A stretch of 64,000 nt of DNA, from NCBI RefSeq assembly GCF_004365655.1, contig NZ_SOEO01000001.1, forward strand, positions 310,001 through 374,000. The letters are read 5' to 3'. Positions 1-64,000 of this stretch are shown in pieces. This DNA is from Epilithonimonas xixisoli. GTDB taxonomy: Bacteria > Bacteroidota > Bacteroidia > Flavobacteriales > Weeksellaceae. The notes beneath the pieces were generated by a model, which had not been told where the DNA came from, ran no database searches, and saw only the letters and a program-made list of their open reading frames with translations. The position numbers were made by a program, and so were the translations under genes. Position 1 is the first letter of the stretch; each line of letters begins with the position of its first letter.

Positions 1-330
1 GTTGGCGCTGGTTCTTGTTTTGTTGAGTTTTGCAAAGTATTTTGCATATTGCTTCGGGTTTTCTTTGATTGACAAAATATAATTGAGATACTTATCTGTG
101 TTACCTGGTCGGAAGAGCGTGGTCGGGCAAAGGTGCTGATTCATCACCTCGTTGTTTTTCCAGTCCAACGTTTTCACTTGCACAATTTCTTTGAGTTCTT
201 GCACCGTGTAACCATCTTTGAGTCTTGCCGATATCGGACTGATGTTGCTCTTTATTGGCTTGAATCTCTTACCTGCCAATTGATTGAGTAGGTTGAGAAC
301 TTCTATTTCTGGGGTTGTGATATTATCCAT
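1..330 (-). CDS. Phage protein with conserved C-terminal domain (Phg_2220_C-like), partial
   Basis: An open frame runs from an ATG at 330 off the window edge, giving 110 visible residues. The sequence has the pattern of the Phg_2220_C domain: LNQLAGKRF near residues 15-23, then ARLKDGYT, then LDWKNNEVMNQHLCPTTLFRP and a YLN near residue 85. In other phages this domain often ends replication-initiation proteins; here it starts near the N-terminus. The ATG overlaps the stop of the preceding small gene (TAATG), implying translational coupling. The role is inferred from the family only. Confidence 0.7.
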   Translation of the reverse strand, partial: MDNITTPEIEVLNLLNQLAGKRFKPIKSNISPISARLKDGYTVQELKEIVQVKTLDWKNNEVMNQHLCPTTLFRPGNTDKYLNYILSIKENPKQYAKYFAKLNKTRTSAN

Positions 331-488
331 TAATCTTCTGTTGTTACAATGCTACTTATCCACCATACAATAGCCAGCGTTAATATTATTTTAATCAAAA
401 TGATTTCGTAAGTCCAAATGAAGATGATTGCGCAAATAATCATTGCTAATAGCGAAAGAATATATGTTGCTCTAAAAAAATTCATCAT
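330..488 (-). CDS. Small two-helix membrane protein of the prophage
   Basis: A 52-residue ORF starting with tandem ATGs. It contains two hydrophobic stretches, about residues 9-26 and 30-46, rich in I, L and W, with a charged SIVTTED tail. It lies 5 nt after the preceding ORF and its stop overlaps the next start. Nothing indicates a specific function; small membrane proteins in phage early operons can be accessory or exclusion factors, but that is speculation. Confidence 0.5.
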   Translation of the reverse strand: MMNFFRATYILSLLAMIICAIIFIWTYEIILIKIILTLAIVWWISSIVTTED

Positions 489-493
489 AATTT

Positions 494-661
494 CTAACAT
501 TTACCTTGTCCAACTATTTGCATTGTCATTTCATTTTCCAAATCTCTCTTTACAATTTCTGATAAAGGCTCAGCAAATGGAACTTCTTTTAATCCTAAGA
601 CAACATATCCTTTTTCAATTCCAAACTGGCCACCTTCGAGAATATATTTTATATCTTTCAT
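494..661 (-). CDS. C-terminal half of a split DUF3850 (ASCH/PUA-like) protein
   Basis: A 55-residue ORF whose segment YILEGGQFGIEKGYVVLGL matches the usual end of DUF3850 proteins. Reading the same frame upstream of the ATG adds KYV before the Met, which also fits the family. The start overlaps the stop of the N-terminal half (ATGA). The two ORFs therefore look like one ancestral gene broken by a frameshift, unless they are now two coupled polypeptides. DUF3850 is a PUA-like fold thought to bind RNA; its role in phages is unknown. Confidence 0.6.
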   Translation of the reverse strand: MKDIKYILEGGQFGIEKGYVVLGLKEVPFAEPLSEIVKRDLENEMTMQIVGQGKC

Positions 662-822
662 AACATATTTGTGTCTGCATTGGTTTTTAGTGGAAATTCG
701 AATAAAACCAAACGGTCACCAACTTGATAATCTCTATCGTTCTTCCGAACTTCAAATTCTTTTCTATTGAAGTAAACGTCATCAAAAAAGGGTTGTCGTA
801 ATTTTAATTTATGTTTTTTCAT
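658..822 (-). CDS. N-terminal half of a split DUF3850 (ASCH/PUA-like) protein
   Basis: A 54-residue ORF with the DUF3850 signature LKLRQPFFDDV then FEVRKNDRDYQVGDRLVLFEF (residues 6-43). The normal domain continues into the segment encoded by the next ORF (494-661) in another frame, so this reading frame ends too early, after TNADTNML. A sequencing error, a real frameshift mutation or a programmed shift would all look like this. It follows the GemA-like gene after 6 nt. Confidence 0.6.
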   Translation of the reverse strand: MKKHKLKLRQPFFDDVYFNRKEFEVRKNDRDYQVGDRLVLFEFPLKTNADTNML

Positions 823-828
823 TTCCGT

Positions 829-1254
829 TTAGTTATAGGATATTTGCTCATTAATAAAACCATCCACCAATCGCTTTGCAAAAGTCAAATCCTTTTGAGC
901 GTTCAGAAACGCATTGTAAAGGCTGTCCAATCTCGCAGGCGGAATATTGTTGAAATTCTTTTCTTTCGAAGCTCTGCAAGCGATGCCTTTCACATAGTCG
1001 ATGGAAACTTGTTTGTTGGCGAGCTTGAACGTTCCGAAGATGGAAGCAATCAGGCGTTTTCTTTTTTTATCGACATCGTTCTGATGTTTCTGCTGTTCGT
1101 TCTGGAGAAACGTGCAAAGGCTGTCCAGTTCTATTGCATTTAGGTCACGGGCGGACGATTTTCTCCCGTTGGTAAATTGAGCGATGATTCCCGCTCTTTC
1201 TTCCACAAGACCTTCTTTTGATAGTAAGGTCATTAATTTTTTGATTGTTGCCAT
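829..1254 (-). CDS. Phage protein, possibly GemA-like (DUF1018)
   Basis: A 141-residue protein. Its N-terminus (MATIKKLMTLLSKEGLVEERAGIIAQFTNGR then SARDL) and a later segment with KRKRLIASIFGTF and a YVKGIACR region resemble the layout of GemA/DUF1018 proteins of Mu-like phages. The match is by pattern only and is weak. In Mu, GemA modulates host DNA supercoiling and gene expression. The position in the middle of the early operon is right for GemA. It could equally be an unrelated phage hypothetical protein. Confidence 0.45.
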   Translation of the reverse strand: MATIKKLMTLLSKEGLVEERAGIIAQFTNGRKSSARDLNAIELDSLCTFLQNEQQKHQNDVDKKRKRLIASIFGTFKLANKQVSIDYVKGIACRASKEKNFNNIPPARLDSLYNAFLNAQKDLTFAKRLVDGFINEQISYN

Positions 1255-1264
1255 ATTTCTGATT

Positions 1265-1918
1265 TTAGTTTAGTAATTTTCCTTTACTAAGATTGTCTAT
1301 AAAATGATTTGAATCTTTGCCGAAAAATTCATTAACCTTAATTATCATAGCCTCTAATCCAGTTACTACATTTATAAAGAAATTGTGAGTTTCCTCAGTG
1401 TAAGGTATCTTTTGATAATCATAATATCCTTGACGTCCATCTTCTCTTGTCATCTGTGGTCCACCTAGCCTAATTCCAGATTCTGGCCGTTTGCTGGCTT
1501 CGTAATTAGCTGGGCTTATAAAAGTTTCATCACCGATTTTAATACGCCATAGAACGTGGAATTCCAATCCTAATGCTGTGTTTGGTGCGAATGAAATATC
1601 ACTGGTTTCTTTTGAGTTTGATTTAATTTTGTAAGCTATTATCCTTTCTTCAGTTATACATTGGTCATAATATTCTGAGAATACTTTAATTGCCAAATTT
1701 TTACATTCGTCATAAGATTTACCTGTAATATTACCTTGATACATAATAGAAGCATAAGAAGGCTGTTCTCTAGTTAGCTTTGCACCATACCAATCTTTGA
1801 TTTCTTCCGGAAAATCAACAGCTGTAAAAAGCTTTGTTTTTGTGTAAAAATTGATTGTAACAAAAAACTCTTTTCCCGAGCCTTTGTGGGTAATTCTTTC
1901 TGTTCCTACTTTTGCCAT
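1265..1918 (-). CDS. Prophage hypothetical protein, 217 aa
   Basis: I do not recognise this family. The preferred start is the ATG at 1918 (MAKVGTERITHKG). An upstream ATG at 1972 would add 18 residues but lies inside the tRNA-like element at 1930-1979, whose sequence is better explained as RNA structure. The protein is soluble, with no signal peptide and no obvious catalytic motif. A central stretch (SFAPNTALGLEFHVLWRIK) is followed by a glycine-rich segment GIRLGGPQ. Confidence 0.7.
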   Translation of the reverse strand: MAKVGTERITHKGSGKEFFVTINFYTKTKLFTAVDFPEEIKDWYGAKLTREQPSYASIMYQGNITGKSYDECKNLAIKVFSEYYDQCITEERIIAYKIKSNSKETSDISFAPNTALGLEFHVLWRIKIGDETFISPANYEASKRPESGIRLGGPQMTREDGRQGYYDYQKIPYTEETHNFFINVVTGLEAMIIKVNEFFGKDSNHFIDNLSKGKLLN

Positions 1919-1929
1919 AATTTTGATTT

Positions 1930-1979
1930 TTAATTTGCTCCAATCGGAGGAATCGAACCTCCGAGAAACCATTTTGGAT
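1930..1979 (-). ncRNA. tRNA acceptor/T-arm-like structured element 1
   Basis: On the minus strand these 50 nt can fold into an outer stem (TCCAA with TTGGA), a 10-nt bulge on the 5' strand, and a 6-bp inner stem (CGGAGG with CCTCCG) closed by the canonical T-loop TTCGATT. The 3' strand gives the 12-position acceptor-plus-T-stem length of a tRNA, with one A-A mismatch. There is no D arm or anticodon arm and no upstream partner for a full cloverleaf. It lies 8 nt after the stop of a 39-residue ORF and 11 nt before the ATG of the 217-aa gene. The element at 7501-7550 aligns without gaps and covaries with it. Confidence 0.65.
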
Positions 1980-1987
1980 GTTTTTTT

Positions 1988-2107
1988 TTAATTCTCCTTG
2001 TTATCTTCTAAAATCCTTGTAGATGTGTAATTTCCCACGATGTTGCCAAGGCAAAAACCGCCAAAGAATAATACAGAACCAACTGTGACGACTAATAATA
2101 TTTCCAT
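1988..2107 (-). CDS. Small single-helix membrane protein
   Basis: A 39-residue ORF. Residues 3-22 form one hydrophobic helix (ILLVVTVGSVLFFGGFCLG), followed by a polar tail ending LEDNKEN. It sits directly downstream of the DUF3164 gene in the leftward operon and ends just before tRNA-like element 1. No function can be assigned. Confidence 0.45.
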   Translation of the reverse strand: MEILLVVTVGSVLFFGGFCLGNIVGNYTSTRILEDNKEN

Positions 2108-2109
2108 AT

Positions 2110-2775
2110 CTAATCAATTGAAAATTTGAAATTAACACGCTTCACAATGTTGTCTCCAAAATCTACCAGCTTGTAACCTCTCACGTAGCGTGAGGTTCTG
2201 ATGTCAATCATAGCCTCGTTGATGATATCCATTGCGGAAGAGAAAACATCGCTGTTGGCTTCCGCTCTGAGTGCATCCAGCGCTCTCACGGCTTTTGGAT
2301 TGTAATCTCCTTTGCTGTCGGTTTTCAAAGCGATGTTGAGGAACTTCATCAGCAATTTTTCATTTTCCGTATTGCCAGCCAGAGAAGACATAAACTCTTT
2401 AAGCTGATTGATGCCGTGCGACTCTGTGCCGTTGAACGTTGGACTCACATTCCAACCGACTTGCATATAGGCAGAACCATCTTCCAAGGTGTGCGAGTAG
2501 CTGTCTTGCTCTGCCTTTTTGTCGCCGTACAAAGCGGAATCTAATTCGATGACGCTTTGCAGGTCTTGGAACATCTTGACGATGCGGTCTTCCACATCAT
2601 TTCTTTTGTCGATGAAGAAATCCACGTTTGCCAGAACAAAGTCGTTTTTGAGACCTTTTAGGATTTTCTTATCGTTGGCGATTTTTTCTTTCTCGAGTTT
2701 TTCCTCGTCTTTCAGTTGTTGTGCAAGTGCTTTCTTTTGTTCTGGTGAAAGTTCTGCGATTGAGATTGTTGTCAT
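2110..2775 (-). CDS. DUF3164 family phage protein
   Basis: A 221-residue protein. The N-terminal third is a charged, probably coiled-coil region (about residues 9-50, many K and E). The C-terminal third shows the DUF3164 pattern: TDSKGDYNPKAVRALDALR, then a helix, then RTSRYVRGYKL near residues 195-205. DUF3164 is widespread in the early region of Mu-like prophages, usually near the transposase genes, and its function is not known. The family assignment is by eye. Confidence 0.7.
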   Translation of the reverse strand: MTTISIAELSPEQKKALAQQLKDEEKLEKEKIANDKKILKGLKNDFVLANVDFFIDKRNDVEDRIVKMFQDLQSVIELDSALYGDKKAEQDSYSHTLEDGSAYMQVGWNVSPTFNGTESHGINQLKEFMSSLAGNTENEKLLMKFLNIALKTDSKGDYNPKAVRALDALRAEANSDVFSSAMDIINEAMIDIRTSRYVRGYKLVDFGDNIVKRVNFKFSID

Positions 2776-2782
2776 TTTATTT

Positions 2783-2926
2783 TTATTTTTGAGTTAAATA
2801 TTTTTTATACCATCTTACGGCTGATGCGCGATTGTCTGTCCAGCATTTGAAACCATCTTCTGTGCGCCATTCTCCGTGCATTCCTTCTTGTGGTCTTACT
2901 GTGAATACGTATTTCTCGTTGCTCAT
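2783..2926 (-). CDS. Small prophage hypothetical protein, 47 aa
   Basis: Encodes MSNEKYVFTVRPQEG and continues to YKKYLTQK. The ATG overlaps the stop of the preceding ORF (ATGA). A compact W/R-rich middle (EWRTEDGFKCWTDNRASAV) gives it protein-like composition. Function unknown. Confidence 0.5.
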   Translation of the reverse strand: MSNEKYVFTVRPQEGMHGEWRTEDGFKCWTDNRASAVRWYKKYLTQK

Positions 2927-3093
2927 AGTGCGTTATTTGTAATTGTTAAATTTTTGAGTTGGTTTTGTCGGAAGAGAAGTTCGTCGTGGATTTTTATCCA
3001 CTCTTCTTGGTAACTGTCATCTTCCAGTCTAGCTTTGAGACCTGCGATGATATCTTCTAGCTCTTTTTCGGTTGGTGGAAACATTTCGCTCAT
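2923..3093 (-). CDS. Small prophage hypothetical protein, 56 aa
   Basis: Starts MSEMFPPTEKELEDIIAGLKARL and is mostly acidic and helical, probably one long helix or coiled coil. It is coupled on both sides: its ATG overlaps the stop of the 68-aa ORF (TAATG) and its stop overlaps the next start (ATGA). Overlaps of this kind through the whole cluster support real translation. Function unknown. Confidence 0.5.
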   Translation of the reverse strand: MSEMFPPTEKELEDIIAGLKARLEDDSYQEEWIKIHDELLFRQNQLKNLTITNNAL

Positions 3094-3299
3094 TAATTCA
3101 ATTTTTGTTGTTGATTCAGTTTTGCGTTTATCTCACATTTCTTTCTATGTTCATAACCGTCATTGAATTTTCCGTCCATTTCATCTTTAATTAACATTTC
3201 TGCCTTTTTGTAAGCTTTGATTGTTTCACTGACTAATGGACTTGGCCCTAATGATGTTATAGTTTTGACGATTTCGTCTAATAATTCTGATGCTGTCAT
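3093..3299 (-). CDS. Small prophage hypothetical protein, 68 aa
   Basis: Sequence MTASELLDEIVKTITSLGP onward, helical and charged, with no recognisable motif. It lies 3 nt after the 73-aa ORF and overlaps the next gene by one base, so it is part of the same tightly packed early operon. Confidence 0.5.
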   Translation of the reverse strand: MTASELLDEIVKTITSLGPSPLVSETIKAYKKAEMLIKDEMDGKFNDGYEHRKKCEINAKLNQQQKLN

Positions 3300-3302
3300 T
3301 TT

Positions 3303-3524
3303 TTAATAGGGACACTCCCAGTTGTATTTGTTGATGTAATTAAGTTTGATTTCAATCTTTTCTTCTACATAATCAGCAAGCTTATAAGGCCTGTTGTTGA
3401 GTAGTGCGCTACGCTCTTGCTGGATGAACATCCGGTCAAAGTCCGTGAGGTACTTTTCGCCGTAGCTGTCGTACTGTAGAGCCTTGGTAAGCTCAATGAA
3501 TCTGTCGCTTTGTGTATCTGTCAT
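3303..3524 (-). CDS. Small prophage hypothetical protein, 73 aa
   Basis: Begins MTDTQSDRFIELTKALQYDSYGE and ends NKYNWECPY. No motif is recognised. It follows the P-loop ATPase by 5 nt and precedes the 68-aa ORF by 3 nt. Confidence 0.5.
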   Translation of the reverse strand: MTDTQSDRFIELTKALQYDSYGEKYLTDFDRMFIQQERSALLNNRPYKLADYVEEKIEIKLNYINKYNWECPY

Positions 3525-3529
3525 AAGTT

Positions 3530-4159
3530 TTATTGTAATTTGGCGTAATAATTTGCAGACCGTTCGGCATCTATGATGAACTCTTCGCCACCGCCGAACC
3601 TCGATTCTGGAAAAGCTTTGAAACCAACTACTTTTATTTTCACATCTGCATCAAACTTGATGTCTTCTGCGAGTGAGCCTTTTGGTTCGCCACTCTTGTC
3701 GGCTTGGCTGATGAAAATCCAAAGTTTGTTTCGAAACCGCTCTCTCAACTCTTCAAAAGACTTTTTGTTGAGTTTGGCATATTGCAGACTGTCAATCATT
3801 ATAATTTCCGGACTGCGTTGTTTTTCCAACCTTTCGAAAACTTTTTCCATCGGCACCCGATTGCCAAAGAGAACTTTATCTTTCACAGTAGCTATTCCGG
3901 AGCGGTCAACATTCATCTGGAAAGATTTTGTTTTGCCCTCTTCCAGTGAGTTGATGAGTACTTTGTTTTTGACAAATCCCGTGAGATACTTTGCCAACTG
4001 CATCATAAAAGATGATTTCCCGTTGTACGATTTCCCGTAGATGATCCAAACGCCTCGCGCTTCCGGCTTTCCAAACGATGCTTCCCATTTGCCATCAAAG
4101 TCAAAATCTTTGAACTTGGTACTTTCCAGCTCTTCGACTGAGAAAAAATCGTTCGCCAT
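3530..4159 (-). CDS. Phage RecA-like P-loop ATPase
   Basis: A 209-residue ATPase. Walker A is GKSYNGKSS at residues 42-50, and Walker B with flanking serine is PEIIMIDSLQ near 117-126, followed by a sensor-like WIFISQADKSG. This is the RecA/DnaB-like (AAA_25) core with no extra N-terminal domain, so it may be a phage replication or recombination ATPase. The start at 4159 is chosen because it falls one base after the preceding stop; an upstream ATG would overlap the HNH gene by 38 nt. Confidence 0.7.
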   Translation of the reverse strand: MANDFFSVEELESTKFKDFDFDGKWEASFGKPEARGVWIIYGKSYNGKSSFMMQLAKYLTGFVKNKVLINSLEEGKTKSFQMNVDRSGIATVKDKVLFGNRVPMEKVFERLEKQRSPEIIMIDSLQYAKLNKKSFEELRERFRNKLWIFISQADKSGEPKGSLAEDIKFDADVKIKVVGFKAFPESRFGGGEEFIIDAERSANYYAKLQ

Positions 4160-4160
4160 A

Positions 4161-4592
4161 TTACTTCTCTTCTTTTTTTCTAAGATTGAAAATGGCATTT
4201 CTGCTGACGCCGTATTCTCTTGCTATTTCTGAGTCACTTATCCCAGCTTCTATCTTTGTCAAAACTTGAGCTCTTTGCGTTGGGTTTAGTTTTGCCGGAT
4301 TCTTTGAATTTCCTCCATTTGCGCCCCATTGAAGGTTAGAGTAGTGGTAGTTCTTGTAGTCGCCATCTATGTGCTTTGCGCTTAGTTTAGGCGTTGGTGG
4401 CATTCCGTTCCAGCATTCCATTACTAATCTTGCTAATCCAATTTGCTGACCTTTGAAAATCCAAAATTTGAAAGGGTTGTTTCCACTTTTTCTGATTTTA
4501 ATCTCAACAGGACTTTCATTGAGAAGGACTTGAGAACCATCTTCGTTAACTTTCAAACCTTCTATTTCTGGGTGATATCTAAATTTTTTCAT
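4161..4592 (-). CDS. HNH endonuclease with C-terminal helix-turn-helix
   Basis: A 143-residue protein. The motif LARLVMECWNG, then KHIDGDYKNYHYSNLQWG (residues 73-90), has the histidine-aspartate-asparagine pattern of phage HNH endonucleases. Residues 116-139 (GISDSEIAREYGVSRNAIFNL) form a resolvase-like helix-turn-helix. Such proteins are often homing endonucleases that insert between phage genes. The ATG overlaps the stop of the MuB-like gene (TAATG). Confidence 0.7.
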   Translation of the reverse strand: MKKFRYHPEIEGLKVNEDGSQVLLNESPVEIKIRKSGNNPFKFWIFKGQQIGLARLVMECWNGMPPTPKLSAKHIDGDYKNYHYSNLQWGANGGNSKNPAKLNPTQRAQVLTKIEAGISDSEIAREYGVSRNAIFNLRKKEEK

Positions 4593-5449
4593 TAGGCAAT
4601 CATTTTTTTTGTTTCATCTTCCAAAATTTCCTCAATTAAATCTCTCACGATTCTGAAATCACCTCGTGATTTCCGTGAGATATCTTCAATTGTTTCAGAA
4701 TCGGTAATACCTTGTGTTTCACACATAATTCTCACGTCTTTTGCTGTGGTTTGCTCAAACTCGTAATATCTTCCGAATCTTGATTTTATTTCGTTATATC
4801 CTTTTTTTTGAAGCCTCACGCCGTCATTAATTCTTTTTACCAAATAGTTGGTCGCAAGAATCACTATTGAACATTTTTTAAAAAGTTTGTTGTAAAATGT
4901 GATGAGATATGCCAAAACTTTATCATCTACTTTATCAATCTCATCAATGATGATTTGCGGATCTTCCAGTTTTAGAATATTATCAAAAATCTCTTCCAAC
5001 ATATAAGCAGGCTTTTGGCTATTGCTCACAATATTCATCTGTTGAAGGATAGAATTAAGGAAGAAATATGGGTCCCAATATTGTCCACATTCGATGCGAA
5101 AAGTATTCTCATTTTCTTCTGTAAATTTCTTTGTAATCTCAGATTTTCCACTTCCAGCAGGTGCAATGATTGTCATCAGTTTTGATGAATCTTTTGCGTT
5201 TTCCAATTGCTCCAGAAGTCTTTCAGAATTGCTGGTGTTTGCGAATTTCCACTCCAAAGAGTTGTGTCCAACCTGCGCTCCGATTTTTCTGAAAATATCA
5301 TCAGAATATGGACTCCAATTGCCACTTAGCAAGTGTGATACAACAGCAGACGAAACTTTTAAAGCGGTTGAGGCTTTATTTTGACTGCCTTTTTTTGTTA
5401 CAAATTTTCTGAGTAGCTCAACGATGGTTATTTTTTCATTCTGTTCCAT
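4592..5449 (-). CDS. MuB-like AAA ATPase, transposition target activator
   Basis: A 285-residue ATPase directly downstream of the transposase (2 nt gap). Residues 20-45 form a helix-turn-helix (NKASTALKVSSAVVSHLLSG), as in Mu B. Walker A is APAGSGKS at 96-103 and Walker B is IIIDEID at 166-172. In Mu, MuB binds DNA in an ATP-dependent way, delivers target DNA to the transpososome and confers target immunity. The order transposase then ATPase is diagnostic of this system. Confidence 0.88.
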   Translation of the reverse strand: MEQNEKITIVELLRKFVTKKGSQNKASTALKVSSAVVSHLLSGNWSPYSDDIFRKIGAQVGHNSLEWKFANTSNSERLLEQLENAKDSSKLMTIIAPAGSGKSEITKKFTEENENTFRIECGQYWDPYFFLNSILQQMNIVSNSQKPAYMLEEIFDNILKLEDPQIIIDEIDKVDDKVLAYLITFYNKLFKKCSIVILATNYLVKRINDGVRLQKKGYNEIKSRFGRYYEFEQTTAKDVRIMCETQGITDSETIEDISRKSRGDFRIVRDLIEEILEDETKKMIA

Positions 5450-5451
5450 AT

Positions 5452-7476
5452 TTACATTATTTTGATAGTTTCTAATTTTGATTTTCTATTTGTCTTGATT
5501 TGCTCTTCCTTAGTGCCGTAGGCTACCATTTTCGCTTCTAATTCCCAGTTGTCCACAATCATTGCGTTTTGCTCATCTACTAAGGATTCTCGTGTAATTC
5601 CTGTGCGTTCTGCGATTTCTTGATACTTTGTCCAGTCTCGCATCATTTCTCGGTCTCGGACTTCCAAATCTTTAAGCATCTGCGCTTTGTTGTCTTCGGT
5701 GGAGAATTTCATCATCTGGCTGTGTTCTCGTTTTTTCTGGGCGTAAGCGACAAACACTTTCTGTCCTTTTTCGTTCAGTTCATAGAGTTTCACGTACTGG
5801 TCGAGATATTCTGGGTCGTAGGCGACAATCAATTTGGTGTTGACATACTTCTGTCTGAAAACTTCATCAATTTGATTGTCGTTGTCGTAAACTTCGAAAT
5901 CGTAATCCGTTCCGGAAACCGTCAGTTTCATTCCTTCTTTCTTGTAGAGCTTCGGTTTGGTTTCATCCAGCCAGAACATTGAGATTTGTTCGAATGCGTC
6001 GAGTTCCTGTGTGTGCTCGGTCTGGGTGGCGAAAACTTCGTTTCTGGATTTGTTGAAACGTGGGTGTTTCATCGCATTCCACTCGTTGACCATTACGATA
6101 AAGTGTTTGTATAGCTCATCTTTAGTCGGAAGTGCATCTTTAAATTCCTTAATGAAATCAATATTGACTTGTGAGCGACTTTGCTTAGCTTTTATCGACT
6201 GTTTGTCCGAGAACCAACGTTTGCCAATGACTTGCTGTTGAAAGCGGTTAAAAACCTGCTCTATTGGGTTTGATTTTCTGCCGACTTTATGGTGATAATG
6301 CGAATTGGCCACTTTGCTGTACAACTCTTGCATTTTCTTGGTTCTGTGACCCGACTGCGCATCATAAGTGAATAAGTAAGGTTTTGCACAAGCGGTGTTC
6401 ACTGCCATTTTCAAAGCTTTGAAGTGGTCCACGTGCGTCTCAGATTCCGAAAGACTCCAACCAAGAATTTTCTCTGAGTAAACATCGATTACTACATCGA
6501 TATTCATATCAGCGCCCATTTTGTTGCTGTTGTCCTTCACGTGGATGGTGTCGAGCTTGGTGCCGTCAATCGCCCAGTGTGCGTTCGGGAATAGAGTCTC
6601 TTTGTTTTTCTTGATGGTGTGGCCAAATCGATTGATGTAAGCATCTTTGCCATCACGTGGACGAAGCCAAATCCTTTCGTTTTCCGGTTTCATAATGAAA
6701 TTTTGAATGCCACTTTCTGAAAGCCTTGGAAAGCCTGTAACCGAGCGTTTATGTTCGTAAGCTGTGAAAAGCTCTGGAATTGAACATTTAATCGGCAGAG
6801 AGTAGTAAGCAATCAGCCATTCGCCAACTTCTTGCGAGATTTTCAGACTGTGATTGTTACAATAGTTGTTATGAATCAATCCTTCCAGTCCGGTTCTTGG
6901 ATAACGCTTGTTTCCTTTTTTCAAAATGCAAGCTTCAAACTTCGCCCGAAGTGCCTGTGGATTTTCAGGAAGGTCAAATGGATATCGGAATCTCAGATCA
7001 TCGCTGATGTTGTGAACCGACTCTGTTATATTCTGCCAAAGTTCCGCTTTGTTGATTTTCGGATTTGCGTTCGTTACTTTCACGATCACTTTATTGATAG
7101 CATTAAAGACAACCACGTTGGCTGTGTACTGCTCAACTGCATCGCTGTTGGCTTCTGACAGATAACGTCCATCTTCAAGTTCGTAATTGGCGAAATAGGC
7201 GGAAGCGTGTTTATCCGAGGCGAGAAACTCAGAAAAATGAATCGTGCTTTTTTGTTCGTGTGGATTGATGCCCAAATCGTGCTCTATCACGTTTTTGAAA
7301 CGCTCTGGGATAGAGTTGTAAACATACAGTGCAGAATTGCCAAGACCACCGCCGTTGCGCGCTTTCTTTATTTTGCCTTTACTTGCCAATTGCTTCAAGT
7401 TGTTGAAAGAGATAACGCCTTTCTCATTGAGCCAGTTCGCTTGCACGCATAAAGTGTTGTTGTAGTATTCAAACAT
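5452..7476 (-). CDS. Mu-like DDE transposase (MuA family)
   Basis: A 674-residue transposase. The N-terminus (about 1-60) is a Mu-type DNA-binding region. The RNase H-like catalytic core carries D304 (WAIDGTK), D372 (TYDAQSG) and E406 (NPIEQVF). A basic linker and C-terminal region of about 200 residues follow, where MuA has its MuB-contact domain. It would catalyse strand transfer during integration and replicative transposition. A perfect dyad (7477-7495) touches the start codon, suggesting repressor or transposase control, and tRNA-like element 2 lies just upstream of that. Confidence 0.93.
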   Translation of the reverse strand: MFEYYNNTLCVQANWLNEKGVISFNNLKQLASKGKIKKARNGGGLGNSALYVYNSIPERFKNVIEHDLGINPHEQKSTIHFSEFLASDKHASAYFANYELEDGRYLSEANSDAVEQYTANVVVFNAINKVIVKVTNANPKINKAELWQNITESVHNISDDLRFRYPFDLPENPQALRAKFEACILKKGNKRYPRTGLEGLIHNNYCNNHSLKISQEVGEWLIAYYSLPIKCSIPELFTAYEHKRSVTGFPRLSESGIQNFIMKPENERIWLRPRDGKDAYINRFGHTIKKNKETLFPNAHWAIDGTKLDTIHVKDNSNKMGADMNIDVVIDVYSEKILGWSLSESETHVDHFKALKMAVNTACAKPYLFTYDAQSGHRTKKMQELYSKVANSHYHHKVGRKSNPIEQVFNRFQQQVIGKRWFSDKQSIKAKQSRSQVNIDFIKEFKDALPTKDELYKHFIVMVNEWNAMKHPRFNKSRNEVFATQTEHTQELDAFEQISMFWLDETKPKLYKKEGMKLTVSGTDYDFEVYDNDNQIDEVFRQKYVNTKLIVAYDPEYLDQYVKLYELNEKGQKVFVAYAQKKREHSQMMKFSTEDNKAQMLKDLEVRDREMMRDWTKYQEIAERTGITRESLVDEQNAMIVDNWELEAKMVAYGTKEEQIKTNRKSKLETIKIM

Positions 7477-7495
7477 ATTTAAACGGTGTTTAAAT
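7477..7495. promoter_or_regulatory. Perfect dyad at the transposase start
   Basis: ATTTAAAC-GGT-GTTTAAAT is an inverted repeat with 8-bp arms and a 3-bp centre, directly against the ATG of the transposase. A related dyad, TTTAAAAC-G-GTTTTAAA, lies at 9130-9146. The shared half-site TTTAAAnC-G suggests one protein binds both. Candidates are the phage transposase or a Ner/Cro-type regulator. This is inference from sequence only. Confidence 0.5.
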
Positions 7496-7500
7496 GGTTG

Positions 7501-7550
7501 TTAATTTGTTCCCAAGAGCGGAATCGAACCGCTCAAGAACCGTTTGGGAT
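7501..7550 (-). ncRNA. tRNA acceptor/T-arm-like structured element 2
   Basis: On the minus strand these 50 nt form a 6-bp outer stem (TCCCAA with TTGGGA), a 9-nt bulge, and a 6-bp inner stem (GAGCGG with CCGCTC) with the T-loop TTCGATT: 12 bp in total, the geometry of a tRNA acceptor/T-arm minihelix. It aligns with element 1 over all 50 nt, with compensatory changes in at least four pairs, and shares the 3' flank CAAATTAA. It begins at the stop codon of a 41-residue ORF and ends 24 nt before the transposase ATG. Confidence 0.65.
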
Positions 7551-7675
7551 TATTTTTTTTCTTCGAAGACAAGGCAAATACCTGTTCCCGACCTTTTCAT
7601 TGAAACAAGACCATTATCAATGTGCTTTTTCAATTCCGCTACTGATATTTCAGTGTTCACAATCTTTTTTTTCAT
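7550..7675 (-). CDS. Small prophage hypothetical protein, 41 aa
   Basis: Reads MKKKIVNTEISVAELKKHID and continues to CLVFEEKK. The composition is protein-like and the ORF ends exactly where tRNA-like element 2 begins. It lies between the HTH-like early gene and the transposase. Function unknown. Confidence 0.45.
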   Translation of the reverse strand: MKKKIVNTEISVAELKKHIDNGLVSMKRSGTGICLVFEEKK

Positions 7676-7686
7676 TTTCTGAATAT

Positions 7687-7812
7687 TTATTGGTTAAAAT
7701 TTGTTTGATGATGCCAGTCAAAATGTCTGTTGAACAAAATGATATGGTAATAGCATTTTATCACGTGAGCAACGTGCTTTTTGTAAGGGATGATTGCGAT
7801 TAGATTTTTCAT
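7687..7812 (-). CDS. Possible small protein, 41 aa
   Basis: Reads MKNLIAIIPYKKHVAHVIKC and continues with histidine- and phenylalanine-rich sequence to the stop. It lies 2 nt after the preceding gene and 11 nt before the next small ORF, which fits the operon. The composition is odd and there is no motif, so it may not be a real gene. Confidence 0.3.
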   Translation of the reverse strand: MKNLIAIIPYKKHVAHVIKCYYHIILFNRHFDWHHQTNFNQ

Positions 7813-7814
7813 TG

Positions 7815-8093
7815 CTATTGTTTTAAAAGTTTTCTACGGTTTTCGATAACGGCTTTTAAAGCGTTTACAGCTTCTGTGTGATTTTTGGAATAGACTCTCA
7901 AGAATGCTTTTTCAACAGAAAATCTTGGTATTCCAGATTTTTCAGAAGCCAAATCCCAGTCTCCATATCTCTTTTGAGACAGTAAAGCCTGTAGTGTTTC
8001 GAGGTATTCAACCTCTTCTGGTGTTTGTGGATCAAAATATATTTTTGGTTTTTTTTCCACTTTTACGGTTTTCCTTACTCTATCTGTTTTCAT
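7815..8093 (-). CDS. Small DNA-binding-like early protein, 92 aa
   Basis: First gene of the leftward operon, divergent from the repressor. The chosen start is the ATG at 8093; a longer frame to 8153 would run into the operators. The C-terminal half (GDWDLASEKSGIPRFSVEKAFLRVYSKNHTEAVNAL) looks like a helix-turn-helix region. Its place corresponds to Ner/Cro of Mu-type phages, which shuts off early and repressor promoters. The function is inferred from position. Confidence 0.5.
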   Translation of the reverse strand: MKTDRVRKTVKVEKKPKIYFDPQTPEEVEYLETLQALLSQKRYGDWDLASEKSGIPRFSVEKAFLRVYSKNHTEAVNALKAVIENRRKLLKQ

Positions 8094-8128
8094 TTGTCTT
8101 ATTTTTGTCTCAATCTTGCGACAAATAT

Positions 8129-8148
8129 AAATAGAAATTTTTCTATTT
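8129..8148. promoter_or_regulatory. Repressor operator (perfect dyad)
   Basis: AAATAGAAA-TT-TTTCTATTT, with 9-bp arms, lies in the gap between the divergent repressor and early genes. A second, shorter dyad with the same half-site, TAGAA-GAAA-TTCTA, is at 8161-8174, 16 nt before the repressor ATG. Two related operators between divergent promoters are typical of a phage lysogeny switch. Binding by the 8191-8901 product is inferred. Confidence 0.6.
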
Positions 8149-8160
8149 ACCAAATTAAAA

Positions 8161-8174
8161 TAGAAGAAATTCTA
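8161..8174. promoter_or_regulatory. Second repressor operator
   Basis: TAGAA and TTCTA arms separated by 4 nt, repeating the half-site of the dyad at 8129-8148. It lies close to the repressor start, so it would fit autoregulation. Confidence 0.45.
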
Positions 8175-8190
8175 ATATTTTTTTAAAATT

Positions 8191-8901
8191 ATGAGGAATA
8201 TAGTAGAGAAACTCAAGGAATATCTTGACTTTAAAAATATTGAAATAGCCGTTGCTGAAAGGGAATTAGGCGTATCAAACGCAAGTCTAAGCAAGCCTTT
8301 TAAAGCGAATACCAATATTAAAACTACTACGTTAGAAAAATTTCTATCCACATATAAAGATTTGAATCCGCTTTGGGTCCTTGACGAATCACCTAATATG
8401 TTGAGAAAAGGAAATAGCGGTCAGATTAATGAATCTCTACACGTTTACGAGACCAAAAAGACAAAAGAAGCGATCATCGGATTGCAGGAAGTTCCTTTTT
8501 ATGACTTGGAAGCAACCGCAGGCCTGCAAGAGCTTTTCGACAGCGGAAAACCTCACAAAGTTCTGGACACCATCAAAATTCCCAATTTACCAAGGTGCGA
8601 CGGTGCAATTTCCGTAACCGGTGACAGTATGTACCCACTTTTGAAGTCTGGTGATATTATTTTATACAAAGAAACCTCTGTCCAGAATATTTTCTATGGA
8701 GAAATGTACTTAGTAAGCGTAAAATCCGATGACTGGGAGGAATATATCACAGTCAAATTTGTTCAGAAATCGGAAAAAGGAGAAGATTTTGTGAAATTGG
8801 TAAGTCAAAATCAACACCATCAGTCAAAAGACATCAATATTGGTCATATCTCCGCCATTGCGATGGTAAAAGCAAGCATTAGATACAATACGATGTTTTA
8901 A
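8191..8901 (+). CDS. Phage repressor, HTH plus LexA-type S24 peptidase
   Basis: A 236-residue repressor. The N-terminal helix-turn-helix spans about residues 16-50 (IAVAERELGVSNASLSKPF). The C-terminal S24 domain has the nucleophile S146 in TGDSMYP and the general base K189 in ITVKF. A candidate self-cleavage bond is A110-G111 in EATAGL. Such repressors hold lysogeny and cleave themselves on RecA filaments after DNA damage, so the prophage is probably SOS-inducible. It is divergent from the early operon with two operators in the 97-nt gap. Confidence 0.9.
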   Translation: MRNIVEKLKEYLDFKNIEIAVAERELGVSNASLSKPFKANTNIKTTTLEKFLSTYKDLNPLWVLDESPNMLRKGNSGQINESLHVYETKKTKEAIIGLQEVPFYDLEATAGLQELFDSGKPHKVLDTIKIPNLPRCDGAISVTGDSMYPLLKSGDIILYKETSVQNIFYGEMYLVSVKSDDWEEYITVKFVQKSEKGEDFVKLVSQNQHHQSKDINIGHISAIAMVKASIRYNTMF

Positions 8902-9129
8902 AATGTTGATTATTAATTATTTACGTTAAAATACGGTGATTTTTAAATAATCATAACCCTACCAACTCAAAGTAATTTTGTATTAATTGAACCGTTAAGA
9001 GTTTCATTTCGATAAACTCTCAATTTGTGATTTGCTTTTTTTTGTAACCCCAAACGTAACCCCAATCATAACCGCACTCGCTATTTTTACTTTATATCAA
9101 AACGGCTGTTCGAAATCTGTTAAATGAAC

Positions 9130-9146
9130 TTTAAAACGGTTTTAAA
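9130..9146. promoter_or_regulatory. Dyad near the prophage end
   Basis: TTTAAAAC-G-GTTTTAAA, a perfect inverted repeat, followed at once by another half-like word GGTTTTTAAAC. It shares its half-site with the dyad at the transposase start (7477-7495). A transposase end-binding site or operator is possible. Confidence 0.4.
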
Positions 9147-9164
9147 TAGGTTTTTAAACAACAA

Positions 9165-9210
9165 AAAAACGCCCGAAAACTGCTTTAATAGTAGTTTTCG
9201 AGCGTTTTCT
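9165..9210. terminator. Bidirectional hairpin terminator
   Basis: The stem AAAACGC-C-CGAAAACT pairs with AGTTTTCG-A-GCGTTTT around a 9-nt loop, flanked by A and T runs. It would stop transcription leaving the repressor gene, or transcripts entering the prophage. Confidence 0.7.
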
Positions 9211-9402
9211 TATGTTTGATGTAATTATATCTTAAATTTGAGCTTTTAAAGCCAGCCAGTACGGAAGTTAAATGGTACCAAATGGAAGTAAATTTTACTT
9301 TTTGACCATTCCCATTTTTTCGCTTTTTCTTTTGAAACCCTTATGGATAAAAGAAAAATTAATTTTTCACTTTTTTTTGTTTTTGACTTTTTGTGGTGGA
9401 TG

Positions 9403-10527
9403 CCCTAGTTATATCTCAAAGATACTCAAAATTGAAAGCAATTCACAACAAAAATTAATAAAGTCGCAAGATTAAAATTGATGTGTTATATCTCAAAGAT
9501 ACTCAAAATTGAAAGCAATTCACAACAAAAATTAATAAAGTCGCAAGATTAAAATTGATGTGTTATATCTCAAAGATACTCAAAATTGAAAGCAATTCAC
9601 AACTAGGAAACAAGACTTTGCGTGACGTATTAGGATGTGTTATATCTCAAAGATACTCAAAATTGAAAGCAATTCACAACGTCGTTTGGAATACGGTAAA
9701 GATTTATCTTGATGTGTTATATCTCAAAGATACTCAAAATTGAAAGCAATTCACAACGTTCGCGAGACATTGTAATCATTTTGAAAAGATGTGTTATATC
9801 TCAAAGATACTCAAAATTGAAAGCAATTCACAACAAACCAATACTTTGTTCTAATGTAATATTAGATGTGTTATATCTCAAAGATACTCAAAATTGAAAG
9901 CAATTCACAACTAGACGAATCAACAGAATTGATATTGGTATGATGTGTTATATCTCAAAGATACTCAAAATTGAAAGCAATTCACAACTTCTGGCCGTGT
10001 TTGATTCCGTTTTTTTTCGATGTGTTATATCTCAAAGATACTCAAAATTGAAAGCAATTCACAACGACGACTACAAAACGAAGATTTCAAACTTAGATGT
10101 GTTATATCTCAAAGATACTCAAAATTGAAAGCAATTCACAACATCTCCAAAAGTGAGAGAATCTTGAACATCGCTGTGTAATATCTCAAAGATACTCAAA
10201 ATTGAAAGCAATTCACAACGTTTTCTGACTTGATGGGAAGCCATACAGCGCTGTGTAATATCTCAAAGATACTCAAAATTGAAAGCAATTCACAACAAAG
10301 AAGAACTGATGCAAAAAAAGCCGGTTGCTGTGTAATATCTCAAAGATACTCAAAATTGAAAGCAATTCACAACATCTGCTTTATCTGGTAATTCTACGCT
10401 TGAGCTGTGTAATATCTCAAAGATACTCAAAATTGAAAGCAATTCACAACGTGATGTATGCACCGGAGAAAATACTTGTTGCTGTGTAATATCTCAAAGA
10501 TACTCAAAATTGAAAGTAAGTCACAAC
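9403..10527 (-). CRISPR. CRISPR array, 15 repeats of 47 bp and 14 spacers of 30 bp, type II-C-like
   Basis: Repeats start every 77 bases from 9403 to 10481. On the minus strand each repeat starts GTTGTGAATTGCTTTC, as type II repeats commonly start with GTTG. Long repeats of 46-47 bp with 30-bp spacers are known from flavobacterial II-C systems. Repeats 2-10 and 11-15 differ at two positions (GATGTGTTAT versus GCTGTGTAAT on the plus strand). Repeat 1 keeps only its last 42 bases and repeat 15 has two changes. Spacers 1 and 2 are identical. Each repeat contains TTG, 21 nt, TATCTTTG on the minus strand, a Bacteroidetes promoter match. No cas gene is in the window. Strand is inferred. Confidence 0.95.
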
Positions 10528-10548
10528 ATCCTCAAAAGAATAATATTA

Positions 10549-11460
10549 TTATCCCTCCAATCCAATCACCACAGGAAAATGGTCACTATACCCACCGATG
10601 AACCTTGACCCAGAATAAGTGCGAAAAGGATACTTGCCATTTTTATTGTCTTTGTTTCGGAGTCGGGGAGTGGTGTAGATTTCTGCACGGATATTTTTCA
10701 CATTAAATCTTTCTTTAAGCGTTTTCTCGGTGAAAATAATCTGATCAAAAACCATCCCTTGTTTGTCGTGAAATGTAGAAAATTGATTTTTTTGAAACAT
10801 TTCTTCGAAAGGATTGATTAACAATTGATTGTGCATTTTGTCGAAACATATTTTTTTAATAGCTTCGGAATCAGGGTTTTCATTAAAATCGCCCATCAAG
10901 ACAATCGGTTCTCCTTTATCAAAAAGCGGCTCAAGTGTTTCCTTAAGTTTTTGAAAGATAAAATATCGTTGCTCTTTTTTGCTATCCCGATTCCTTTGGG
11001 AAGGCAGATGAAGAACAAAAACTTGAAACGTCTTACCGTCGGAGGATAGTTCTACTTGCAGAATATCTCGGGTGTGGTATTCCGAATTCTCACCCAGTGG
11101 AAATCGCAAGGTTTTGAAACTTAAAACAGAAAATTTCTCTTTATCATACAACATCGCTACGCTAAGTCCTCGCGAATCATTGGATTTTTCATAAATAATG
11201 CCGTATGAATGGAGTGGTGAGTTTTCATCGGTCAAATCTTCCAATACAGATTTCGACCCAATTTCGGCTAACCCGATGATGGAAGGCAACTGCCCATGAT
11301 CTTCCTCAACAAATCGAAAGGCATTGGTGATTTTACGGATTTTTTGCTTGTACTTGTAGGCATCCCAGTTGCGGAGACCGGTAATAACATTGTCTGGAGA
11401 ATCAGAATCGGGTGGAAAGAGATTTTCCACATTGTAAAACATCAGAAGTTTGGTACTCAT
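10549..11460 (-). CDS. Endonuclease/exonuclease/phosphatase family protein
   Basis: A 303-residue cytoplasmic protein of the DNase I-like fold. Visible motifs are FYNVENLF at the start, GLAEIGS with the metal-binding glutamate (about 64-70), VLHLPSQ, GDFNENPDS (catalytic Asp and Asn, about 196-204) and the C-terminal YSDHFPVV with the active-site DH pair. Members hydrolyse phosphodiesters in nucleic acids, lipids or nucleotides; the substrate here is unknown. It ends 21 nt from the CRISPR array and lies just downstream of corA. Confidence 0.85.
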   Translation of the reverse strand: MSTKLLMFYNVENLFPPDSDSPDNVITGLRNWDAYKYKQKIRKITNAFRFVEEDHGQLPSIIGLAEIGSKSVLEDLTDENSPLHSYGIIYEKSNDSRGLSVAMLYDKEKFSVLSFKTLRFPLGENSEYHTRDILQVELSSDGKTFQVFVLHLPSQRNRDSKKEQRYFIFQKLKETLEPLFDKGEPIVLMGDFNENPDSEAIKKICFDKMHNQLLINPFEEMFQKNQFSTFHDKQGMVFDQIIFTEKTLKERFNVKNIRAEIYTTPRLRNKDNKNGKYPFRTYSGSRFIGGYSDHFPVVIGLEG

Positions 11461-11468
11461 CTTCTATC

Positions 11469-12377
11469 TTATCCTTGCCACTTTTTGCGGCGCATGTAGA
11501 TGAATGTCACAACCACAATCAGAATCATCAATCCAATGGTATAATAATAACCATGCTTCTGGTGCAATTCCGGCATATTATCGAAGTTCATCCCATAAAC
11601 ACCGGCAATAAAAGTAATTGGTAAAAAGTAAACTGAATAGATTGCCAAAAGTTTCATCACCTGATTCGCTTTTTGGTCAGAAAGCGCCAAAAACATCGAG
11701 ATGAGATTCACCGTTTGCGCATTCACATGGTCAAAGTCCGTGATCACGTCTTTCTGCTTATCCAGCAAGTCCATCACCTGCACATCTTCCAGTTCCAGAG
11801 TCCGGAATTTGGAAATCCATTCGCTGGAGATCGTTAGGATTCTGGTGTTCAGTCCCGATTTTCTTTTTAGTTTGTAAAGCCTCCGGATTTGATTGGTGTG
11901 GTTGGTCGTTTTCAGGAATATTTCGTTTTCCATCGCATCCATCACTTCCAGAAGGCTGTTGCTCTCGTCATCAAACGTCTTGATGATTTTCAAAGCCAAG
12001 CGCAAAGCAAGTTGATCTCTCGTGATATTCTCCGGATGGTCTTTTTTCAGTTCTTCAAAAACCTCGTTGATGCTCTTGCTTTTGGTTCTATGGGTCGTGA
12101 TTATTAATTTTGGAAGCAGGAAGATGCCAAGTTTACTGCTGATGTCGCTAATGTTGTTCAGCGTTCGCTTTTCCAGATCGGTAGATTCGCGGGTCAGAAA
12201 AAACTTCACGCCATCCACTTCTTCATATTTCGGAAGGTGGTTTGGGTCTATCGTGTCCTCCAGCAAAAGAGAATTGATGTGGTAGCGCTCGTGTAGAAAC
12301 TGCAGATCTTCCTCTGTAGGAGCAGTCACATCTATCCATTCCCAGTTGGCGGTTTTGTATTTCTGTTCAATTGGCAT
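11469..12377 (-). CDS. corA: CorA-type magnesium/cobalt transporter
   Basis: A 302-residue CorA protein. A long acidic cytoplasmic domain is followed by two C-terminal transmembrane helices. The selectivity motif YGMNF (G-M-N) lies between the helices near residue 265, and the protein ends in the basic tail YMRRKKWQG. It imports Mg2+ as a pentamer in the inner membrane. It appears co-transcribed with the EEP-family gene, 8 nt apart. Confidence 0.92.
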   Translation of the reverse strand: MPIEQKYKTANWEWIDVTAPTEEDLQFLHERYHINSLLLEDTIDPNHLPKYEEVDGVKFFLTRESTDLEKRTLNNISDISSKLGIFLLPKLIITTHRTKSKSINEVFEELKKDHPENITRDQLALRLALKIIKTFDDESNSLLEVMDAMENEIFLKTTNHTNQIRRLYKLKRKSGLNTRILTISSEWISKFRTLELEDVQVMDLLDKQKDVITDFDHVNAQTVNLISMFLALSDQKANQVMKLLAIYSVYFLPITFIAGVYGMNFDNMPELHQKHGYYYTIGLMILIVVVTFIYMRRKKWQG

Positions 12378-12672
12378 AGAGCAAAACTAATTAAAATCTT
12401 CATTATTTTCATATTTCAGGGGATTTAAATATTTGGGCAGCTATTTCCGCCTTCCACTCCCGCTTTTTTCTTTTTTTGTCAAAAAAGAAAAAGAGCTCCG
12501 TTCAAGTCGGGCTGCAGCTTCGCAATACTCAATATTGATCCTAATTTACAGGTTTTGTCAATCAATCAACATAATTTAAGTCTATATTTTAAAGCAATAA
12601 ACTTTAACAATCAATAAAAATCTATGTAATAAATAAAATATTTACATTTGTCAAAATTTCTAAAACACACCA
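12378..12672. other. Divergent intergenic region with repeat and fabH promoter
   Basis: Contains one copy of the dispersed palindromic repeat (12435-12525). Near fabH it contains TACATTTG (12643-12650), a match to the Bacteroidetes -7 box, 22 nt before the fabH ATG. No small gene was recognised. Confidence 0.6.
12435..12525 (+). repeat. Dispersed palindromic repeat, copy A
   Basis: Outer arms GGGCAGCTATTTCCGCC and TCAAGTCGGGCTGC can pair through GCAGC/GCTGC. The centre is a T-run/A-run hairpin (CTTTTTTTGTC AAAAAAG). Other copies are at 29101-29174 (inverted), 44368-44465 and 53575-53705 (inverted), always between genes. Confidence 0.75.
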
Positions 12673-13695
12673 ATGTTTAAAAGTGTAATCTCAGGCGTAG
12701 GTCATTACGTTCCTGAAAATATAGTAACCAACGACGATCTTTCTAAACTAATGACCACCAATGATGAGTGGATCACCGAGAGAACGGGCATCAAAGAAAG
12801 ACGACACCGCAAAAACCGTGTAGATGCCGAAGAAACTACTTCTTTCTACGGGTTCAAAGCGTCAGAAATAGCGCTTAAAAATGCTGATCTTACAGCTCAG
12901 GATATCGATTATATTGTGTTCGCAACCTTATCTCCAGATTATTATTTTCCGGGTTCCGGCGTACTTTTGCAGGAATTATTAGGTTGTAATACAGTTGGAG
13001 CCTTGGATGTGAGAAATCAATGTTCAGGTTTTGTTTATGCGATGAGTGTTGCGGATGCCTTTATCAAATCTGGATTGTACAAAAATGTTTTGGTAGTAGG
13101 CGCAGAGATTCATTCCTTTGGATTGGATTTTTCTGATGCTGGCCGAGGCGTTTCTGTCATCTTCGGAGACGGAGCTGGAGCAGTGGTTTTATCAGCAAGC
13201 GAGGATGAAAATGCTAAAGGAATTCTTTCTGTGAATATGCATTCAGAAGGAAAATATGCCGAAGAACTTGCTGTGAAATTCCCTGGAACCAAATTAGGTT
13301 GGAGTGACAATCTTCTTAAAAATCCAGATTCTCTTACACCGGAAGATATCTATCCTGTGATGAATGGTAACTTCGTTTTCAAACACGCTGTTACGAGATT
13401 TCCGGAAACGATTTTGGAAGCGTTGGAAAAAGCAGGAAAAACGATTGATGATTTGGATTTACTCATTCCTCATCAGGCGAATATCAGAATTGCACAGTAC
13501 GTTCAGCAATTATTGCATTTGCCAGACGAAAAAGTATTCGTGAATATTCAAAAATATGGAAACACAACCGCAGCATCTATTCCAATTGCTTTAAGCGAGG
13601 CAATTTTGGAAGGCAGAATGAAACGTGGCGACTTGGTTTGTATGTCGGCTTTCGGTAGTGGTTTCACTTGGGGAAGTGTCCTTTTTGAATATTAA
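12673..13695 (+). CDS. fabH: 3-oxoacyl-ACP synthase III (KAS III)
   Basis: A 340-residue KAS III. The catalytic triad is visible: C117 in NQCSGF, H267 in PHQANIRI (also the ACP-binding helix) and N297 in YGNTTAAS. It condenses an acyl-CoA starter with malonyl-ACP to begin fatty acid synthesis. In flavobacteria the starter is often a branched acyl-CoA. Bacteroidetes carry several FabH paralogues, so this copy might serve a secondary pathway. It is monocistronic, with its own -7 box and a terminator. Confidence 0.92.
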   Translation: MFKSVISGVGHYVPENIVTNDDLSKLMTTNDEWITERTGIKERRHRKNRVDAEETTSFYGFKASEIALKNADLTAQDIDYIVFATLSPDYYFPGSGVLLQELLGCNTVGALDVRNQCSGFVYAMSVADAFIKSGLYKNVLVVGAEIHSFGLDFSDAGRGVSVIFGDGAGAVVLSASEDENAKGILSVNMHSEGKYAEELAVKFPGTKLGWSDNLLKNPDSLTPEDIYPVMNGNFVFKHAVTRFPETILEALEKAGKTIDDLDLLIPHQANIRIAQYVQQLLHLPDEKVFVNIQKYGNTTAASIPIALSEAILEGRMKRGDLVCMSAFGSGFTWGSVLFEY

Positions 13696-13713
13696 TTCAA
13701 TTCTATCAAAAAT

Positions 13714-13752
13714 AAAAAAAGCGCTATTCGGATTTCCAAATAGCGCTTTTTA
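13714..13752. terminator. Bidirectional terminator between fabH and ohrR
   Basis: The stem AAAAAGCGCTATT pairs with AATAGCGCTTTTT around an 11-nt loop. A and T tracts on both sides serve the two convergent genes. Confidence 0.85.
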
Positions 13753-14181
13753 TTACTTATTGATTTGTTTGACGACTTTATCAGATAAAGCTTTTAGTTG
13801 CGTCATTTCTTCCAAACTCAGATTCATTGCTTTTGCCAATTCGATTGGGATGCAAGTCGCTTTTTCCTTAAGTTTCTTGCCATTTTCTGTGAGGTGAATT
13901 TTCACAACCCTTTCATCTTCTTTGCTACGTTTTCTCGTTAAAAGATTCTTCGATTCTAAACGTTTCAACAAAGGTGTCAAAGTTCCATTGTCGAGTTGCA
14001 AAAGTTCTCCAACTTGATTGACAGTCAAGTCATCCTTTTCCCAAAGCGCCATCATTGCAATATATTGTGGATAGGTCAAACCAATATTTTTAAGAATCGG
14101 ACGATAACACTGCATTATTTCGCGATGTAAAACATAAACGGAAAAACAAAGTTGCTTGTCTAATTTTAGTAAATCTTCCAT
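13753..14181 (-). CDS. ohrR: MarR-family organic peroxide sensor OhrR
   Basis: A 142-residue MarR protein with a winged helix (about 45-105: LTVNQVGELLQLDNGTLTPLLKRLESKNLLTR, then a basic wing KRSKEDERVV). C12 in KQLCFSVYVLHREI is in the position of the conserved peroxide-sensing cysteine of OhrR. It should repress ohr until organic hydroperoxides oxidise that cysteine. It lies 72 nt downstream of ohr on the same strand. Assignment is by motif plus neighbour. Confidence 0.85.
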   Translation of the reverse strand: MEDLLKLDKQLCFSVYVLHREIMQCYRPILKNIGLTYPQYIAMMALWEKDDLTVNQVGELLQLDNGTLTPLLKRLESKNLLTRKRSKEDERVVKIHLTENGKKLKEKATCIPIELAKAMNLSLEEMTQLKALSDKVVKQINK

Positions 14182-14253
14182 ATTGAGTTTTAATTAATTT
14201 CCACATTCAAAGATAAATAATTTTGCTCCCTTTAGGGTTGGGGAAAATAATAT

Positions 14254-14676
14254 TTAATCGTTGCTCACAGTCAATTTTACGTCGATGTTTCCTCTTGTTG
14301 CATTAGAATAAGGACAGATTTGATGTGCTTTCTCAATCAATTCCTGCGCTTGTTCCAAAGAAACGCCTGGAATGTTCGCGTGCAATTCAACTTCCAATCC
14401 AAAACCGCCGTTCTCGATTTGTCCGATTCCAACTTTTGCTGTAACCGTAGTTTCGCCAGTTTCGATTTTACCTTGTTTGATAACCAAGTTCAATGCGCTG
14501 TCAAAACAAGCTGAGTAACCCGCCGCAAAAAGCATTTCTGGATTTGCGTAATCGTCATTTGCACCACCTAAACCTTTTGGCATTCTTACTTCTAGATCAA
14601 GAATTCCGTTATCGCTTTTTACGTTTCCGTTTCTTCCTCCTGTGGCTGTAGCGCCAATGCTGTACAATGTTTTCAT
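14254..14676 (-). CDS. ohr: Organic hydroperoxide resistance protein (Ohr/OsmC family)
   Basis: A 140-residue Ohr. The two redox cysteines are C57 in YSACFDSAL and C121 in ICPYSNATRGN. It reduces fatty-acid and other organic hydroperoxides using lipoyl-dependent thiols. The start at 14676 (MKTLYSIGATATGG) matches the family; a longer frame from 14712 would run into the promoter. An OhrR operator and a -7 box (TACATTTG, minus strand, 14710-14717) lie upstream. Confidence 0.93.
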   Translation of the reverse strand: MKTLYSIGATATGGRNGNVKSDNGILDLEVRMPKGLGGANDDYANPEMLFAAGYSACFDSALNLVIKQGKIETGETTVTAKVGIGQIENGGFGLEVELHANIPGVSLEQAQELIEKAHQICPYSNATRGNIDVKLTVSND

Positions 14677-14709
14677 TTTTTTTATTGATTTAATTATTAT
14701 TTGATGGTA

Positions 14710-14747
14710 CAAATGTATGGTGTAAAATTATATTGTGCACAATATAA
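14710..14747 (-). promoter_or_regulatory. ohr promoter with OhrR operator
   Basis: TTATATTGTGCACAATATAA (14728-14747) is a perfect 20-bp palindrome of the size and composition of MarR/OhrR operators. On the minus strand TACATTTG (14710-14717) is a -7 box. A TTG inside the palindrome, 22 nt upstream of it, can act as the -33 element. The repressor would thus cover the -33 region. Confidence 0.8.
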
Positions 14748-15035
14748 ATTAAGATTTATTCTAAATCAAATATTGATGCAAACTATAAATAACTGATTAA
14801 TTTAAAATCAGAACAATAAAAATAGCGGAATTGGAAGTTGAACTGTTATAAATATAATTGATTTGTAAATGGAATATTAGCTTAAAAATTAACCTCTTAT
14901 CAGATATTTAAATATAATTTTAATTAATTGATAATTAGTTTGTTAATTGAATGATTGTTAGGGTTATCAAACAAAATTTCCATTTTGGCACGGAATTTAC
15001 AACTACCACTCTTGTAAAATTTAAAATTTAAGAAT
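14748..15035. other. AT-rich intergenic region
   Basis: Between the divergent ohr promoter and the 15036 gene. It is very AT-rich and must contain the promoter of the barrel protein, but no clear TAnnTTTG box was found. No gene was recognised. Confidence 0.5.
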
Positions 15036-15608
15036 ATGAAATCTTTAAAGCAGTTAATATTAGGCGCAGGAATTTTGGCAGGAGGATTAATGTCTGCACA
15101 AAGTTCGGATATGACCAATATGTTGAAAGTTGGACTTATCGGAGGTGTTTCTACCGGTGGTAATACAGCGGCAAATCTTGGAGCGGATATCGCTTATCAA
15201 AATTTAGTTACGCCAGGTTTTGGTTTAGGTATCGCGACAGGTTACAACCATTATTTTGGAAAGAATAATACCGTAAGTGGTGTGAGAGTGGAGAATAACG
15301 ACTTTGGTGTAGTTCCAGTTGCGGCGCTTTTCCGAGTTTACCCTAAACAAACTGGATTCTATTTCGGAGCTGATTTAGGTTACGGATTCATCGTTGGTGA
15401 TGAGAAAGTTGCAGAAGGTTTTGCGACAGATAGACCAGATGGCGGTTTCTACATCAAACCAGAAATTGGTTACCACAACCGAGATTGGAACTTCTTTGCA
15501 CAGTACAACAAAACATTTACTGGTAGCAAAGGTCAAATCGGAGACCAAGATTACAATGCTGGAGCAATTGGTGTAGGATTTAGCTACAATATTCCGTTAG
15601 GAAATTAA
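15036..15608 (+). CDS. Outer membrane beta-barrel protein
   Basis: A 190-residue exported protein. The signal peptide ends near LMSAQS (residue 22). The mature part alternates hydrophobic and aromatic residues in short strands (GFGLGIATGYNHYF, GFYFGADLGYGFIV, WNFFAQYNKTF) and ends GVGFSYNIPLGN, as in OmpW/OprF-like 8-strand barrels. No substrate is indicated. It is a single gene, followed by a strong terminator. Confidence 0.8.
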   Translation: MKSLKQLILGAGILAGGLMSAQSSDMTNMLKVGLIGGVSTGGNTAANLGADIAYQNLVTPGFGLGIATGYNHYFGKNNTVSGVRVENNDFGVVPVAALFRVYPKQTGFYFGADLGYGFIVGDEKVAEGFATDRPDGGFYIKPEIGYHNRDWNFFAQYNKTFTGSKGQIGDQDYNAGAIGVGFSYNIPLGN

Positions 15609-15659
15609 TAAAATACTTACGACTTTTTAAGACGTAATTTTAATCAAACTATGATACAT

Positions 15660-15690
15660 CAAAGCCTTCATTTCTTATGAAGGCTTTAAT
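15660..15690 (+). terminator. Rho-independent terminator
   Basis: AAAGCCTTCAT and ATGAAGGCTTT form a perfect 11-bp stem with a 5-nt loop, followed by a T-rich run. Confidence 0.85.
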
Positions 15691-15770
15691 TTTTTAAAAA
15701 ACTTATCATACATCAACTTTTATTTTGAATCATTCTAAGTAGATTTGCATCATTAAAATTATTTAAAAAA

Positions 15771-16337
15771 ATGAAAAAAGTATTATTACTGGCTGTATTG
15801 GTAAGCGGATTAGCTTTCGGACAAACTAAAAAAGTAACAAGTTCAGATGTGCATTGGTGGGGTTATAAAATCGCAAAAACAGAAGCATCTTCTCACGATG
15901 GAACTGTGAATGTAAAATCTGGAAATCTTGTCCTTAAAAACGGAGCAGTTGTAGGCGGAGATTTTGTTTTGGATATGAAATCTATAAACGCAACAGACCT
16001 TTCCGGAGAATATCAAACCAAACTAAATGACCACTTGAAAAACGGTGATTTCTTCGAAGTTGAAAAATTCCCGACTGCGACTTACAAAATCACTTCTGTA
16101 AAGAAAAATACAAACAAAGATTACAACTTTGTAGTAAACGGAAACCTGACTGTGAAAGGAAAAACCAACGCAGTTTCTTTCCCTGCAAAAATCACTTCAT
16201 CTAATGGTGTTGTGACTTTGGAATCTGATAAATTCTCTTTCGACAGACAAAAATTTGATGTGACTTACCAATCTGCAATGAAAGATGTAATGTTGAAGGA
16301 TGATGTTGATATGAAAATCAAGGTGACAGTAAAATAA
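15771..16337 (+). CDS. YceI-family periplasmic lipid-binding-like protein
   Basis: A 188-residue protein with a signal peptide (about 1-18, LAVLVSGLAFGQ). The YceI lipocalin-like domain shows VHWWGYK, GDFVLDMKSINATDL, LKNGDFFEVEKFPTATYKIT and NGNLTVKGKTN. YceI proteins bind polyisoprenoids and sit in the periplasm; their physiological role is loosely defined (stress or isoprenoid transport). It is a single gene with a terminator at 16363-16389. Confidence 0.9.
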   Translation: MKKVLLLAVLVSGLAFGQTKKVTSSDVHWWGYKIAKTEASSHDGTVNVKSGNLVLKNGAVVGGDFVLDMKSINATDLSGEYQTKLNDHLKNGDFFEVEKFPTATYKITSVKKNTNKDYNFVVNGNLTVKGKTNAVSFPAKITSSNGVVTLESDKFSFDRQKFDVTYQSAMKDVMLKDDVDMKIKVTVK

Positions 16338-16362
16338 TTTTTCACAAAATATATTTTTTAAG

Positions 16363-16389
16363 GAGCAGAATTTTTTCTGCTCTTTTTTT
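16363..16389 (+). terminator. Rho-independent terminator
   Basis: GAGCAGAA and TTCTGCTC stem with a 4-nt T loop, followed by T7, just after the YceI gene. Confidence 0.85.
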
Positions 16390-16405
16390 GTTATTAAATT
16401 TGAAT

Positions 16406-16440
16406 CTCAAATCTCAAATCTCAAATCTCAAATCTCAAAT
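16406..16440 (+). repeat. Tandem heptamer CTCAAAT, five copies
   Basis: Five perfect copies of CTCAAAT immediately precede the hydrolase start. Similar words (GAGATTTGAA and variants) fill several gaps in the nuo operon. Confidence 0.9.
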
Positions 16441-16441
16441 T

Positions 16442-17083
16442 TTGAAGTTATACACAATAAGCGGTCTCGGCGCAGACGAAAAAGTTCTCGAGAAACTCAC
16501 TTTCAATCCCGAAATAGAAATCGTTCATATTCCTTGGCTCATTCCGGATTTGGATGAGGATTTTCATCATTATGTTTCCAGAATGTCAGAATTCATAGAT
16601 GATTCCGAAGATTTTTATCTGCTAGGCTATTCATTTGGAGGAATCATCGTTCAGGAAATTCACAAATTGAAACCTGCGAAAAAAATCGTGATTTTGGGAA
16701 GTATTCGTTGCGATGCAGAAAAGTCAAAACTCATCAAGGCTGGACAAAAAACCAATGCGCTCAAATACATTCCCGTGAGAGTTTTCAATGGCAATACGAC
16801 TTTCTTTTATTCTTTTTTTAGAAAATTATTCGACCCGAAAAATCCCAAGCTTACGCAATATTTTCGTGTCAAAGATCCCTATTATCTCAAATGGTCAATG
16901 GACAAAGTCGCGCATTGGAAATTCGAAAAAATCCCAGATGTCATTCAGATTTTAGCAGACAAAGACATTGTTTTTCCTATCAAAAATTCCCAACCGGATT
17001 TTGTGATTAAAAATGCCACACACCTTTTCCCAGCCACCAAACCAAAAGAAGTTTCGCAGATCTTGAAAACAATTTTTGTTTAA
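16442..17083 (+). CDS. Alpha/beta hydrolase
   Basis: About 213 residues from a TTG start (KLYTISGLGADEKVLEKL). The frame remains open upstream to 16388, but that part is only translated heptamer repeat, so the TTG is preferred. The nucleophile elbow is GYSFGG near residue 65, and ATHLF near the end supplies the likely catalytic histidine. Substrate unknown. No gene is close enough to define a pathway. Confidence 0.75.
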   Translation: MKLYTISGLGADEKVLEKLTFNPEIEIVHIPWLIPDLDEDFHHYVSRMSEFIDDSEDFYLLGYSFGGIIVQEIHKLKPAKKIVILGSIRCDAEKSKLIKAGQKTNALKYIPVRVFNGNTTFFYSFFRKLFDPKNPKLTQYFRVKDPYYLKWSMDKVAHWKFEKIPDVIQILADKDIVFPIKNSQPDFVIKNATHLFPATKPKEVSQILKTIFV

Positions 17084-17090
17084 ATTAATA

Positions 17091-17666
17091 TCAATTTTTC
17101 TTCACAGCATCCAGATCAATCGGTGGCCCAACATCGGTTTGATTGGCTTCAGATTCCTCTGGGAATTTTCCCGAAGCGATGGTTTTAAAATAAGATTCCA
17201 TCTCATTGCTTCCCGGAAAGTGGATTGAAATCAATGATCCGGGATTGTTTTCGATGGGATTTGCAAATGTATGCGGTGTTCCTCTCGGAATGAAGGCCGC
17301 ATCGCCCGTTTTTGCAGTGAAAATCTCATCCCCAATTTGAATCAGAAATTCCCCAGACAAAACAAAAAACACTTCTTCCTGAGTTTTGTGAATGTGGAGT
17401 GGCGGTCCGCCTTTTCGTTGTAGGGCATTTGGCATCGTGCTTCCCATTAGCAATTGCCCATCGGAATCCTTATTGGAAATCACGCAACGTAGCAAATCGC
17501 TTGTCATTGTTTTTTGAACGCCATCAAACCGACTTTCGTTGGCTCGGATTAGAAAACCTTTTTTCGGTGTGGTTCGCACCGTTTTGTTGCTCCAAAAGTT
17601 GAAACCTGCAAATGAAAAAGCAGGAATGGACAGCAAAGTTGCGGTAATAAAATTTCTTCTTTTCAT
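17091..17666 (-). CDS. Exported cupin-domain protein 1
   Basis: A 191-residue protein with a basic-start signal sequence (MKRRNFITATLLSIPAFSFA). The single cupin domain has GGPPLHIHKTQEEVFFVLSGE and a second motif with GDAAFIPRGTPHTFANP, giving His, His, Glu and His metal ligands. It resembles quercetinase-like cupins, but activity cannot be assigned. A clear paralogue lies just upstream (17743-18285), so a tandem duplication is likely. Confidence 0.8.
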   Translation of the reverse strand: MKRRNFITATLLSIPAFSFAGFNFWSNKTVRTTPKKGFLIRANESRFDGVQKTMTSDLLRCVISNKDSDGQLLMGSTMPNALQRKGGPPLHIHKTQEEVFFVLSGEFLIQIGDEIFTAKTGDAAFIPRGTPHTFANPIENNPGSLISIHFPGSNEMESYFKTIASGKFPEESEANQTDVGPPIDLDAVKKN

Positions 17667-17742
17667 AGAATTGAGATTTAATTTTTCGTTAGAAATATTT
17701 CTAGATTATGGGTGAAGTTTTATCAAAAAAATATCATTTTGA

Positions 17743-18285
17743 TTACCAACCTTCAGGAATAATGTCCGTTGGAATGCTTCCGTTGGCACTGATGTAACCA
17801 AAGAAATCCTCCACTTTTTTTGGCGCAGGCGAACAAATCACTACCACAGTTCCCGGATTATTTTCAATAGGATTGAGGATTGTATGCAATGTTCCTCTCG
17901 GAATAAAAACCGTATCGCCCGTTTTTACTTTGAAATCTTTGCCTTCGAGATGCACGACAAATTCACCCGAAACAACGTAAATGGTTTCATCTTCATATTT
18001 GTGGATATGTGGTGGCGGACCGCCGATTCTTTCAAAAATTTTAGGCGTTGAGGTTTGGATAAACAAGCTTTCTTGCGTGTCCGTCGAAGAAACTTTACAA
18101 TGCAAGAAAGCATCTTTTGGAGTGGTTAGCTTACCTCCAAAACGACTTTCTCCCGATTTTACAATGAAAGGTTTTTTTGTCAATTTGCTAACATTCGTTT
18201 TAATTTTGTCAAAATTAATTATGCCAGCAAAAGAAAGCGTTGGAATTGCCAGCAAAGCGGTTGCGATGAAGTTTTTTCTTTTCAT
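17743..18285 (-). CDS. Exported cupin-domain protein 2
   Basis: A 180-residue paralogue of the neighbouring cupin: signal MKRKNFIATALLAIPTLSFA, cupin motif GGPPPHIHKYEDETIYVVSGE and GDTVFIPRGTLHTILNP. The start at 18285 is chosen because it gives the signal peptide; a longer frame overlaps the gene upstream. The metal ligands are kept. Both cupins and the membrane protein at 18305 may form one operon. Confidence 0.8.
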   Translation of the reverse strand: MKRKNFIATALLAIPTLSFAGIINFDKIKTNVSKLTKKPFIVKSGESRFGGKLTTPKDAFLHCKVSSTDTQESLFIQTSTPKIFERIGGPPPHIHKYEDETIYVVSGEFVVHLEGKDFKVKTGDTVFIPRGTLHTILNPIENNPGTVVVICSPAPKKVEDFFGYISANGSIPTDIIPEGW

Positions 18286-18304
18286 AGTGTTGGGATTTGA
18301 GTTT

Positions 18305-19012
18305 TTAATTTTTCGTGAGAAATATTCCCAAGTGGTGGGTGACATTTTTCCAAAAATCTGTTGGAGGGATTGTGATGAATAATAGAATTTCTATCGTCCA
18401 GATTATAATTATCAAAAAGTACGGACTTTTTAAAATGCCTCTTTTGTATTTAATTTTTTCGATAATTAAAACAATTCCCGGAACTAAAAATGGAATCAAA
18501 ACTGCTGTCAACAAACCTAAGCCAGGACTTATTTGATTGAGAATTCGAGACAATCCAGGATTTAAAACTATTAAGGTTGCCGCAATGATGAAAGCCACAT
18601 GCCATCTTACATTTGATTTTTTGAACATCGCAATCAGATAAAAAGTCGAAAAAGAAGATATATCAACGAAGGCGATAAATGCGGATATTGCAGCATCAGA
18701 TGGGAATTCGTCAAATTCTCTGATGAATTTTTCTTTGGTTAACAAAATAATGGTCAACACAAGAATCGGCGCGAGAAAATAACTCAATCTTCCCAATTGC
18801 CTGTGAAGCATAAACTTCTTGCGCATTATCAAAATTGGCTGGATAATGATCAAAATCAACCAACAAGTAAATGCCAGAAAATGAATGTGAATCAGATTTT
18901 TGAATTCACCGAGTCGTGGAAATTTACTCCAATACGAACTGTAAAATCCTGCAAGAGAAATGATTGTAACCAGCGAGAAGAATGCGATTAAAAATTTGTA
19001 TTTCTTTTCCAT
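18305..19012 (-). CDS. Polytopic membrane protein
   Basis: A 235-residue protein with about seven hydrophobic segments. Conserved-looking histidines lie in HIHFLAF (about 42-48), HRQLGRLSY (about 70-78) and RWHVAF (about 136-141), which resemble DUF2306-type membrane proteins. Possible haem or quinone binding is only a guess. It lies 19 nt upstream of cupin 2. Confidence 0.65.
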   Translation of the reverse strand: MEKKYKFLIAFFSLVTIISLAGFYSSYWSKFPRLGEFKNLIHIHFLAFTCWLILIIIQPILIMRKKFMLHRQLGRLSYFLAPILVLTIILLTKEKFIREFDEFPSDAAISAFIAFVDISSFSTFYLIAMFKKSNVRWHVAFIIAATLIVLNPGLSRILNQISPGLGLLTAVLIPFLVPGIVLIIEKIKYKRGILKSPYFLIIIIWTIEILLFITIPPTDFWKNVTHHLGIFLTKN

Positions 19013-19466
19013 CCTTATTTAATTTGAAAATTAAAATATCGAGATTTCAAGAAATGACAGAATAAAATTTGAGTTTTCATAATTTGATTTTTTTTCGATT
19101 TAATTTCTTCAGTTTTAGAATGTGAATTTGTAATATTTTCAATTGATTTTGTAAATTATTACAGATGTTGATTTTTTTAATTCGTAAAAAACTAGAATTT
19201 AAAGGTGAATATTGAAATTGATATTCAAAACTTATTGAAAAATAAATACTTATCTAATTTAAATAAAAAAAATAATTCGAAAATGAGTTAGGTTTATTTT
19301 TTCTTAAAAATTAATTAAATTTTAAATATTTTAAACTAAAAAATCCATAGTTGTTGGCTTTTTTATTGTTTTGAGAAATGTTTTTTCGATGTATTTTTCA
19401 ATTATCAATTTATGAATTGCACAGACTTCAAAAATCAATTACTTTTACCGCAATCAATTTTTCTTA
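19013..19466. other. AT-rich intergenic region
   Basis: 454 bases, divergent, extremely AT-rich. It must hold promoters for both flanking genes, but no convincing TAnnTTTG box with a matching -33 was found. No ORF, repeat or RNA was recognised. Confidence 0.5.
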
Positions 19467-20885
19467 ATGGAATCTATCAGTGTTTTTGACATCATAAAAA
19501 TCGGAATCGGACCTTCTTCATCTCACACAATGGGACCTTGGAACGCCGCAAAAATGTTCTTGGATTTGGTCAAACGAAATCACACTTTGCAAGATGTGAA
19601 AGAAGTTTTTGTAGAATTCTTTGGCTCGCTGGCAAAAACAGGCGTTGGACACGGAACCGATATTGCAGGAATGCTCGGCCTTAGCGGAGAAAATTTCCGA
19701 ACAATAGACACCAATAAGATTGATGAAAAAATTGATAAAATCAAATCAGAACAAAAAATAAATCTTGGTGGAGAAGTTTGGTTACCATTTATTTATGGAC
19801 ATCATTTAATCCTTAACAAAGAAAAATCACTCGATTTTCATCCAAACGGAATGATTTTCAAAGTGATTTTTGAAAATGGAGAAGAGTTCAGTCAGGATTA
19901 TTATTCTGTTGGAGGTGGATTTGTTGCGACGAAGGAAGATAATTCTATGGAAGACCGTTGCGTTCGCACACTTTATCCTTGCCACCACGGTAGTGACATC
20001 CTGAAATACATCGATAAACTCAAGCTTGATAAAATCTCCGATTTGGTTTTCCAAAATGAAGAATCTTGGAGAACTCAGGAAGAAACTCGGCAAAAAGCTG
20101 TGGAAATTTGGGATAATATCAAAGATTGCGTTTATAAAAGCATCAACAAAAAAGGAATTCTTCCAGGTGGTTTGAACGTTACAAGACGTGCTTCGGAAAT
20201 GAACGAAAAACTCCTCGGAACTCAGATTTACAAAAACAAAAATGAGTGGTTCGAAATGGTGAAAAATCAAGAGAAAACATTCAGTTCTGTGACCAAATGG
20301 GTTTCCTGTTTTGCGCTTGCTGTGAACGAGGAAAATGCATCATTCGGTAGAATTATTACGGCTCCAACCAATGGTGCAAGTGGCGTGATTCCAGCTGTTT
20401 TGATGTATTCGCAAGTTTTTACGGAGTTCAATTCGGAAGAAGATATTATCAGATTTCTTTTGGTTGCAGGAGAGATTGGGACATTGTTCAAAAAAAATGC
20501 GACTATTTCCGCAGCAATGGGCGGTTGCCAGGCAGAAGTTGGAGTTTCATCCGCAATGGCGGCGGCAGGACTTACTGAGATTTCTGGCGGAACACCAGCT
20601 CAGGTTTTAATGGCGGCCGAAATCGCAATGGAACATCACCTTGGTTTGACCTGTGACCCGATTGGTGGACTTGTCCAAATCCCTTGCATCGAACGTAATT
20701 CTATGGGTGCAATGAAGGCGATTACAGCCGCTTCATTAGCATTAGATGGCGACCCGACAAAAGCAAAAGTCTCATTGGACAGCGTTATAAAATCTATGTG
20801 GGAAACTGCTTTGGATATGAATTCAAAATATAAAGAAACATCTGAAGGTGGTTTGGCTGTGGCGGTTAACGTGGCGGAGTGTTAA
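19467..20885 (+). CDS. sdaA: L-serine ammonia-lyase, single-chain iron-sulfur type
   Basis: A 472-residue enzyme that deaminates L-serine to pyruvate. The beta domain opens with SVFDIIKIGIGPSSSHTMGP. The alpha domain has TAPTNGASGVIPAVL, MGGCQAEVGVSSAMAAAG and CDPIGGLVQIPCIERN, carrying the cysteines for the 4Fe-4S cluster. The C-terminal cysteine in NVAEC matches the tail that blocks the active site in known structures. It is a single gene. Confidence 0.93.
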   Translation: MESISVFDIIKIGIGPSSSHTMGPWNAAKMFLDLVKRNHTLQDVKEVFVEFFGSLAKTGVGHGTDIAGMLGLSGENFRTIDTNKIDEKIDKIKSEQKINLGGEVWLPFIYGHHLILNKEKSLDFHPNGMIFKVIFENGEEFSQDYYSVGGGFVATKEDNSMEDRCVRTLYPCHHGSDILKYIDKLKLDKISDLVFQNEESWRTQEETRQKAVEIWDNIKDCVYKSINKKGILPGGLNVTRRASEMNEKLLGTQIYKNKNEWFEMVKNQEKTFSSVTKWVSCFALAVNEENASFGRIITAPTNGASGVIPAVLMYSQVFTEFNSEEDIIRFLLVAGEIGTLFKKNATISAAMGGCQAEVGVSSAMAAAGLTEISGGTPAQVLMAAEIAMEHHLGLTCDPIGGLVQIPCIERNSMGAMKAITAASLALDGDPTKAKVSLDSVIKSMWETALDMNSKYKETSEGGLAVAVNVAEC

Positions 20886-21219
20886 TGAAAATCTGACATC
20901 AAAAATGTCAGTCTGAGGTTCTCGAAGACATATGTAAATTTAAGCTCAGCTTTCCTATTAAATTATACTAATGTTGAATTCAATAATTTATCAGGTAAAA
21001 TCCTTTGGATTTTGAATTTTTATAGTCTTCGAGAGCCTCAGACTGAGGGTTGACTAATTGAATTAGAAATATTATAATGTTCTAATTTCTAAAATCTAGC
21101 TTCTAATATCTATCTTCTCAATATTAATTTTCCGTAATAAATAATCCTTAAAAATACAGGCAGTTTGTTATCAAAAATAAAAAGTGTACCTTTGCACCAA
21201 ATTATTAGACGATCTTTAA
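20886..21219. other. Intergenic region with inverted repeat and helicase promoter
   Basis: Contains the hairpin CTGACAT/ATGTCAG (20893-20911), a probable sdaA terminator. It also has an inverted pair of about 20 nt, GTCTGAGGTTCTCGAAGAC at 20911-20929 and its near-complement at 21025-21044, separated by about 95 AT-rich bases. The promoter of the 21220 gene follows. The right arm again reads as part of a short palindrome (CTCAGACTGAG). Confidence 0.65.
21164..21194 (+). promoter_or_regulatory. Promoter of the DEAD-box helicase gene
   Basis: TTTG (21164-21167), 19 nt, then TACCTTTG (21187-21194), an exact match to the Bacteroidetes -33/-7 consensus. It lies 25 nt before the ATG. Confidence 0.85.
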
Positions 21220-22938
21220 ATGAATTTATTCACGGAATCCAATCTTAGCGCTGAAGTTCTTCAGGCGATTGGCGACCTCGGCTTCGTAGAGCCGACAGAA
21301 ATCCAAAAACAGACTATTCCTTTTATCTCTACAGATACTCGCGATCTTATCGCACTTGCGGCAACAGGAACAGGCAAAACAGCAGCATTTTCGCTTCCGA
21401 TTTTGGATATGATAGACGACAATAGTCGTAAAATCCAATTATTGGTGCTTTGCCCTACTAGAGAACTTTGCCTCCAGATTACCAAAGACATCAAAAATTA
21501 CACGAAATACCTAAAAGACATCAAGACTACAGCAGTCTATGGTGGAAGTAGCATTATGGATCAAATCCGATCTTTGAGAGATAAACCGCAGATTATTGTG
21601 GGAACTCCAGGTCGTGTGATCGATATGATCGGAAGAAAAGCACTAGACTTTTCGGAAGTACAATGGGTGGTTTTGGATGAAGCTGACGAAATGTTATCAA
21701 TGGGTTTCAAAGATGATTTGGAAACTATTCTTAGCGAAACACCAGAAACTAAACAAACTTTCTTGTTCTCTGCAACGATGAACAAAGAAGTTGAGCGTAT
21801 TTCTAAAAACTATTTGACAAATCCACACAGAATTTCTGTAGGATCTATCAATGCGGTTAAGAAAAACATCAAGCACGAGTTTTATGTGGTTGGTTACAGA
21901 CAGAAAAAAGAAGCTTTGAAACGATTGATCGATGCAAATCCAAATCAATATTCAATTATCTTTTGTAGAACAAGAATGGAAACTCAGGAGGTTGCAGACT
22001 TCTTGATGCAAAACGGATATGCAGCAGATGCACTTCACGGTGATCTTTCTCAAGCGCAGAGAGATACAGTAATGAAGAAATTCCGACTGAAAAACATCGA
22101 TATTTTGGTGGCAACAGACGTTGCAGCCAGAGGATTGGATGTGGACTCTTTGACGCACGTGATCCATTTCTCTTTACCAGATGATCCGGAAGTATTCGTT
22201 CACAGAAGTGGAAGAACTGGACGTGCGGGTAAAGATGGTATTTCTATGACCTTGGCAAAACCTGAGGAAAGTAGAAAAATGAAGCAGATTAAATCTGAGA
22301 CCAAAATCGAAATGGTAGAGAAGAAAATCCCTACCGGAAAAGAAATTATCAAAGCTCAAGTAGAAGGTGTTTTCGAAAAACTATTGACGGAGCACGTAGA
22401 TGTAATTGATTTTGATGAGAGCTTGATCCCGGATCTTTCTGCTTTCACAAAAGAGCAGTTGGTGAGCCAGTTGTTGCAATTTCAATTAAAAGAAATGGCG
22501 ACTTACTATCAGAATAGCAATGATCTTGCAGATCAGAAATTCGGTAGTAGAGACGACAAGCCTAGCAGAAGAGATAGAGACAGAGACAGCAGAGATGGTA
22601 GAGGAGGACGCGACAGAGATGGCGGATCTTTCCGCGACAGAGATCGTGGAGGCGACAGAAATGCAAGCAGAGACCGCAAGCCAAGACGCAGCAATGAGGA
22701 TATGGTAAGATTCTTCTTCAACCTTGGGAAAAAAGACCAATTGAAGAAAGTAGATATGCTGGAAATCATCAACAAAGCGACTTCTAAATCGAAAAAAAGA
22801 GCAGATATCGGAAATATCGAGATCTTGGAAAAATTCAGCTTTTTCGAAATTGAAAAGTCTTTCAAAAATGAAGTAATGGATGGATTGACTAGTATGAAGT
22901 TTCGGGGAAAAGAAATGAGAGCCGAAGTTGCTAATTAA
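21220..22938 (+). CDS. DEAD-box RNA helicase with DbpA-type RNA-binding domain
   Basis: A 572-residue helicase. Q motif near 18-30, Walker A ATGTGKT at 48-54, DEAD in VVLDEADEM near 155, SAT, and ARGLDV then HRSGRTGRAG. After residue 440 comes an Arg/Asp/Gly-rich low-complexity linker (about 445-495), then a DbpA-like RNA-binding domain (MVRFFFNLGKKDQLKK, to the end). This architecture is that of CsdA/DeaD or DbpA proteins, which remodel rRNA during ribosome assembly and cold adaptation. Confidence 0.9.
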   Translation: MNLFTESNLSAEVLQAIGDLGFVEPTEIQKQTIPFISTDTRDLIALAATGTGKTAAFSLPILDMIDDNSRKIQLLVLCPTRELCLQITKDIKNYTKYLKDIKTTAVYGGSSIMDQIRSLRDKPQIIVGTPGRVIDMIGRKALDFSEVQWVVLDEADEMLSMGFKDDLETILSETPETKQTFLFSATMNKEVERISKNYLTNPHRISVGSINAVKKNIKHEFYVVGYRQKKEALKRLIDANPNQYSIIFCRTRMETQEVADFLMQNGYAADALHGDLSQAQRDTVMKKFRLKNIDILVATDVAARGLDVDSLTHVIHFSLPDDPEVFVHRSGRTGRAGKDGISMTLAKPEESRKMKQIKSETKIEMVEKKIPTGKEIIKAQVEGVFEKLLTEHVDVIDFDESLIPDLSAFTKEQLVSQLLQFQLKEMATYYQNSNDLADQKFGSRDDKPSRRDRDRDSRDGRGGRDRDGGSFRDRDRGGDRNASRDRKPRRSNEDMVRFFFNLGKKDQLKKVDMLEIINKATSKSKKRADIGNIEILEKFSFFEIEKSFKNEVMDGLTSMKFRGKEMRAEVAN

Positions 22939-22975
22939 TCAATAATTTGGATTTATCATTCAAAATAAATTATGT

Positions 22976-23001
22976 AAAAACCTGCTAATCAGCAGGTTTT
23001 T
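22976..23001 (+). terminator. Rho-independent terminator
   Basis: AAAAACCTGCT and AGCAGGTTTTT, a perfect stem with a 4-nt loop, after the helicase gene. Confidence 0.85.
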
Positions 23002-23089
23002 ACTGTTTTTAATCTTAATGATTATTTAACATAAAAATTTCCGTTGCCTTTTGTTTTTTAGTCATATTTGCACAAATTAAACAAAAATA

Positions 23090-23728
23090 ATGGGAATAGG
23101 TAATATTTTCAGAGCATTTCAGCCGAAAGATAAAATCTTTTTTGATCTGTTTCTTAGTGTAGCAGAGAACTTAGTAGAGATGTCAAAAACTTTTCACGAC
23201 GGTTTGCTGGAGTTTGATATCAATGATGAAACATTGTTGAATCAAATGAGCGATTACGAGCACAAGTTGGATGATTTGACGCACGAGATCTTCGTACAAT
23301 TGGGGGAGAACTTCATCACGCCTTTCGACAGAGAAGATATCAACTATCTAGCAACAGGTTTGGATGATATTGCAGATTATATCTATGCTTCGGCAAAATA
23401 TATTTATCTTTATAAAGCAGGAGAGAATAAGGCTTATTCTGAGTTTTCTTTGCTAATCCACAAGTCTTGTATCGAAATTAAAAAAGCATTAGAAAATCTG
23501 AAAGACTTCAAAAATCCGGATGAGGTAAGAGAATCTTGTATCAAGATTAATTCTTATGAAAATATCGCAGATGATGTTTTGAGTCAATCTATCGTGAAAT
23601 TGTTCGAAACTAATGATGCTATTTTGATTATCAAACAAAAATCAATCCTTGATTATCTGGAAATTGTGACGGATAAGGCAGAAGATGTTGCCAACACAAT
23701 GGAAAGTATCGTTATCAAGTACGCATAA
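23090..23728 (+). CDS. PhoU-like (DUF47) phosphate transport accessory protein
   Basis: A 212-residue all-helical protein of the DUF47/PhoU family. It opens with FRAFQPKDKIFFDLFLSVAENLVEM and has DREDINYLATGLDDIADYI, the family's metal-binding helix, and a closing DKAEDVANTMESIVIKYA. Members regulate PiT transporters. It is followed 25 nt later by the PiT gene, a common pair. Confidence 0.88.
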   Translation: MGIGNIFRAFQPKDKIFFDLFLSVAENLVEMSKTFHDGLLEFDINDETLLNQMSDYEHKLDDLTHEIFVQLGENFITPFDREDINYLATGLDDIADYIYASAKYIYLYKAGENKAYSEFSLLIHKSCIEIKKALENLKDFKNPDEVRESCIKINSYENIADDVLSQSIVKLFETNDAILIIKQKSILDYLEIVTDKAEDVANTMESIVIKYA

Positions 23729-23753
23729 ATTAGATTTTCTAAAAACAAAACGA

Positions 23754-24893
23754 ATGGATTTTCCAGTTCTACTTATTATTATTATCGCATTGGCGTTAAT
23801 ATTTGATTATATCAATGGATTTCATGATGCGGCCAATTCTATCGCAACTATTGTATCCACAAAGGTTCTTACGCCGTTTCAGGCGGTTCTATGGGCTGCA
23901 GTATGGAACTTTGCAGCTTTTTTTATCGCTATGTACATCATTGGCGAGTTCAAGATTGGTAATACCATTGCGAAGACCGTCAACGAAAACTTTATTAATC
24001 TGGAGGTGATTTTAGCAGGTCTAGTAGCAGCAATTGCTTGGAATCTTTTAACCTGGTGGTTTGGGATTCCGTCCTCGTCTTCTCACACTTTGATTGGTGG
24101 TTTCATAGGGGCAGCACTGATGCATGCTTTGCGTTTGGACTACATCGAGATCAAGGCTTTGCATCCTGATTATTCCTTTTTCGAAACGCTGACTCAGTCT
24201 TTCAAACAGCTATTTACACAGGATGTGGTGAAATTCAAAGTTGTAATTCCTATCTTCCTATTCATTTTTATGGCACCGTTTATTGGGATGTGTATCTCGA
24301 TTATTATTACCATCATCATTGTGCATTTGTATAAAAAATCGAATCCGCATAAGGCAGAAAGACAGTTTAAAAAAATGCAGTTGGTTTCCTCGGCTTTATT
24401 CAGTTTGGGACACGGATTAAATGATGCGCAGAAAGTAATGGGAATTATTGGAGCGGCTGTAATCTACTACCACGTGAATATCGTTCAGGATAATTACGCT
24501 ACGATGGCGGCAGCAGAAAGATTCAATTATTTCACAGAGCATTATCTTTGGGTTCCATTGGTTTCCTTCCTGGCAATTGCATTGGGAACGATGAGTGGTG
24601 GTTGGAAAATCATCAAAACAATGGGAACTAGAATTACCAAAGTAACGCCATTGGAAGGTGTGAGTGCCGAAACTGCGGGAGCAATTACTTTGTTCATCAC
24701 AGACCATTTTGGGATTCCGGTTTCTACAACGCATACCGTTACAGGATCCATCATTGGAGTTGGTTTGACGAAAAGAGTTTCTGCCGTAAGATGGGGCGTT
24801 ACAGTCAGTCTTCTATGGGCTTGGATACTTACAATTCCGATTAGTGCTATTGTAGCTGGGATTACTTATTTGGTAGTCACAATGGTGCTTTAA
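23754..24893 (+). CDS. pit: PiT-family inorganic phosphate transporter
   Basis: A 379-residue transporter with about ten membrane helices. The two signature repeats are GFHDAANSIATIVSTKVL (about 21-38) and GHGLNDAQKVMG (about 220-231), each with the paired Asn-Asp site. A second pair, SSSSHTLIGG and VSTTHTVTGS, is also typical. It imports phosphate with a cation. The start at 23754 (MDFPVLLIII) is chosen over a frame overlapping the PhoU-like gene. Confidence 0.92.
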   Translation: MDFPVLLIIIIALALIFDYINGFHDAANSIATIVSTKVLTPFQAVLWAAVWNFAAFFIAMYIIGEFKIGNTIAKTVNENFINLEVILAGLVAAIAWNLLTWWFGIPSSSSHTLIGGFIGAALMHALRLDYIEIKALHPDYSFFETLTQSFKQLFTQDVVKFKVVIPIFLFIFMAPFIGMCISIIITIIIVHLYKKSNPHKAERQFKKMQLVSSALFSLGHGLNDAQKVMGIIGAAVIYYHVNIVQDNYATMAAAERFNYFTEHYLWVPLVSFLAIALGTMSGGWKIIKTMGTRITKVTPLEGVSAETAGAITLFITDHFGIPVSTTHTVTGSIIGVGLTKRVSAVRWGVTVSLLWAWILTIPISAIVAGITYLVVTMVL

Positions 24894-24913
24894 ATAATAA
24901 TATTTTTTTATAC

Positions 24914-24948
24914 AGAAAGCTTTCCAAATTTGGGAAGCTTTTTTTTAT
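24914..24948 (+). terminator. Rho-independent terminator
   Basis: AAAGCTTTCC and GGGAAGCTTT stem with A/T loop, followed by T8, after the PiT gene. Confidence 0.8.
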
Positions 24949-24986
24949 TAAAATTAATATGAATGACAAAACAAGAGCACTAAATC

Positions 24987-25018
24987 TTGGTGAAACATTA
25001 CTAAAAAACGTATTTTTG
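24987..25018 (+). promoter_or_regulatory. Promoter of the polyprenyl synthase gene
   Basis: TTG (24987-24989), 21 nt, then TATTTTTG (25011-25018), a full match to the Bacteroidetes consensus, 18 nt before the ATG. Confidence 0.8.
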
Positions 25019-25036
25019 CCACAAACAAGTTTTTAA

Positions 25037-26008
25037 ATGGAATTTTTAGATCAGTATCAGAAAATTGTAGCAGAAGCTATCGAAAAACATACTTTTACCA
25101 ACAAGCCAGACGAGTTGTACCATCCGATGAATTATATCATTTCGCACGGTGGGAAAAGGCTTCGTCCGATAATGGTTTTGATGGCTTGTGATCTTTTCAA
25201 AGGCGATTTGCAAAAAGCTTTGAAACCATCTTTGGCAATCGAGTTTTTCCACAATTTCACATTGATCCACGACGATATTATGGATGAAGCGCCATTGAGG
25301 AGAAACAAACCGACGATTCACACCCTTCACGGGATCAATGTTGGGATTCTTTCCGGAGATGCTCTTTTGATTAAAGCGTATCAGTTTTTTGAAGATCTGG
25401 AGCCTGAATTGTTTAAAAAATGCATCAAAATATTTTCTGAAACAGGAGCCGTACTTTGCGAAGGTCAGCAGCTGGATATCAATTTTGAAAATATGACGAA
25501 TGTGACTTATGATGATTATATTCAAATGATCACTTCGAAGACAGGCGTTCTTAGCGCGTCATCTTTCCAAATTGGAGCCTTGATTGCTGGCGCGTCCGAA
25601 GAAGATGCAGAAGCAATGTACAACTTCGGGAAACACATCGGAATTGCGTTCCAGATTATGGATGATTACTTGGATGTTTTTGGAAATCAGGAACAATTCG
25701 GTAAGAAACACGCAGGTGATATTTATGAAAATAAGAAAACCATTCTTTATCTTTTGGCCCTTGAGCACGCCAATGCAGAGGAATTATCTGAGCTTAATTA
25801 CTGGTACTCTAAAAAAACAGACAATGTTGACAAAGTTTACAGCGTAGAAAAAATCTTCCGAAGAACAAAAGTAGATGACAAAGTTCTAAGACTCATCCAA
25901 AAACACAACGAAATTGGACAGTCTTATCTCGATAAAATCAATCTTTCTGATGAGGAAAAATTACCTTTCCGAGAACTGGCAAATTACCTTTTGAGAAGAG
26001 AAAGCTAA
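25037..26008 (+). CDS. Trans-type polyprenyl diphosphate synthase
   Basis: A 323-residue isoprenyl synthase. The first Asp-rich motif is DDIMD (79-83) in LIHDDIMDEAPLRR, and the second is DDYLD (209-213) in FQIMDDYLDVFG; GGKRLRP (38-44) binds the substrate. It extends prenyl chains by adding isopentenyl diphosphate. Chain length cannot be read with confidence: GGPP synthase or the longer synthase for menaquinone side chains are both possible. Confidence 0.87.
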   Translation: MEFLDQYQKIVAEAIEKHTFTNKPDELYHPMNYIISHGGKRLRPIMVLMACDLFKGDLQKALKPSLAIEFFHNFTLIHDDIMDEAPLRRNKPTIHTLHGINVGILSGDALLIKAYQFFEDLEPELFKKCIKIFSETGAVLCEGQQLDINFENMTNVTYDDYIQMITSKTGVLSASSFQIGALIAGASEEDAEAMYNFGKHIGIAFQIMDDYLDVFGNQEQFGKKHAGDIYENKKTILYLLALEHANAEELSELNYWYSKKTDNVDKVYSVEKIFRRTKVDDKVLRLIQKHNEIGQSYLDKINLSDEEKLPFRELANYLLRRES

Positions 26009-26099
26009 GAAAATATAAAACTGTAAAATCGTAGAATCGATTGTTGCTTTAAAAACAGTTTTACGAATCAACAAATCAACAGTTCAACAAAAAACAAAG

Positions 26100-27053
26100 A
26101 TGAAATTCAGGACAGAAGTAGAGATTAATGAAAGTGGGAAAAAAATAGGAATTGAAGATTGCATATTTTCCATTGGTTCTTGTTTTGCGACAGAGATGCA
26201 CGAGAAATTTTCTGAAGGTCAAATCCAGTCTTTGAACAATCCGTTTGGGACGATTTTCAATCCGTATTCCATTAATAATGCCATTCAGCAGATCTATGAT
26301 GCGAAGGAATATCACGAAAACGATTTGATTTTGGCTAATGAAAATTACATCAGCCTCGATCATCATTCCTCTTTCGATTCCCGATTTGCAAATCAATCGC
26401 TGGAAAAAATTAATAAAAATATTGAGGAAGCCAATCAGTTTTTGCAGAACACAAGTTTCGTCATTATCACATTTGGAACATCTTATATTTATGAATTCCT
26501 TCCGAAGAAAAAGTTGGTTGCCAATTGCCACAAGATTCCACAGAAGTTTTTTGATAAACGATTTTTATCAAATCAGGAACTGACGGAATCCATTAATAAA
26601 ACAATTGATACGCTGAAAGATATTTGTAAAAAAGATGTTCAAATTCTGTTTACAGTTTCGCCGGTTCGTCATACAAAAGATGGCATTGTTGAAAATCAAT
26701 TGAGCAAATCAAAATTGATAACAGCCATCCACGAATCAATTTGGGGAAAAGAAAATTGCCATTATCTTCCGATTTATGAATTGATGATGGATGATCTTCG
26801 CGATTACAGATTTTACAAAGAAGATATGATTCACCCGAATTCTCAAGCTGTTCAGTACATCTGGGAAAAGTTTGGAAATGCGTATTTTACTGATGTAACT
26901 AAGGTTTTCATTAATGAAAATAATAAAATCCTAACCGCTCTGAATCACAGAACCAATGACGACAAGAATCCAAAATATCAAGAATTTTTGGACAAAATCA
27001 ATCAAAAAATGATTGAACAACAAAAGAAAGTTAAGCACAAAATTTTCAGCTAA
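26100..27053 (+). CDS. GSCFA-domain protein
   Basis: A 317-residue protein with the naming motif SIGSCFATE (about 21-29), FGTSY, SPVRHTKDG and a closing DDLRDYRFYKEDMIHPNSQAVQYIW. The fold is SGNH-hydrolase-like, with DxxH near residue 240 (DMIHPN), suggesting an acyl-esterase or acyltransferase. GSCFA proteins are common in Bacteroidetes, and their substrate is unknown. It is followed by tatD. Confidence 0.88.
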   Translation: MKFRTEVEINESGKKIGIEDCIFSIGSCFATEMHEKFSEGQIQSLNNPFGTIFNPYSINNAIQQIYDAKEYHENDLILANENYISLDHHSSFDSRFANQSLEKINKNIEEANQFLQNTSFVIITFGTSYIYEFLPKKKLVANCHKIPQKFFDKRFLSNQELTESINKTIDTLKDICKKDVQILFTVSPVRHTKDGIVENQLSKSKLITAIHESIWGKENCHYLPIYELMMDDLRDYRFYKEDMIHPNSQAVQYIWEKFGNAYFTDVTKVFINENNKILTALNHRTNDDKNPKYQEFLDKINQKMIEQQKKVKHKIFS

Positions 27054-27107
27054 TTGCTTTTGGCTGATTGCTATTAGCTATTTGCCAATCGCCAATCGCA
27101 ACACATT

Positions 27108-27872
27108 ATGATAGACACTCACACTCATTTATACTCCGAACAATTCGATGAAGACCGCACAGAGATGATTCAGCGGGCTTTGGACAAAGGCGTAGAGAAA
27201 TTCTTTCTTCCCGCAATTGACTCCGAAACACATCAGAAAATGCTCCTTCTGGAAACGGAATATCCAGGCAAGATATTCTCGATGATGGGATTGCATCCTT
27301 GTTCTGTTCAACCAGAGACTTGGGAAAATGAATTACGGATTGCGAGAAATTATCTTGACCAAAGAGATTTTGTAGCGATTGGAGAAATCGGGATTGATTT
27401 GTATTGGGATAAATCCACTTTGGATATTCAAGTCAAAGCTTTTGAACACCAGATTGATTGGGCGATAGAAAAAGATCTTCCAATTGTGATTCACACCAGA
27501 GAAAGTTTTGATGAGACTTTTGAAGTTTTGGAAAGAAAAAAACATCCAAAATTGCGTGGAATTTTCCATTGTTTTTCTGGAAACTTGGAGCAAGCCCAAC
27601 ACGCAATCGATCTCAATTTCATCTTAGGAATCGGTGGTGTAGTGACATTCAAAAATGGGAAAATAGATCAGTTTTTGAATGAAATTCCATTAGATAAAAT
27701 TGTTCTTGAAACAGATTCGCCATATCTCGCTCCAGTTCCTTTCCGAGGGAAGCGTAACGAAAGTTCTTATGTAGAATTAGTCGCTGGAAAGTTGGTTGAT
27801 ATTTATAAAACAGATTTTTCTGAGATTGATAGAATCACGACTGAGAATGCTTTGAAGTTATTCGGAATTTAA
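27108..27872 (+). CDS. tatD: TatD-family metal-dependent DNase
   Basis: A 254-residue TIM-barrel hydrolase. Metal ligands are visible in MIDTHTHLY (H5, H7), AIGEIGID (Glu near 96), VIHTRES, FHCFSGN and ETDSPYLAP. TatD enzymes are 3'-5' exonucleases acting on DNA and RNA, linked to repair. It lies 54 nt after the GSCFA gene with an unusual word-repeat gap between them. Confidence 0.92.
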   Translation: MIDTHTHLYSEQFDEDRTEMIQRALDKGVEKFFLPAIDSETHQKMLLLETEYPGKIFSMMGLHPCSVQPETWENELRIARNYLDQRDFVAIGEIGIDLYWDKSTLDIQVKAFEHQIDWAIEKDLPIVIHTRESFDETFEVLERKKHPKLRGIFHCFSGNLEQAQHAIDLNFILGIGGVVTFKNGKIDQFLNEIPLDKIVLETDSPYLAPVPFRGKRNESSYVELVAGKLVDIYKTDFSEIDRITTENALKLFGI

Positions 27873-27932
27873 TTAACGATAATCTGAAGATAGAGACTTA
27901 AAAAATCTTATCAAAATTATAATGTAATTGAA

Positions 27933-28964
27933 ATGAGGAAATTTTTATTTTTATTAGTTTTAATATATAACTTTTGTTTTTCTCAACAAAGAAATCAGCC
28001 ATTAGAAATTAAATCTAATACAGATTTTACACATAAAACAGGCGTAAAATTTCCAAAGGAATGGAATGGTTTTAAAAGAGATAGATTGGTGTCTTATGAC
28101 ACAAACAATTATAATATCGGTGCAACATACTATTTTAAGGCCAATAAAAAAGTCACAAATATTAGCATCTATATTTATCCTGCTGAAGTTTCTAATGAAA
28201 ATCTGAGAGACCAATTCTTGTCTTTTAAAACAATTGTCAATAGAAATGCTACAAATCATCCAGAAATTTCTCCTGAGTTCGTAATATTAAAATCTGAAAA
28301 AGTAATTGTGAACGGAGTAAAATCATATTTCGATTACAACATTATTGTTCCAGACTTTATGAAGGGGCAAAAGGATCAAAACAATAAATCACTATTTTCT
28401 GTTTATGATTGCGGAAAATGGAATGTTAAGTTTAGAGTTAGTGTAGAAAATGGAGATTTTGAGAGAGTAAAACAATTAGAAAATGCTTTGATGGTTTCTT
28501 TTGAACCAATTATAATTGCAGAGAAATATCTACTTGAGAGTGGTGAAAATGCTAAAATTCTTGTTTCAAAAACTGCGCAAAGAGATTCTTTAATGCTAAA
28601 ATCTACAATCGAAGAAGCAGAAACTAAAAAAGAATGGCTGAATACTAATAAAAGTGTAGCGGAATTATCTTCTGGTTTTAGTGATTTCGAGATTGAATCT
28701 TCTATCGATGCAATTCAACAAAAACTCAAGTTTTATAATGAGAACAAGGATAAAATTACAGGAAGTGAGGAAACAAAAAAATATTTTGATAATCTTCAAA
28801 AAATTATTGACAACGGATTTTTGAAAGATTTTATATACTCGCAAACCTTCGGTGTCGTTATTTATCCAGAGGGCGAAAATCGGAAAAGTCTTTTTAATGA
28901 TTTCATAAATCAAAATAATATTCCGGAAGATATTATTGAATTGATGTATAAAATTTATTATTAG
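27933..28964 (+). CDS. Secreted hypothetical protein, 343 aa
   Basis: The signal peptide ends near NFCFSQ (residue 18). The mature part has an N-terminal beta-rich half (TGVKFPKEWNGFKRDRL, YYFKANKKVTNISIYIYPAE) and a helical C-terminal half rich in K, E and N. No catalytic motif is recognised. Codon use appears more AT-rich than its neighbours. Followed by a terminator. Confidence 0.7.
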   Translation: MRKFLFLLVLIYNFCFSQQRNQPLEIKSNTDFTHKTGVKFPKEWNGFKRDRLVSYDTNNYNIGATYYFKANKKVTNISIYIYPAEVSNENLRDQFLSFKTIVNRNATNHPEISPEFVILKSEKVIVNGVKSYFDYNIIVPDFMKGQKDQNNKSLFSVYDCGKWNVKFRVSVENGDFERVKQLENALMVSFEPIIIAEKYLLESGENAKILVSKTAQRDSLMLKSTIEEAETKKEWLNTNKSVAELSSGFSDFEIESSIDAIQQKLKFYNENKDKITGSEETKKYFDNLQKIIDNGFLKDFIYSQTFGVVIYPEGENRKSLFNDFINQNNIPEDIIELMYKIYY

Positions 28965-29018
28965 GACTTGAAATTTCAAGATTTTTAAATTTGTTATTTT
29001 AATCAAAACAAAAAAATC

Positions 29019-29055
29019 AACCCCTTCAGAGTTCGAAACTCTGATGGGGTTTTTG
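29019..29055 (+). terminator. Rho-independent terminator
   Basis: CCCC-T-TCAGAGTT and AACTCTGA-T-GGGG form a 12-bp stem with a 3-nt loop, followed by T5. Confidence 0.85.
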
Positions 29056-29100
29056 TTGAAAATGGTTCTATCAAAATACAAATGTGAATATTGTGCAGAA

Positions 29101-29174
29101 CCGCAGCCCGACTTGAGTGGACTCTTCGAGAACCTCAGAGTGACAATTGGAACGGAAGGCGGAAATAGCAGCCC
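29101..29174 (-). repeat. Dispersed palindromic repeat, copy D (variant centre)
   Basis: On the minus strand the outer arms read GGGCTGCTATTTCCGCC and CACTCAAGTCGGGCTGC, as in the other copies. The usual T-run/A-run centre is replaced by CACTCTGAGGTTCTCGAAG, which matches the inverted repeat at 20911-20929. Confidence 0.7.
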
Positions 29175-29192
29175 AAATAATTCTAAAAAACA

Positions 29193-29217
29193 AAAACCGG
29201 AAATGACTTCCGGTTTT
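29193..29217 (-). terminator. Terminator of the RhlE-like gene
   Basis: AAAACCGGAA and TTCCGGTTTT form a perfect stem with a 5-nt loop, followed on the minus strand by a T-rich run. It lies 4 nt after the RhlE-like stop. Confidence 0.8.
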
Positions 29218-29220
29218 CTT

Positions 29221-30465
29221 TTATTTTTTTCTAAAGATATTACTTTTATTCTTAGGTTTTTCAGAACGTTGACCCGATGGTTTTGGTCTCGGATTGAAAG
29301 GCTTATTGTTGCTGTCTCTCTTCTGTTCCACCAAATTATCAGTGTGGTATGGATGATCTTTCACAACTGGAATTTTCTTTCCAATCAGTTTTTCTGTGTT
29401 GCGAAGATTCGCAAGATCCAAACCATCTACGAAGGAGAAAGAAGTTCCATCGGAGCCAGCTCTACCAGTTCTTCCGATTCTGTGAACGTAAGTTTCTGAA
29501 ACGTCTGACAATTCGAAGTTTACAACGTATTTCAATTCATCGATGTCAATTCCTCTCGCCGCAATATCTGTCGCCACCAAGACTCTTGTTTTCTTGGATT
29601 TGAAGTTTGATAATGCGTTTTGTCTTGCATTTTGAGACTTATTTCCGTGAATTGCCTCAGCAGAAATTTTGAATTGATGCAGCTTTCTGGCGATTTTGTC
29701 TGCACCATGTTTCGTTCTGGAAAATACCAATACTTGATCCAATTTCGGATCTTCCAAAAGGTGAACCAAAAGATCAGCTTTATTAGAATTATCAACAAAA
29801 TAAATACTTTGCTGAATGGTGTCTGCTGTAGAAGAAACTGGCGCAACTTCTACTCTCACAGGATTTACCAAAATCTCTGAAGCCAGTTTTGCGATTTCTT
29901 TCGGCATTGTGGCAGAGAAGAAAAGGTTTTGTCTTTTGACAGGAATTATTTTCACGATTTTCTTCACATCGTGTACAAATCCCATATCTAGCATTCTGTC
30001 TGCCTCGTCTAAAACGAAGATTTCCAGATGATGAAGTTTTACGATTCCTTGCGAGATAAAATCCAACAATCTTCCTGGTGTTGCGATCAAAATATCAACG
30101 CCTCTTTTCAGTTGTTGCTCTTGGGCGTGTTGTTTTACACCACCGAAAACCACAAGTGATTTTAATTTAAGATGTTTTCCGTAAGCTTGGAAATTTTCTT
30201 CGATTTGGATTGCCAATTCTCTGGTTGGCGTTAGAATCAAAGCTTTAATTTGATTTCTATGAGAGTCTTTTTCGGAAAGGTTTTGTAAAATAGGAATTGC
30301 AAATGCTGCCGTTTTTCCTGTTCCTGTTTGTGCGCTTCCCAAAAGATCTTTTTTTTGTAGGATAGATGGGATTGCTTTTTCTTGTATCGGTGTTGGCTGT
30401 TCGTAGCCTTGTGCTTTTAATGCGTCTAATATTGGCTTAATTAAGCCTAATTCTTCGAAATTCAA
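29221..30465 (-). CDS. DEAD-box RNA helicase, RhlE type
   Basis: A 414-residue helicase: PTPIQ Q motif (24-28), Walker A AQTGTGKT (45-52), VLDEADRMLDMGF, SATMP, ARGIDID and HRIGRTGRAG, then a basic Pro/Asn/Lys tail (FNPRPKPSGQRSEKPKNK). RhlE helicases act in ribosome assembly and RNA turnover. The start is a TTG at 30465 (NFEELGLIKPIL), as no in-frame ATG fits the family. TACATTTG overlaps this start, and a hairpin (30494-30522) lies upstream in the leader. Confidence 0.9.
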   Translation of the reverse strand: MNFEELGLIKPILDALKAQGYEQPTPIQEKAIPSILQKKDLLGSAQTGTGKTAAFAIPILQNLSEKDSHRNQIKALILTPTRELAIQIEENFQAYGKHLKLKSLVVFGGVKQHAQEQQLKRGVDILIATPGRLLDFISQGIVKLHHLEIFVLDEADRMLDMGFVHDVKKIVKIIPVKRQNLFFSATMPKEIAKLASEILVNPVRVEVAPVSSTADTIQQSIYFVDNSNKADLLVHLLEDPKLDQVLVFSRTKHGADKIARKLHQFKISAEAIHGNKSQNARQNALSNFKSKKTRVLVATDIAARGIDIDELKYVVNFELSDVSETYVHRIGRTGRAGSDGTSFSFVDGLDLANLRNTEKLIGKKIPVVKDHPYHTDNLVEQKRDSNNKPFNPRPKPSGQRSEKPKNKSNIFRKK

Positions 30466-30493
30466 ATGTAAAATGTTTTAATGTAAATAAAGT

Positions 30494-30522
30494 AAAAATT
30501 CCTCCGTGATATTAGGAGGAAT
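30494..30522 (-). promoter_or_regulatory. Leader hairpin before the RhlE-like gene
   Basis: AATTCCTCC and GGAGGAATT pair perfectly around a 10-nt loop, about 30 nt before the helicase start. It contains a Shine-Dalgarno-like GGAGG locked in the stem. It could be a regulatory leader or a terminator of read-through from the DUF6438 gene side. Confidence 0.45.
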
Positions 30523-30570
30523 TAATATGTTGCAAAGATAGCCTATTTAAAATAAAGTCGAGATTAAGTC

Positions 30571-31056
30571 TTATTTAACTTTTTCCCACTTCTGATTTTT
30601 CTTCAGCTCGTCTATGTATGAGTAAAGTGTTTGTAATTTTTTTGGATGTTCTCCTGCAGAAAGTTTTATTTCTTTCTTAGTTCCATCTGCGAAGAAAACT
30701 CTGAGATAAACTTTGGAAGCGTCCATTATTTGTTTATCAATATAGCTGTCTTTCAGTGTTTTCACATTGGCTTCGTCTGCAAGTAATACCAATTTTTGAT
30801 AATCTTCTTTGCTAATCACTGCTTGGAAAGTTCCTTCTCTCGGTTTGCTAAAATCATCTTTGGACCCACCTTCTGAAAAGTTAAAACGCTCTGCTTCCAA
30901 AATTGCATTTCGGTTAGAATCTATTGTGATTTTATACGTCGGACAAAATCCGAAACAAGGTCCAACTTCGTATTCAATTTTCGAATAATTTGAAGTTTGA
31001 GAAGTAGCGCATGACATTAATCCTAGGAAAACCATTAAACTGAATAAATATTTCAT
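30571..31056 (-). CDS. DUF6438-like lipoprotein
   Basis: A 161-residue protein with a lipoprotein signal (LMVFLGLMSCAT, lipobox Cys near residue 16). The mature part has GPCFGFCPTYKITID, the cysteine-bearing signature of DUF6438, and a helical end. The function of the family is unknown. The start at 31056 (MKYLFSLM) gives the proper signal; an in-frame ATG at 31083 would add nine residues. Confidence 0.75.
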   Translation of the reverse strand: MKYLFSLMVFLGLMSCATSQTSNYSKIEYEVGPCFGFCPTYKITIDSNRNAILEAERFNFSEGGSKDDFSKPREGTFQAVISKEDYQKLVLLADEANVKTLKDSYIDKQIMDASKVYLRVFFADGTKKEIKLSAGEHPKKLQTLYSYIDELKKNQKWEKVK

Positions 31057-31098
31057 CGTATTTTTTTGTGTTAAGACTTTCAATAATTGTTCCGAAAA

Positions 31099-32082
31099 TT
31101 ATCCGTGCAGTTTTTTCCAAATCGCATCTTTCAATTCCTGAAGACCTTCACCTGTGACGCCAGAGAAAAATAGAGGTTGTCTGTTTTCCGGAAATTCTGC
31201 TGCGATTTCTTTCTTAAGTTCATCATCAAGCAAATCAGCTTTTGAAACGGATAGTATGAAATCTTTGTCCACCAATTCTGGATTATATTCTTTCAATTCA
31301 TTCTCCAAAATCTTATATTCCTGAAAATGATCTTCGGAATCTGCCGGAATTAAAAATAATAAAATTGAGTTTCTCTCGATATGTCTCAGGAATCTGTGTC
31401 CCAATCCTTTTCCTTCTGCCGCACCTTCTATAATTCCGGGAATATCTGCCATTACAAAAGATTTGTAATTTCTCCATTCCACGATTCCAAGATTTGGAGT
31501 CAAGGTTGTAAAAGCGTAATCTGCAATCTTGGGTCTCGCTGCTGAAACAGATGATAGAAGTGTAGATTTTCCAGCATTTGGGAAACCAACCAATCCAACA
31601 TCAGCCAAAAGCTTCAGTTCGAAAATAATGTAACCTTCTTGCCCATCCATTCCAGGTTGTGCAAATCTCGGTGTTTGGTTGGTCGCAGATTTGAAAAATT
31701 CATTTCCTCTTCCACCTTTTCCACCTTCCATTAGGATGATTTCTTGCCCGTCTTCCAAGATTTCTCCAACGATTTCACCTTCTTCATTTTTGGCAATGGT
31801 TCCCAATGGTACATTGATGTAAACATCTTCACCATAAGCACCAGTCAACTGGTTTTTGGCACCATTTTGACCTCGTTCTGCTTTCACGTGACGTGTGTAT
31901 CTCAGGGGAAGAAGTGTCCATTCGTGAGCGTTTCCTTTCATAATCACGTGTCCACCACGTCCACCATCGCCACCATCTGGGCCACCTTTTGGGATGTATT
32001 TTTCTCTACGAAGGTGAGCCGATCCAGCACCGCCGTGACCGCTTTTACAGTGGATTTTTACGTAATCTACGAAATTTGACAT
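31099..32082 (-). CDS. obgE: GTPase Obg/CgtA
   Basis: A 327-residue Obg. The glycine-rich Obg domain (about 1-158) is followed by the G domain with G1 GFPNAGKST (166-174), switch [18 protein letters not shown] and SKADLL. It binds the large ribosomal subunit and controls its assembly and growth. The protein ends soon after the G domain, lacking the OCT domain, as is usual in Bacteroidetes. It forms an apparent operon with adk and hpt. Confidence 0.95.
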
Positions 32083-32153
32083 AATTTTGGTTTAATATTT
32101 AACGTTCAAAGTTTCAACCTTGAATATTGAACTTTGAACCTTGAATCAAAAAT

Positions 32154-32735
32154 TTATTTTTGAATTTTTTCTACTTCAGCGAATAGTTTTTCAGAGATTT
32201 CGGAGATGTCGCCAATGCCGTCCACTTCTGCGTATTTGCCTTGTTTCTTGTATAATTCTGCAACTTCTGCAGTTTTTGTATAATATTCTACAATTCTGTT
32301 TCGGATGATTTCCTCATTAGAATCGTCTGTTCTACCGCTGGTTTCACCTCTTTTCAGAAGTCTTTCTACCAATACAGCATCATCTACAATCAATGATAGA
32401 CAAACACTGATTTCAGAATTTAATTCTTCTTTCACGATGGTTTCCAAAGCTTCGGTTTGAGTCGCTGTTCTTGGGAATCCGTCAAAAATAAATCCATTGC
32501 TTTCTGTTGGTTTTCTCAGTTCGTCAATCAGCATATCGATAGTCACTTGGTCTGGAACCAATTGACCTTTGTCGATGTATGATTTTGCTAATTTTCCAAG
32601 TTCGGTATCATTTTTCATATTAAAACGAAAAAGATCTCCAGTCGAAATTTGTTTCAGATTAAACTTCTCGATAAGATGCTGAGCTTGGGTTCCTTTTCCA
32701 CTTCCTGGAGGGCCAAAGAGAACAATGTTTATCAT
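32154..32735 (-). CDS. adk: Adenylate kinase
   Basis: A 193-residue short-type adenylate kinase. P-loop GPPGSGKGTQ (8-17), STGDLFR AMP-binding segment, GFPRT near 86-90 and the lid arginine in KRGETSGRTDDS. It interconverts ATP, AMP and ADP. It lacks the long zinc lid. It sits between hpt and obgE, with word-repeat gaps on both sides. Confidence 0.95.
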   Translation of the reverse strand: MINIVLFGPPGSGKGTQAQHLIEKFNLKQISTGDLFRFNMKNDTELGKLAKSYIDKGQLVPDQVTIDMLIDELRKPTESNGFIFDGFPRTATQTEALETIVKEELNSEISVCLSLIVDDAVLVERLLKRGETSGRTDDSNEEIIRNRIVEYYTKTAEVAELYKKQGKYAEVDGIGDISEISEKLFAEVEKIQK

Positions 32736-32863
32736 AGTCTTGAGGGGCTTTTAGCAAATTGCTTTTGGCTTTTTGCTCTTGAGCAATTTTAGTTAATATT
32801 TACTTTTTATTTAGATATAATTTCAAAAGCCAATAGCCAGAAGCTAAAAGCTAATAGCATTTT

Positions 32864-33436
32864 TTAATGATTGATTCTTCCTTCCTCCAATTGATAAAGA
32901 TCTGGTAGGTTTCTTCCCAATTCGTCGTAATCCAAACCGTAGCCTAGAACAAACTTATTCGGGATTTCTTTTGCAACATAATCCACAATGAAATCTTTTT
33001 TGAAAACATCTGGTTTCAATAGCAAAGAAGCAACTTTCAAAGACTTAGGACGTTGTGTATTTTTGAAATATTCGAAAAGATTTTCTAATGTATTTCCGGT
33101 ATCCACGATGTCCTCCATTAGAATAATGTGGCGATCTACAACATCTTTCGTAAGATCCATTTTTTTGTAAATAATTCCAGTAGATTGTGTTCCGGAATAA
33201 GAACTTACCTGCAAAAATGCGATTTCACATTTCCCAGGATAATATTTTAAAAAATCTGAGAAAAACATAATCACACCATTCAAGACACCTACAAAAATAG
33301 GCGTTTCGTCTTTGTAATCTTCGTAAACTCTCAGTGCTAATTTTTTTATAATTTCCTGAATTTCATCGTGTTTCAGGTAGGGTACGAAACTTTTGTCGTG
33401 AATTTGTACAGATTCCATAAGTATATCAAAGTGCAA
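32864..33436 (-). CDS. hpt: Hypoxanthine phosphoribosyltransferase
   Basis: A 190-residue purine salvage enzyme. The PRPP-binding motif is ILMEDIVDTGNTL (about 105-117), with VGVLNGVIMF near 47-56 and VGYGLDY-type end (VLGYGLDYDELGRNLPDL). It converts hypoxanthine or guanine to the nucleotide. The TACTTTTG box overlapping 33434-33441 on the minus strand is close to the start and may be part of its promoter. Confidence 0.93.
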   Translation of the reverse strand: MHFDILMESVQIHDKSFVPYLKHDEIQEIIKKLALRVYEDYKDETPIFVGVLNGVIMFFSDFLKYYPGKCEIAFLQVSSYSGTQSTGIIYKKMDLTKDVVDRHIILMEDIVDTGNTLENLFEYFKNTQRPKSLKVASLLLKPDVFKKDFIVDYVAKEIPNKFVLGYGLDYDELGRNLPDLYQLEEGRINH

Positions 33437-33547
33437 AAGTAAGATTTTTCAGCCAAACTGCCATTTTTCTTTTATGAAGCTTTTTCTGAATCGGGTAATA
33501 CAATTTAATTATCTATATTTGCGTTACGTTTCTGAAAAAGAATAATT

Positions 33548-34594
33548 ATGTTCAAATCGCTTTTCCACTGGAAAGTATTACTTAATATCGTTTTAGCAAT
33601 GGCGTTTTTCGCCGGTTTGGTTTGGCTTACATTCCGATGGTTGGAGTTTCATACCAATCACGGAGAGGAAGTTCCTGTGCCTAATGTCGTGAATATGACC
33701 ATTCACCAAGCCATCAAAGTTCTGGACGACTCTGGTTTGGAATATGAAGTTGACAGTTTTAAATATGACCCAAAATTTCGTCCGTTTCAAGTTTTGGCAG
33801 TTTTTCCTGCACCTGGAGCGAATGTGAAAAATGGTAGAGTTATTAATGTTAAAGTTAATCCAAGAACTTGGGCAAAAGTTGGTATTCCTGATATTATTGA
33901 TAGATATAAAGGTTTGGCTTTTAATCAATTAAATCTTGTAGGTTTGAAAGTTGGTGATACATTGTATGAGCCAAGTATTCAGAGAGATGCAGTTCTTAGA
34001 ATTTTGTATAATGGAACCAGCGTAAAGCCGGGAACTCAAATTCCTAGATTTTCTTCTGTAGATCTTGTGATTGGATCTGGACCACTTAGAAATGTGGCTA
34101 TTCCGAATTTGGTGGGAAGAACTGTCCAAGAAGCTAGAAAAATAATCGCTCAAGCCTTATTTGAAGTTGGAATCGTGGATCACGAAGATGGCGGAAAAGA
34201 TGAGTCTGATATTATTTATTATCAAGATCCGGAATTTGGTTCATTGAGAGATCAGGGAATGCAAATCGATCTCTGGGCAAGTAAAAAAACGCCAGCCGAA
34301 TTGCAAAACAAAATTAGACAATTGGATGATATGTACCGACCGAAAATCGATACGACATTGGCGCCAATTCAGTATAATGAAGTTCCGTCGCCAACGATTG
34401 AACAGAAACCTGTAGTTGCAAAACCGCCAGTTTCTACAAATCCATCAACATCTGGAACTACAACAACGCCGAAACCAAAACCAACCACCACACAGCCTGC
34501 GACTACTTCGACGCCTGTGAAACAAAATACAGCCACGCCAACATCTACAAAACCTGTAGATAAGCCTAAGCCAAAAAAAGTGATCATTGAATAA
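33548..34594 (+). CDS. Membrane-anchored PASTA-domain protein
   Basis: A 348-residue protein. A short cytoplasmic N-terminus and one membrane helix (about 10-30) lead into three PASTA repeats (about 42-108, 112-180 and 185-255; note VPVPNVVNMTIHQAIKVL and VAIPNLVGRTVQEARKII). A Thr/Pro/Lys-rich tail runs from about 290 to the end. PASTA repeats bind peptidoglycan or beta-lactams. Unlike PASTA kinases, no kinase domain is present. It precedes the RluD-like gene. Confidence 0.88.
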   Translation: MFKSLFHWKVLLNIVLAMAFFAGLVWLTFRWLEFHTNHGEEVPVPNVVNMTIHQAIKVLDDSGLEYEVDSFKYDPKFRPFQVLAVFPAPGANVKNGRVINVKVNPRTWAKVGIPDIIDRYKGLAFNQLNLVGLKVGDTLYEPSIQRDAVLRILYNGTSVKPGTQIPRFSSVDLVIGSGPLRNVAIPNLVGRTVQEARKIIAQALFEVGIVDHEDGGKDESDIIYYQDPEFGSLRDQGMQIDLWASKKTPAELQNKIRQLDDMYRPKIDTTLAPIQYNEVPSPTIEQKPVVAKPPVSTNPSTSGTTTTPKPKPTTTQPATTSTPVKQNTATPTSTKPVDKPKPKKVIIE

Positions 34595-34602
34595 AAACAA
34601 AT

Positions 34603-34637
34603 AAAAAAGGCTTCGACAATTGTTGAAGCCTTTTAAA
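34603..34637 (+). terminator. Rho-independent terminator
   Basis: AAAAGGCTTC and GAAGCCTTTT stem, with an inner AACA/TGTT-like loop, between the PASTA and RluD-like genes, so the second gene needs read-through or its own promoter. Confidence 0.8.
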
Positions 34638-34645
34638 ATTAATAT

Positions 34646-35713
34646 ATGCTGGACGAGACCGAAGATTTCCTAGAAGATGAATTTACAAATGACGATCATT
34701 CTGCTGATGAAGAAAACAGTGGACTTTTCGAGCATCTCAAAATCACCGTAGATAAAAAGCAAGAGCCACTCAGGATTGATAAATTTTTGCTCTTATTTCG
34801 CCAAAATACTTCTCGAAACAAAATCTCAGAAACTTGCAGAGCCGGAAACGTAATTGTGAACGGAAATCCCGTAAAACAAAATTACAAAGTAAAGCCAAGT
34901 GATGTGATTAGCGTTCTTTTGGCGCATCCACCAAGAGAAAATGTCATCATCCCACAAGATATTCCGATTAATATCGTTTATGAAGATAATGATTTGATTA
35001 TTGTGGACAAAGATCCTGGAATGGTGGTTCATCCGGGCTTTGGGAATTGGGATGGAACCTTGATTAATGCATTAGCGTTTCATTTTGCAAAAGATCCAAA
35101 TTATAATTCAGATTTGGATAGAGTAGGATTGGTTCATAGGATTGATAAAGATACTTCAGGATTATTGGTAATAGCCAAGACGGAATTTGCGCTGAGTTTT
35201 TTGGCAAAGCAATTTTTTGATCGTACAACCAAACGTCTCTATTGGGCTTTCGTTTGGGGAAATGTAAAAGAAGATACAGGAACAGTCACTGGCCATATCG
35301 GCAGACATCCAAAAAACAGAATGCAGATGTACACCTATGAAGACGGAAGTCACGGAAAACACGCTGTAACGCATTACAAAGTTTTGGAGCGTTTCCGCTA
35401 TATGACTTGGATAGAATGTAAATTGGAAACTGGAAGAACGCATCAGATCAGAGCTCATCTGAAACACATTGGTCATACTTTGTTTAATGATGCCCGGTAT
35501 GAAGGAAATATTATAATGAGAGGCGTGAATTTGCCTAAGTACAAGCAATTTGTGCAAAATGTTTTTGAAGTTTTGCCAAGACACGCTTTGCACGCACACA
35601 CTTTAGGATTTATCCACCCGACCACAAAAGAAGAAATGTATTTTGAAAGTCCAATGCCAAAAGATATGCAAGATGCATCCGAACGTTGGAGAAAATACCT
35701 CGATAATAACTAG
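34646..35713 (+). CDS. RluA-family 23S rRNA pseudouridine synthase (RluD-like)
   Basis: A 355-residue enzyme. An acidic N-terminal extension (1-35) precedes an S4 RNA-binding domain (about 40-100) and the synthase domain. Motif HRIDKDTSGLLV holds the catalytic D167, and GRTHQIRAHL is near 265. It isomerises uridines in 23S rRNA. RluD is the closest type by architecture. Confidence 0.9.
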   Translation: MLDETEDFLEDEFTNDDHSADEENSGLFEHLKITVDKKQEPLRIDKFLLLFRQNTSRNKISETCRAGNVIVNGNPVKQNYKVKPSDVISVLLAHPPRENVIIPQDIPINIVYEDNDLIIVDKDPGMVVHPGFGNWDGTLINALAFHFAKDPNYNSDLDRVGLVHRIDKDTSGLLVIAKTEFALSFLAKQFFDRTTKRLYWAFVWGNVKEDTGTVTGHIGRHPKNRMQMYTYEDGSHGKHAVTHYKVLERFRYMTWIECKLETGRTHQIRAHLKHIGHTLFNDARYEGNIIMRGVNLPKYKQFVQNVFEVLPRHALHAHTLGFIHPTTKEEMYFESPMPKDMQDASERWRKYLDNN

Positions 35714-35732
35714 AGTTTTATATATTTGCACT

Positions 35733-36701
35733 GTGAAGAAAAATTACAAATTCTATAAAATATTTTTGCTGTTGATTGCCGTTTTTTCTATTGAAGCAAA
35801 AGCTCAAGAGACATTGCCATTTTATCAGCAATACCTTTTGGATGGCGATTTCTTGTTCAATCCAGCGTTGTTGGGAAAGACAGATGATGTGGTGCTAAAT
35901 CTCAATTACCAAAAACAATTTTCACAACTTAGTGAGTCACCGAATGTACAATCTATCGGTTTGCATGCCAACATATTTGACAGAGTTGGAGCTGGGATTT
36001 CATTTTTCAGAGATCAGAACGGCCCCATTTCCTCCAATGGATTGATGTTGGGAGCGTCGTATTTTGTTCCATTGAGCGATGAGGAAGACCGTCAGGATCA
36101 ATTCTCATTCGGGATTGGAACCAATCTGTATAATATGAATATCGATTACACCCAGGTCAATGCCGCACAGCCTGGTGATCAGACTTTGGGAGAAAATACC
36201 AACGATATTTTCATTGCTTATGCCAATTTGGGAGCTGCTGTAAAGTATCAACGTTTCTTCGCTGGGATTTCCGTTGTGGATATTCCTTTGAGCAATGATT
36301 TGCCTATAATCAATGGAATAGAGCCTTCGCCCACAAAGTTTTATGCAAACTTAGGTTACGACTGGCATTTCACAGAAGGGATATTTCTGACGCCGTCTTT
36401 TATGATGAATCTCAATACCAATTCGTCAAGAATAATGGATTATAATTTAATGGCAACCGCTTTTGGAGAGACAAATAATATTTCTGCCGGAATTAGTTTC
36501 CGAAGTGCAAAAAGTGCCGTTGGAAGCCAGAATCTTGGAATGTCACCCATCATCAAAGGTCGAGTAGGAAACTTTACATTTGGTGGTGTTTACAACTTTG
36601 GTGTTTCAGAGTTGACGGAGACTTTTGGAAACAGTTTTATGTTATCGATCGGATTCAATATCGAAAATTTCATCAACACAAGAGGTTTCCGATACAGATA
36701 G
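35733..36701 (+). CDS. PorP/SprF-type outer membrane protein (type IX secretion)
   Basis: A 322-residue protein with signal KIFLLLIAVFSIEAKAQ and the PorP/SprF opening ETLPFYQQYLLDGDFLFNPALLG. The rest is beta-barrel-like (GAGISFFRDQNGPISS, FGIGTNLYNMNIDY). Such proteins work in type IX secretion or anchor gliding adhesins. The start is taken as GTG at 35733; the frame upstream overlaps the RluD-like gene. TATATTTG (35721-35728) lies only 5 nt upstream, so the mRNA may be leaderless. Confidence 0.82.
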   Translation: MKKNYKFYKIFLLLIAVFSIEAKAQETLPFYQQYLLDGDFLFNPALLGKTDDVVLNLNYQKQFSQLSESPNVQSIGLHANIFDRVGAGISFFRDQNGPISSNGLMLGASYFVPLSDEEDRQDQFSFGIGTNLYNMNIDYTQVNAAQPGDQTLGENTNDIFIAYANLGAAVKYQRFFAGISVVDIPLSNDLPIINGIEPSPTKFYANLGYDWHFTEGIFLTPSFMMNLNTNSSRIMDYNLMATAFGETNNISAGISFRSAKSAVGSQNLGMSPIIKGRVGNFTFGGVYNFGVSELTETFGNSFMLSIGFNIENFINTRGFRYR

Positions 36702-36772
36702 TTTATAAATGGTAATTGATAAGTCATAAATGATTGTCATTCATCAATTATCATTCATCATTTATAATTATT

Positions 36773-37897
36773 TTGATTTATCTTCACATTCCTTTTTGCA
36801 AGCAGAAATGTAGCTATTGTAATTTTCATTTTTCGACTTCTTTTAGTTTGAAGGATGAGATGCTTTTGGCAATAAAAAAAGAGATTGGTTTAAGACATCA
36901 AGAACTCGAAAACAAAACTCTCAAATCCCTTTATTTCGGAGGAGGAACGCCTTCAGTTCTTAGTGTTGACGAAATCAAATCTTTATTAGATGAATTTCAA
37001 AAATATTTCATTTTTGATGAGAATATTGAAATCACTTTGGAATCAAATCCTGATGATCTCAATAAAAATTTCCTCAAAGACTTATCCCAAACAGAGATCA
37101 ATCGATTGTCCATCGGGACGCAAAGTTTTTTTGATGAAGATTTGAAATTAATGAATCGTGCCCACAACGCTTCCGAAGCTGAAAGTTCAATTAAAAGAGC
37201 TCAGGATTTTGGATTGGAAAATATCAGCATCGATTTGATTTACGGCTCACCAACTTCAAACTTCGAAATCTGGAAAGAAAATCTCAACAAAACTATTGAA
37301 TTACAAGTTCCTCACGTTTCATCTTATGCTCTGACTGTTGAACCAAAAACAGCTTTGGAAAAATGGATTGAAAATGGAAAAGTAAGTTCTCCTGAGGAAG
37401 CAGAACAGAATCAAGAATTCCATTATATGTCTGATTTTCTGAAAGATAATGGATTCGACCATTATGAGATTTCAAATTTTGGAAAACCAGGTTTTCATTC
37501 CAAGCATAATTCTGCATATTGGAAATCTGAACCTTATCTGGGAATTGGTCCATCCGCGCATTCTTACAACGGACATCTTGAGAGAAGTTGGAATATCGCC
37601 AATAATCCAATTTATATCAAGAATCTAAACCAAAATATTCTCCCAAAAGAAACCGAAATCCTTTCTGAAAAAGACAGATTTAATGAAATGATGATGATTG
37701 GTTTAAGGACAATTTGGGGCGTTGATTTGGAAAAAATCAATCAAAATTTTTCTTCAGAAATAATTGATTATCTCAATCAAGAAATAAAAAATAAATTAGA
37801 ATCCAGAATTCTCAAAATCGAAAATAATTATCTCAAAATTCCCGAAAAACATTGGTTTTTAGCAGATGGAATTGCGAGTGATTTATTTATGGTTTAA
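36773..37897 (+). CDS. hemW: Radical SAM haem chaperone HemW
   Basis: A 374-residue protein from a TTG start (IYLHIPFCKQKCSYCNFHF). The CxxxCxxC cluster is followed by F, as in HemW, rather than the CxxxCxxCxC of HemN. GGGTPS (about 57-62) and SIDLIYGSP (about 155-163) are typical. HemW binds haem and delivers it to respiratory enzymes. Translation further upstream yields only a repeat-like hydrophobic string, so the TTG is preferred. Confidence 0.87.
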   Translation: MIYLHIPFCKQKCSYCNFHFSTSFSLKDEMLLAIKKEIGLRHQELENKTLKSLYFGGGTPSVLSVDEIKSLLDEFQKYFIFDENIEITLESNPDDLNKNFLKDLSQTEINRLSIGTQSFFDEDLKLMNRAHNASEAESSIKRAQDFGLENISIDLIYGSPTSNFEIWKENLNKTIELQVPHVSSYALTVEPKTALEKWIENGKVSSPEEAEQNQEFHYMSDFLKDNGFDHYEISNFGKPGFHSKHNSAYWKSEPYLGIGPSAHSYNGHLERSWNIANNPIYIKNLNQNILPKETEILSEKDRFNEMMMIGLRTIWGVDLEKINQNFSSEIIDYLNQEIKNKLESRILKIENNYLKIPEKHWFLADGIASDLFMV

Positions 37898-37951
37898 ACG
37901 TTGCAAATATGCAACGTGATTTTCTTATTTTTGTAAAAATATTTTTTCAAA

Positions 37952-38782
37952 TTGAAAAAGAAAAAAGCCGACTACACCCATCTTTCAGCCAATCAGCCAA
38001 TCGGGATTTTTGATTCCGGCGTTGGCGGATTAACAGTTGCGAAAGAAATCAAAAGATTGTTGCCCAACGAAGATTTGATTTATTTTGGCGACACAAAACA
38101 TCTTCCTTACGGTGAAAAATCCCGTGAAGCGATTGTCGGTTATTCTACAAAAATCACCAATTTCTTACTAGAGAAAAACTGCAAAGCCATCGTGATTGCC
38201 TGCAATTCTGCGACAGCTAATGCTTTGCAGGAAGTTCAGGAATTGGTTGCTGAAAGAGTTCCTGTGATTGACGTTATTAATCCGGTTGCAGAAAAAGTGT
38301 CGTACGAAATACACAATAATGTCGGTGTAATTGCGACAAAAGCAACCGTGAATTCTGGACTTTACAAAAAATCAATTCGGAAGCATAACAAATTCATCAA
38401 AGTTGATGAATTAGCAACGCCACTTTTGGTTCCGGCAATTGAAGAAGGTTTTAAAAATCATCCAATCACGCATTCTATTATTTATAATTATTTGAGTAAT
38501 AGTAAATTAAAAAATATCGAAACTTTGATTCTCGGTTGTACGCATTATCCACTTTTGATAGATGAAATCAAACAATATTACGGAAACCGAGTTCGAGTAA
38601 TCGATTCTCCAAATATCGTTGCAAACCAATTGAAAATGATATTGGACAAGCATAATCTTCTGAATGAAGAAAGTCATCAACCAACTTATCAATTTTTCTT
38701 GTCGGATATTACCAAAAATTTCGAAAAAATCTCAAAAAAATTCTTCGGAAAATCGATTGATTTGGAACATAAAGTTCTTTAG
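37952..38782 (+). CDS. murI: Glutamate racemase
   Basis: A 276-residue racemase. IGIFDSGVGGLTV (17-29) and the catalytic cysteines C84 (ACNSATAN) and C196 (LGCTHYP) are present. It makes D-glutamate for peptidoglycan. The start is a TTG (LKKKKADYTHLS), as there is no ATG before the conserved region. The stop overlaps the convergent LysR gene by 4 nt. Confidence 0.93.
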   Translation: MKKKKADYTHLSANQPIGIFDSGVGGLTVAKEIKRLLPNEDLIYFGDTKHLPYGEKSREAIVGYSTKITNFLLEKNCKAIVIACNSATANALQEVQELVAERVPVIDVINPVAEKVSYEIHNNVGVIATKATVNSGLYKKSIRKHNKFIKVDELATPLLVPAIEEGFKNHPITHSIIYNYLSNSKLKNIETLILGCTHYPLLIDEIKQYYGNRVRVIDSPNIVANQLKMILDKHNLLNEESHQPTYQFFLSDITKNFEKISKKFFGKSIDLEHKVL

Positions 38783-39675
38783 AAATTTTCATTTCGGAAT
38801 ATCTCTTTGATTTTATCAATTTCATTTTGAACATTGTTTTTCACGCGCTCGCCAAAATAAAGTGTATTCTCGATTTTATTATTTCCTTCCCATGCAATCT
38901 CGATTCCGCCGTTGGCAATTTCTTTTTTGCAAAGAAAATCAGGAACAATTGAGAAACCCGAATTCCCACTTAAACAGCGGACAATTGAACAAATATTTGG
39001 AACAATGTAATTTGGTTTAAAATCTGGATGTCGATTGAAATTCGCTTTCCAAAAGTTGTTCAAATGTTCCATATCTCCCGCTGTACTGTACCAGATTTGT
39101 TGTTTCAGCCAAACTTCAGCTTCCTCGATTTTATTTTCCTTAATCAGATTTTTGAATTCTGAAGTATCAGTTCCTGTTCCATTAATCAAAACAATTTTTT
39201 CCTTGGAAAAAGCTTCAAAATTCAAATTTTTCAAATTGATTTTTCTTGGCGTTATAATCAAATCCAACAAACCATTATCCAAATCCGAAAACATCTGCTC
39301 ATACAATCCAAACCGTATAATGACATTAAAATCAAAATTCGGAATATGCTTTTCCAAAGTGAATTGAAAAGTTTCGAAACACATTCCAATGCTCACGGTT
39401 GAACGTTCAGTTTTTGTCGTTTTATGGAAAGTTTGTTCCGCAGTTTCCAGCTTCAAAAGCGGTTCGAGAGTGAAGTTGTAAAGGATTTTAGCTTTCTCCG
39501 TCGGAATCAATTTCTTAGAAATTCTTTCGAATAAAGTGTATCCTACATAAGCTTCCAAGGAACCAATATGCAGACTCACACCAGGTTGAGAAATGTACAA
39601 TTCTTTCGCCGCTTTCGTGAAAGATTGAGTTTCGTAAACACTTTTAAAAGTTCTAAGCCATTCCAGATTTATCAT
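38779..39675 (-). CDS. LysR-family transcriptional regulator
   Basis: A 298-residue regulator. The N-terminal winged HTH (about 1-60: MINLEWLRTFKSVYETQSFTKAAKELYISQPGVSLHIGSLE) is followed by a LysR effector domain. It is divergent from the mdaB-like gene, with a palindrome between them (39681-39696), so it probably controls that gene. The start is the ATG at 39675, which gives the family's usual N-terminus. Confidence 0.88.
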   Translation of the reverse strand: MINLEWLRTFKSVYETQSFTKAAKELYISQPGVSLHIGSLEAYVGYTLFERISKKLIPTEKAKILYNFTLEPLLKLETAEQTFHKTTKTERSTVSIGMCFETFQFTLEKHIPNFDFNVIIRFGLYEQMFSDLDNGLLDLIITPRKINLKNLNFEAFSKEKIVLINGTGTDTSEFKNLIKENKIEEAEVWLKQQIWYSTAGDMEHLNNFWKANFNRHPDFKPNYIVPNICSIVRCLSGNSGFSIVPDFLCKKEIANGGIEIAWEGNNKIENTLYFGERVKNNVQNEIDKIKEIFRNENF

Positions 39676-39680
39676 TTTGT

Positions 39681-39696
39681 CATCATAATTATGATG
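39681..39696. promoter_or_regulatory. Palindrome between LysR and mdaB genes
   Basis: CATCATAATTATGATG is a perfect 16-bp palindrome just upstream of the LysR start and 80 nt from the mdaB-like ATG. It is a likely LysR recognition site. Confidence 0.6.
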
Positions 39697-39776
39697 CAAA
39701 TGTATGATTTAAATTATTTTTATAATTCATTTTTCTGTCGGAAATTTGCAGTATCAAAAATTTAAATAATCAATTA

Positions 39777-40397
39777 ATGAAAAATATATTCATAATCAAC
39801 GGCGGACAGACGTTTGCACATTCTGGCGGAAGTTTCAACAAAACCATTACCAACTGGACTAAAGAAGTTCTTGAAAACGAGAATTTTGAAATCAGAATTA
39901 CCAATGTTAATGATGATTTCGACGAAACCCAAGAAGCTGAGAATTTCAAATGGGCAGATATTGTCGTGTATCATTTTCCGGTTTGGTGGTTTCAGGTTCC
40001 AAATCGTCTGAAATTTTATATTGATGAAGTTTTCACAGCTGGTCACAACAACGGAATTTATAAAAGTGATGGTCGTTCTAGAGTAAACCCAGCGATTAAT
40101 TACGGAACTGGCGGATTGATGCACGGCAAACATTATTTCGTGACAACAAGCTGGAATGCACCTGAAACGGCATTCACTTTGGAAGGCGAATTTTTCAACC
40201 AACATTCTGTCGATGAAGGTGTTTTATTCGGTTTTCACAGGATGAATGCGTTCACAGGAATGTCACATTTGGGAAGTTTCCATTTCCACGATATGGAAAA
40301 ATCGGCAACTCAGGAACGAATTGATAATTATGAAATTGAGTATAAAAACTATCTCAAAACAGTTTTCGTAGAAAAGAAAATCAGTGTGTTGAATTAA
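39777..40397 (+). CDS. mdaB: Flavodoxin-like NAD(P)H:quinone reductase (MdaB-like)
   Basis: A 206-residue flavoprotein. IINGGQTFAHSGGSFNKT (6-23) binds FMN or FAD phosphate; WADIVVYHFPVWWFQVPNRLKFYIDEVF (about 59-86) and GLMHGKHYFVTTSWNAP are the MdaB/NQO signatures. It reduces quinones by two electrons and protects against oxidative stress. It is divergent from LysR and ends in a terminator. Confidence 0.88.
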   Translation: MKNIFIINGGQTFAHSGGSFNKTITNWTKEVLENENFEIRITNVNDDFDETQEAENFKWADIVVYHFPVWWFQVPNRLKFYIDEVFTAGHNNGIYKSDGRSRVNPAINYGTGGLMHGKHYFVTTSWNAPETAFTLEGEFFNQHSVDEGVLFGFHRMNAFTGMSHLGSFHFHDMEKSATQERIDNYEIEYKNYLKTVFVEKKISVLN

Positions 40398-40399
40398 AA

Positions 40400-40440
40400 A
40401 AAAAGAGGAATTTGAATCATCATTTTCCTCTTTTTTTTAT
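40400..40440. terminator. Bidirectional terminator
   Basis: AAAAGAGGAA and TTCCTCTTTT arms separated by about 16 nt, with A and T tracts on both sides, between convergent mdaB and ABC-F genes. Confidence 0.7.
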
Positions 40441-40442
40441 TT

Positions 40443-42029
40443 TTACAGCAAGATATTTTTATTGATATTAATATCGTCCAAAAATCGATTGTCGTGCGAA
40501 ACCACAATCAAAGTTCCCTCATAATCGTTGATAGCGGATGTCAGAATTTTAATATTTTGGATGTCCAGATTATTGGTCGGTTCGTCCAGAATTATCATAT
40601 CAGGAGAAAGATTTTGAATGGAAAGACAGCAGAGTAGAAGCTTCAGTTTTTCGCCTCCGCTAAGGAATTCACACTTTTTGTCCCAATCATTTTTCCAGAA
40701 AAGAAAACGTGCTAAAATCGTTTTAATCTCGTGTTCTTCAATATTTTTTAAATTGAATTGTTGTGCTTGTTCATACACCGAAAGTTTATTTTTAATCAAA
40801 GAATATTCTTGGTCTATGTAAATCGTTTTCTTTTCTGATAAATAAATTTCACCAAAAGTTGGACTGATTTCACCAAGAATCATTTTAATTAAAGTCGTTT
40901 TTCCAGAACCATTATCGCCTTTTATCACAATTCTTTCTCCACTCACAATTTGAAAATCGAGATTATCTTTCCAAAGATTTTCTTGATGATAATTGAAATT
41001 AATTTGTTCAGCTTTGACCAAAATTTTTCCTCTGTGAAGTTGAGAATTATCAAAATTAATTTTCATTTTATCAATTCCCGAAAGATTATCTTTTAAGTTG
41101 TGAAGATTTTCTCTGATGTTGTCGATTTTATCTTGATGAATAGATTTCAATTTTGAAGTGCTGTTTTCGGCTTTGTTGCGAAGCGTGTTCATCATAATTC
41201 TAGAAACGCCCGATTTTTCCTGTTTTCCTTTTCCTCGAGAATCCAATTTGTTTTGTCTTTCAATCGTTTCTCGCTCTTTTTCTTTGGCTTTTTTCAGTTC
41301 TTTTTGTCGGTTTTGAATGTTCTGTTCAAGCGAATTTTGTTCAATTTTTTTCTGTTCAGAATAGAAATCATAATTTCCGCCATAAACTGAAATTCCATTT
41401 TTATTGAGTTCACAAGTTTTAGTTAAAAGATTGAGTAAAACTCTGTCGTGACTTACAATCAAAAGACTTTTTGAAGTTGATTTAATGAAGTCGTAAAGTA
41501 AAGTTCTATTCGCAAAATCCAGATGATTTGTAGGTTCATCCATTAGAATCAAATCCGGCTGATGAATCATCATTCCTGCGAGAAACAGCTTAGTTTTTTG
41601 TCCGCCACTCAGATTTTCTAATTTCAGATTCAAATCAAAATCGGGAAGATTCCAATACTCAAAAGCTTCTTTGATTCTGTCTTCGATTGTCCAATCATCA
41701 TTAAGAATTTCTATATTTTCTTCGGTTACAGAACCGTTTAGAATTTCCTTTAAAGCAATTAGTTTTTTATCAAAATTTAAAGCTTCAGCAATACTCAAAT
41801 GATTATACTGACCGAAAATTTGCGGAATGTAATAGATGTTAGAATCAGATTTAATCGTTCCTGATTTTGGTTGTAATTCGCCAGCAATTATTTTGAGCAA
41901 AGTCGATTTTCCGGAACCATTATTTCCGATTAGAGCTGTTTTTTCCTGAGAATTAAGTGTAAAGTTGATGTCCGAAAAAAGAACATCTTTGTTGGGATGT
42001 TGGTAGGATAAATCCTGTAAGATTAACAT
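40443..42029 (-). CDS. ABC-F ATPase
   Basis: A 528-residue protein with two ABC domains and no membrane segment. Walker A motifs are GNNGSGKST (35-43) and GDNGSGKTT (about 347-355); the signatures are LSGGQKTK and LSGGEKLK. A long charged linker runs between them (about 225-325). ABC-F proteins act on the ribosome as translation factors or antibiotic-protection factors. Which of these applies cannot be read from the sequence. Confidence 0.88.
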   Translation of the reverse strand: MLILQDLSYQHPNKDVLFSDINFTLNSQEKTALIGNNGSGKSTLLKIIAGELQPKSGTIKSDSNIYYIPQIFGQYNHLSIAEALNFDKKLIALKEILNGSVTEENIEILNDDWTIEDRIKEAFEYWNLPDFDLNLKLENLSGGQKTKLFLAGMMIHQPDLILMDEPTNHLDFANRTLLYDFIKSTSKSLLIVSHDRVLLNLLTKTCELNKNGISVYGGNYDFYSEQKKIEQNSLEQNIQNRQKELKKAKEKERETIERQNKLDSRGKGKQEKSGVSRIMMNTLRNKAENSTSKLKSIHQDKIDNIRENLHNLKDNLSGIDKMKINFDNSQLHRGKILVKAEQINFNYHQENLWKDNLDFQIVSGERIVIKGDNGSGKTTLIKMILGEISPTFGEIYLSEKKTIYIDQEYSLIKNKLSVYEQAQQFNLKNIEEHEIKTILARFLFWKNDWDKKCEFLSGGEKLKLLLCCLSIQNLSPDMIILDEPTNNLDIQNIKILTSAINDYEGTLIVVSHDNRFLDDININKNILL

Positions 42030-42149
42030 AATTTCTTTTTTAGAATTAACAATAGCAGACGAGATTGCCTGCGGAAAATTGTTTGAAAAGAAATTATATT
42101 TTACATTTTAATCTTAAGAATTTGATTTTTGCAAAGTTAGAAATTATTT

Positions 42150-42596
42150 TTAAAGTCCAAATTTCTTAATCACAAAATTGATTTTCTGCTTCCATTCCGC
42201 AGGTTTTGTGGCATATCCAGCGGACGCAATTGCGGAAATCCATTCGGAATGATTAAGGTTGCCTTTTAGTTTTTCGTAATATTTTTTTCTCGAAATCATT
42301 TCACAAAAAGCGCGGAAAGATTCCTTAGAACTCTCAAAGCTTTTGAATCTGGAATTGTTAACCGTGTTTTTTCCAACCATTCCAAAATGATTGTTCAGCG
42401 TCTGAGCGTGTTTGCTATTTCCACCTCCAGTTTCCACGTAAGCGATGGAAAGAATAATCGCAGACGGAATCCCAAATTCTTTGGAAAGTTCCGTCGCAAG
42501 CGGTTTATATTGATTGATGTAAGAACTCTGTGCAGAGATTTTTAAACTAAAAAATAAAATAATTAAGCTTAAAAATTTGATATTGAAATTCCTCAT
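42150..42596 (-). CDS. Exported glucosaminidase (GH73-type)
   Basis: A 148-residue protein with signal MRNFNIKFLSLIILFFSLKISAQ. The catalytic domain shows IPSAIILSIAYVETGGGNS with the catalytic Glu, NNHFGMVG, and the closing WKQKINFVIKKFGL. It cleaves the peptidoglycan backbone. The start at 42596 gives a proper signal peptide; the longer frame overlaps rsmD. Confidence 0.85.
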   Translation of the reverse strand: MRNFNIKFLSLIILFFSLKISAQSSYINQYKPLATELSKEFGIPSAIILSIAYVETGGGNSKHAQTLNNHFGMVGKNTVNNSRFKSFESSKESFRAFCEMISRKKYYEKLKGNLNHSEWISAIASAGYATKPAEWKQKINFVIKKFGL

Positions 42597-42609
42597 ATTC
42601 AAAACAATT

Positions 42610-43176
42610 TTATTCAGAAATTGGTTGACTTTCAAAGATAGAAAAATTGATATTTCCGTACTTTCTGCTGTCTTTCAAGTTTGGATGCGGATATTTTTGT
42701 CTGCTTTGATGTTCCATTATGAAAAGTCCGTTTGGTTTCAATAATTCATTTTTTAAAACCAATTCAATCAGTTCGTTGTATTTAATTTCGTCAGTTTCGA
42801 AAGGCGCATCGGCGAAAATAATATCATACTTTTTCTCGTGATTTCTTTTCCTTTTCAACCAATCGAAAACATCAGCTCTCTGAACATTCACTTGCAATCC
42901 CATATCCAAATCATTGGCTGTAGAGTTAATGAAACCAGCGTGTTTAGGGTTCAGTTCCACAGAAGTGATGTCTTTGCACTCGCGCGATGCAAATTCCAAA
43001 GTAATGGAGCCAATTCCCGCAAACAAGTCCAAAACGGAACAAAATTCCAAATCAAAACGATTGTCCAGCATACTGAAAAGCGCTTCCTTGGCGAAGTCTG
43101 TCGTTGGTCTTACTTCAAAATTTTTCGGAGCCGCAATTCTTTTTGCTTTCCATTTTCCACTGATTATTCTAAACAT
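42610..43176 (-). CDS. rsmD: 16S rRNA (guanine-N2)-methyltransferase RsmD
   Basis: A 188-residue methyltransferase: RIISGKWKAKRI start, VRPTTDFAKEALFSML (about 23-38), the SAM-binding LDLFAGIGSITLE (about 48-60) and the catalytic IIFADAPFE, a DAPF form of the usual DPPY/F. It methylates G966 of 16S rRNA. It stands in a four-gene run with DUF3822, GNAT and glucosaminidase genes. Confidence 0.88.
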   Translation of the reverse strand: MFRIISGKWKAKRIAAPKNFEVRPTTDFAKEALFSMLDNRFDLEFCSVLDLFAGIGSITLEFASRECKDITSVELNPKHAGFINSTANDLDMGLQVNVQRADVFDWLKRKRNHEKKYDIIFADAPFETDEIKYNELIELVLKNELLKPNGLFIMEHQSRQKYPHPNLKDSRKYGNINFSIFESQPISE

Positions 43177-43179
43177 TAT

Positions 43180-43620
43180 TTATTTTTTAAGTTTCATTTT
43201 GAGAATTGGATAAGGTTTTCCCATATCGTCTTTCTCCTTTCTGTCAAAGGTTTCAAATCCTATTTTCTTATAGAATTTTGTTGCCTTTGGATTTTGCTTA
43301 TTGACATCAACATATTGAATGTCAAAATTCGAAAATGCAAAATCGGTTAATTGTTTGCCTAAACCTTTTCCAATGTAATCTGGATTCAGAAAAAGCATTT
43401 CTATTTTTTCTGAATGAATGCCGATAAAACCTATGATTTCACCTTTTTCTTCGAGACAGAAAACATCCAAGTCTTTGAAATCGAAATTCTGCAGAATCTT
43501 TTTGTACTCTTCAAAATCGGATTCCAGCAAAAAATGATGCGTTGCTTTTACAGATTTTTCCCAAACAGAAAGGATTCCGTTTTTGTGAGAATCTTTGTAT
43601 TCAATTATTTTGAAGCTCAT
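43180..43620 (-). CDS. GNAT-family N-acetyltransferase
   Basis: A 146-residue acetyltransferase. Acetyl-CoA motif A is NPDYIGKGLGKQLTDFA (about 80-96), and the C-terminal NPKATKFYKKIGF is typical of GNATs. The substrate is unknown. It is 3 nt from both neighbours, so it is part of the operon. Confidence 0.88.
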   Translation of the reverse strand: MSFKIIEYKDSHKNGILSVWEKSVKATHHFLLESDFEEYKKILQNFDFKDLDVFCLEEKGEIIGFIGIHSEKIEMLFLNPDYIGKGLGKQLTDFAFSNFDIQYVDVNKQNPKATKFYKKIGFETFDRKEKDDMGKPYPILKMKLKK

Positions 43621-43622
43621 TA

Positions 43623-44339
43623 TTAATTCAGGACAAAATTCTTCTTATGAAGATTGTCGAAAACGATTTTCAGATTCGGAACAAATTTCTGCATTTCTGA
43701 GATAAAAGTTTCATTTTCAGTAGTTTCTCCATAAATGTAAAAATGCGTTTCAGAAATTCCGAAATTTATTTTACTCAAAGTAAACATTATGAAATATAGA
43801 AAATCCACTTCCGAAGTTGCGTCCAGATTATTATAAAGAATCACTTTTTTATTTTCAATTGCGAAAAATTCCGCTTGCTGGTGATATAGATTCACGTGGA
43901 TTTCTTTTCGGTTTTTCACAGTCAGAGAATTCAAAAACTTTTCACCAGAAAAATTGAAATTCGTTGGAACTTCCAATGCTTTAATTTTCTGATAAAAATC
44001 CTTCGGAAAACTATAATAAAACTGAACCCCAAATTTCTTGTTCACAGACAACATCAATTCCTCAGAATCTCTCTTCACATCGGCATTGTAAGAAATCAAA
44101 TCATAACCCAAATCGTGCTGGTCAAAACCTTCTTCCACAATCGAAAAATGATTGATAGCCGATATCACAGAGATTTCAGAAAACTTCTCCGAAGCCAAAA
44201 TTTCATTCAGTTTTTCCTCCACCAAATTCTTCGGCGTTTCTTCATCCTTCAGCCAGATTTTTTCTTCCAAAACCTTTCTGGATTTCGAAATCTGCCACTG
44301 CAAGCCATCTTTCGTAAAAAGCAAGGATAATTTCCTCAT
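43623..44339 (-). CDS. DUF3822 family protein
   Basis: A 238-residue protein recognised as DUF3822 by its pattern (FTKDGLQWQISKSRK, VISAINHFSIVEEGFDQHDLG, YIMFTLSKINFGISETHFYIYGE) and by its place before rsmD, which is common in flavobacteria. The fold resembles an actin-like ATPase (PilM-like), but the role is unknown. Confidence 0.75.
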   Translation of the reverse strand: MRKLSLLFTKDGLQWQISKSRKVLEEKIWLKDEETPKNLVEEKLNEILASEKFSEISVISAINHFSIVEEGFDQHDLGYDLISYNADVKRDSEELMLSVNKKFGVQFYYSFPKDFYQKIKALEVPTNFNFSGEKFLNSLTVKNRKEIHVNLYHQQAEFFAIENKKVILYNNLDATSEVDFLYFIMFTLSKINFGISETHFYIYGETTENETFISEMQKFVPNLKIVFDNLHKKNFVLN

Positions 44340-44654
44340 ATTTTAGTATCAATAAAATTAATTTTTTGGGCAGCTTTTCCGCCTTCCGTTCCCGCTTTTT
44401 TTTGCCAAGGCTTTTCCCAATGCAAAAAAAGAGCTCCACTCAAGTCGGGCTGCGCTTCGCAAAGTTGAAACATTCTTTATATTATCCAACTTGTAAAAGC
44501 AATAAACAAAATTTAAAAGTCTTTTATCTTTTGTCTTTCATCTCAAAGTCTTCCCCAAGATTTGCAAAGTTAAAAAATTAAAACTTTAGTATTTCACTCT
44601 CGGTCAATTCTTATATTATGGTTATCTTCGCAGTTAATTCGATTTATTCTCAGG
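44340..44654. other. Intergenic region with dispersed repeat copy B
   Basis: The left half is the palindromic repeat (44368-44465). The right half is AT-rich, with a near-consensus -7 box TATCTTCG (44623-44630) 24 nt before the thioredoxin-like gene. No gene was recognised. Confidence 0.55.
44368..44465 (+). repeat. Dispersed palindromic repeat, copy B
   Basis: Outer arms GGGCAGCTTTTCCGCC and CACTCAAGTCGGGCTGCGC pair through GCAGC/GCTGC. The centre has T8 and A7 runs around GCCAAGGC. It is the closest relative of copy A. Confidence 0.75.
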
Positions 44655-45824
44655 ATGAACAAGATATCATATTTCCTTTTACTATGCGTTTTCCAGTTGA
44701 GCTTCTCTCAGCAGTCCATCAAGTTTGAAGATTCCAATTTTGCAAGCATTCTTACCAAAGCCAAAGCCGAAAAGAAATTGGTTTTTCTAGATGCTTATGC
44801 TACTTGGTGCGGCCCGTGTAAATTGATGGAACGCAATGTTTTCACAGACAAAAATGTGGCAGAATTCTACAACAAAAATTTTATCAATGCCAGAATCGAT
44901 ATGGAAAAAGGCGAAGGTAGAGATATTGCTGCACAATATGGCATCAGAAGTTACCCAACTTTGCTTTTTCTGAACGGTGAAGGCGAAGTTGTCGGCAAAG
45001 AATTAGGCTATCTCAATACAGAAGATTTTCTGGCTTTAGGAACAAAAAATAACAAACCGGATTTGGTAAACACCAATTTGAAAGATGAATTCCTGAAAGG
45101 AAAATTGGATCAACCTTCGTTGTTAAGCTTTATCACTTTGTATTCTGGGAAAGATCCTATTTTGGCAAAACAAGCCTCAGAAAAGTATTTTGCTAATAAA
45201 AAAGACAAAACATTTTCCGGAGAAGAGATCAATGTTTTACTGAATTTTACGCAGTCTGTAGATGATGTAAATTACAAAGTTTTCAAAGCGAACAAAACTG
45301 AAATTTCACAACTATTAACCGATAAAAATTATGTTCAGTTTGATAATTATTTGAGATTAATGAAAATCGTGACTTCTGCCACAGACGAAAAAACCAAAAC
45401 AATTGATGATGCAAAAGTGCTGAAAGAAGGCGAAGGTTTGCTTCCAAAAGAGGATCTGCAGAAAAGTTTAAATATCTACAAACTCAATTATTACATTTCG
45501 CACGAGAATTACCAAGGCTATGAAAAAACGGCTTTGGAATATTATAAAAACACAGATGAGTTCAATGCCTCAGAATTGTTGGCCGCAGCAGGCGTTTTCA
45601 ACGATCATATTTCAAATCAAAAATCTTTGCAAATGGCAGCCAGATGGGCAGAGAAAGTGGTGATGTCTCAGGAAAACTTTGATTCTACAAGTATTTTAGC
45701 GTCTTTGTATGATAAGTTAGGAAAAAAAGATGAAGCTAAAATGTTTGCAGGAATGGCCGCCAATTTTGCAAAACAAGAAAACAGAGATGGCACAAAAATG
45801 AACGAGATTTTGAATAAAAAATAA
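44655..45824 (+). CDS. Exported thioredoxin-fold protein
   Basis: A 389-residue protein with a signal peptide (CVFQLSFSQ, about 1-19). The thioredoxin domain has W51-C52-G53-P54-C55 and the cis-proline in RSYPTLLF. The remaining 240 residues are helical, perhaps TPR-like. It would be a periplasmic thiol-disulfide enzyme. It is followed 2 nt later by a beta-barrel gene. Confidence 0.85.
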   Translation: MNKISYFLLLCVFQLSFSQQSIKFEDSNFASILTKAKAEKKLVFLDAYATWCGPCKLMERNVFTDKNVAEFYNKNFINARIDMEKGEGRDIAAQYGIRSYPTLLFLNGEGEVVGKELGYLNTEDFLALGTKNNKPDLVNTNLKDEFLKGKLDQPSLLSFITLYSGKDPILAKQASEKYFANKKDKTFSGEEINVLLNFTQSVDDVNYKVFKANKTEISQLLTDKNYVQFDNYLRLMKIVTSATDEKTKTIDDAKVLKEGEGLLPKEDLQKSLNIYKLNYYISHENYQGYEKTALEYYKNTDEFNASELLAAAGVFNDHISNQKSLQMAARWAEKVVMSQENFDSTSILASLYDKLGKKDEAKMFAGMAANFAKQENRDGTKMNEILNKK

Positions 45825-45826
45825 CT

Positions 45827-46447
45827 ATGAAAAAAATATTATCCCTGAGTTTGCTAAGTTTTGCGATCTTCAGTTTTGCACAAAAAAATGAGACTTATGT
45901 AAAAGCAAATGCCTTGTTCCTTCCCGTAGGAATGCTCAATATTGGGGTAGAACATGGCTTTACAGATCACATTACGGGACAAGCAGATGTTTTCATTTCC
46001 CCTTGGAAATCTTTTGCAGGTAAGCACGCACAGGTTTATATGTTAGGTTTCAATGGAAGATATTATTTTAATGAAGCTTTTAAAAAATTCTATGTCGGAA
46101 TAGATGTGTCTGCCGCAAATTTCAATATCCAGAAATATGGTTATTGGAATGATAATAATTATGTGCGAAAAGATGGAGAAGTCACGCCGTACATCAATTC
46201 AAATCTTTATCAAAAGGGCTACTCATTTATTTTGGGGGCTATGGCTGGATATCAATTCAAATGTACAGAAAGATTGAATTTGGATCTCTACATTGGTGTG
46301 GGAACGATGCAAAGTTTCTATAAAGGTTATGATAAAATAAGTGGAGATAGATATGACGCAGGAAGCGATTCTATGGATAGAGAAATGAACAGAAGCGGAG
46401 AATGGTTGCCTTACAAGGGGGGATTGATGCTTTCATATAAACTTTAA
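45827..46447 (+). CDS. DUF3575-like outer membrane beta-barrel protein
   Basis: A 206-residue protein with signal MKKILSLSLLSFAIFSFAQ. VKANALFLPVGMLNIGVEHGFTDHITGQADVFISPWKSF matches the DUF3575 opening. Strand-like segments continue to GGLMLSYKL at the end. Outer membrane location is inferred. It is tightly linked to the thioredoxin-fold gene. Confidence 0.78.
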   Translation: MKKILSLSLLSFAIFSFAQKNETYVKANALFLPVGMLNIGVEHGFTDHITGQADVFISPWKSFAGKHAQVYMLGFNGRYYFNEAFKKFYVGIDVSAANFNIQKYGYWNDNNYVRKDGEVTPYINSNLYQKGYSFILGAMAGYQFKCTERLNLDLYIGVGTMQSFYKGYDKISGDRYDAGSDSMDREMNRSGEWLPYKGGLMLSYKL

Positions 46448-46450
46448 ATT

Positions 46451-46654
46451 ATGAATTTCAAGAACCCAAAATACATCCTCATTGCTGTTATCACTTTCAT
46501 CATTATTTTCTTGATGAATTATATTGGGAGCGATTATCCAGACAAGCTTTCCCGGGCTTTGTTGACCGCAGTCTCTGCAGTTATTGGTTTGGGATTAGGA
46601 ATGTGGATCTATTCCAAAAGAGATAAAAATGATGAACGCAACAATTTTGATTAA
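46451..46654 (+). CDS. Small two-helix membrane protein
   Basis: A 67-residue protein with helices at about 8-25 (YILIAVITFIIIFLMNYI) and 37-54 (LLTAVSAVIGLGLGMWIY), and a charged tail KRDKNDERNNFD. It is 3 nt downstream of the DUF3575-like gene, and thus probably in the same operon. Function unknown. Confidence 0.65.
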   Translation: MNFKNPKYILIAVITFIIIFLMNYIGSDYPDKLSRALLTAVSAVIGLGLGMWIYSKRDKNDERNNFD

Positions 46655-46680
46655 TTCATAATTCGTTTCAATATTAACCT

Positions 46681-47445
46681 ATGACGATTAATCTCGATTC
46701 AAATAAAAAAATATATTTCGCATCCGATCAGCATTTTGGCGCTCCAAATTTGAAGGAGAGCAAAATCCGGGAAGATAGATTTGTGCGTTGGCTGGATTCC
46801 ATCAAATCTGATGCACAGGTTCTCTTTTTGATGGGCGATCTTTTCGATTTTTGGCATGAGTGGAAATATGTCGTTCCAAAAGGCTACATCCGTGTTTTAG
46901 GCAAAATTGCTGAACTCAAAGATTCTGGAATCGACGTTTATTTTTTTGTCGGAAATCACGATCTCTGGATGAAAGATTATTTTGAAGAAGAATTTGGAAT
47001 TCCCGTTTATTTTGAAAAAAGATACTACGAGATTTCTGGCAAGAAATTCCTTTTGGCTCACGGCGACGGACTTGGACCAGGCGACAAAGGCTACAAACGG
47101 ATGAAAAAAGTTTTTACCAATCCGCTTGCGCAATGGGCTTTCCGATGGTTGCATCCGGATATTGCGATGAAGATTGCGAATTATATGTCTCAAAAAAATA
47201 AAATGATTTCTGGCGTAGAAGATCAAAAATTTTTGGGCGAAGACAAAGAATTTCTCATCATTTATTCCAAAGAAAAACTAAAAACCGAAAAAATAGATTA
47301 CTTTGTTTACGGACATCGTCACCTGCCAATGGTTTTGGAATTGAATGATTATTCGAAATATATCAATCTTGGCGACTGGATTTCTTATTTCACTTTTGGT
47401 GTTTTTGATGGCGAGAATTTTGAAGTGAAAACTTTCGAAGGTTAA
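46681..47445 (+). CDS. lpxH: UDP-2,3-diacylglucosamine diphosphatase-like metallophosphoesterase
   Basis: A 254-residue calcineurin-like enzyme. Metal motifs are FASDQHFG, MGDLFDFW, VGNHDLW, LAHGDGLGPGD and YGHRHLP. GDLFDFW followed by a long helical cap (YKRMKKVFTNPLAQWAFRWLHPDIAMKIA) is the LpxH pattern. It would hydrolyse UDP-diacylglucosamine to lipid X in lipid A synthesis. The DQH instead of DxH at the first site is common in Bacteroidetes. Confidence 0.85.
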   Translation: MTINLDSNKKIYFASDQHFGAPNLKESKIREDRFVRWLDSIKSDAQVLFLMGDLFDFWHEWKYVVPKGYIRVLGKIAELKDSGIDVYFFVGNHDLWMKDYFEEEFGIPVYFEKRYYEISGKKFLLAHGDGLGPGDKGYKRMKKVFTNPLAQWAFRWLHPDIAMKIANYMSQKNKMISGVEDQKFLGEDKEFLIIYSKEKLKTEKIDYFVYGHRHLPMVLELNDYSKYINLGDWISYFTFGVFDGENFEVKTFEG

Positions 47446-47465
47446 TTTCAAAATTAAGTTGAGTA

Positions 47466-48449
47466 ATGATGCAGAATATTTTTGATATTAAAAATGAATC
47501 AGATTTCCAGACGGCTTGTTTGGAAACTTTTCGTTATCAATATACAAATGTAGAAGTTTACAGAAAATTTGTCGATTACCTGAAAATCGATATTTCAACA
47601 ATTAATAAAATTAACGACATTCCATTTCTTCCAATTGAAATGTTCAAAAATCACTTGGTTTTAGACAAAAATTCTGAAGCTAAAAATTATTTCCAAAGTT
47701 CCGGAACCACACAGATGAACCGTTCCAAACATCATATTGCCGATTTCTCGCTTTATGAAGAAAGCATTTACAAAAGTTTTGAACAGTTTATTGGAAAGCC
47801 AGAAGATTTTATTTTCTTAGGATTATTGCCCAATTATTCCGAAAATCCACATTCGTCATTAATTTATATGATAGATTTTCTGATGAAAAAATCAGGAAAA
47901 ACAGAAAGCGGCTATTTCCTTTACAATCATCAGGATTTATTCAATTTGCTTCAAACTTTGAGCGATAAAAAAATAATTCTCTTCGGTGTTTCTTTTGCTT
48001 TGTTGGATTTTCTTGATACACTTGAATCTCAAAATCTTTCAATTTCTCAATCACAAAATTTAACAGTGATAGAAACCGGCGGAATGAAAGGTAGAAAGGA
48101 AGAAATGACAAAAGACGAATTGTTGAAAATCTTCAAAAATGGTTTCAAAACAGAGAAGATTTTTTCAGAATATTCGATGACGGAATTGCTTTCCCAGGCT
48201 TATTCTTTTGGAGAAAATGTTTATAAAAGTCCCAACTGGATGCGGATTCTCATCAGAAATACAGAAGATCCATTTTCTTATGTAGATGATGGAAAAACCG
48301 GCGCTATCAATATTATTGATCTGGCAAATCGACATTCTTGTTCGTTCATCGCAACGCAGGATTTGGGCAAATCTGAGAAAGATACGTTTCAGGTTTTGGG
48401 CAGAATAGACCATTCTGATATTCGTGGTTGCAGTCTTTTGGTTTCATAA
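47466..48449 (+). CDS. LuxE-like acyl-protein synthetase
   Basis: A 327-residue protein. FQSSGTTQMNRSKHHI (about 76-91) resembles the AMP-binding loop of LuxE-like acyl-protein synthetases; EYSMTELLSQAY and a closing DIRGCSLLVS also fit. The substrate is unknown. In flavobacteria this family often sits near lipid or surface genes; here it follows lpxH. Confidence 0.75.
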   Translation: MMQNIFDIKNESDFQTACLETFRYQYTNVEVYRKFVDYLKIDISTINKINDIPFLPIEMFKNHLVLDKNSEAKNYFQSSGTTQMNRSKHHIADFSLYEESIYKSFEQFIGKPEDFIFLGLLPNYSENPHSSLIYMIDFLMKKSGKTESGYFLYNHQDLFNLLQTLSDKKIILFGVSFALLDFLDTLESQNLSISQSQNLTVIETGGMKGRKEEMTKDELLKIFKNGFKTEKIFSEYSMTELLSQAYSFGENVYKSPNWMRILIRNTEDPFSYVDDGKTGAINIIDLANRHSCSFIATQDLGKSEKDTFQVLGRIDHSDIRGCSLLVS

Positions 48450-48458
48450 AAATATAAA

Positions 48459-49052
48459 ATGAGATTTCTATTATTAATATCAATATTAAGTTTTTCTTGG
48501 TTCCAATCTCAGAAATGTTACGATTTGAAATCTGTTCTGAAAGTTGAGCCAACCGCTTTGTACAAACCACATTTGCTCGCATCTCAGAATTTTAATGTCA
48601 ATCTTTTGGAAAATACAAAGTCCGTGGACAAGTATATTGCCAGAGGAAAATTCGTAAAAGTCAAAAAAAAATCAAGAGGTTACAGATTGCAAACTTTGGA
48701 GTACAGCAGACCGTATTTGGTAAAAAAAGCCAGAACGACTTTGGAAAATATGGCCAATCAGTTTGCGTCCGAAACTAAAAGTTTCTTCGTCGTTTCTTCT
48801 GTCACAAGAACTTTGGAAGACCAATGCAGATTGAGAAAAGTCAATTCCAATGCATCATTAGGGATTAGTTCGCACAATTATGGGGCCGCGTTCGATATTT
48901 CTTATGTTCGTTTTGATCATAAGCTGAAGGTCAATGCAAAACTTGAAAAACACTTGGAAAAAGTTCTGGAAGCGTACAAAAATCAAGGCAAGATTTTTTA
49001 CATCAAAGAGAAGCAACAAAGCTGTTATCACGTGACGGTTCGTAATTACTAA
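48459..49052 (+). CDS. Exported DUF5715-like protein
   Basis: A 197-residue protein with signal sequence (ISILSFSWFQSQ). VSSVTRTLEDQCRLRKVNSNASLGISSHNYGAAFDISYVRF resembles the DUF5715/VanY-like peptidase region, with its SxHxxGxAxD motif. A role in cell-wall cleavage is plausible. It lies 9 nt after the LuxE-like gene. Confidence 0.7.
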   Translation: MRFLLLISILSFSWFQSQKCYDLKSVLKVEPTALYKPHLLASQNFNVNLLENTKSVDKYIARGKFVKVKKKSRGYRLQTLEYSRPYLVKKARTTLENMANQFASETKSFFVVSSVTRTLEDQCRLRKVNSNASLGISSHNYGAAFDISYVRFDHKLKVNAKLEKHLEKVLEAYKNQGKIFYIKEKQQSCYHVTVRNY

Positions 49053-49063
49053 AGATTTGACTG

Positions 49064-49609
49064 ATGTTGAAAATCGAGGAATTGATTCACGCTTACATCC
49101 ATCAAAATGGCGATTTTGATAAAGAAATTATTCTGACCAATTTTTTTCATTCCGATTGGGAAGCCGATATTTTATCCATTGATAATGAAGGTTTCAGTCA
49201 CGAGATCGAAATTAAATTATCCAAATCAGACTTCAAAAACGATTTCAAAAAGAAATATACCAATCAGAAAACAGGAGAAAAGTTTCTGAAACACGATAAA
49301 ATTGGTTGTGGCGATTACATCTGCAATTCGTTCAGTTTTCTTTTGCCAATGGGAATGATAGATCATAATGAAATCCCAGATCACTGTGGTATCATTGAGT
49401 TTTATCACGATGAAGACAATTGGGAAACGACTTTTTACAAAATCCGTGAGCCAAAAATAATTCACCAGGATTCGTACTGGAAACTTTGCGACAAAGAATC
49501 TTTTATTAGAAATATGGCTCGAAGTCTTCTCTTCAAAAAATTCGAACTAAAGGGGAAAAGAGAAGAACTGATTTTCAAAAATCCTTTCGACATCAAAACA
49601 AAAAAATAA
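49064..49609 (+). CDS. MmcB-like PD-(D/E)xK nuclease-fold protein
   Basis: A 181-residue protein. EADILSIDNEGFSHEIEIKLSKSDFKNDF (about 33-61) gives a D...ExK core like that of MmcB and related nuclease-fold repair proteins. A Cys-containing GCGDYICNSFSFLLP follows. No other domain is visible. Activity is inferred from fold pattern only. Confidence 0.6.
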   Translation: MLKIEELIHAYIHQNGDFDKEIILTNFFHSDWEADILSIDNEGFSHEIEIKLSKSDFKNDFKKKYTNQKTGEKFLKHDKIGCGDYICNSFSFLLPMGMIDHNEIPDHCGIIEFYHDEDNWETTFYKIREPKIIHQDSYWKLCDKESFIRNMARSLLFKKFELKGKREELIFKNPFDIKTKK

Positions 49610-49640
49610 ATCCTGCCAATGATCTTGACAGGATTTTTTG
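49608..49640. terminator. Terminator
   Basis: AATCCTG and CAGGATT stem (with a Y-C-A neighbour pairing) and a T6 tail, after the MmcB-like gene and before the convergent aquaporin gene. Confidence 0.75.
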
Positions 49641-49662
49641 ATTTTTTATTAGTGAAATTAAT

Positions 49663-50376
49663 TTAAGCAATTTCCTTTTTCTCAATCAAAAGATTGTAAA
49701 CGAATGAGGCAAAAACGCCACCCAAGACTGGTGCAACGATGAAAAGCCAAATTTGAGAAAGAGCAGCGCCTTGTGCAAAAATTGCGGGACCAATACTTCT
49801 CGCAGGATTCACAGAAACACCGGTAATTTTAATCCCAACAATGTGAATCAGAACCAATGAAAGTCCAATTGCCAAACCTGCAAAACCACCGTGGATATTT
49901 TTGGTAGAAGTAGATCCAAGAATCACTAATAAAAATATAAATGTGAAAACAAACTCAGCAATAAAAGCTGCATAAGTATTGTACTGATCCAAATAACCAG
50001 TTCCCCAGCCATTCGAGCCCAAAGCCCAAGGGCCCAATTCACCAGCAGGATGATTCGTGAAAATAACGTAGAGAATTCCAGCGCCGATGATTGCGCCAAC
50101 AATCTGAGCCACAATATAGTAAGCCGCTTCTGATATTTTCATTCTGCCAGCCGCAACCATTGCGATAGAAATTGCAGGATTGATGTGACAGCCGGAAATA
50201 TGCCCAATTGCATAAGCCATTGCGACCACACTAAGACCAAACGCAAAAGAAATTCCTAAGAGTCCAACGCCAGTTGTGCCATCTGCGCCAGCAATTACGG
50301 CGCTTCCGCAGCCCATTAATACGAGAACCATTGTGCCAATCATTTCAGCAACAAATTTTGAAGTTTTAGATACCAT
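49663..50376 (-). CDS. aqpZ: Aquaporin Z-type water channel
   Basis: A 237-residue MIP channel with six membrane helices. Both pore motifs are visible: HINPAIS (near 65) and VNPARSIGP (near 190). The arginine and histidine of the selectivity filter favour water over glycerol, as does the NPARS form. Located in the inner membrane. Confidence 0.9.
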   Translation of the reverse strand: MVSKTSKFVAEMIGTMVLVLMGCGSAVIAGADGTTGVGLLGISFAFGLSVVAMAYAIGHISGCHINPAISIAMVAAGRMKISEAAYYIVAQIVGAIIGAGILYVIFTNHPAGELGPWALGSNGWGTGYLDQYNTYAAFIAEFVFTFIFLLVILGSTSTKNIHGGFAGLAIGLSLVLIHIVGIKITGVSVNPARSIGPAIFAQGAALSQIWLFIVAPVLGGVFASFVYNLLIEKKEIA

Positions 50377-50540
50377 TTGTTTATTTTTTTTGATAGTTTA
50401 TTGTCGCAAATTTAATAATTATTTCAATTAATTGTAAATAATTAAATTATTAATTAATGACTGACAAAATTTCCAATTATTTTTCACATTAATGCAATGG
50501 TTTGTTTTTTGAGTTAAACAATTGTATAAATTTTATAATT

Positions 50541-51533
50541 ATGGCTTTAAAATATTCAATTCTCGATTTGGCAACTATTGTCAAAGGTGACGATATAAGT
50601 AAAACATTTCAGAAATCTGTAAAATCTGCTCAACACGCTGAGAAACTTGGTTTCACAAGATATTGGTTTTCCGAACATCACAATTTTCCAAACGTGGCGA
50701 GTGCAGCGACTTCTATTTTGATAGGTCACGTAGCTGGTCAAACAACCACTTTGCGTGTTGGCTCAGGAGGAATTATGCTACCAAATCATTCCACTTTGTC
50801 AGTAGCAGAGCAGTTTGGAACTTTGGACGGATTGTATCCAAGCAGAATAGATCTTGGCTTGGGAAGAGCGCCTGGAACTGATGGATTGACGGCTAGTGCT
50901 TTGCGTGGAAATAATTTCAATCCCAATTATAATTTTGAATTCCATATCAAAGAACTTCAAAAATATATGTCTAAGGAAAACTCAGAAGCCAAAGTAAGAG
51001 CGATTCCTGGCGAAGGTGCGGATGTTCCATTTTACATTTTGGGAAGTTCGACTGATTCTGCTTTTTTGGCGGCGAAACTTGGTTTGCCTTATGCGTTTGC
51101 AGCACATTTTGCGCCGTCGCAGTTGGAGGTTGCTTTGGAAATTTACAGAGAACATTTTCAGCCGTCTGAGTTTTTGGATGAGCCTTATGTGATGATTTGT
51201 ATTAATATTATTGCGGGAGAGACTGTGGACGAAGCACATTATTTATCGACTTCGCATTTTCAGGTTTTTGTCAATATTTTGACGGATCAGAGACAACCGC
51301 TTTTACCACCGGACGAAACAGATCTTGCCAATATGGGTGATGATGTCGCATTACATCTCAACAGAATGGCCGCGAAAACTTTTGTTGGTGACAAAGCAAC
51401 ATTGAAAGAAAAATTATCGAAGTTTGTGAAAGATTACAAACCAAATGAAATTATTGTCTCCGGAAATATCTATGATTTCGATAAAAAGCAAAGATCTTAC
51501 GAGATTGCATCTGAAGTCATCAAGTCATTATAA
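50541..51533 (+). CDS. LLM-class flavin-dependent oxidoreductase
   Basis: A 330-residue luciferase-like TIM barrel. YSILDLATIVKGDD at the start, FTRYWFSEHHNFPNVASAATSILIGHVAGQT (about 39-69) and RVGSGGIMLPNHSTLSVAEQFGTLDGLYPSRIDLGLGRAPG are the MsnO8-like LLM signatures. It uses reduced FMN. The substrate is unknown. The start at 50541 (MALKYS) is preferred. Confidence 0.88.
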   Translation: MALKYSILDLATIVKGDDISKTFQKSVKSAQHAEKLGFTRYWFSEHHNFPNVASAATSILIGHVAGQTTTLRVGSGGIMLPNHSTLSVAEQFGTLDGLYPSRIDLGLGRAPGTDGLTASALRGNNFNPNYNFEFHIKELQKYMSKENSEAKVRAIPGEGADVPFYILGSSTDSAFLAAKLGLPYAFAAHFAPSQLEVALEIYREHFQPSEFLDEPYVMICINIIAGETVDEAHYLSTSHFQVFVNILTDQRQPLLPPDETDLANMGDDVALHLNRMAAKTFVGDKATLKEKLSKFVKDYKPNEIIVSGNIYDFDKKQRSYEIASEVIKSL

Positions 51534-51538
51534 TTAAA

Positions 51539-51613
51539 AAAGCACAAACCGAAGTTTGTGCTTTCTATTTTTTAGCCTTGTCAAGGTTCAAAACCTTGAC
51601 AAGGCTTTTTTTT
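51539..51613. terminator. Two consecutive hairpin terminators
   Basis: The first is AAAGCACAAAC with GTTTGTGCTTT (51539-51564). The second is a perfect 15-bp stem, AGCCTTGTCAAGGTT with AACCTTGACAAGGCT (51574-51606), followed by T9. They separate convergent genes. Confidence 0.9.
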
Positions 51614-51626
51614 TTAACTTGATTTT

Positions 51627-53486
51627 TTATTTCAAAACATCAAATTCTATCGTACTTCCACTGGAAATTTTGATTTCAGCCTTTTGATAATCTTCTTTGG
51701 TAGCCAAACGCGGATTGGCCAAAAACTTTTGAGGATTAATCGCCATCAGCGGGAACCAAGTGCTCTGAATTTGAATCTGAATTTTGTGTCCTTTTTTAAA
51801 CGTATGGAAAACGTCTTGTAATTTTACATTGACCGCTGTTTCCTTATTCGGTTCCAAAGCTTCCGGTTTTTCAAAACTATTGCGGAATCTCGCGGGCATT
51901 ATTTCGCTTCTCACCATCTGATGGTAGTTGGCGAAGATGACGCCTGGTTTGTCTGGATTTGCTTTTTCGTCTGCGGGATAAACATCGATTAGCTTCACGA
52001 TAAAATCAGCGTCTGTTGATGATGTGATCACTTTCAACTTTGTTAAAATTTCTCCAGCCAAAGTCAAATCCTTTTCCAGAATATCGGTGGTGAAAGTTAC
52101 TACGTCCGGTCGGTAACTCGCAAAACGTTGATCTTCGCTCATATAATTTTTCGGCGTGAATCCATTCATATCTTTCAGATTATTACTGCTGAGAACTGGT
52201 TTGTTTGGGTCAGAAATGTAAATCGAATTTGTTTTCGGATTTTCTCCAGTTACAGAGAGATTTCCTGAACTATTTAAATGAAAACTTTGTTTGCTGGATT
52301 GCTTTGGTGGCCAATTTTCGAATTGTTTCCATTCTTTTTTTCCGGTGTCAAACATATAAGCTTCCGGAAGTTTTGCCGAAGTTTTAGAATTTTCTTTTAA
52401 ATAATGATTAAAGAAAGGTTGCTCTATATTTTTCTGATAAAAAGTAGCAATGCTATCTCCAAAATAAATGTCATTATGAAAATGTTTTCCTGTGTCATAA
52501 TTCCAACCGCCGTGGGAAAAAGGTCCCATCACGATTGTATTTTTTGCTTTTGGATTGTTCTTTTCTATGGTTTTATAAATATTCAACGGACCTGCTAAAT
52601 CTTCCGAGTCAAGCCAACCGCCGACCGTCATTACGGCGTGATTGATATTTTTGAGATGAGGCAATAGATTTCGTTTTTTCCAATAGTCATCGTAGTTTGG
52701 ATGCGCCATTACTTCCTGCATAAAGAAGTTGTCTTTGTAATATTTGTCCACGCCTTCTTTCAACGTTCCCATATTTTGGTAGAATAAATAACCATCTTCG
52801 GAAGTCGGTTTTATCATTTTGTCAGCGAACCAAGATTCGTTTTCAGCTTTGGTTTTCTGAACGCCGAAGACTGGAAAAGTTTTGAAATAACTCATCAAAA
52901 AAGCACCGTTGTGAAGAAAATCATCAAACCAAAAATCTGAAATTGGTGCTTGAGGAGAAGAGGCAACCAAAGCCGGATGATTTGCCAAAGTTCCAACTGC
53001 CGTGTAAAATCCAGGATATGAAGTTCCGTATTGACCTACTTTTCCGTTGTTATTTTGAACATTTTTCACCAACCAATCTACGGTGTCATAAGTGTCTGTA
53101 CTTTCGTCCACATCTTTTTTGGTTTTGTGATCCACTTGTGGCGTCATATTCGTGAAAGTGCCTTCGCTCATATATCTTCCGCGAACGTCTTGGAAAACGA
53201 AGATGTATTTTTCATTTTCAATGAATTTGTTTGGACTGAGTTTCTTTCTGAAATTGGTTTCGCCGTAAGGTGCGATGCTGTAACAAGTTCTGTTCATAAT
53301 GAACGGATATTTGTTGCTTTTCGAAATGTCTTTTGGCGTGTAGATGATGGTAAATAGTTTTGTGCCGTCACGCATCGGGATGTAAACTTCTTTTTTTGTA
53401 AAGTTTTCTTGGACAGAAGTTGCTTGCGAAAATCCTAATGCGGAAGTCAATACAACGAGCAGAAAAAATAATTTATTCATTGACAT
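51627..53486 (-). CDS. CocE/NonD-family X-Pro dipeptidyl-peptidase-like hydrolase
   Basis: About 619 residues with a signal peptide (MNKLFFLLVVLTSALGFSQ). The N-terminal alpha/beta hydrolase has IPMRDGTKLFT, VFQDVRGRYMSEGTF and the nucleophile motif GQYGTSYPG. MTVGGWLDSED and MGPFSHGGW provide the Asp and His regions. A C-terminal jelly-roll domain follows (FTTDILEKDLTLAGEI onward). The family covers X-prolyl peptidases, cocaine esterase and glutaryl acylases; substrate unknown. Starts at 53486 or 53480 are equivalent. Confidence 0.87.
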   Translation of the reverse strand: MSMNKLFFLLVVLTSALGFSQATSVQENFTKKEVYIPMRDGTKLFTIIYTPKDISKSNKYPFIMNRTCYSIAPYGETNFRKKLSPNKFIENEKYIFVFQDVRGRYMSEGTFTNMTPQVDHKTKKDVDESTDTYDTVDWLVKNVQNNNGKVGQYGTSYPGFYTAVGTLANHPALVASSPQAPISDFWFDDFLHNGAFLMSYFKTFPVFGVQKTKAENESWFADKMIKPTSEDGYLFYQNMGTLKEGVDKYYKDNFFMQEVMAHPNYDDYWKKRNLLPHLKNINHAVMTVGGWLDSEDLAGPLNIYKTIEKNNPKAKNTIVMGPFSHGGWNYDTGKHFHNDIYFGDSIATFYQKNIEQPFFNHYLKENSKTSAKLPEAYMFDTGKKEWKQFENWPPKQSSKQSFHLNSSGNLSVTGENPKTNSIYISDPNKPVLSSNNLKDMNGFTPKNYMSEDQRFASYRPDVVTFTTDILEKDLTLAGEILTKLKVITSSTDADFIVKLIDVYPADEKANPDKPGVIFANYHQMVRSEIMPARFRNSFEKPEALEPNKETAVNVKLQDVFHTFKKGHKIQIQIQSTWFPLMAINPQKFLANPRLATKEDYQKAEIKISSGSTIEFDVLK

Positions 53487-53574
53487 AAAAATTTGAATAA
53501 AGTTAGGTTTTTTGATGGAATGGAAAATGACAATTGTTGACAAATGTTTAATTTGAAAGACAAATGTTCAAATT

Positions 53575-53705
53575 TTGCGAAGCGCGCCCCGAGCTGAGTG
53601 GAGCTCTTTTTCTGTTGTTGCGATTGACAAAAAGTTCTATTAATAAACTAAAGTTCGAAAGCAACGACAGAAAAAAGCGGGAACGGAGCGCGGATATAGG
53701 CGCCA
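53575..53705 (-). repeat. Dispersed palindromic repeat, copy C (long centre)
   Basis: Outer arms on the minus strand are GGCGCC-TATATCCGCGC and CAGCTCGGGGCGCGC, pairing through GCGCC/GGCGC where other copies have GCAGC/GCTGC. The conserved CCGTTCCCGCTTTTTT and AAAAAGAGCTCCACTCAG blocks are kept. The centre is a 60-nt hairpin (CTGTCGTTGC with GCAACAACAG). Confidence 0.75.
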
Positions 53706-53759
53706 TAATTTTTATTTTAGAGTGGGAGAGTTTGAGAGTTTGTTTGACTGAATAAAAAA

Positions 53760-53784
53760 AACCTGACTCTTTTAGAATCAAGTT
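53760..53784 (-). terminator. Probable terminator of the nuo operon
   Basis: On the minus strand ACTTGATTC and GAGTCAGGT pair (with G-U pairs) around TAAAA, followed by T8, about 25 nt after the nuoN stop. Confidence 0.7.
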
Positions 53785-53807
53785 TGTATTTTTTTAGTGA
53801 ATTGATT

Positions 53808-55190
53808 TTATAATCCAAATATTCTTGCGAACAAATCTGGTACAATTCCCATCGAAACCAAAGCCAAAATAATGACTATAGAAACGATGTTGTAAGTGAT
53901 GCTTGCTCTTTCTGACGTGTTGAAATTGTCTTCTTTGTAGAAGAACATTGCCATAATTAGTCTTAAATAATAAGCGATACTTAACGCTGATCCAAGAACT
54001 GCGATTAGAACCAAGAACTCGTAATGTCCGCCAATTGCTTGGTTGAAAATTCCTAATTTACCGATGAAACCAGCCGTCAAAGGAATCCCAGCCATAGATA
54101 ACATTGAAACTGTGGAAACGACTGCCAAGATTGGTTCTCTTTTTCCCAATCCGTTGAAGGCTGTGAACGATGCTTCTTTTTTGATTTTCTCTACCCAAAT
54201 CAAACTGATGAAAACACCAACGGTTGCCAATGAGTAAGCGAATAGATAGTAACCTAAAATGTACGTCGATAAGTTATTGATTCCGAAAAATATCAATGAA
54301 ATGTATCCTGCGTGGGAAACGGAAGAGTAAGCGAGCATTCTTTTTGCGTTGGTTTGTACCAATCCCATTACGTTTGCCAAAAGCAAAGTCAAGATGATGA
54401 AAACGCCCAAAATATTAATCCAATCACCAGCAATTCCGCCGAATGCGATGGTCATTAATTTGAATAATGCGAAGAATCCGGAAATCTTTACAACCGAAGC
54501 CATAAAAGCGGTAATCAATGAAGGAGAACCTTGGTAAACATCGGGGCTCCACATGTGAAAAGGTGCCAATGAAACTTTGAATGCCAAGGCACAAAGCATC
54601 AAAATAGCTCCCATTATCAACATCAAATTCTTTGGATTGTTGTAAGCAAAATCGTGGATGGCGTAAAGGTCGAAACTTCCTGCGCTACCATAAACCAAAG
54701 CAACTCCGAACAACAAGAAACCTGTTGCGAAAGCTCCCATTAGGAAATATTTCATAGAAGCCTCTGTGGAACGAAGGTCGGTTTTATTAGCTCCTGCCAT
54801 TACGTACAAAGGAATTGATAGAATCTCGATTCCTAAGAATAATGTAACCAAGTTTTGGAATCCGAACAATACAACGCCTCCACAAAGTGCAAACAACATC
54901 AATGCGTACAACTCTGACTGATGACTTCTGTGATTGCTGAATGCAAAGCCTCCTAAAAAGAACAAAAGCAATGTGACAACTACCGATATTTTGGTAAACA
55001 GCGCAGCGTTGTAGCTGTATTCATACATCGATTTGTACTGAGCGAAAAACTCGCATTCCGGAAGAAAACTCACATATAAACCAACGATCAATCCTGCGAT
55101 CCCGATGTATCTTGCGTATTTTCCTTTCTCGAAAACACCCGAGAATAATACAAGAATTGCCGTAAGGAATAAAACTATTAAAACACTCAT
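53808..55190 (-). CDS. nuoN: NADH-quinone oxidoreductase subunit N
   Basis: A 460-residue antiporter-like membrane subunit with about 13-14 helices. The conserved proton-path lysine lies in FKVSLAPFHMWSPDVYQGSPSLITAF, and MLAYSSVSHAGYI is the broken-helix motif. It is the last gene of the operon. Together with L and M it pumps protons. Confidence 0.95.
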   Translation of the reverse strand: MSVLIVLFLTAILVLFSGVFEKGKYARYIGIAGLIVGLYVSFLPECEFFAQYKSMYEYSYNAALFTKISVVVTLLLFFLGGFAFSNHRSHQSELYALMLFALCGGVVLFGFQNLVTLFLGIEILSIPLYVMAGANKTDLRSTEASMKYFLMGAFATGFLLFGVALVYGSAGSFDLYAIHDFAYNNPKNLMLIMGAILMLCALAFKVSLAPFHMWSPDVYQGSPSLITAFMASVVKISGFFALFKLMTIAFGGIAGDWINILGVFIILTLLLANVMGLVQTNAKRMLAYSSVSHAGYISLIFFGINNLSTYILGYYLFAYSLATVGVFISLIWVEKIKKEASFTAFNGLGKREPILAVVSTVSMLSMAGIPLTAGFIGKLGIFNQAIGGHYEFLVLIAVLGSALSIAYYLRLIMAMFFYKEDNFNTSERASITYNIVSIVIILALVSMGIVPDLFARIFGL

Positions 55191-55267
55191 AATATAGATT
55201 TGAGATTGGAGATTTGAAATTTGATATTCTCAACTTTCATAGTCTCTTTCTAATTTTTAATTTTAAA

Positions 55268-56761
55268 TTAATTGATCATTGATGAATAAATAAAACTCAC
55301 CGAGCTTGTCACCATTTCTATAACCGGTTGAGGATAAACGCCCAAAACAATGACGAATACTGATAAACTTGCCAACACTGTGAATTCTACATTGCTTACA
55401 TCTTTCGTAGTAGCCAAAACTGAATCATCACCTTTTCCGAACATTGCTTTTCCGTAGAATCTCAACATATATGCGGCGCAAAGAATGATTGTCAATCCTG
55501 CTAAAACAGCCATAATTAAGTTATAAGAATAGATAGATTTTAGCAAGATAAATTCTCCGATGAATCCGTTTGTCAATGGAACTCCGGTTGCACCTAATAA
55601 GATGATCATAAACAAAATGGCAAACTTAGGAGCGACTTTTGCCAAACCTCCCATTTTTCTGATGTCTCTTGTTTTGAATCTTTTGTAAAGAATATCTGCA
55701 CAGTAGAAAAGTCCTACAACGTTGATTCCGTGAGCAAAACTCTGGATCATTGCGCCTTGTCCACCTTCGAAAGTCAATCCTGTTCTCATTGTCACGACTG
55801 CTGAGGCAAAAATACCTGCGACAATCAATCCAACGTGGGAAAGAGATGAGAAAGCAATCAATCGTTTGCTGTCTGTAGAAATCATTGCAATCAAAGCACC
55901 GTAAATAATTCCGATCACTGAAAGGATGATTACAATTTCTCCGGATATTCCGCCAATTGCTAATGGTGTGATTGGTAACAAATATCTTAATACGCCATAA
56001 ACTGCCATCTTTAGCATAATTCCTGAAAGCAACATCGATCCTTGAGTAGGAGAGTAGGTGTACGTGTCAGGCTGCCAAGTGTGGAAAGGAAATACTGGTA
56101 GCTTCACTGCAAATGCAAAGAAGATGAACCAGAAAATAACCGTTTGTTCGTTGATATTAAGTGAAGCATTGTAAAGATCTGTCAAAGCGAAAGATGCTGC
56201 GTGGTTGTAAACGTAGATCAAACCAATCAACATAAACAAAGATCCTACGAATGTGTACACAAAAAATTTTGTTGTGAATTTGATTCTCTTGTCCTCTTGT
56301 CCCCAGATTCCAGCGATTAACCAGATTGGAATCAATGTTACTTCCCAGAAAATGTAGAAAAGTAATCCATCCAAAGAAGTGAAAACACCCAACAATCCGA
56401 ATTGCATCAATAAAATCAATGCGTAGAAAGAATTTGGATAACCTTTCGCTTCGTTGTAAGAAGACAAAACAATTAGTGGAACCAAGATGTTCGTTAGTAG
56501 GACCATTAGCATACTCATTCCATCAATCCCAAAATTCAAACTACTTTTGATGTAGCTGGACCAAGGATAGGTGATTTCGTATTGCAATGGCGCATCAACA
56601 GTTGGATTGAAATCGAAACTTCCCAACATATAAAATGCTAAAAACATCTGTGCAAGGGCAAAAGCCAATGCGATATATTTACTGGAAGCATTTTTCCAGA
56701 AAAAGAGTAAACCCGAACCTACAAGAGGTAACAGTAATAATGTTAATAGTAAATAAGACAT
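55268..56761 (-). CDS. nuoM: NADH-quinone oxidoreductase subunit M
   Basis: A 497-residue antiporter-like subunit. The conserved glutamate in FYIFWEVTLIPIWLI (near 145), the FAVKLPVFPFHTWQPDTYTYSPTQGSMLL lysine segment and LIAFSSLSHVGLIVAG are present. A proton-pumping subunit of complex I. The gap to nuoN (77 nt) contains a slipped-word repeat. Confidence 0.95.
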   Translation of the reverse strand: MSYLLLTLLLLPLVGSGLLFFWKNASSKYIALAFALAQMFLAFYMLGSFDFNPTVDAPLQYEITYPWSSYIKSSLNFGIDGMSMLMVLLTNILVPLIVLSSYNEAKGYPNSFYALILLMQFGLLGVFTSLDGLLFYIFWEVTLIPIWLIAGIWGQEDKRIKFTTKFFVYTFVGSLFMLIGLIYVYNHAASFALTDLYNASLNINEQTVIFWFIFFAFAVKLPVFPFHTWQPDTYTYSPTQGSMLLSGIMLKMAVYGVLRYLLPITPLAIGGISGEIVIILSVIGIIYGALIAMISTDSKRLIAFSSLSHVGLIVAGIFASAVVTMRTGLTFEGGQGAMIQSFAHGINVVGLFYCADILYKRFKTRDIRKMGGLAKVAPKFAILFMIILLGATGVPLTNGFIGEFILLKSIYSYNLIMAVLAGLTIILCAAYMLRFYGKAMFGKGDDSVLATTKDVSNVEFTVLASLSVFVIVLGVYPQPVIEMVTSSVSFIYSSMIN

Positions 56762-56768
56762 TATCTAT

Positions 56769-58682
56769 TTATTTCAATAAAAAGTTAACAATTAATACGA
56801 TACCTACAGCCAACGACATAATCAGCACATAGTTTTCTACATTTCCGTTCTGAAGACGTTTTGCCGCTCTCCCAGAATCTTGAGCTCCCAAACCAATGAA
56901 ATTCACGATAGGATCCAAAACTGCTTTGTCAAACATCGCCGCTGCTTTACCAGCTTCCTCGAATGGTCTTACGATGCAGGCGTTGTAGATTTCATCAACG
57001 AATAATTTTCTCGCCGATAATTTTTCCCAACCTGTATATTGATCTTCTGGAAGTGCTCTCTTTTGTTTTTTCACATAAGTATTTTTAACAAAGAACCAAA
57101 CTGTGAAGAACATTAATATCGTTGCTCCCAAAAGAATCATTTCTGTGTTGAATGGTACTCCTGAAAGCGTGTTTTCCATTTGTTTGAAACTTTCTTCCGT
57201 CAAAACAGGTTTTAGCCACTCCATTAATTTAGCATAATTTCCGTGACCAATGAAGTGAGGAAGATTTATAAAACCTCCAACCACAGAAAGAACAGCCAAA
57301 ACGATTAATGGCAAAGTCATATTCAATGGACTCTCGTGCAAATGGTGTTTTTGATCTTCTGTACCTCTGAACTCGCCGTGGAAAGTCAAATAGTACAATC
57401 TGAACATATAAGTTGCAGTAATCGCCGCTAAGACAAATAACATCACCCAATAAATTGGATTTTTAGCGTAAGCTGCTACCAAAATTTCGTCTTTTGAAAT
57501 CATCCCTGATAATAATGGGAATCCTGAGATTGCCAAAGTTCCAATCAAGAATGTAATGTGGGTAATTGGAATATATTTTTTCAGTCCGCCCATAAAACGC
57601 ATATCCTGCTCGTTGCTCATTGCGTGGATTACAGAACCAGCTCCCAAGAACATCAAAGCTTTGAAGAAAGCGTGCGTCATAACGTGGAACATTGCTGTTG
57701 AATAAGCGCCCAATCCTAAAGCAATGAACATAAATCCAAGTTGAGAAACTGTAGAATATGCCAATACTTTTTTGATGTCGTTTTGACGAAGTGCGTAGAA
57801 ACCTGCTAATGCTGCGGTTAAGAATCCAATTAATAAAATCCCATCCTGAACAGTTGGTGCTAAAGTGAATAAGAAGTTACTTCTTACGACTAAATAAATA
57901 CCAGCTGTTACCATTGTTGCTGCGTGAATCAATGCAGAAACCGGCGTTGGTCCAGCCATCGCGTCTGGCAACCAAGTGTATAATGGAACCTGAGCAGATT
58001 TACCAGTTGCTCCAATGAATAAACTTGCGGTAATAAAGATAATTACTGTTCCGTCCAATTCAAAGCTTGAAGCGTTTTGAGCTACTGAAAGATAATCGAT
58101 AGCGTTAACGTTTGCTGCAATGGCAAAGATTCCAATCAACAATCCAAGGTCACCAATACGGTTCATAATGAAAGCTTTTCTTGCTGCTTTTCCATATTCT
58201 TCGTTGGTGTACCAAAATCCAATCAATAGATAAGAACAAAGTCCAACACCTTCCCAGCCGATAAACAAGATCAGATAATTGCTTCCTAAAACCAAAAGCA
58301 ACATCGAGAAAATGAAGAGATTAAGATAAGTAAAAAACTTATAGAAACCTTTGTCGTGGCTCATATAGCCAATAGAGTAGAGGTGAATCAATGATCCGAT
58401 TCCAGTGATGATCATCACCATCATTAATGATAATTGATCGACTTGAAATCCGAAATTAACCTGAATCCCATTAATTGTGAACCATTCAAAAGCTTTAATA
58501 ATTACAGGTGCGCTGTCATTCTTAAAACCTAAAAATATACTTACAGTGATAACAAACGAAGCGAAAACTACCAATGTTGCCAATCCTCCAACAAGCATCT
58601 TCGGAAGGTTTTTCCCGAAAAGTCCGTTGATAAGAAATCCAACTAAAGGTAAAAGTACGATCGCGTAAACTAAATTTTCCAT
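56769..58682 (-). CDS. nuoL: NADH-quinone oxidoreductase subunit L
   Basis: A 637-residue antiporter-like subunit. LFIGWEGVGLCSYLLIGFWY (near 140-160), GKSAQVPLYTWLPDAMAGPTPVSALIHAATMV and VLAYSTVSQLGFMF are the family motifs. The C-terminal lateral helix region runs from about 540. It lies 7 nt upstream of nuoM. Confidence 0.95.
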   Translation of the reverse strand: MENLVYAIVLLPLVGFLINGLFGKNLPKMLVGGLATLVVFASFVITVSIFLGFKNDSAPVIIKAFEWFTINGIQVNFGFQVDQLSLMMVMIITGIGSLIHLYSIGYMSHDKGFYKFFTYLNLFIFSMLLLVLGSNYLILFIGWEGVGLCSYLLIGFWYTNEEYGKAARKAFIMNRIGDLGLLIGIFAIAANVNAIDYLSVAQNASSFELDGTVIIFITASLFIGATGKSAQVPLYTWLPDAMAGPTPVSALIHAATMVTAGIYLVVRSNFLFTLAPTVQDGILLIGFLTAALAGFYALRQNDIKKVLAYSTVSQLGFMFIALGLGAYSTAMFHVMTHAFFKALMFLGAGSVIHAMSNEQDMRFMGGLKKYIPITHITFLIGTLAISGFPLLSGMISKDEILVAAYAKNPIYWVMLFVLAAITATYMFRLYYLTFHGEFRGTEDQKHHLHESPLNMTLPLIVLAVLSVVGGFINLPHFIGHGNYAKLMEWLKPVLTEESFKQMENTLSGVPFNTEMILLGATILMFFTVWFFVKNTYVKKQKRALPEDQYTGWEKLSARKLFVDEIYNACIVRPFEEAGKAAAMFDKAVLDPIVNFIGLGAQDSGRAAKRLQNGNVENYVLIMSLAVGIVLIVNFLLK

Positions 58683-58690
58683 TCCTTTTA

Positions 58691-59023
58691 TTATCCTCTT
58701 AATTTATTAAAAATACTCACGTCCACAGATTTGGTATTTCTGTACATCATTGCAATGATTGCCAATCCTACAGCTACTTCTGCTGCGGCAACTACCATTA
58801 TGAAGAACACCAAAAGCTGTCCGTTGCCATCGCCATTGTAAGCAGAAAATGCTGCCAATAAAAGATTCACGGAATTAAGCATCAATTCTACACATCCTAA
58901 TATCACGATGGCATTTTTACGAAGCAAAACTCCCAAAACACCTAGGCAAAACATAATCGTACACAGAATAATAAAATATTCCAATGGTACTTGTTGTATA
59001 AATGTATTTACGTCTCCTCCCAT
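58691..59023 (-). CDS. nuoK: NADH-quinone oxidoreductase subunit K
   Basis: A 110-residue, three-helix subunit. The conserved glutamates are in GCVELMLNSVNLLL and VAAAEVAVGLAII. The start at 59023 (MGGDVNTFIQQ) is preferred over a frame overlapping nuoJ; both starts keep the family core. Confidence 0.93.
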   Translation of the reverse strand: MGGDVNTFIQQVPLEYFIILCTIMFCLGVLGVLLRKNAIVILGCVELMLNSVNLLLAAFSAYNGDGNGQLLVFFIMVVAAAEVAVGLAIIAMMYRNTKSVDVSIFNKLRG

Positions 59024-59027
59024 AATC

Positions 59028-59525
59028 TTATAAATCTTTTTTACCAATCAAAACAGCACCTACGATTCCTGCTAAAATCAGAATCGAAGCCAGTTCGAAT
59101 GGCAATACATATTCGTTAAACAATAATCTTCCCAGATTTTTAGTCAAACCAACCGAGTGGTCGATGTTGTCTGCAACTGTTGTGTTTCCGGAAAGTCCTT
59201 TGTAAGCACCCAACATTCCTACGAATAAAATGCAAACAGAAATAATTCCGATGAATTTTGGAAGGTTCGCTTTTCGGCTTTCGTCTTCTTTGTTAAGATT
59301 CAACATCATTAATATATAAAGGAACAAAACCATAATGGCACCTGTATAAACAATGATTTGAACTATACCTAAAAACTGGGCATTAAGAAGAATGTACATT
59401 CCCGCGATGGAGAACATTGTAACGATCAAAGAAAGAATCGCATACATCGGATTTTTTGCAAATACGAAATAAACAGCACTTGCAATGGCGATAGACGCTA
59501 CGGTAAAAAATAAAATCTGATCCAT
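59028..59525 (-). CDS. nuoJ: NADH-quinone oxidoreductase subunit J
   Basis: A 165-residue membrane subunit with five helices. AGMYILLNAQFLGIVQIIVYTGAIMVLFLYILMML (about 42-76) is the diagnostic segment, including the helix with the pi-bulge. It overlaps nuoI by one base. Confidence 0.93.
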   Translation of the reverse strand: MDQILFFTVASIAIASAVYFVFAKNPMYAILSLIVTMFSIAGMYILLNAQFLGIVQIIVYTGAIMVLFLYILMMLNLNKEDESRKANLPKFIGIISVCILFVGMLGAYKGLSGNTTVADNIDHSVGLTKNLGRLLFNEYVLPFELASILILAGIVGAVLIGKKDL

Positions 59526-60082
59526 TACTTTACTGCCTTTTTTTGTTTCTCAGATTGTCTTTCTGTGATGTCAATCTTTGCATTAATTTTCTCAACCAAT
59601 TTATCTTTTCCGTAGATGAAAGAGTTTCTGTTGGTTTCTACATCTACCAATCTGTCTGTCAGATAGATAGCAGATTTTGGACAAGCTTCTTCACACATTC
59701 CGCAGAAGATGCATCTCAACATATTGATCTCGTAGATCTCAGCATATTTTTCTTCTCTGTAAAGATGTTTTTCTTCCTTGGTTCTTTCGCCAGCCGTCAT
59801 TGTGATGGCTTCTGCAGGACAAGCCACGGCACAAAGTCCGCAAGCTGTACATCTTTCTCTGCCTTCCTCGTCACGTTTCAAAACGTGCTGACCTCTCCAG
59901 ATGTCTGCTCTAGGTTTCTGAACCTCTGGGTACGAATATACTGCAGGAGCACCTTTCAACACGGTTCTTACGGCGTGCTTGAAAGTGATTCCCATACCTT
60001 TGAAAATCGCAGGTAAGTAGATCTTTTCGCCCAAGGTCATTTCTTTATTCGAAACAACTTTTGATCTGTTAGTAAGTTTCAT
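59525..60082 (-). CDS. nuoI: NADH-quinone oxidoreductase subunit I
   Basis: A 185-residue ferredoxin-like subunit with two 4Fe-4S sites: CTACGLCAVACP (C78, C81, C84, C88) and CIFCGMCEEACP (about 124-135). It passes electrons toward quinone. The N-terminus has an amphipathic segment GITFKHAVRTVLKG, as in other NuoI. Confidence 0.95.
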   Translation of the reverse strand: MKLTNRSKVVSNKEMTLGEKIYLPAIFKGMGITFKHAVRTVLKGAPAVYSYPEVQKPRADIWRGQHVLKRDEEGRERCTACGLCAVACPAEAITMTAGERTKEEKHLYREEKYAEIYEINMLRCIFCGMCEEACPKSAIYLTDRLVDVETNRNSFIYGKDKLVEKINAKIDITERQSEKQKKAVK

Positions 60083-60165
60083 TCTATAATTTGAAATTTG
60101 AAGTTTGAGATTTGAAATTCCATCCTAAATTTGAGATTTGAAATTTATTCCCAATCTTTTAATTA

Positions 60166-60555
60166 TTATCTTTTAAATTTATTTCCGTTATGTTCGGTAC
60201 TTTTCAAATAATTTATAAATCCCGAAAGTTTCTTAGACAAAGATATTGTTTGCTCTTTTAAAAAACTAAAATTCTCTTCCTCTAAATAATTTCTGTCAAA
60301 AGCTCTGATCAACTGTGAGCGTACTTCACCCGCCGAACCTTTCGCCATTGTAAGAAAATTTATAAATTCTTTATTTCCTTCTCTCTCAAAACCTTCAGCA
60401 ATATTGTCCATCACAGACGCAGAAGATCTATCTATTTGATTTTTATCGTGATTTAGAAATTTTGGATTCAACAAACATTCTTTTTGAATCAATTTGCAAA
60501 GATTTCTTGAGCTCTGCCATATTTCTAAATCTTCAAAATTGTTTATCGTAGCCAT
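60166..60555 (-). CDS. Four-helix-bundle protein of the 23S rRNA intervening-sequence family
   Basis: A 129-residue protein: [17 protein letters not shown] near the start, then DQ-like [43 protein letters not shown], the hallmark of the S23 family. Such ORFs were first seen in intervening sequences of 23S rRNA and are also found scattered in Bacteroidetes genomes, with unknown function. Here it lies between nuoH and nuoI, flanked on both sides by GAGATTTGAAATTT-type word repeats. It is likely a late insertion. Confidence 0.85.
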
Positions 60556-60671
60556 TTTTTATTATTTGAAATTTGAATTTTGAGATTTGAAATTATTATC
60601 ATTTTAAGATTAAACAATTAAGTTTTTATTACACGTACACAATTTCAAATTTCAAACCTCAAATCTCAAAT

Positions 60672-61733
60672 TTACTGGAATGCTAAAATCACAGCACCTG
60701 TTATGATAAGATTTACCAATGCCAATGGAATCAAAGTTTTCCATCCAAGGTGCATCAATTGATCGTATCTGAATCTCGGAAGTGTCCATCTGATCCACAT
60801 AAAGATCAAAATTCCGACGATTGTTTTTGTTAAGAATGCGACGATGCTTAAGATTCCCGCTGCATTTTCTCCCCAATTTTGAGTTACCCAATCAATTCCA
60901 GGATAATTGTAACCTCCGAAGAATAGAACTACGATGAATGCATTAGAAATAAACATATTCACGTATTCCCCAAACATATACAATCCTAATTTCATTGATG
61001 AATACTCTGTTGAATAACCAGTTACCAATTCAGATTCACATTCAGGTAAATCGAATGGGTGACGGTTGGTTTCTGCCATTGCCGCAATGAAAAATATTAG
61101 GAAGGCTAATGGTTGATAAAGAATATTCCAGTTAATTCCGGAAATTGCAGGAATGAATCCCCAGATTTTCCCGGCAGACTGTGCTTCTGTAATCAATTTT
61201 AAATCAAGACTTCCAGACATCATAATGATTGACAATAAAGACAATCCCATTGCCAATTCGTAAGAAATCATTTGAGAAGAAGCTCTGATGGCACCTAACA
61301 AAGAATATTTGTTATTTGAAGCCCAACCTCCGATCATAATTCCGTAAACACCGATGGAAGCCATTCCGATGATGAAAAGTACACCAACATCAATATTAGC
61401 AACCTGAAGATCAAAAGATGTTCCGCCAATGTTCAATGTTTTACCCCAAGGAATTACTGCGCCAGTAATCAATGAAATAAACATCACCAAAGAAGGTCCT
61501 AGTACAAAAAGGAATTTCTCGGCGTTCTGCGGTGTAAAATCTTCTTTAAAGAAAAATTTACCTCCATCTGCCAACGGTTGCAACAATCCGAAAGGTCCCG
61601 ATCTGTTTGGTCCAATCCTGTCCTGCATAATAGCGGCTACTTTTCGCTCTGCCCAAGTAGAGTAGGCAGCAATAGTAAGCGCCAAAAGGAAAAGAGCAAG
61701 TACTAATATGATTTTAAAAGTCAGTAATTCCAT
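60672..61733 (-). CDS. nuoH: NADH-quinone oxidoreductase subunit H
   Basis: A 353-residue membrane subunit with eight helices. AERKVAAIMQDRIGPNRSGPFGLLQPLADGGKFFFKED (about 29-66) is the quinone-site signature, and AETNRHPFDLPECESELVTGYSTEYSS follows. It joins the peripheral arm to the pump. Confidence 0.95.
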   Translation of the reverse strand: MELLTFKIILVLALFLLALTIAAYSTWAERKVAAIMQDRIGPNRSGPFGLLQPLADGGKFFFKEDFTPQNAEKFLFVLGPSLVMFISLITGAVIPWGKTLNIGGTSFDLQVANIDVGVLFIIGMASIGVYGIMIGGWASNNKYSLLGAIRASSQMISYELAMGLSLLSIIMMSGSLDLKLITEAQSAGKIWGFIPAISGINWNILYQPLAFLIFFIAAMAETNRHPFDLPECESELVTGYSTEYSSMKLGLYMFGEYVNMFISNAFIVVLFFGGYNYPGIDWVTQNWGENAAGILSIVAFLTKTIVGILIFMWIRWTLPRFRYDQLMHLGWKTLIPLALVNLIITGAVILAFQ

Positions 61734-61779
61734 ATCAATTTATTTGAGATTTGAAGTTTGAGATTTGAAGTTCTCAAAA

Positions 61780-62808
61780 TCAAATGGTCTCATTATCTAA
61801 TTTTTCAATTTCTTTTTCGTCTGCTACACCAATTTCCTTGGCTTCAGCATTTTCTAAAACATTATAGCTATCTGTTTTTTTCTCATAATGATTAAGAGAA
61901 ATCACAGAATGTCTGTCGATATGTCTTGGTCCTTCGATGTTCCAAAGTGCAGTATCTTTTTTATGGAAACGACACTCGTCACAGATCCATTCTTCAACTT
62001 CTCCGTATTGGTCTTTTCGAGCTGTTACTCTTACAACTTCATCACCTTTCATCCAAACGACTGCTTTTCCGCTACATTTTGTACAAGAACAAGTCGCGTT
62101 GTAAGGTTTTGTGAACCAAACTCTGCTGGTGAATCTCGCCGTTCTATCCGTTAAAGCTCCAACTGGACAAACATCGATCACGTTTCCGATGAAATCGTTG
62201 TCCAAAGCTTTGTTCAACATTGTAGAGATCTCTGCGTGGTCACCTCTGTAAAGGATTCCGTGCTCTCTTTTCTCCGTCAATTGATTTGCTGCCAAAACGC
62301 ATCTTGCGCAAAGGATGCAACGGTTCATATTCAGTTTGATGTTTGGACCAATGTCGTCTGCATCATAAGTATTTCTTTCAAATTCAGTTCTGGTTTCAAG
62401 ATTACCATGCTCGTAACCAAGATCCTGAAGATGACATTCTCCCGCCTGATCACAAACTGGGCAATCCAAAGGGTGATTGACCAAAAGAAATTCGGTCACC
62501 GCTTTTCTACCTTCCTGTGCTTTTTCGGAACTAAGGTTTTTCACTTCCATTCCGTCCATCACGCCAGTTCTACAACTTGCGACTAACTTCGGCATTGGTC
62601 TCGGGTCTGCTTCGGAACCTTTGGAAACTTCTACCAAACACGTTCTGCATCTTCCTCCGCTGGTTTCCAGTTTGCTATAATAACACATAGCTGGCGGAAC
62701 AGATTTCCCACCGATTTGTCTTGCAGCTTCCAAAATAGAAGTACCAGGCAAAACTTCAGTAGTCTGTCCGTCTATGGTAACTTTAAATTTTTTGACTTCT
62801 TCGCTCAT
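61780..62808 (-). CDS. nuoG: NADH-quinone oxidoreductase subunit G (short form)
   Basis: A 342-residue protein. A 2Fe-2S ferredoxin domain has C42, C54, C57 and C78. A His/Cys motif HPLDCPVCDQAGECHLQDLG follows, then NRCILCARCVLAANQ with VCPVGALTD, and an Fe4S4 domain CSCTKCSGKAVV to ICDECRF. The large molybdopterin-like domain of E. coli NuoG (about 900 residues) is missing, a form commonly seen in flavobacteria. It needs NuoF next door. Confidence 0.92.
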   Translation of the reverse strand: MSEEVKKFKVTIDGQTTEVLPGTSILEAARQIGGKSVPPAMCYYSKLETSGGRCRTCLVEVSKGSEADPRPMPKLVASCRTGVMDGMEVKNLSSEKAQEGRKAVTEFLLVNHPLDCPVCDQAGECHLQDLGYEHGNLETRTEFERNTYDADDIGPNIKLNMNRCILCARCVLAANQLTEKREHGILYRGDHAEISTMLNKALDNDFIGNVIDVCPVGALTDRTARFTSRVWFTKPYNATCSCTKCSGKAVVWMKGDEVVRVTARKDQYGEVEEWICDECRFHKKDTALWNIEGPRHIDRHSVISLNHYEKKTDSYNVLENAEAKEIGVADEKEIEKLDNETI

Positions 62809-62904
62809 ATTTCAAGGTTTTAGATTTTCGGATTTTAGATTAAATCTTTGTCCTCAATCTTTTGTCAATTCTATTTATATTTAAAATATAACTTAATGTA
62901 TATT

Positions 62905-63804
62905 TTAGTTTTTTAATTTTCTATTAAAAACGTATCCGATTCCAAAATTAACTTGGTAGAATACGAAGTCCTGACTTGCTTTATCAGGTTTATTGTTCAA
63001 CATAGTTTTGATATCAGGCATATTGATGTAACCAAATTTCCCTTCTACTCTTGCCATCCAATGATTCCAGAAAACAAGATTGATGTTGGCTCTTGCGTCC
63101 AATCCAAATCCTGCTACGTGAAATCTGTCACTTCTTTCATTTCCAAAAAGTTTCACATTACTTTTCGGAAAAAGAACACCTGCGCCGGCTCCATAAGCCC
63201 AAAAGATATCAAAATTCTTTTTACTTAATAGATTTTTGTATTTCTCTACACCTGCATTCACATAATTCAATCCATCTGTATGTTCAAAGGTTAAAAACTG
63301 TTCGTCTGATAAATTGACTTGCCCGTTCTGAACCATCGCTGCATAAGTCGGGTCAGAAATATGACCATTAAACTTTGCAGTTTGATTTTGATCCATCACG
63401 TATTTCATGTGATCCGTTCCAACCACCAAAGCCAGATTATCTTTCAAAAAATAAGCATATCTGAAATTAAATTGTGGAATAGATACTTTTCCAGGATTAA
63501 TATAATCCAAACTCAACGGCGATGGTCTGTCTTGAGCGGTTACATTTTGCAACGTAAAATCATAACCATTTCCTTTGAATCTAATATCAGAATCACTGAA
63601 TCCAGCTCTGTTCCAACCCCAGAAAACGAACATTGTTCCTTTTTTTAAAGTGGATTTTTTACTAGTTCGTTCAAAACATTTTGTAGAATAAACTTCTTCT
63701 ATATCTCTAACAATACTATCTTTTTGCCCGAAAACAAAATTCAATCCAACAAAAAACACAAAAATCAATTCAAAGAACTTCTTCTTCGTTGTAAAATTTA
63801 TCAT
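62905..63804 (-). CDS. Outer membrane beta-barrel protein inside the nuo operon
   Basis: A 299-residue protein with a signal peptide ending near FVFGQ (residue 27). The mature part has barrel-like strands (FNFRYAYFLKDNLALVVGTDHMKY, FDIFWAYGAGAGVLF, GFGLDARANINLVFWNHWMARVEGKFGYIN) and ends FGIGYVFNRKLKN. No link to complex I chemistry is visible. It lies between nuoF (18 nt) and nuoG (96 nt). Confidence 0.8.
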   Translation of the reverse strand: MINFTTKKKFFELIFVFFVGLNFVFGQKDSIVRDIEEVYSTKCFERTSKKSTLKKGTMFVFWGWNRAGFSDSDIRFKGNGYDFTLQNVTAQDRPSPLSLDYINPGKVSIPQFNFRYAYFLKDNLALVVGTDHMKYVMDQNQTAKFNGHISDPTYAAMVQNGQVNLSDEQFLTFEHTDGLNYVNAGVEKYKNLLSKKNFDIFWAYGAGAGVLFPKSNVKLFGNERSDRFHVAGFGLDARANINLVFWNHWMARVEGKFGYINMPDIKTMLNNKPDKASQDFVFYQVNFGIGYVFNRKLKN

Positions 63805-63822
63805 CTTCTAAAATCCTCCTTC

Positions 63823-64000
63823 TTATTTTGCAACTGCTGGGATTGGGTCTGCATAATTTGCCAATCCATAATTTTGAGTTTGGCTCAACTCAGGGTTGTT
63901 CACGTGCCATTCAAACTCATCTCTGAAGTGTCTGATAGCAGCAGCAACCGGCCAAGCAGCAGCATCTCCCAAAGGACAAATGGTATTACCTTCGATTTTT
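63823..64000 (-). CDS. nuoF: NADH-quinone oxidoreductase subunit F, C-terminal end (partial)
   Basis: The last 58 residues before the stop are visible: [32 protein letters not shown] matches the end of NuoF, which includes the final cysteine of the 4Fe-4S cluster N3. The rest lies beyond the window. NuoF binds FMN and NADH. Confidence 0.92.

Follow-up and report, generated by a model that had tools for sequence, protein, structure and literature searches.

Forty-nucleotide tRNA-like elements before genes of Bacteroidota transposable phages: candidate t-elements for host tRNA-maturation enzymes

Introduction

Why should the early region of a Mu-like prophage carry RNA segments shaped like half a tRNA? 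The question is raised by two short elements, E1 and E2, of Epilithonimonas xixisoli, found in a window (the whole stretch of DNA analyzed) of 64,000 nucleotides from contig NZ_SOEO01000001.1, where the neighboring genes (rve transposase, AAA ATPase, DUF3164, S24 repressor) identify the setting as such an early region. An earlier note on this DNA suggested mRNA processing by tRNA-maturation enzymes, tRNA mimicry controlling translation of the transposase, or a binding site for a phage protein. The punctuation of messages by tRNAs is already known from organelles: in plant mitochondria, cuts by RNase P and RNase Z at t-elements define mRNA ends (PMC11658184). In the titles and abstract openings of the open-access literature we found no description of such elements in bacterial phages; the main text of the hankyphage paper, which describes RNA-seq of the induced phage, contains the word "tRNA" zero times as available (PMC12135933), and in the available part of PMC10367356 tRNA is mentioned as an insertion site.

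Results

The features of the locus, in window coordinates, are as follows.

8191..8901, plus strand: S24-type repressor, divergent, marking the early promoter region (context)
7550..7675, minus strand: tiny ORF of 41 aa, upstream of E2 (ORF list)
7510..7549, minus strand: element E2, nt 1-72 in tRNA numbering (sequence, fold, covariance model at 73.9 bits)
7506..7509, minus strand: 3' tail of E2, ACAA (sequence; matches host pre-tRNA 3' ends, N-C-A-A)
5452..7476, minus strand: MuA-type transposase gene, 674 aa (Pfam rve below cut-off; relatives annotated as MuA or transposase)
4592..5449, minus strand: MuB-type AAA ATPase (context)
1988..2107, minus strand: tiny hydrophobic ORF of 39 aa, ending shortly upstream of E1 (coordinates from sequence)
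1939..1978, minus strand: element E1, nt 1-72 in tRNA numbering (sequence, generic scanner, covariance model at 68.1 bits)
1935..1938, minus strand: 3' tail of E1, GCAA (sequence; host tRNA comparison)
1265..1918, minus strand: gene downstream of E1, 217 aa (ORF list)

The sequence confirms that E1 and E2 lie on the minus strand where the earlier note had placed them, and that they align without gaps. E2 is a 40-nt element with a 6-bp outer (acceptor) stem, a 9-nt bulge (ACGGTTCTT), a 6-bp T stem and the T-loop TTCGATT; E1, also of 40 nt and with the same T-loop, has a 5-bp outer stem, a 9-nt bulge and a 7-bp T stem. All four double changes reported between them are present, C-G to G-C, G-C to A-T and A-T to C-G in the inner stem and A-T to C-G in the outer stem. 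The helix of 12 positions likewise stood, although 12 bp had been credited to E2 alone and E1 also reaches that number. Both elements have what defines the top half of a tRNA: a 12-bp coaxial acceptor/T stem, the pair G53-C61 and a 7-nt T-loop of the form TTCRANY, with the bulge substituting for D and anticodon arms. Folding of the single sequences is only moderately unusual (z of -2.1 for E1 and -3.0 for E2), and the lowest-energy fold of E1 pairs a different outer helix.

An ordinary tRNA gene, that is, a cloverleaf with D and anticodon arms, is called in the window neither by ARAGORN nor by Rfam at gathering thresholds. Known Rfam families were ruled out at relaxed thresholds as well: the best relaxed match, to a 17-nt piece of cyano_tmRNA, has an E-value of 0.063 and scores 13.1 bits (gathering 70). 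On the plus strand each element is a hairpin followed by a T run, read directly after both, as an antisense terminator would require; this explanation is scarcely credible, as neither element was called by the terminator scan and at least six A in the 14 nt upstream occur in only 5 of the 74 copies described below.

The stop codon TAA of the 41-aa ORF ends at 7550, adjoining nt 1 of E2 (the predicted RNase P cut), and the transposase start codon lies 33 nt past nt 72. The 217-aa product downstream of E1 has no match in Pfam or PHROG; an in-frame AUG within E1 would extend its gene to 235 aa.

To what extent such elements occur beyond chance was assessed in two ways. In 546 kb of loci, most of them chosen for holding an element, a generic T-loop/T-stem/acceptor scanner reported 56 different matches, compared with 1, 1, 2, 2 and 2 in five dinucleotide shuffles. 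When candidates were picked by sequence anchors and pairing was not demanded, 58 resulted, both stems being formed in 39; the reversed sequence yielded 7, both stems being formed in 0. A covariance model, R1, found matches in 17 of 148 genomes of the same family, one of which (L029) is a real tRNA-Leu. Across the order it matched 6 of 296 genomes at E 0.01 (three in the same family, the own genome among them, a good one in a different family, L044, and two false), and across the phylum 1 of 395 at E 0.001, the own genome. The weak matches L013, L045 and L046 were judged false, their sequences having no T arm. An element spread throughout the host was also rejected: its genome holds only E1, E2 and the weak third match L013 (E 0.039).

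R1 is a narrow model, and the wider family was found through patterns and transposases. These searches gave 74 distinct copies of the stripped-down form (minis), mostly in Mu-like phages of Bacteroidota, with up to four minis and one longer tRNA-like in one phage. The set and the covariation test below exclude the host tRNA loci L047-L076, L112 and L137-L180 (L148, L156, L157 and L159 were kept), because that pattern scan matched mostly contigs with ordinary tRNAs; L029 is excluded from the set too. With the host tRNA loci included there are 94 contexts, 85 with the tail and 77 with a downstream ORF. Further covarying copies in related prophages, by which the earlier note had asked to be judged, do exist; the observation holds and reaches far beyond the window.

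T-stem covariation was measured on copies selected solely by acceptor pairing (n = 39). Pair 51-63 is formed in 34 of them (shuffled mean 15.2) and pair 49-65 in 35 (shuffled mean 15.7), and all four Watson-Crick pairs occur at both. The reverse test, of acceptor pairs in copies selected by their T stem, showed no excess and fell inside the shuffle range. GG at the D-loop position (nt 6-17) is found in 74/74 minis (chance 0.28) and the tail NC[AT]A in 71/74 (chance 0.036); in two copies GG and T-loop are lost together. CCA is missing from 34 of the 38 rows for host tRNA genes, and N-C-A-A is present in 25: the tail of the minis is the 3' end type of the host's CCA-less tRNA genes. RNase P prefers CCA; the minis have CAA or CTA there, as do host pre-tRNAs.

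These comparative data strongly support the shape first claimed, an acceptor and T arm like a minimal RNase P or RNase Z substrate, and mimicry of the top half of host tRNAs is a well-supported reading of the sequences. A DNA operator or mobile palindrome is not preferred, given that loop and bulge are invariant, the stems covary and the orientation follows the gene. Phage tRNA genes decaying into functionless passenger fragments could explain why near-intact forms occur in some phages and none in others, but the strong T-stem covariation and the constancy of GG and tail show selection on the top half and make this very improbable.

The position relative to genes is similarly regular. A sense ORF starts within 80 nt after the element in 70 of the 74 copies, and in 48 a sense ORF of at least 30 codons terminates no more than 40 nt upstream; the stop codon abuts nt 1 exactly in 14 of these 48. 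The original description, of a tiny ORF on one side and a larger gene on the other, therefore fits many copies but is no general rule. In L088, L090, L092, L095 and L102 the preceding gene is apparently on the opposite strand (by eye), placing the element in a 5' leader.

The median distance to the start codon, 22 nt, would also suit binding without cutting, in which the mRNA is occupied by a host reader of the elbow or T arm (for instance TruB, the CCA-adding enzyme or some other protein that binds tRNA) and the following gene is thereby regulated in its translation or stability; the elbow is read by many enzymes (PMC4810234). We consider this rather unlikely, as neither the pre-tRNA tail RC[AT]A nor a stop codon placed exactly at the 5' edge would obviously be required. 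Recurrent siting directly before start codons would in turn be unnecessary for decoys, released CCA-tailed mini tRNAs that soak up enzymes of the host or defence toxins directed at acceptors: such RNAs can persist, plant t-elements being CCA-tailed yet not aminoacylated (PMC11658184), but this role seems very improbable.

Variant forms bear on a further alternative. L091 and L092 have no T-loop but retain stems and tail, L088, L102, L103 and L107 have an 8-nt loop, and 11 bp or other loops are seen in some of the relatives; the acceptor sequence is altered in L038, L182, L183, L188 and L193. A near-full-length tRNA-like is found before MuA in L042 and before the MKKFRK gene in L039. Long forms with abnormal anticodon arms (predicted folds) occur in hankyphage-type and Porphyromonas phages, the tRNA-like of hankyphage lying at 1767-1850 of BK010646, and some long relatives are called tRNA by ARAGORN or Rfam. 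Among 33 transposase clusters (leaving out L128, the start of which is unclear), 17 have no canonical tRNA-like within 700 nt of MuA; in L080, with a transposase 72% identical, the element is simply absent and therefore dispensable. In most copies the sequence of the outer stem (UCCC..GGGA) and that of the bulge are conserved; together with the multiple copies per phage and those without T-loop, this might indicate a site bound by a phage protein (operator- or antitermination-like), the tRNA likeness serving as scaffold. The other acceptor sequences of L038, L182, L183 and L193, and the substitution of near-full-length tRNA-likes at the same gene sites, make such a site unlikely.

Discussion

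Processing by tRNA-maturation enzymes, with cleavage as its predicted step, appears to be the best of the initial hypotheses. We propose that the elements may be phage "t-elements", portable tRNA mimics in early mRNA that RNase P and/or RNase Z of the host would cut, and judge this proposal evenly poised between right and wrong. Structure, T-stem covariation, GG and the host-type tail count for it, as do the sense placement before starts and the relatives that carry near-full-length tRNA-likes at these sites; location at gene ends in sense orientation is that of t-elements. Counting against it are the T-loop-less L091 and L092, the copies with an 8-nt loop, the 17 clusters without a canonical copy, the absence from L080, the acceptor-pair test that fell inside the shuffle range, the 5'-leader copies, for which gene separation is needless, and the conservation of the outer-stem UCC..GGA, which exceeds what a pure ruler would need.

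The bulge GG would act as a shrunken D-loop, docking on the T-loop to form the tRNA elbow. The elbow is read by RNase P, RNase Z and the CCA-adding enzyme, and lncRNAs recruit RNase P by tRNA mimicry (PMC4810234); RNase P substrates include model hairpins, mRNAs and phage RNAs (PMC12710915). Host RNase P would then cut the 5' edge, and host RNase Z, the gene for which is present, and/or exonucleases would cut the 3' edge around RCAA. As a portable cut site, the element would part a small ORF or leader on its 5' side from the gene that follows, and cutting may leave the downstream mRNA, transposase mRNA included, with a short defined 5' leader that could affect expression.

The broader proposition is that 40-nt stripped-down tRNAs with a complete elbow serve as portable punctuation in transposable phages throughout Bacteroidota and in one or more other large phages: by recruiting RNase P/RNase Z of the host, they would have the phage mRNA cut after a stop codon and ahead of the following gene. 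We place this proposition a little short of an even chance. If it is true, the early mRNAs of bacterial viruses are shaped by tRNA-maturation enzymes that the viruses themselves recruit, and the elements constitute an unannotated phage RNA family with many examples, natural 40-nt substrates that define the minimal needs of RNase P and RNase Z. Few natural tRNA mimics with an elbow would be as small, and mitochondrial t-elements would have an equivalent in bacteria. Caution is also due with "phage tRNA genes", some of which may not decode; the ARAGORN call in hankyphage p00 may be one of these.

Among known systems, MALAT1-type tRNA mimicry and the plant-virus 3' ends with tandem tRNA-like structures bring tRNA enzymes to a long RNA, as the phage elements putatively do; the latter differ in being far smaller, in lying between or before phage genes, and in their bacterial host. 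Phage-encoded tRNA genes likewise have a T arm and acceptor, and some members of our family score in Rfam or ARAGORN; the minis, however, have no anticodon, and several long forms have predicted abnormal anticodon arms. Hairpins of the pATSer type consist of an acceptor and T stem-loop, the other arms being absent. Such a hairpin serves as a model RNase P substrate (PMC12710915), whereas the phage elements occur in nature and are conserved; they have RCAA in place of RCCA and carry a GG bulge. Compared with plant mitochondrial t-elements, they occur in bacterial phages, are mostly of 40 nt and often several per phage, have minis without D stem and anticodon arm, and are cleaved by prediction; like them, they are tRNA-like at gene ends, encode no CCA and are non-decoding (PMC11658184).

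The Two Elements of the Prophage Early Region

The earlier note had described two gap-free alignable elements on the minus strand, and re-reading and aligning the sequence bore out their existence, strand and mutual alignment. Both are 40-nt mimics of the top half of a tRNA, a type we refer to as minis:

E1: 1978-1939, minus strand, helix also of 12 bp, divided 5+7
E2: 7549-7510, minus strand, upstream of the transposase gene MuA, TCCCAA-ACGGTTCTT-GAGCGG-TTCGATT-CCGCTC-TTGGGA-ACAA

They lie in the early region of a Mu-like prophage, with an rve transposase, an AAA ATPase, DUF3164 and a divergent S24 repressor. ARAGORN called no tRNA in the window and Rfam gave no match there at the gathering threshold; at a relaxed threshold, the best match around E2 (E-value 0.063) was a 17-nt stretch of one tmRNA model. 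As single-sequence folding makes the two elements only moderately unusual (z of -2.1 and -3.0), and the minimum-energy fold of E1 favours a different outer helix, the case for the elements rests on comparison.

Several other features were seen nearby. At 1916-1972 on the minus strand, an in-frame AUG that lies within E1 would bring the gene after it from 217 amino acids to 235; most other copies read ACGG at that position. Tiny ORFs ahead of an element often encode short peptides that are hydrophobic and membrane-like (1988-2107 in the window; also in the fetched loci L002, L004, L010, L019, L022, and L024). The leader between E2 and MuA (about 7477-7500, minus strand) carries an inverted repeat, CATTTAAACACCGTTTAAAT, which the locus L080 keeps though it has no element. 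Beside the repressor end of the prophage, at 9408-10562, stands a 15-copy array with 77-nt spacing. It consists of a conserved repeat of 42-47 nt and variable stretches and resembles a CRISPR array.

Distribution of Further Copies

A two-copy pattern search of IMG/VR gave 10 stretches, and several contigs held two or three copies. Fifteen copies were used for an alignment (A3) and a covariance model (R1). In the window's own genome R1 scored E1 and E2 strongly and a third match weakly; it matched 17 of 148 same-family genomes at E 0.01 (one via a real tRNA-Leu, L029), 6 of 296 genomes in the order sample and, at E 0.001, 1 of 395 in the phylum sample. Among the transposase's named relatives are Kaistella (Weeksellaceae), Chryseobacterium, and Soonwooa. 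One locus (L181) holds four minis and one long tRNA-like, and the copy in L009 follows a portal gene (phrog_6547) on a 98-kb contig, a putative crAss-like phage.

Beyond these copies, tRNA matches, some of low score, cluster densely at C1:1280687-1282520 of the window's own genome, outside the window. In L037 (1432-1498) a longer tRNA-like (GGCAAT..ATTGCC, T-loop TTCAACT) is directly followed by a mini, a tRNA-like tandem, and in L138, L147, L180, and L145, contigs with no MuA detected, tRNA-likes that ARAGORN does not call end 3 nt before an ATG.

Covariation of the Stems

All shuffle comparisons given here ignore the relatedness of the copies. In A3, 93.4% of cells are paired and both-side changes occur in 16 cells, where the shuffles average 4.8 (0 of 500); neither pairs with a double change (4 vs. 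2.8; 76 of 500) nor further pair types (5 vs. 4.6; 267 of 500) went beyond the shuffles, and only 3 of 14 form the innermost outer pair. Candidates were picked by sequence anchors alone (T-loop TTCRANY, GG at nt 9-10, tail NC[AT]A), and the T-stem set comprised 39 copies chosen solely by acceptor pairing.

Table. T-stem pairs (tRNA numbering) formed among the 39 copies, with the shuffled mean.
53-61: 39/39; shuffled mean 38.1
52-62: 37/39; shuffled mean 31.7
51-63: 34/39; shuffled mean 15.2
50-64: 35/39; shuffled mean 21.1
49-65: 35/39; shuffled mean 15.7
48-66: 33/39; shuffled mean 15.8

All four Watson-Crick pairs were seen at 51-63 and at 49-65. In the reverse test, acceptor pairs formed in 17 to 25 of 35 T-stem-selected copies against means of 14.5 to 21.5, none above the largest shuffle, probably owing to mis-anchored long tRNA-likes and to the conserved UCC..GGA. 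Among 43 distinct combinations analysed before that, acceptor pair 5-68 alone beat the shuffles (36 vs. at most 30). Acceptor changes do appear in individual copies: among 74 minis the 1-72 pair is T-A in 63, T-G in 4, A-T in 2, C-G in 2 and unpaired in 3, and the acceptor strands are TTCCGC/GCGGAA in L193 and AGCGGTG/CGCCGCT in L038.

T-Loop, GG, and Tail

Details were counted on a set drawn from 124 sources, which yielded 74 distinct minis with a middle part no longer than 12 nt; agreement of their T-loops is built in, since the scanner requires TTCRANY. Other T-loops at the MuA site are an 8-nt [AT]TTCGACA (L088, L102, L103, and L107) and TTCGGTG (L121), and L091 and L092 are without a T-loop there. 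GG occurs within nt 6-17 in all 74 minis and, in a separate count, in the bulge of 46 of 46 matches (chance 0.28), which include a fragment of the real tRNA L029; both MuA-site copies without a T-loop lack GG as well, two cases only. According to PMC4810234, residues 18 and 19 of the tRNA D-loop dock on the T-loop. The tail NC[AT]A is found in 71 of 74 minis (chance 0.036), most commonly as ACAA (50) and GCAA (16). Host tRNA genes (38 rows, from 30 fetched loci among 47 matches) do not encode CCA in 34 rows and continue with N-C-A-A in 25, as judged by eye; the element therefore copies the 3' end of a host pre-tRNA.

Exchange of Forms at One Site

Among near relatives of the window phage, the site upstream of the transposase holds a mini in L038, L039, and L040, a near-full tRNA-like in L042 (ARAGORN tRNA-Val; Rfam 30.8 bits, gathering 29), a divergent form in L041/L088 and no element in L080. 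Upstream of the MKKFRK-type gene, a tRNA-like is present in 6 of 7 distinct regions, most of these loci having been fetched for their elements: four of them a mini of the TCCCA type, L193 a TTCCGC mini, and L039 a near-full form (ARAGORN tRNA-Ala, Rfam 39 bits). L024 has no tRNA-like at this place. At the MAT[LI]KKLMTLL gene the mini is of the AGCGGTG type in L038 and of the TCCCAT type in L042, and the window's copy of the gene (829-1254) has none. Differing tRNA-like shapes at one place share their top half, and these exchanges suggest that it is this half that does the work.

Survey by Transposase

Sampling by transposase rather than by element, 65 MuA loci formed 33 clusters at 90% identity. 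As raw counts, a canonical tRNA-like lies in sense at most 700 nt upstream of MuA in 16 clusters, and at most 40 nt from the chosen MuA start in 11. The scanner found no canonical form within 700 nt in 17 of the 33; among these, the stems are present but the T-loop is missing in L091, L121 has the TTCGGTG form, L080 and L083 offer just 158 and 203 nt of upstream sequence, and the MuA start is uncertain in L123, L126, and L127.

Eight hankyphage-type loci carry a tRNA-like 453-455 nt upstream of MuA. Six of these long forms were folded (L110, L115-L118, and L120): L116, L117, and L118 have a predicted CTCCC-GCAA-GGGAG tetraloop arm in place of the anticodon loop, the other three have odd loops, and L110 is called tRNA-Arg by ARAGORN. 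In five Porphyromonas phages the tRNA-like lies 16-18 nt ahead of the chosen MuA start, with a doubtful 5' strand in L131 and an annotated CDS beginning further upstream in L129. The form in L111 scores 45.4 bits against Rfam tRNA. Elizabethkingia phage TCUEAP3 carries a mini immediately in front of MuA and, ahead of a different gene, a form of 54 nt; Winogradskyella phage Peternella_1 showed no tRNA-like in its first 12 kb. In L101, L106, and L042, several stem-loops of the N-GGAAAGAC-N type, without an Rfam match, stand between the tRNA-like and MuA, and this stretch is possibly another phage RNA.

Position Relative to Genes and Proposed Processing

A sense ORF begins 3-69 nt past nt 72 in 70 of the 74 minis (median 22), and in 48 the 40 nt upstream contain the end of a sense ORF at least 30 codons long. 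In 14 of these 48 the stop codon ends at the base just before nt 1, the predicted RNase P cut edge; this is the commonest offset, the next being -1 with 5. In L088, L090, L092, L095, and L102 the preceding gene seems by eye to lie on the opposite strand, so the element there would be in an early leader.

Enzymes that read the tRNA elbow include RNase P, RNase Z, the CCA-adding enzyme, and TruB, as listed in PMC4810234. The element may serve binding only, or a phage RNA-binding protein may recognise it; we favour the action of end-processing enzymes because the tail is of the host type and a stop codon falls at the predicted cut point. The host encodes RNase Z (gene score 321.6 bits, cut-off 292.95). 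In the processing that we favour, RNase P cleavage would release the upstream mRNA ending at its own stop codon, and RNase Z cleavage would leave a short 5' leader for the transposase and other genes.

In searches of the open-access literature, no listed title or abstract opening dealt with elements like these in bacteriophages, which is weak evidence of absence. The t-elements of plant mitochondria, tRNA-like sites in mRNAs, are described in PMC11658184 as undergoing RNase P and RNase Z action of this kind, and the phage elements, if cleaved as predicted, would work alike. We would call them t-element-like and reserve t-element membership for elements whose cleavage has been seen.
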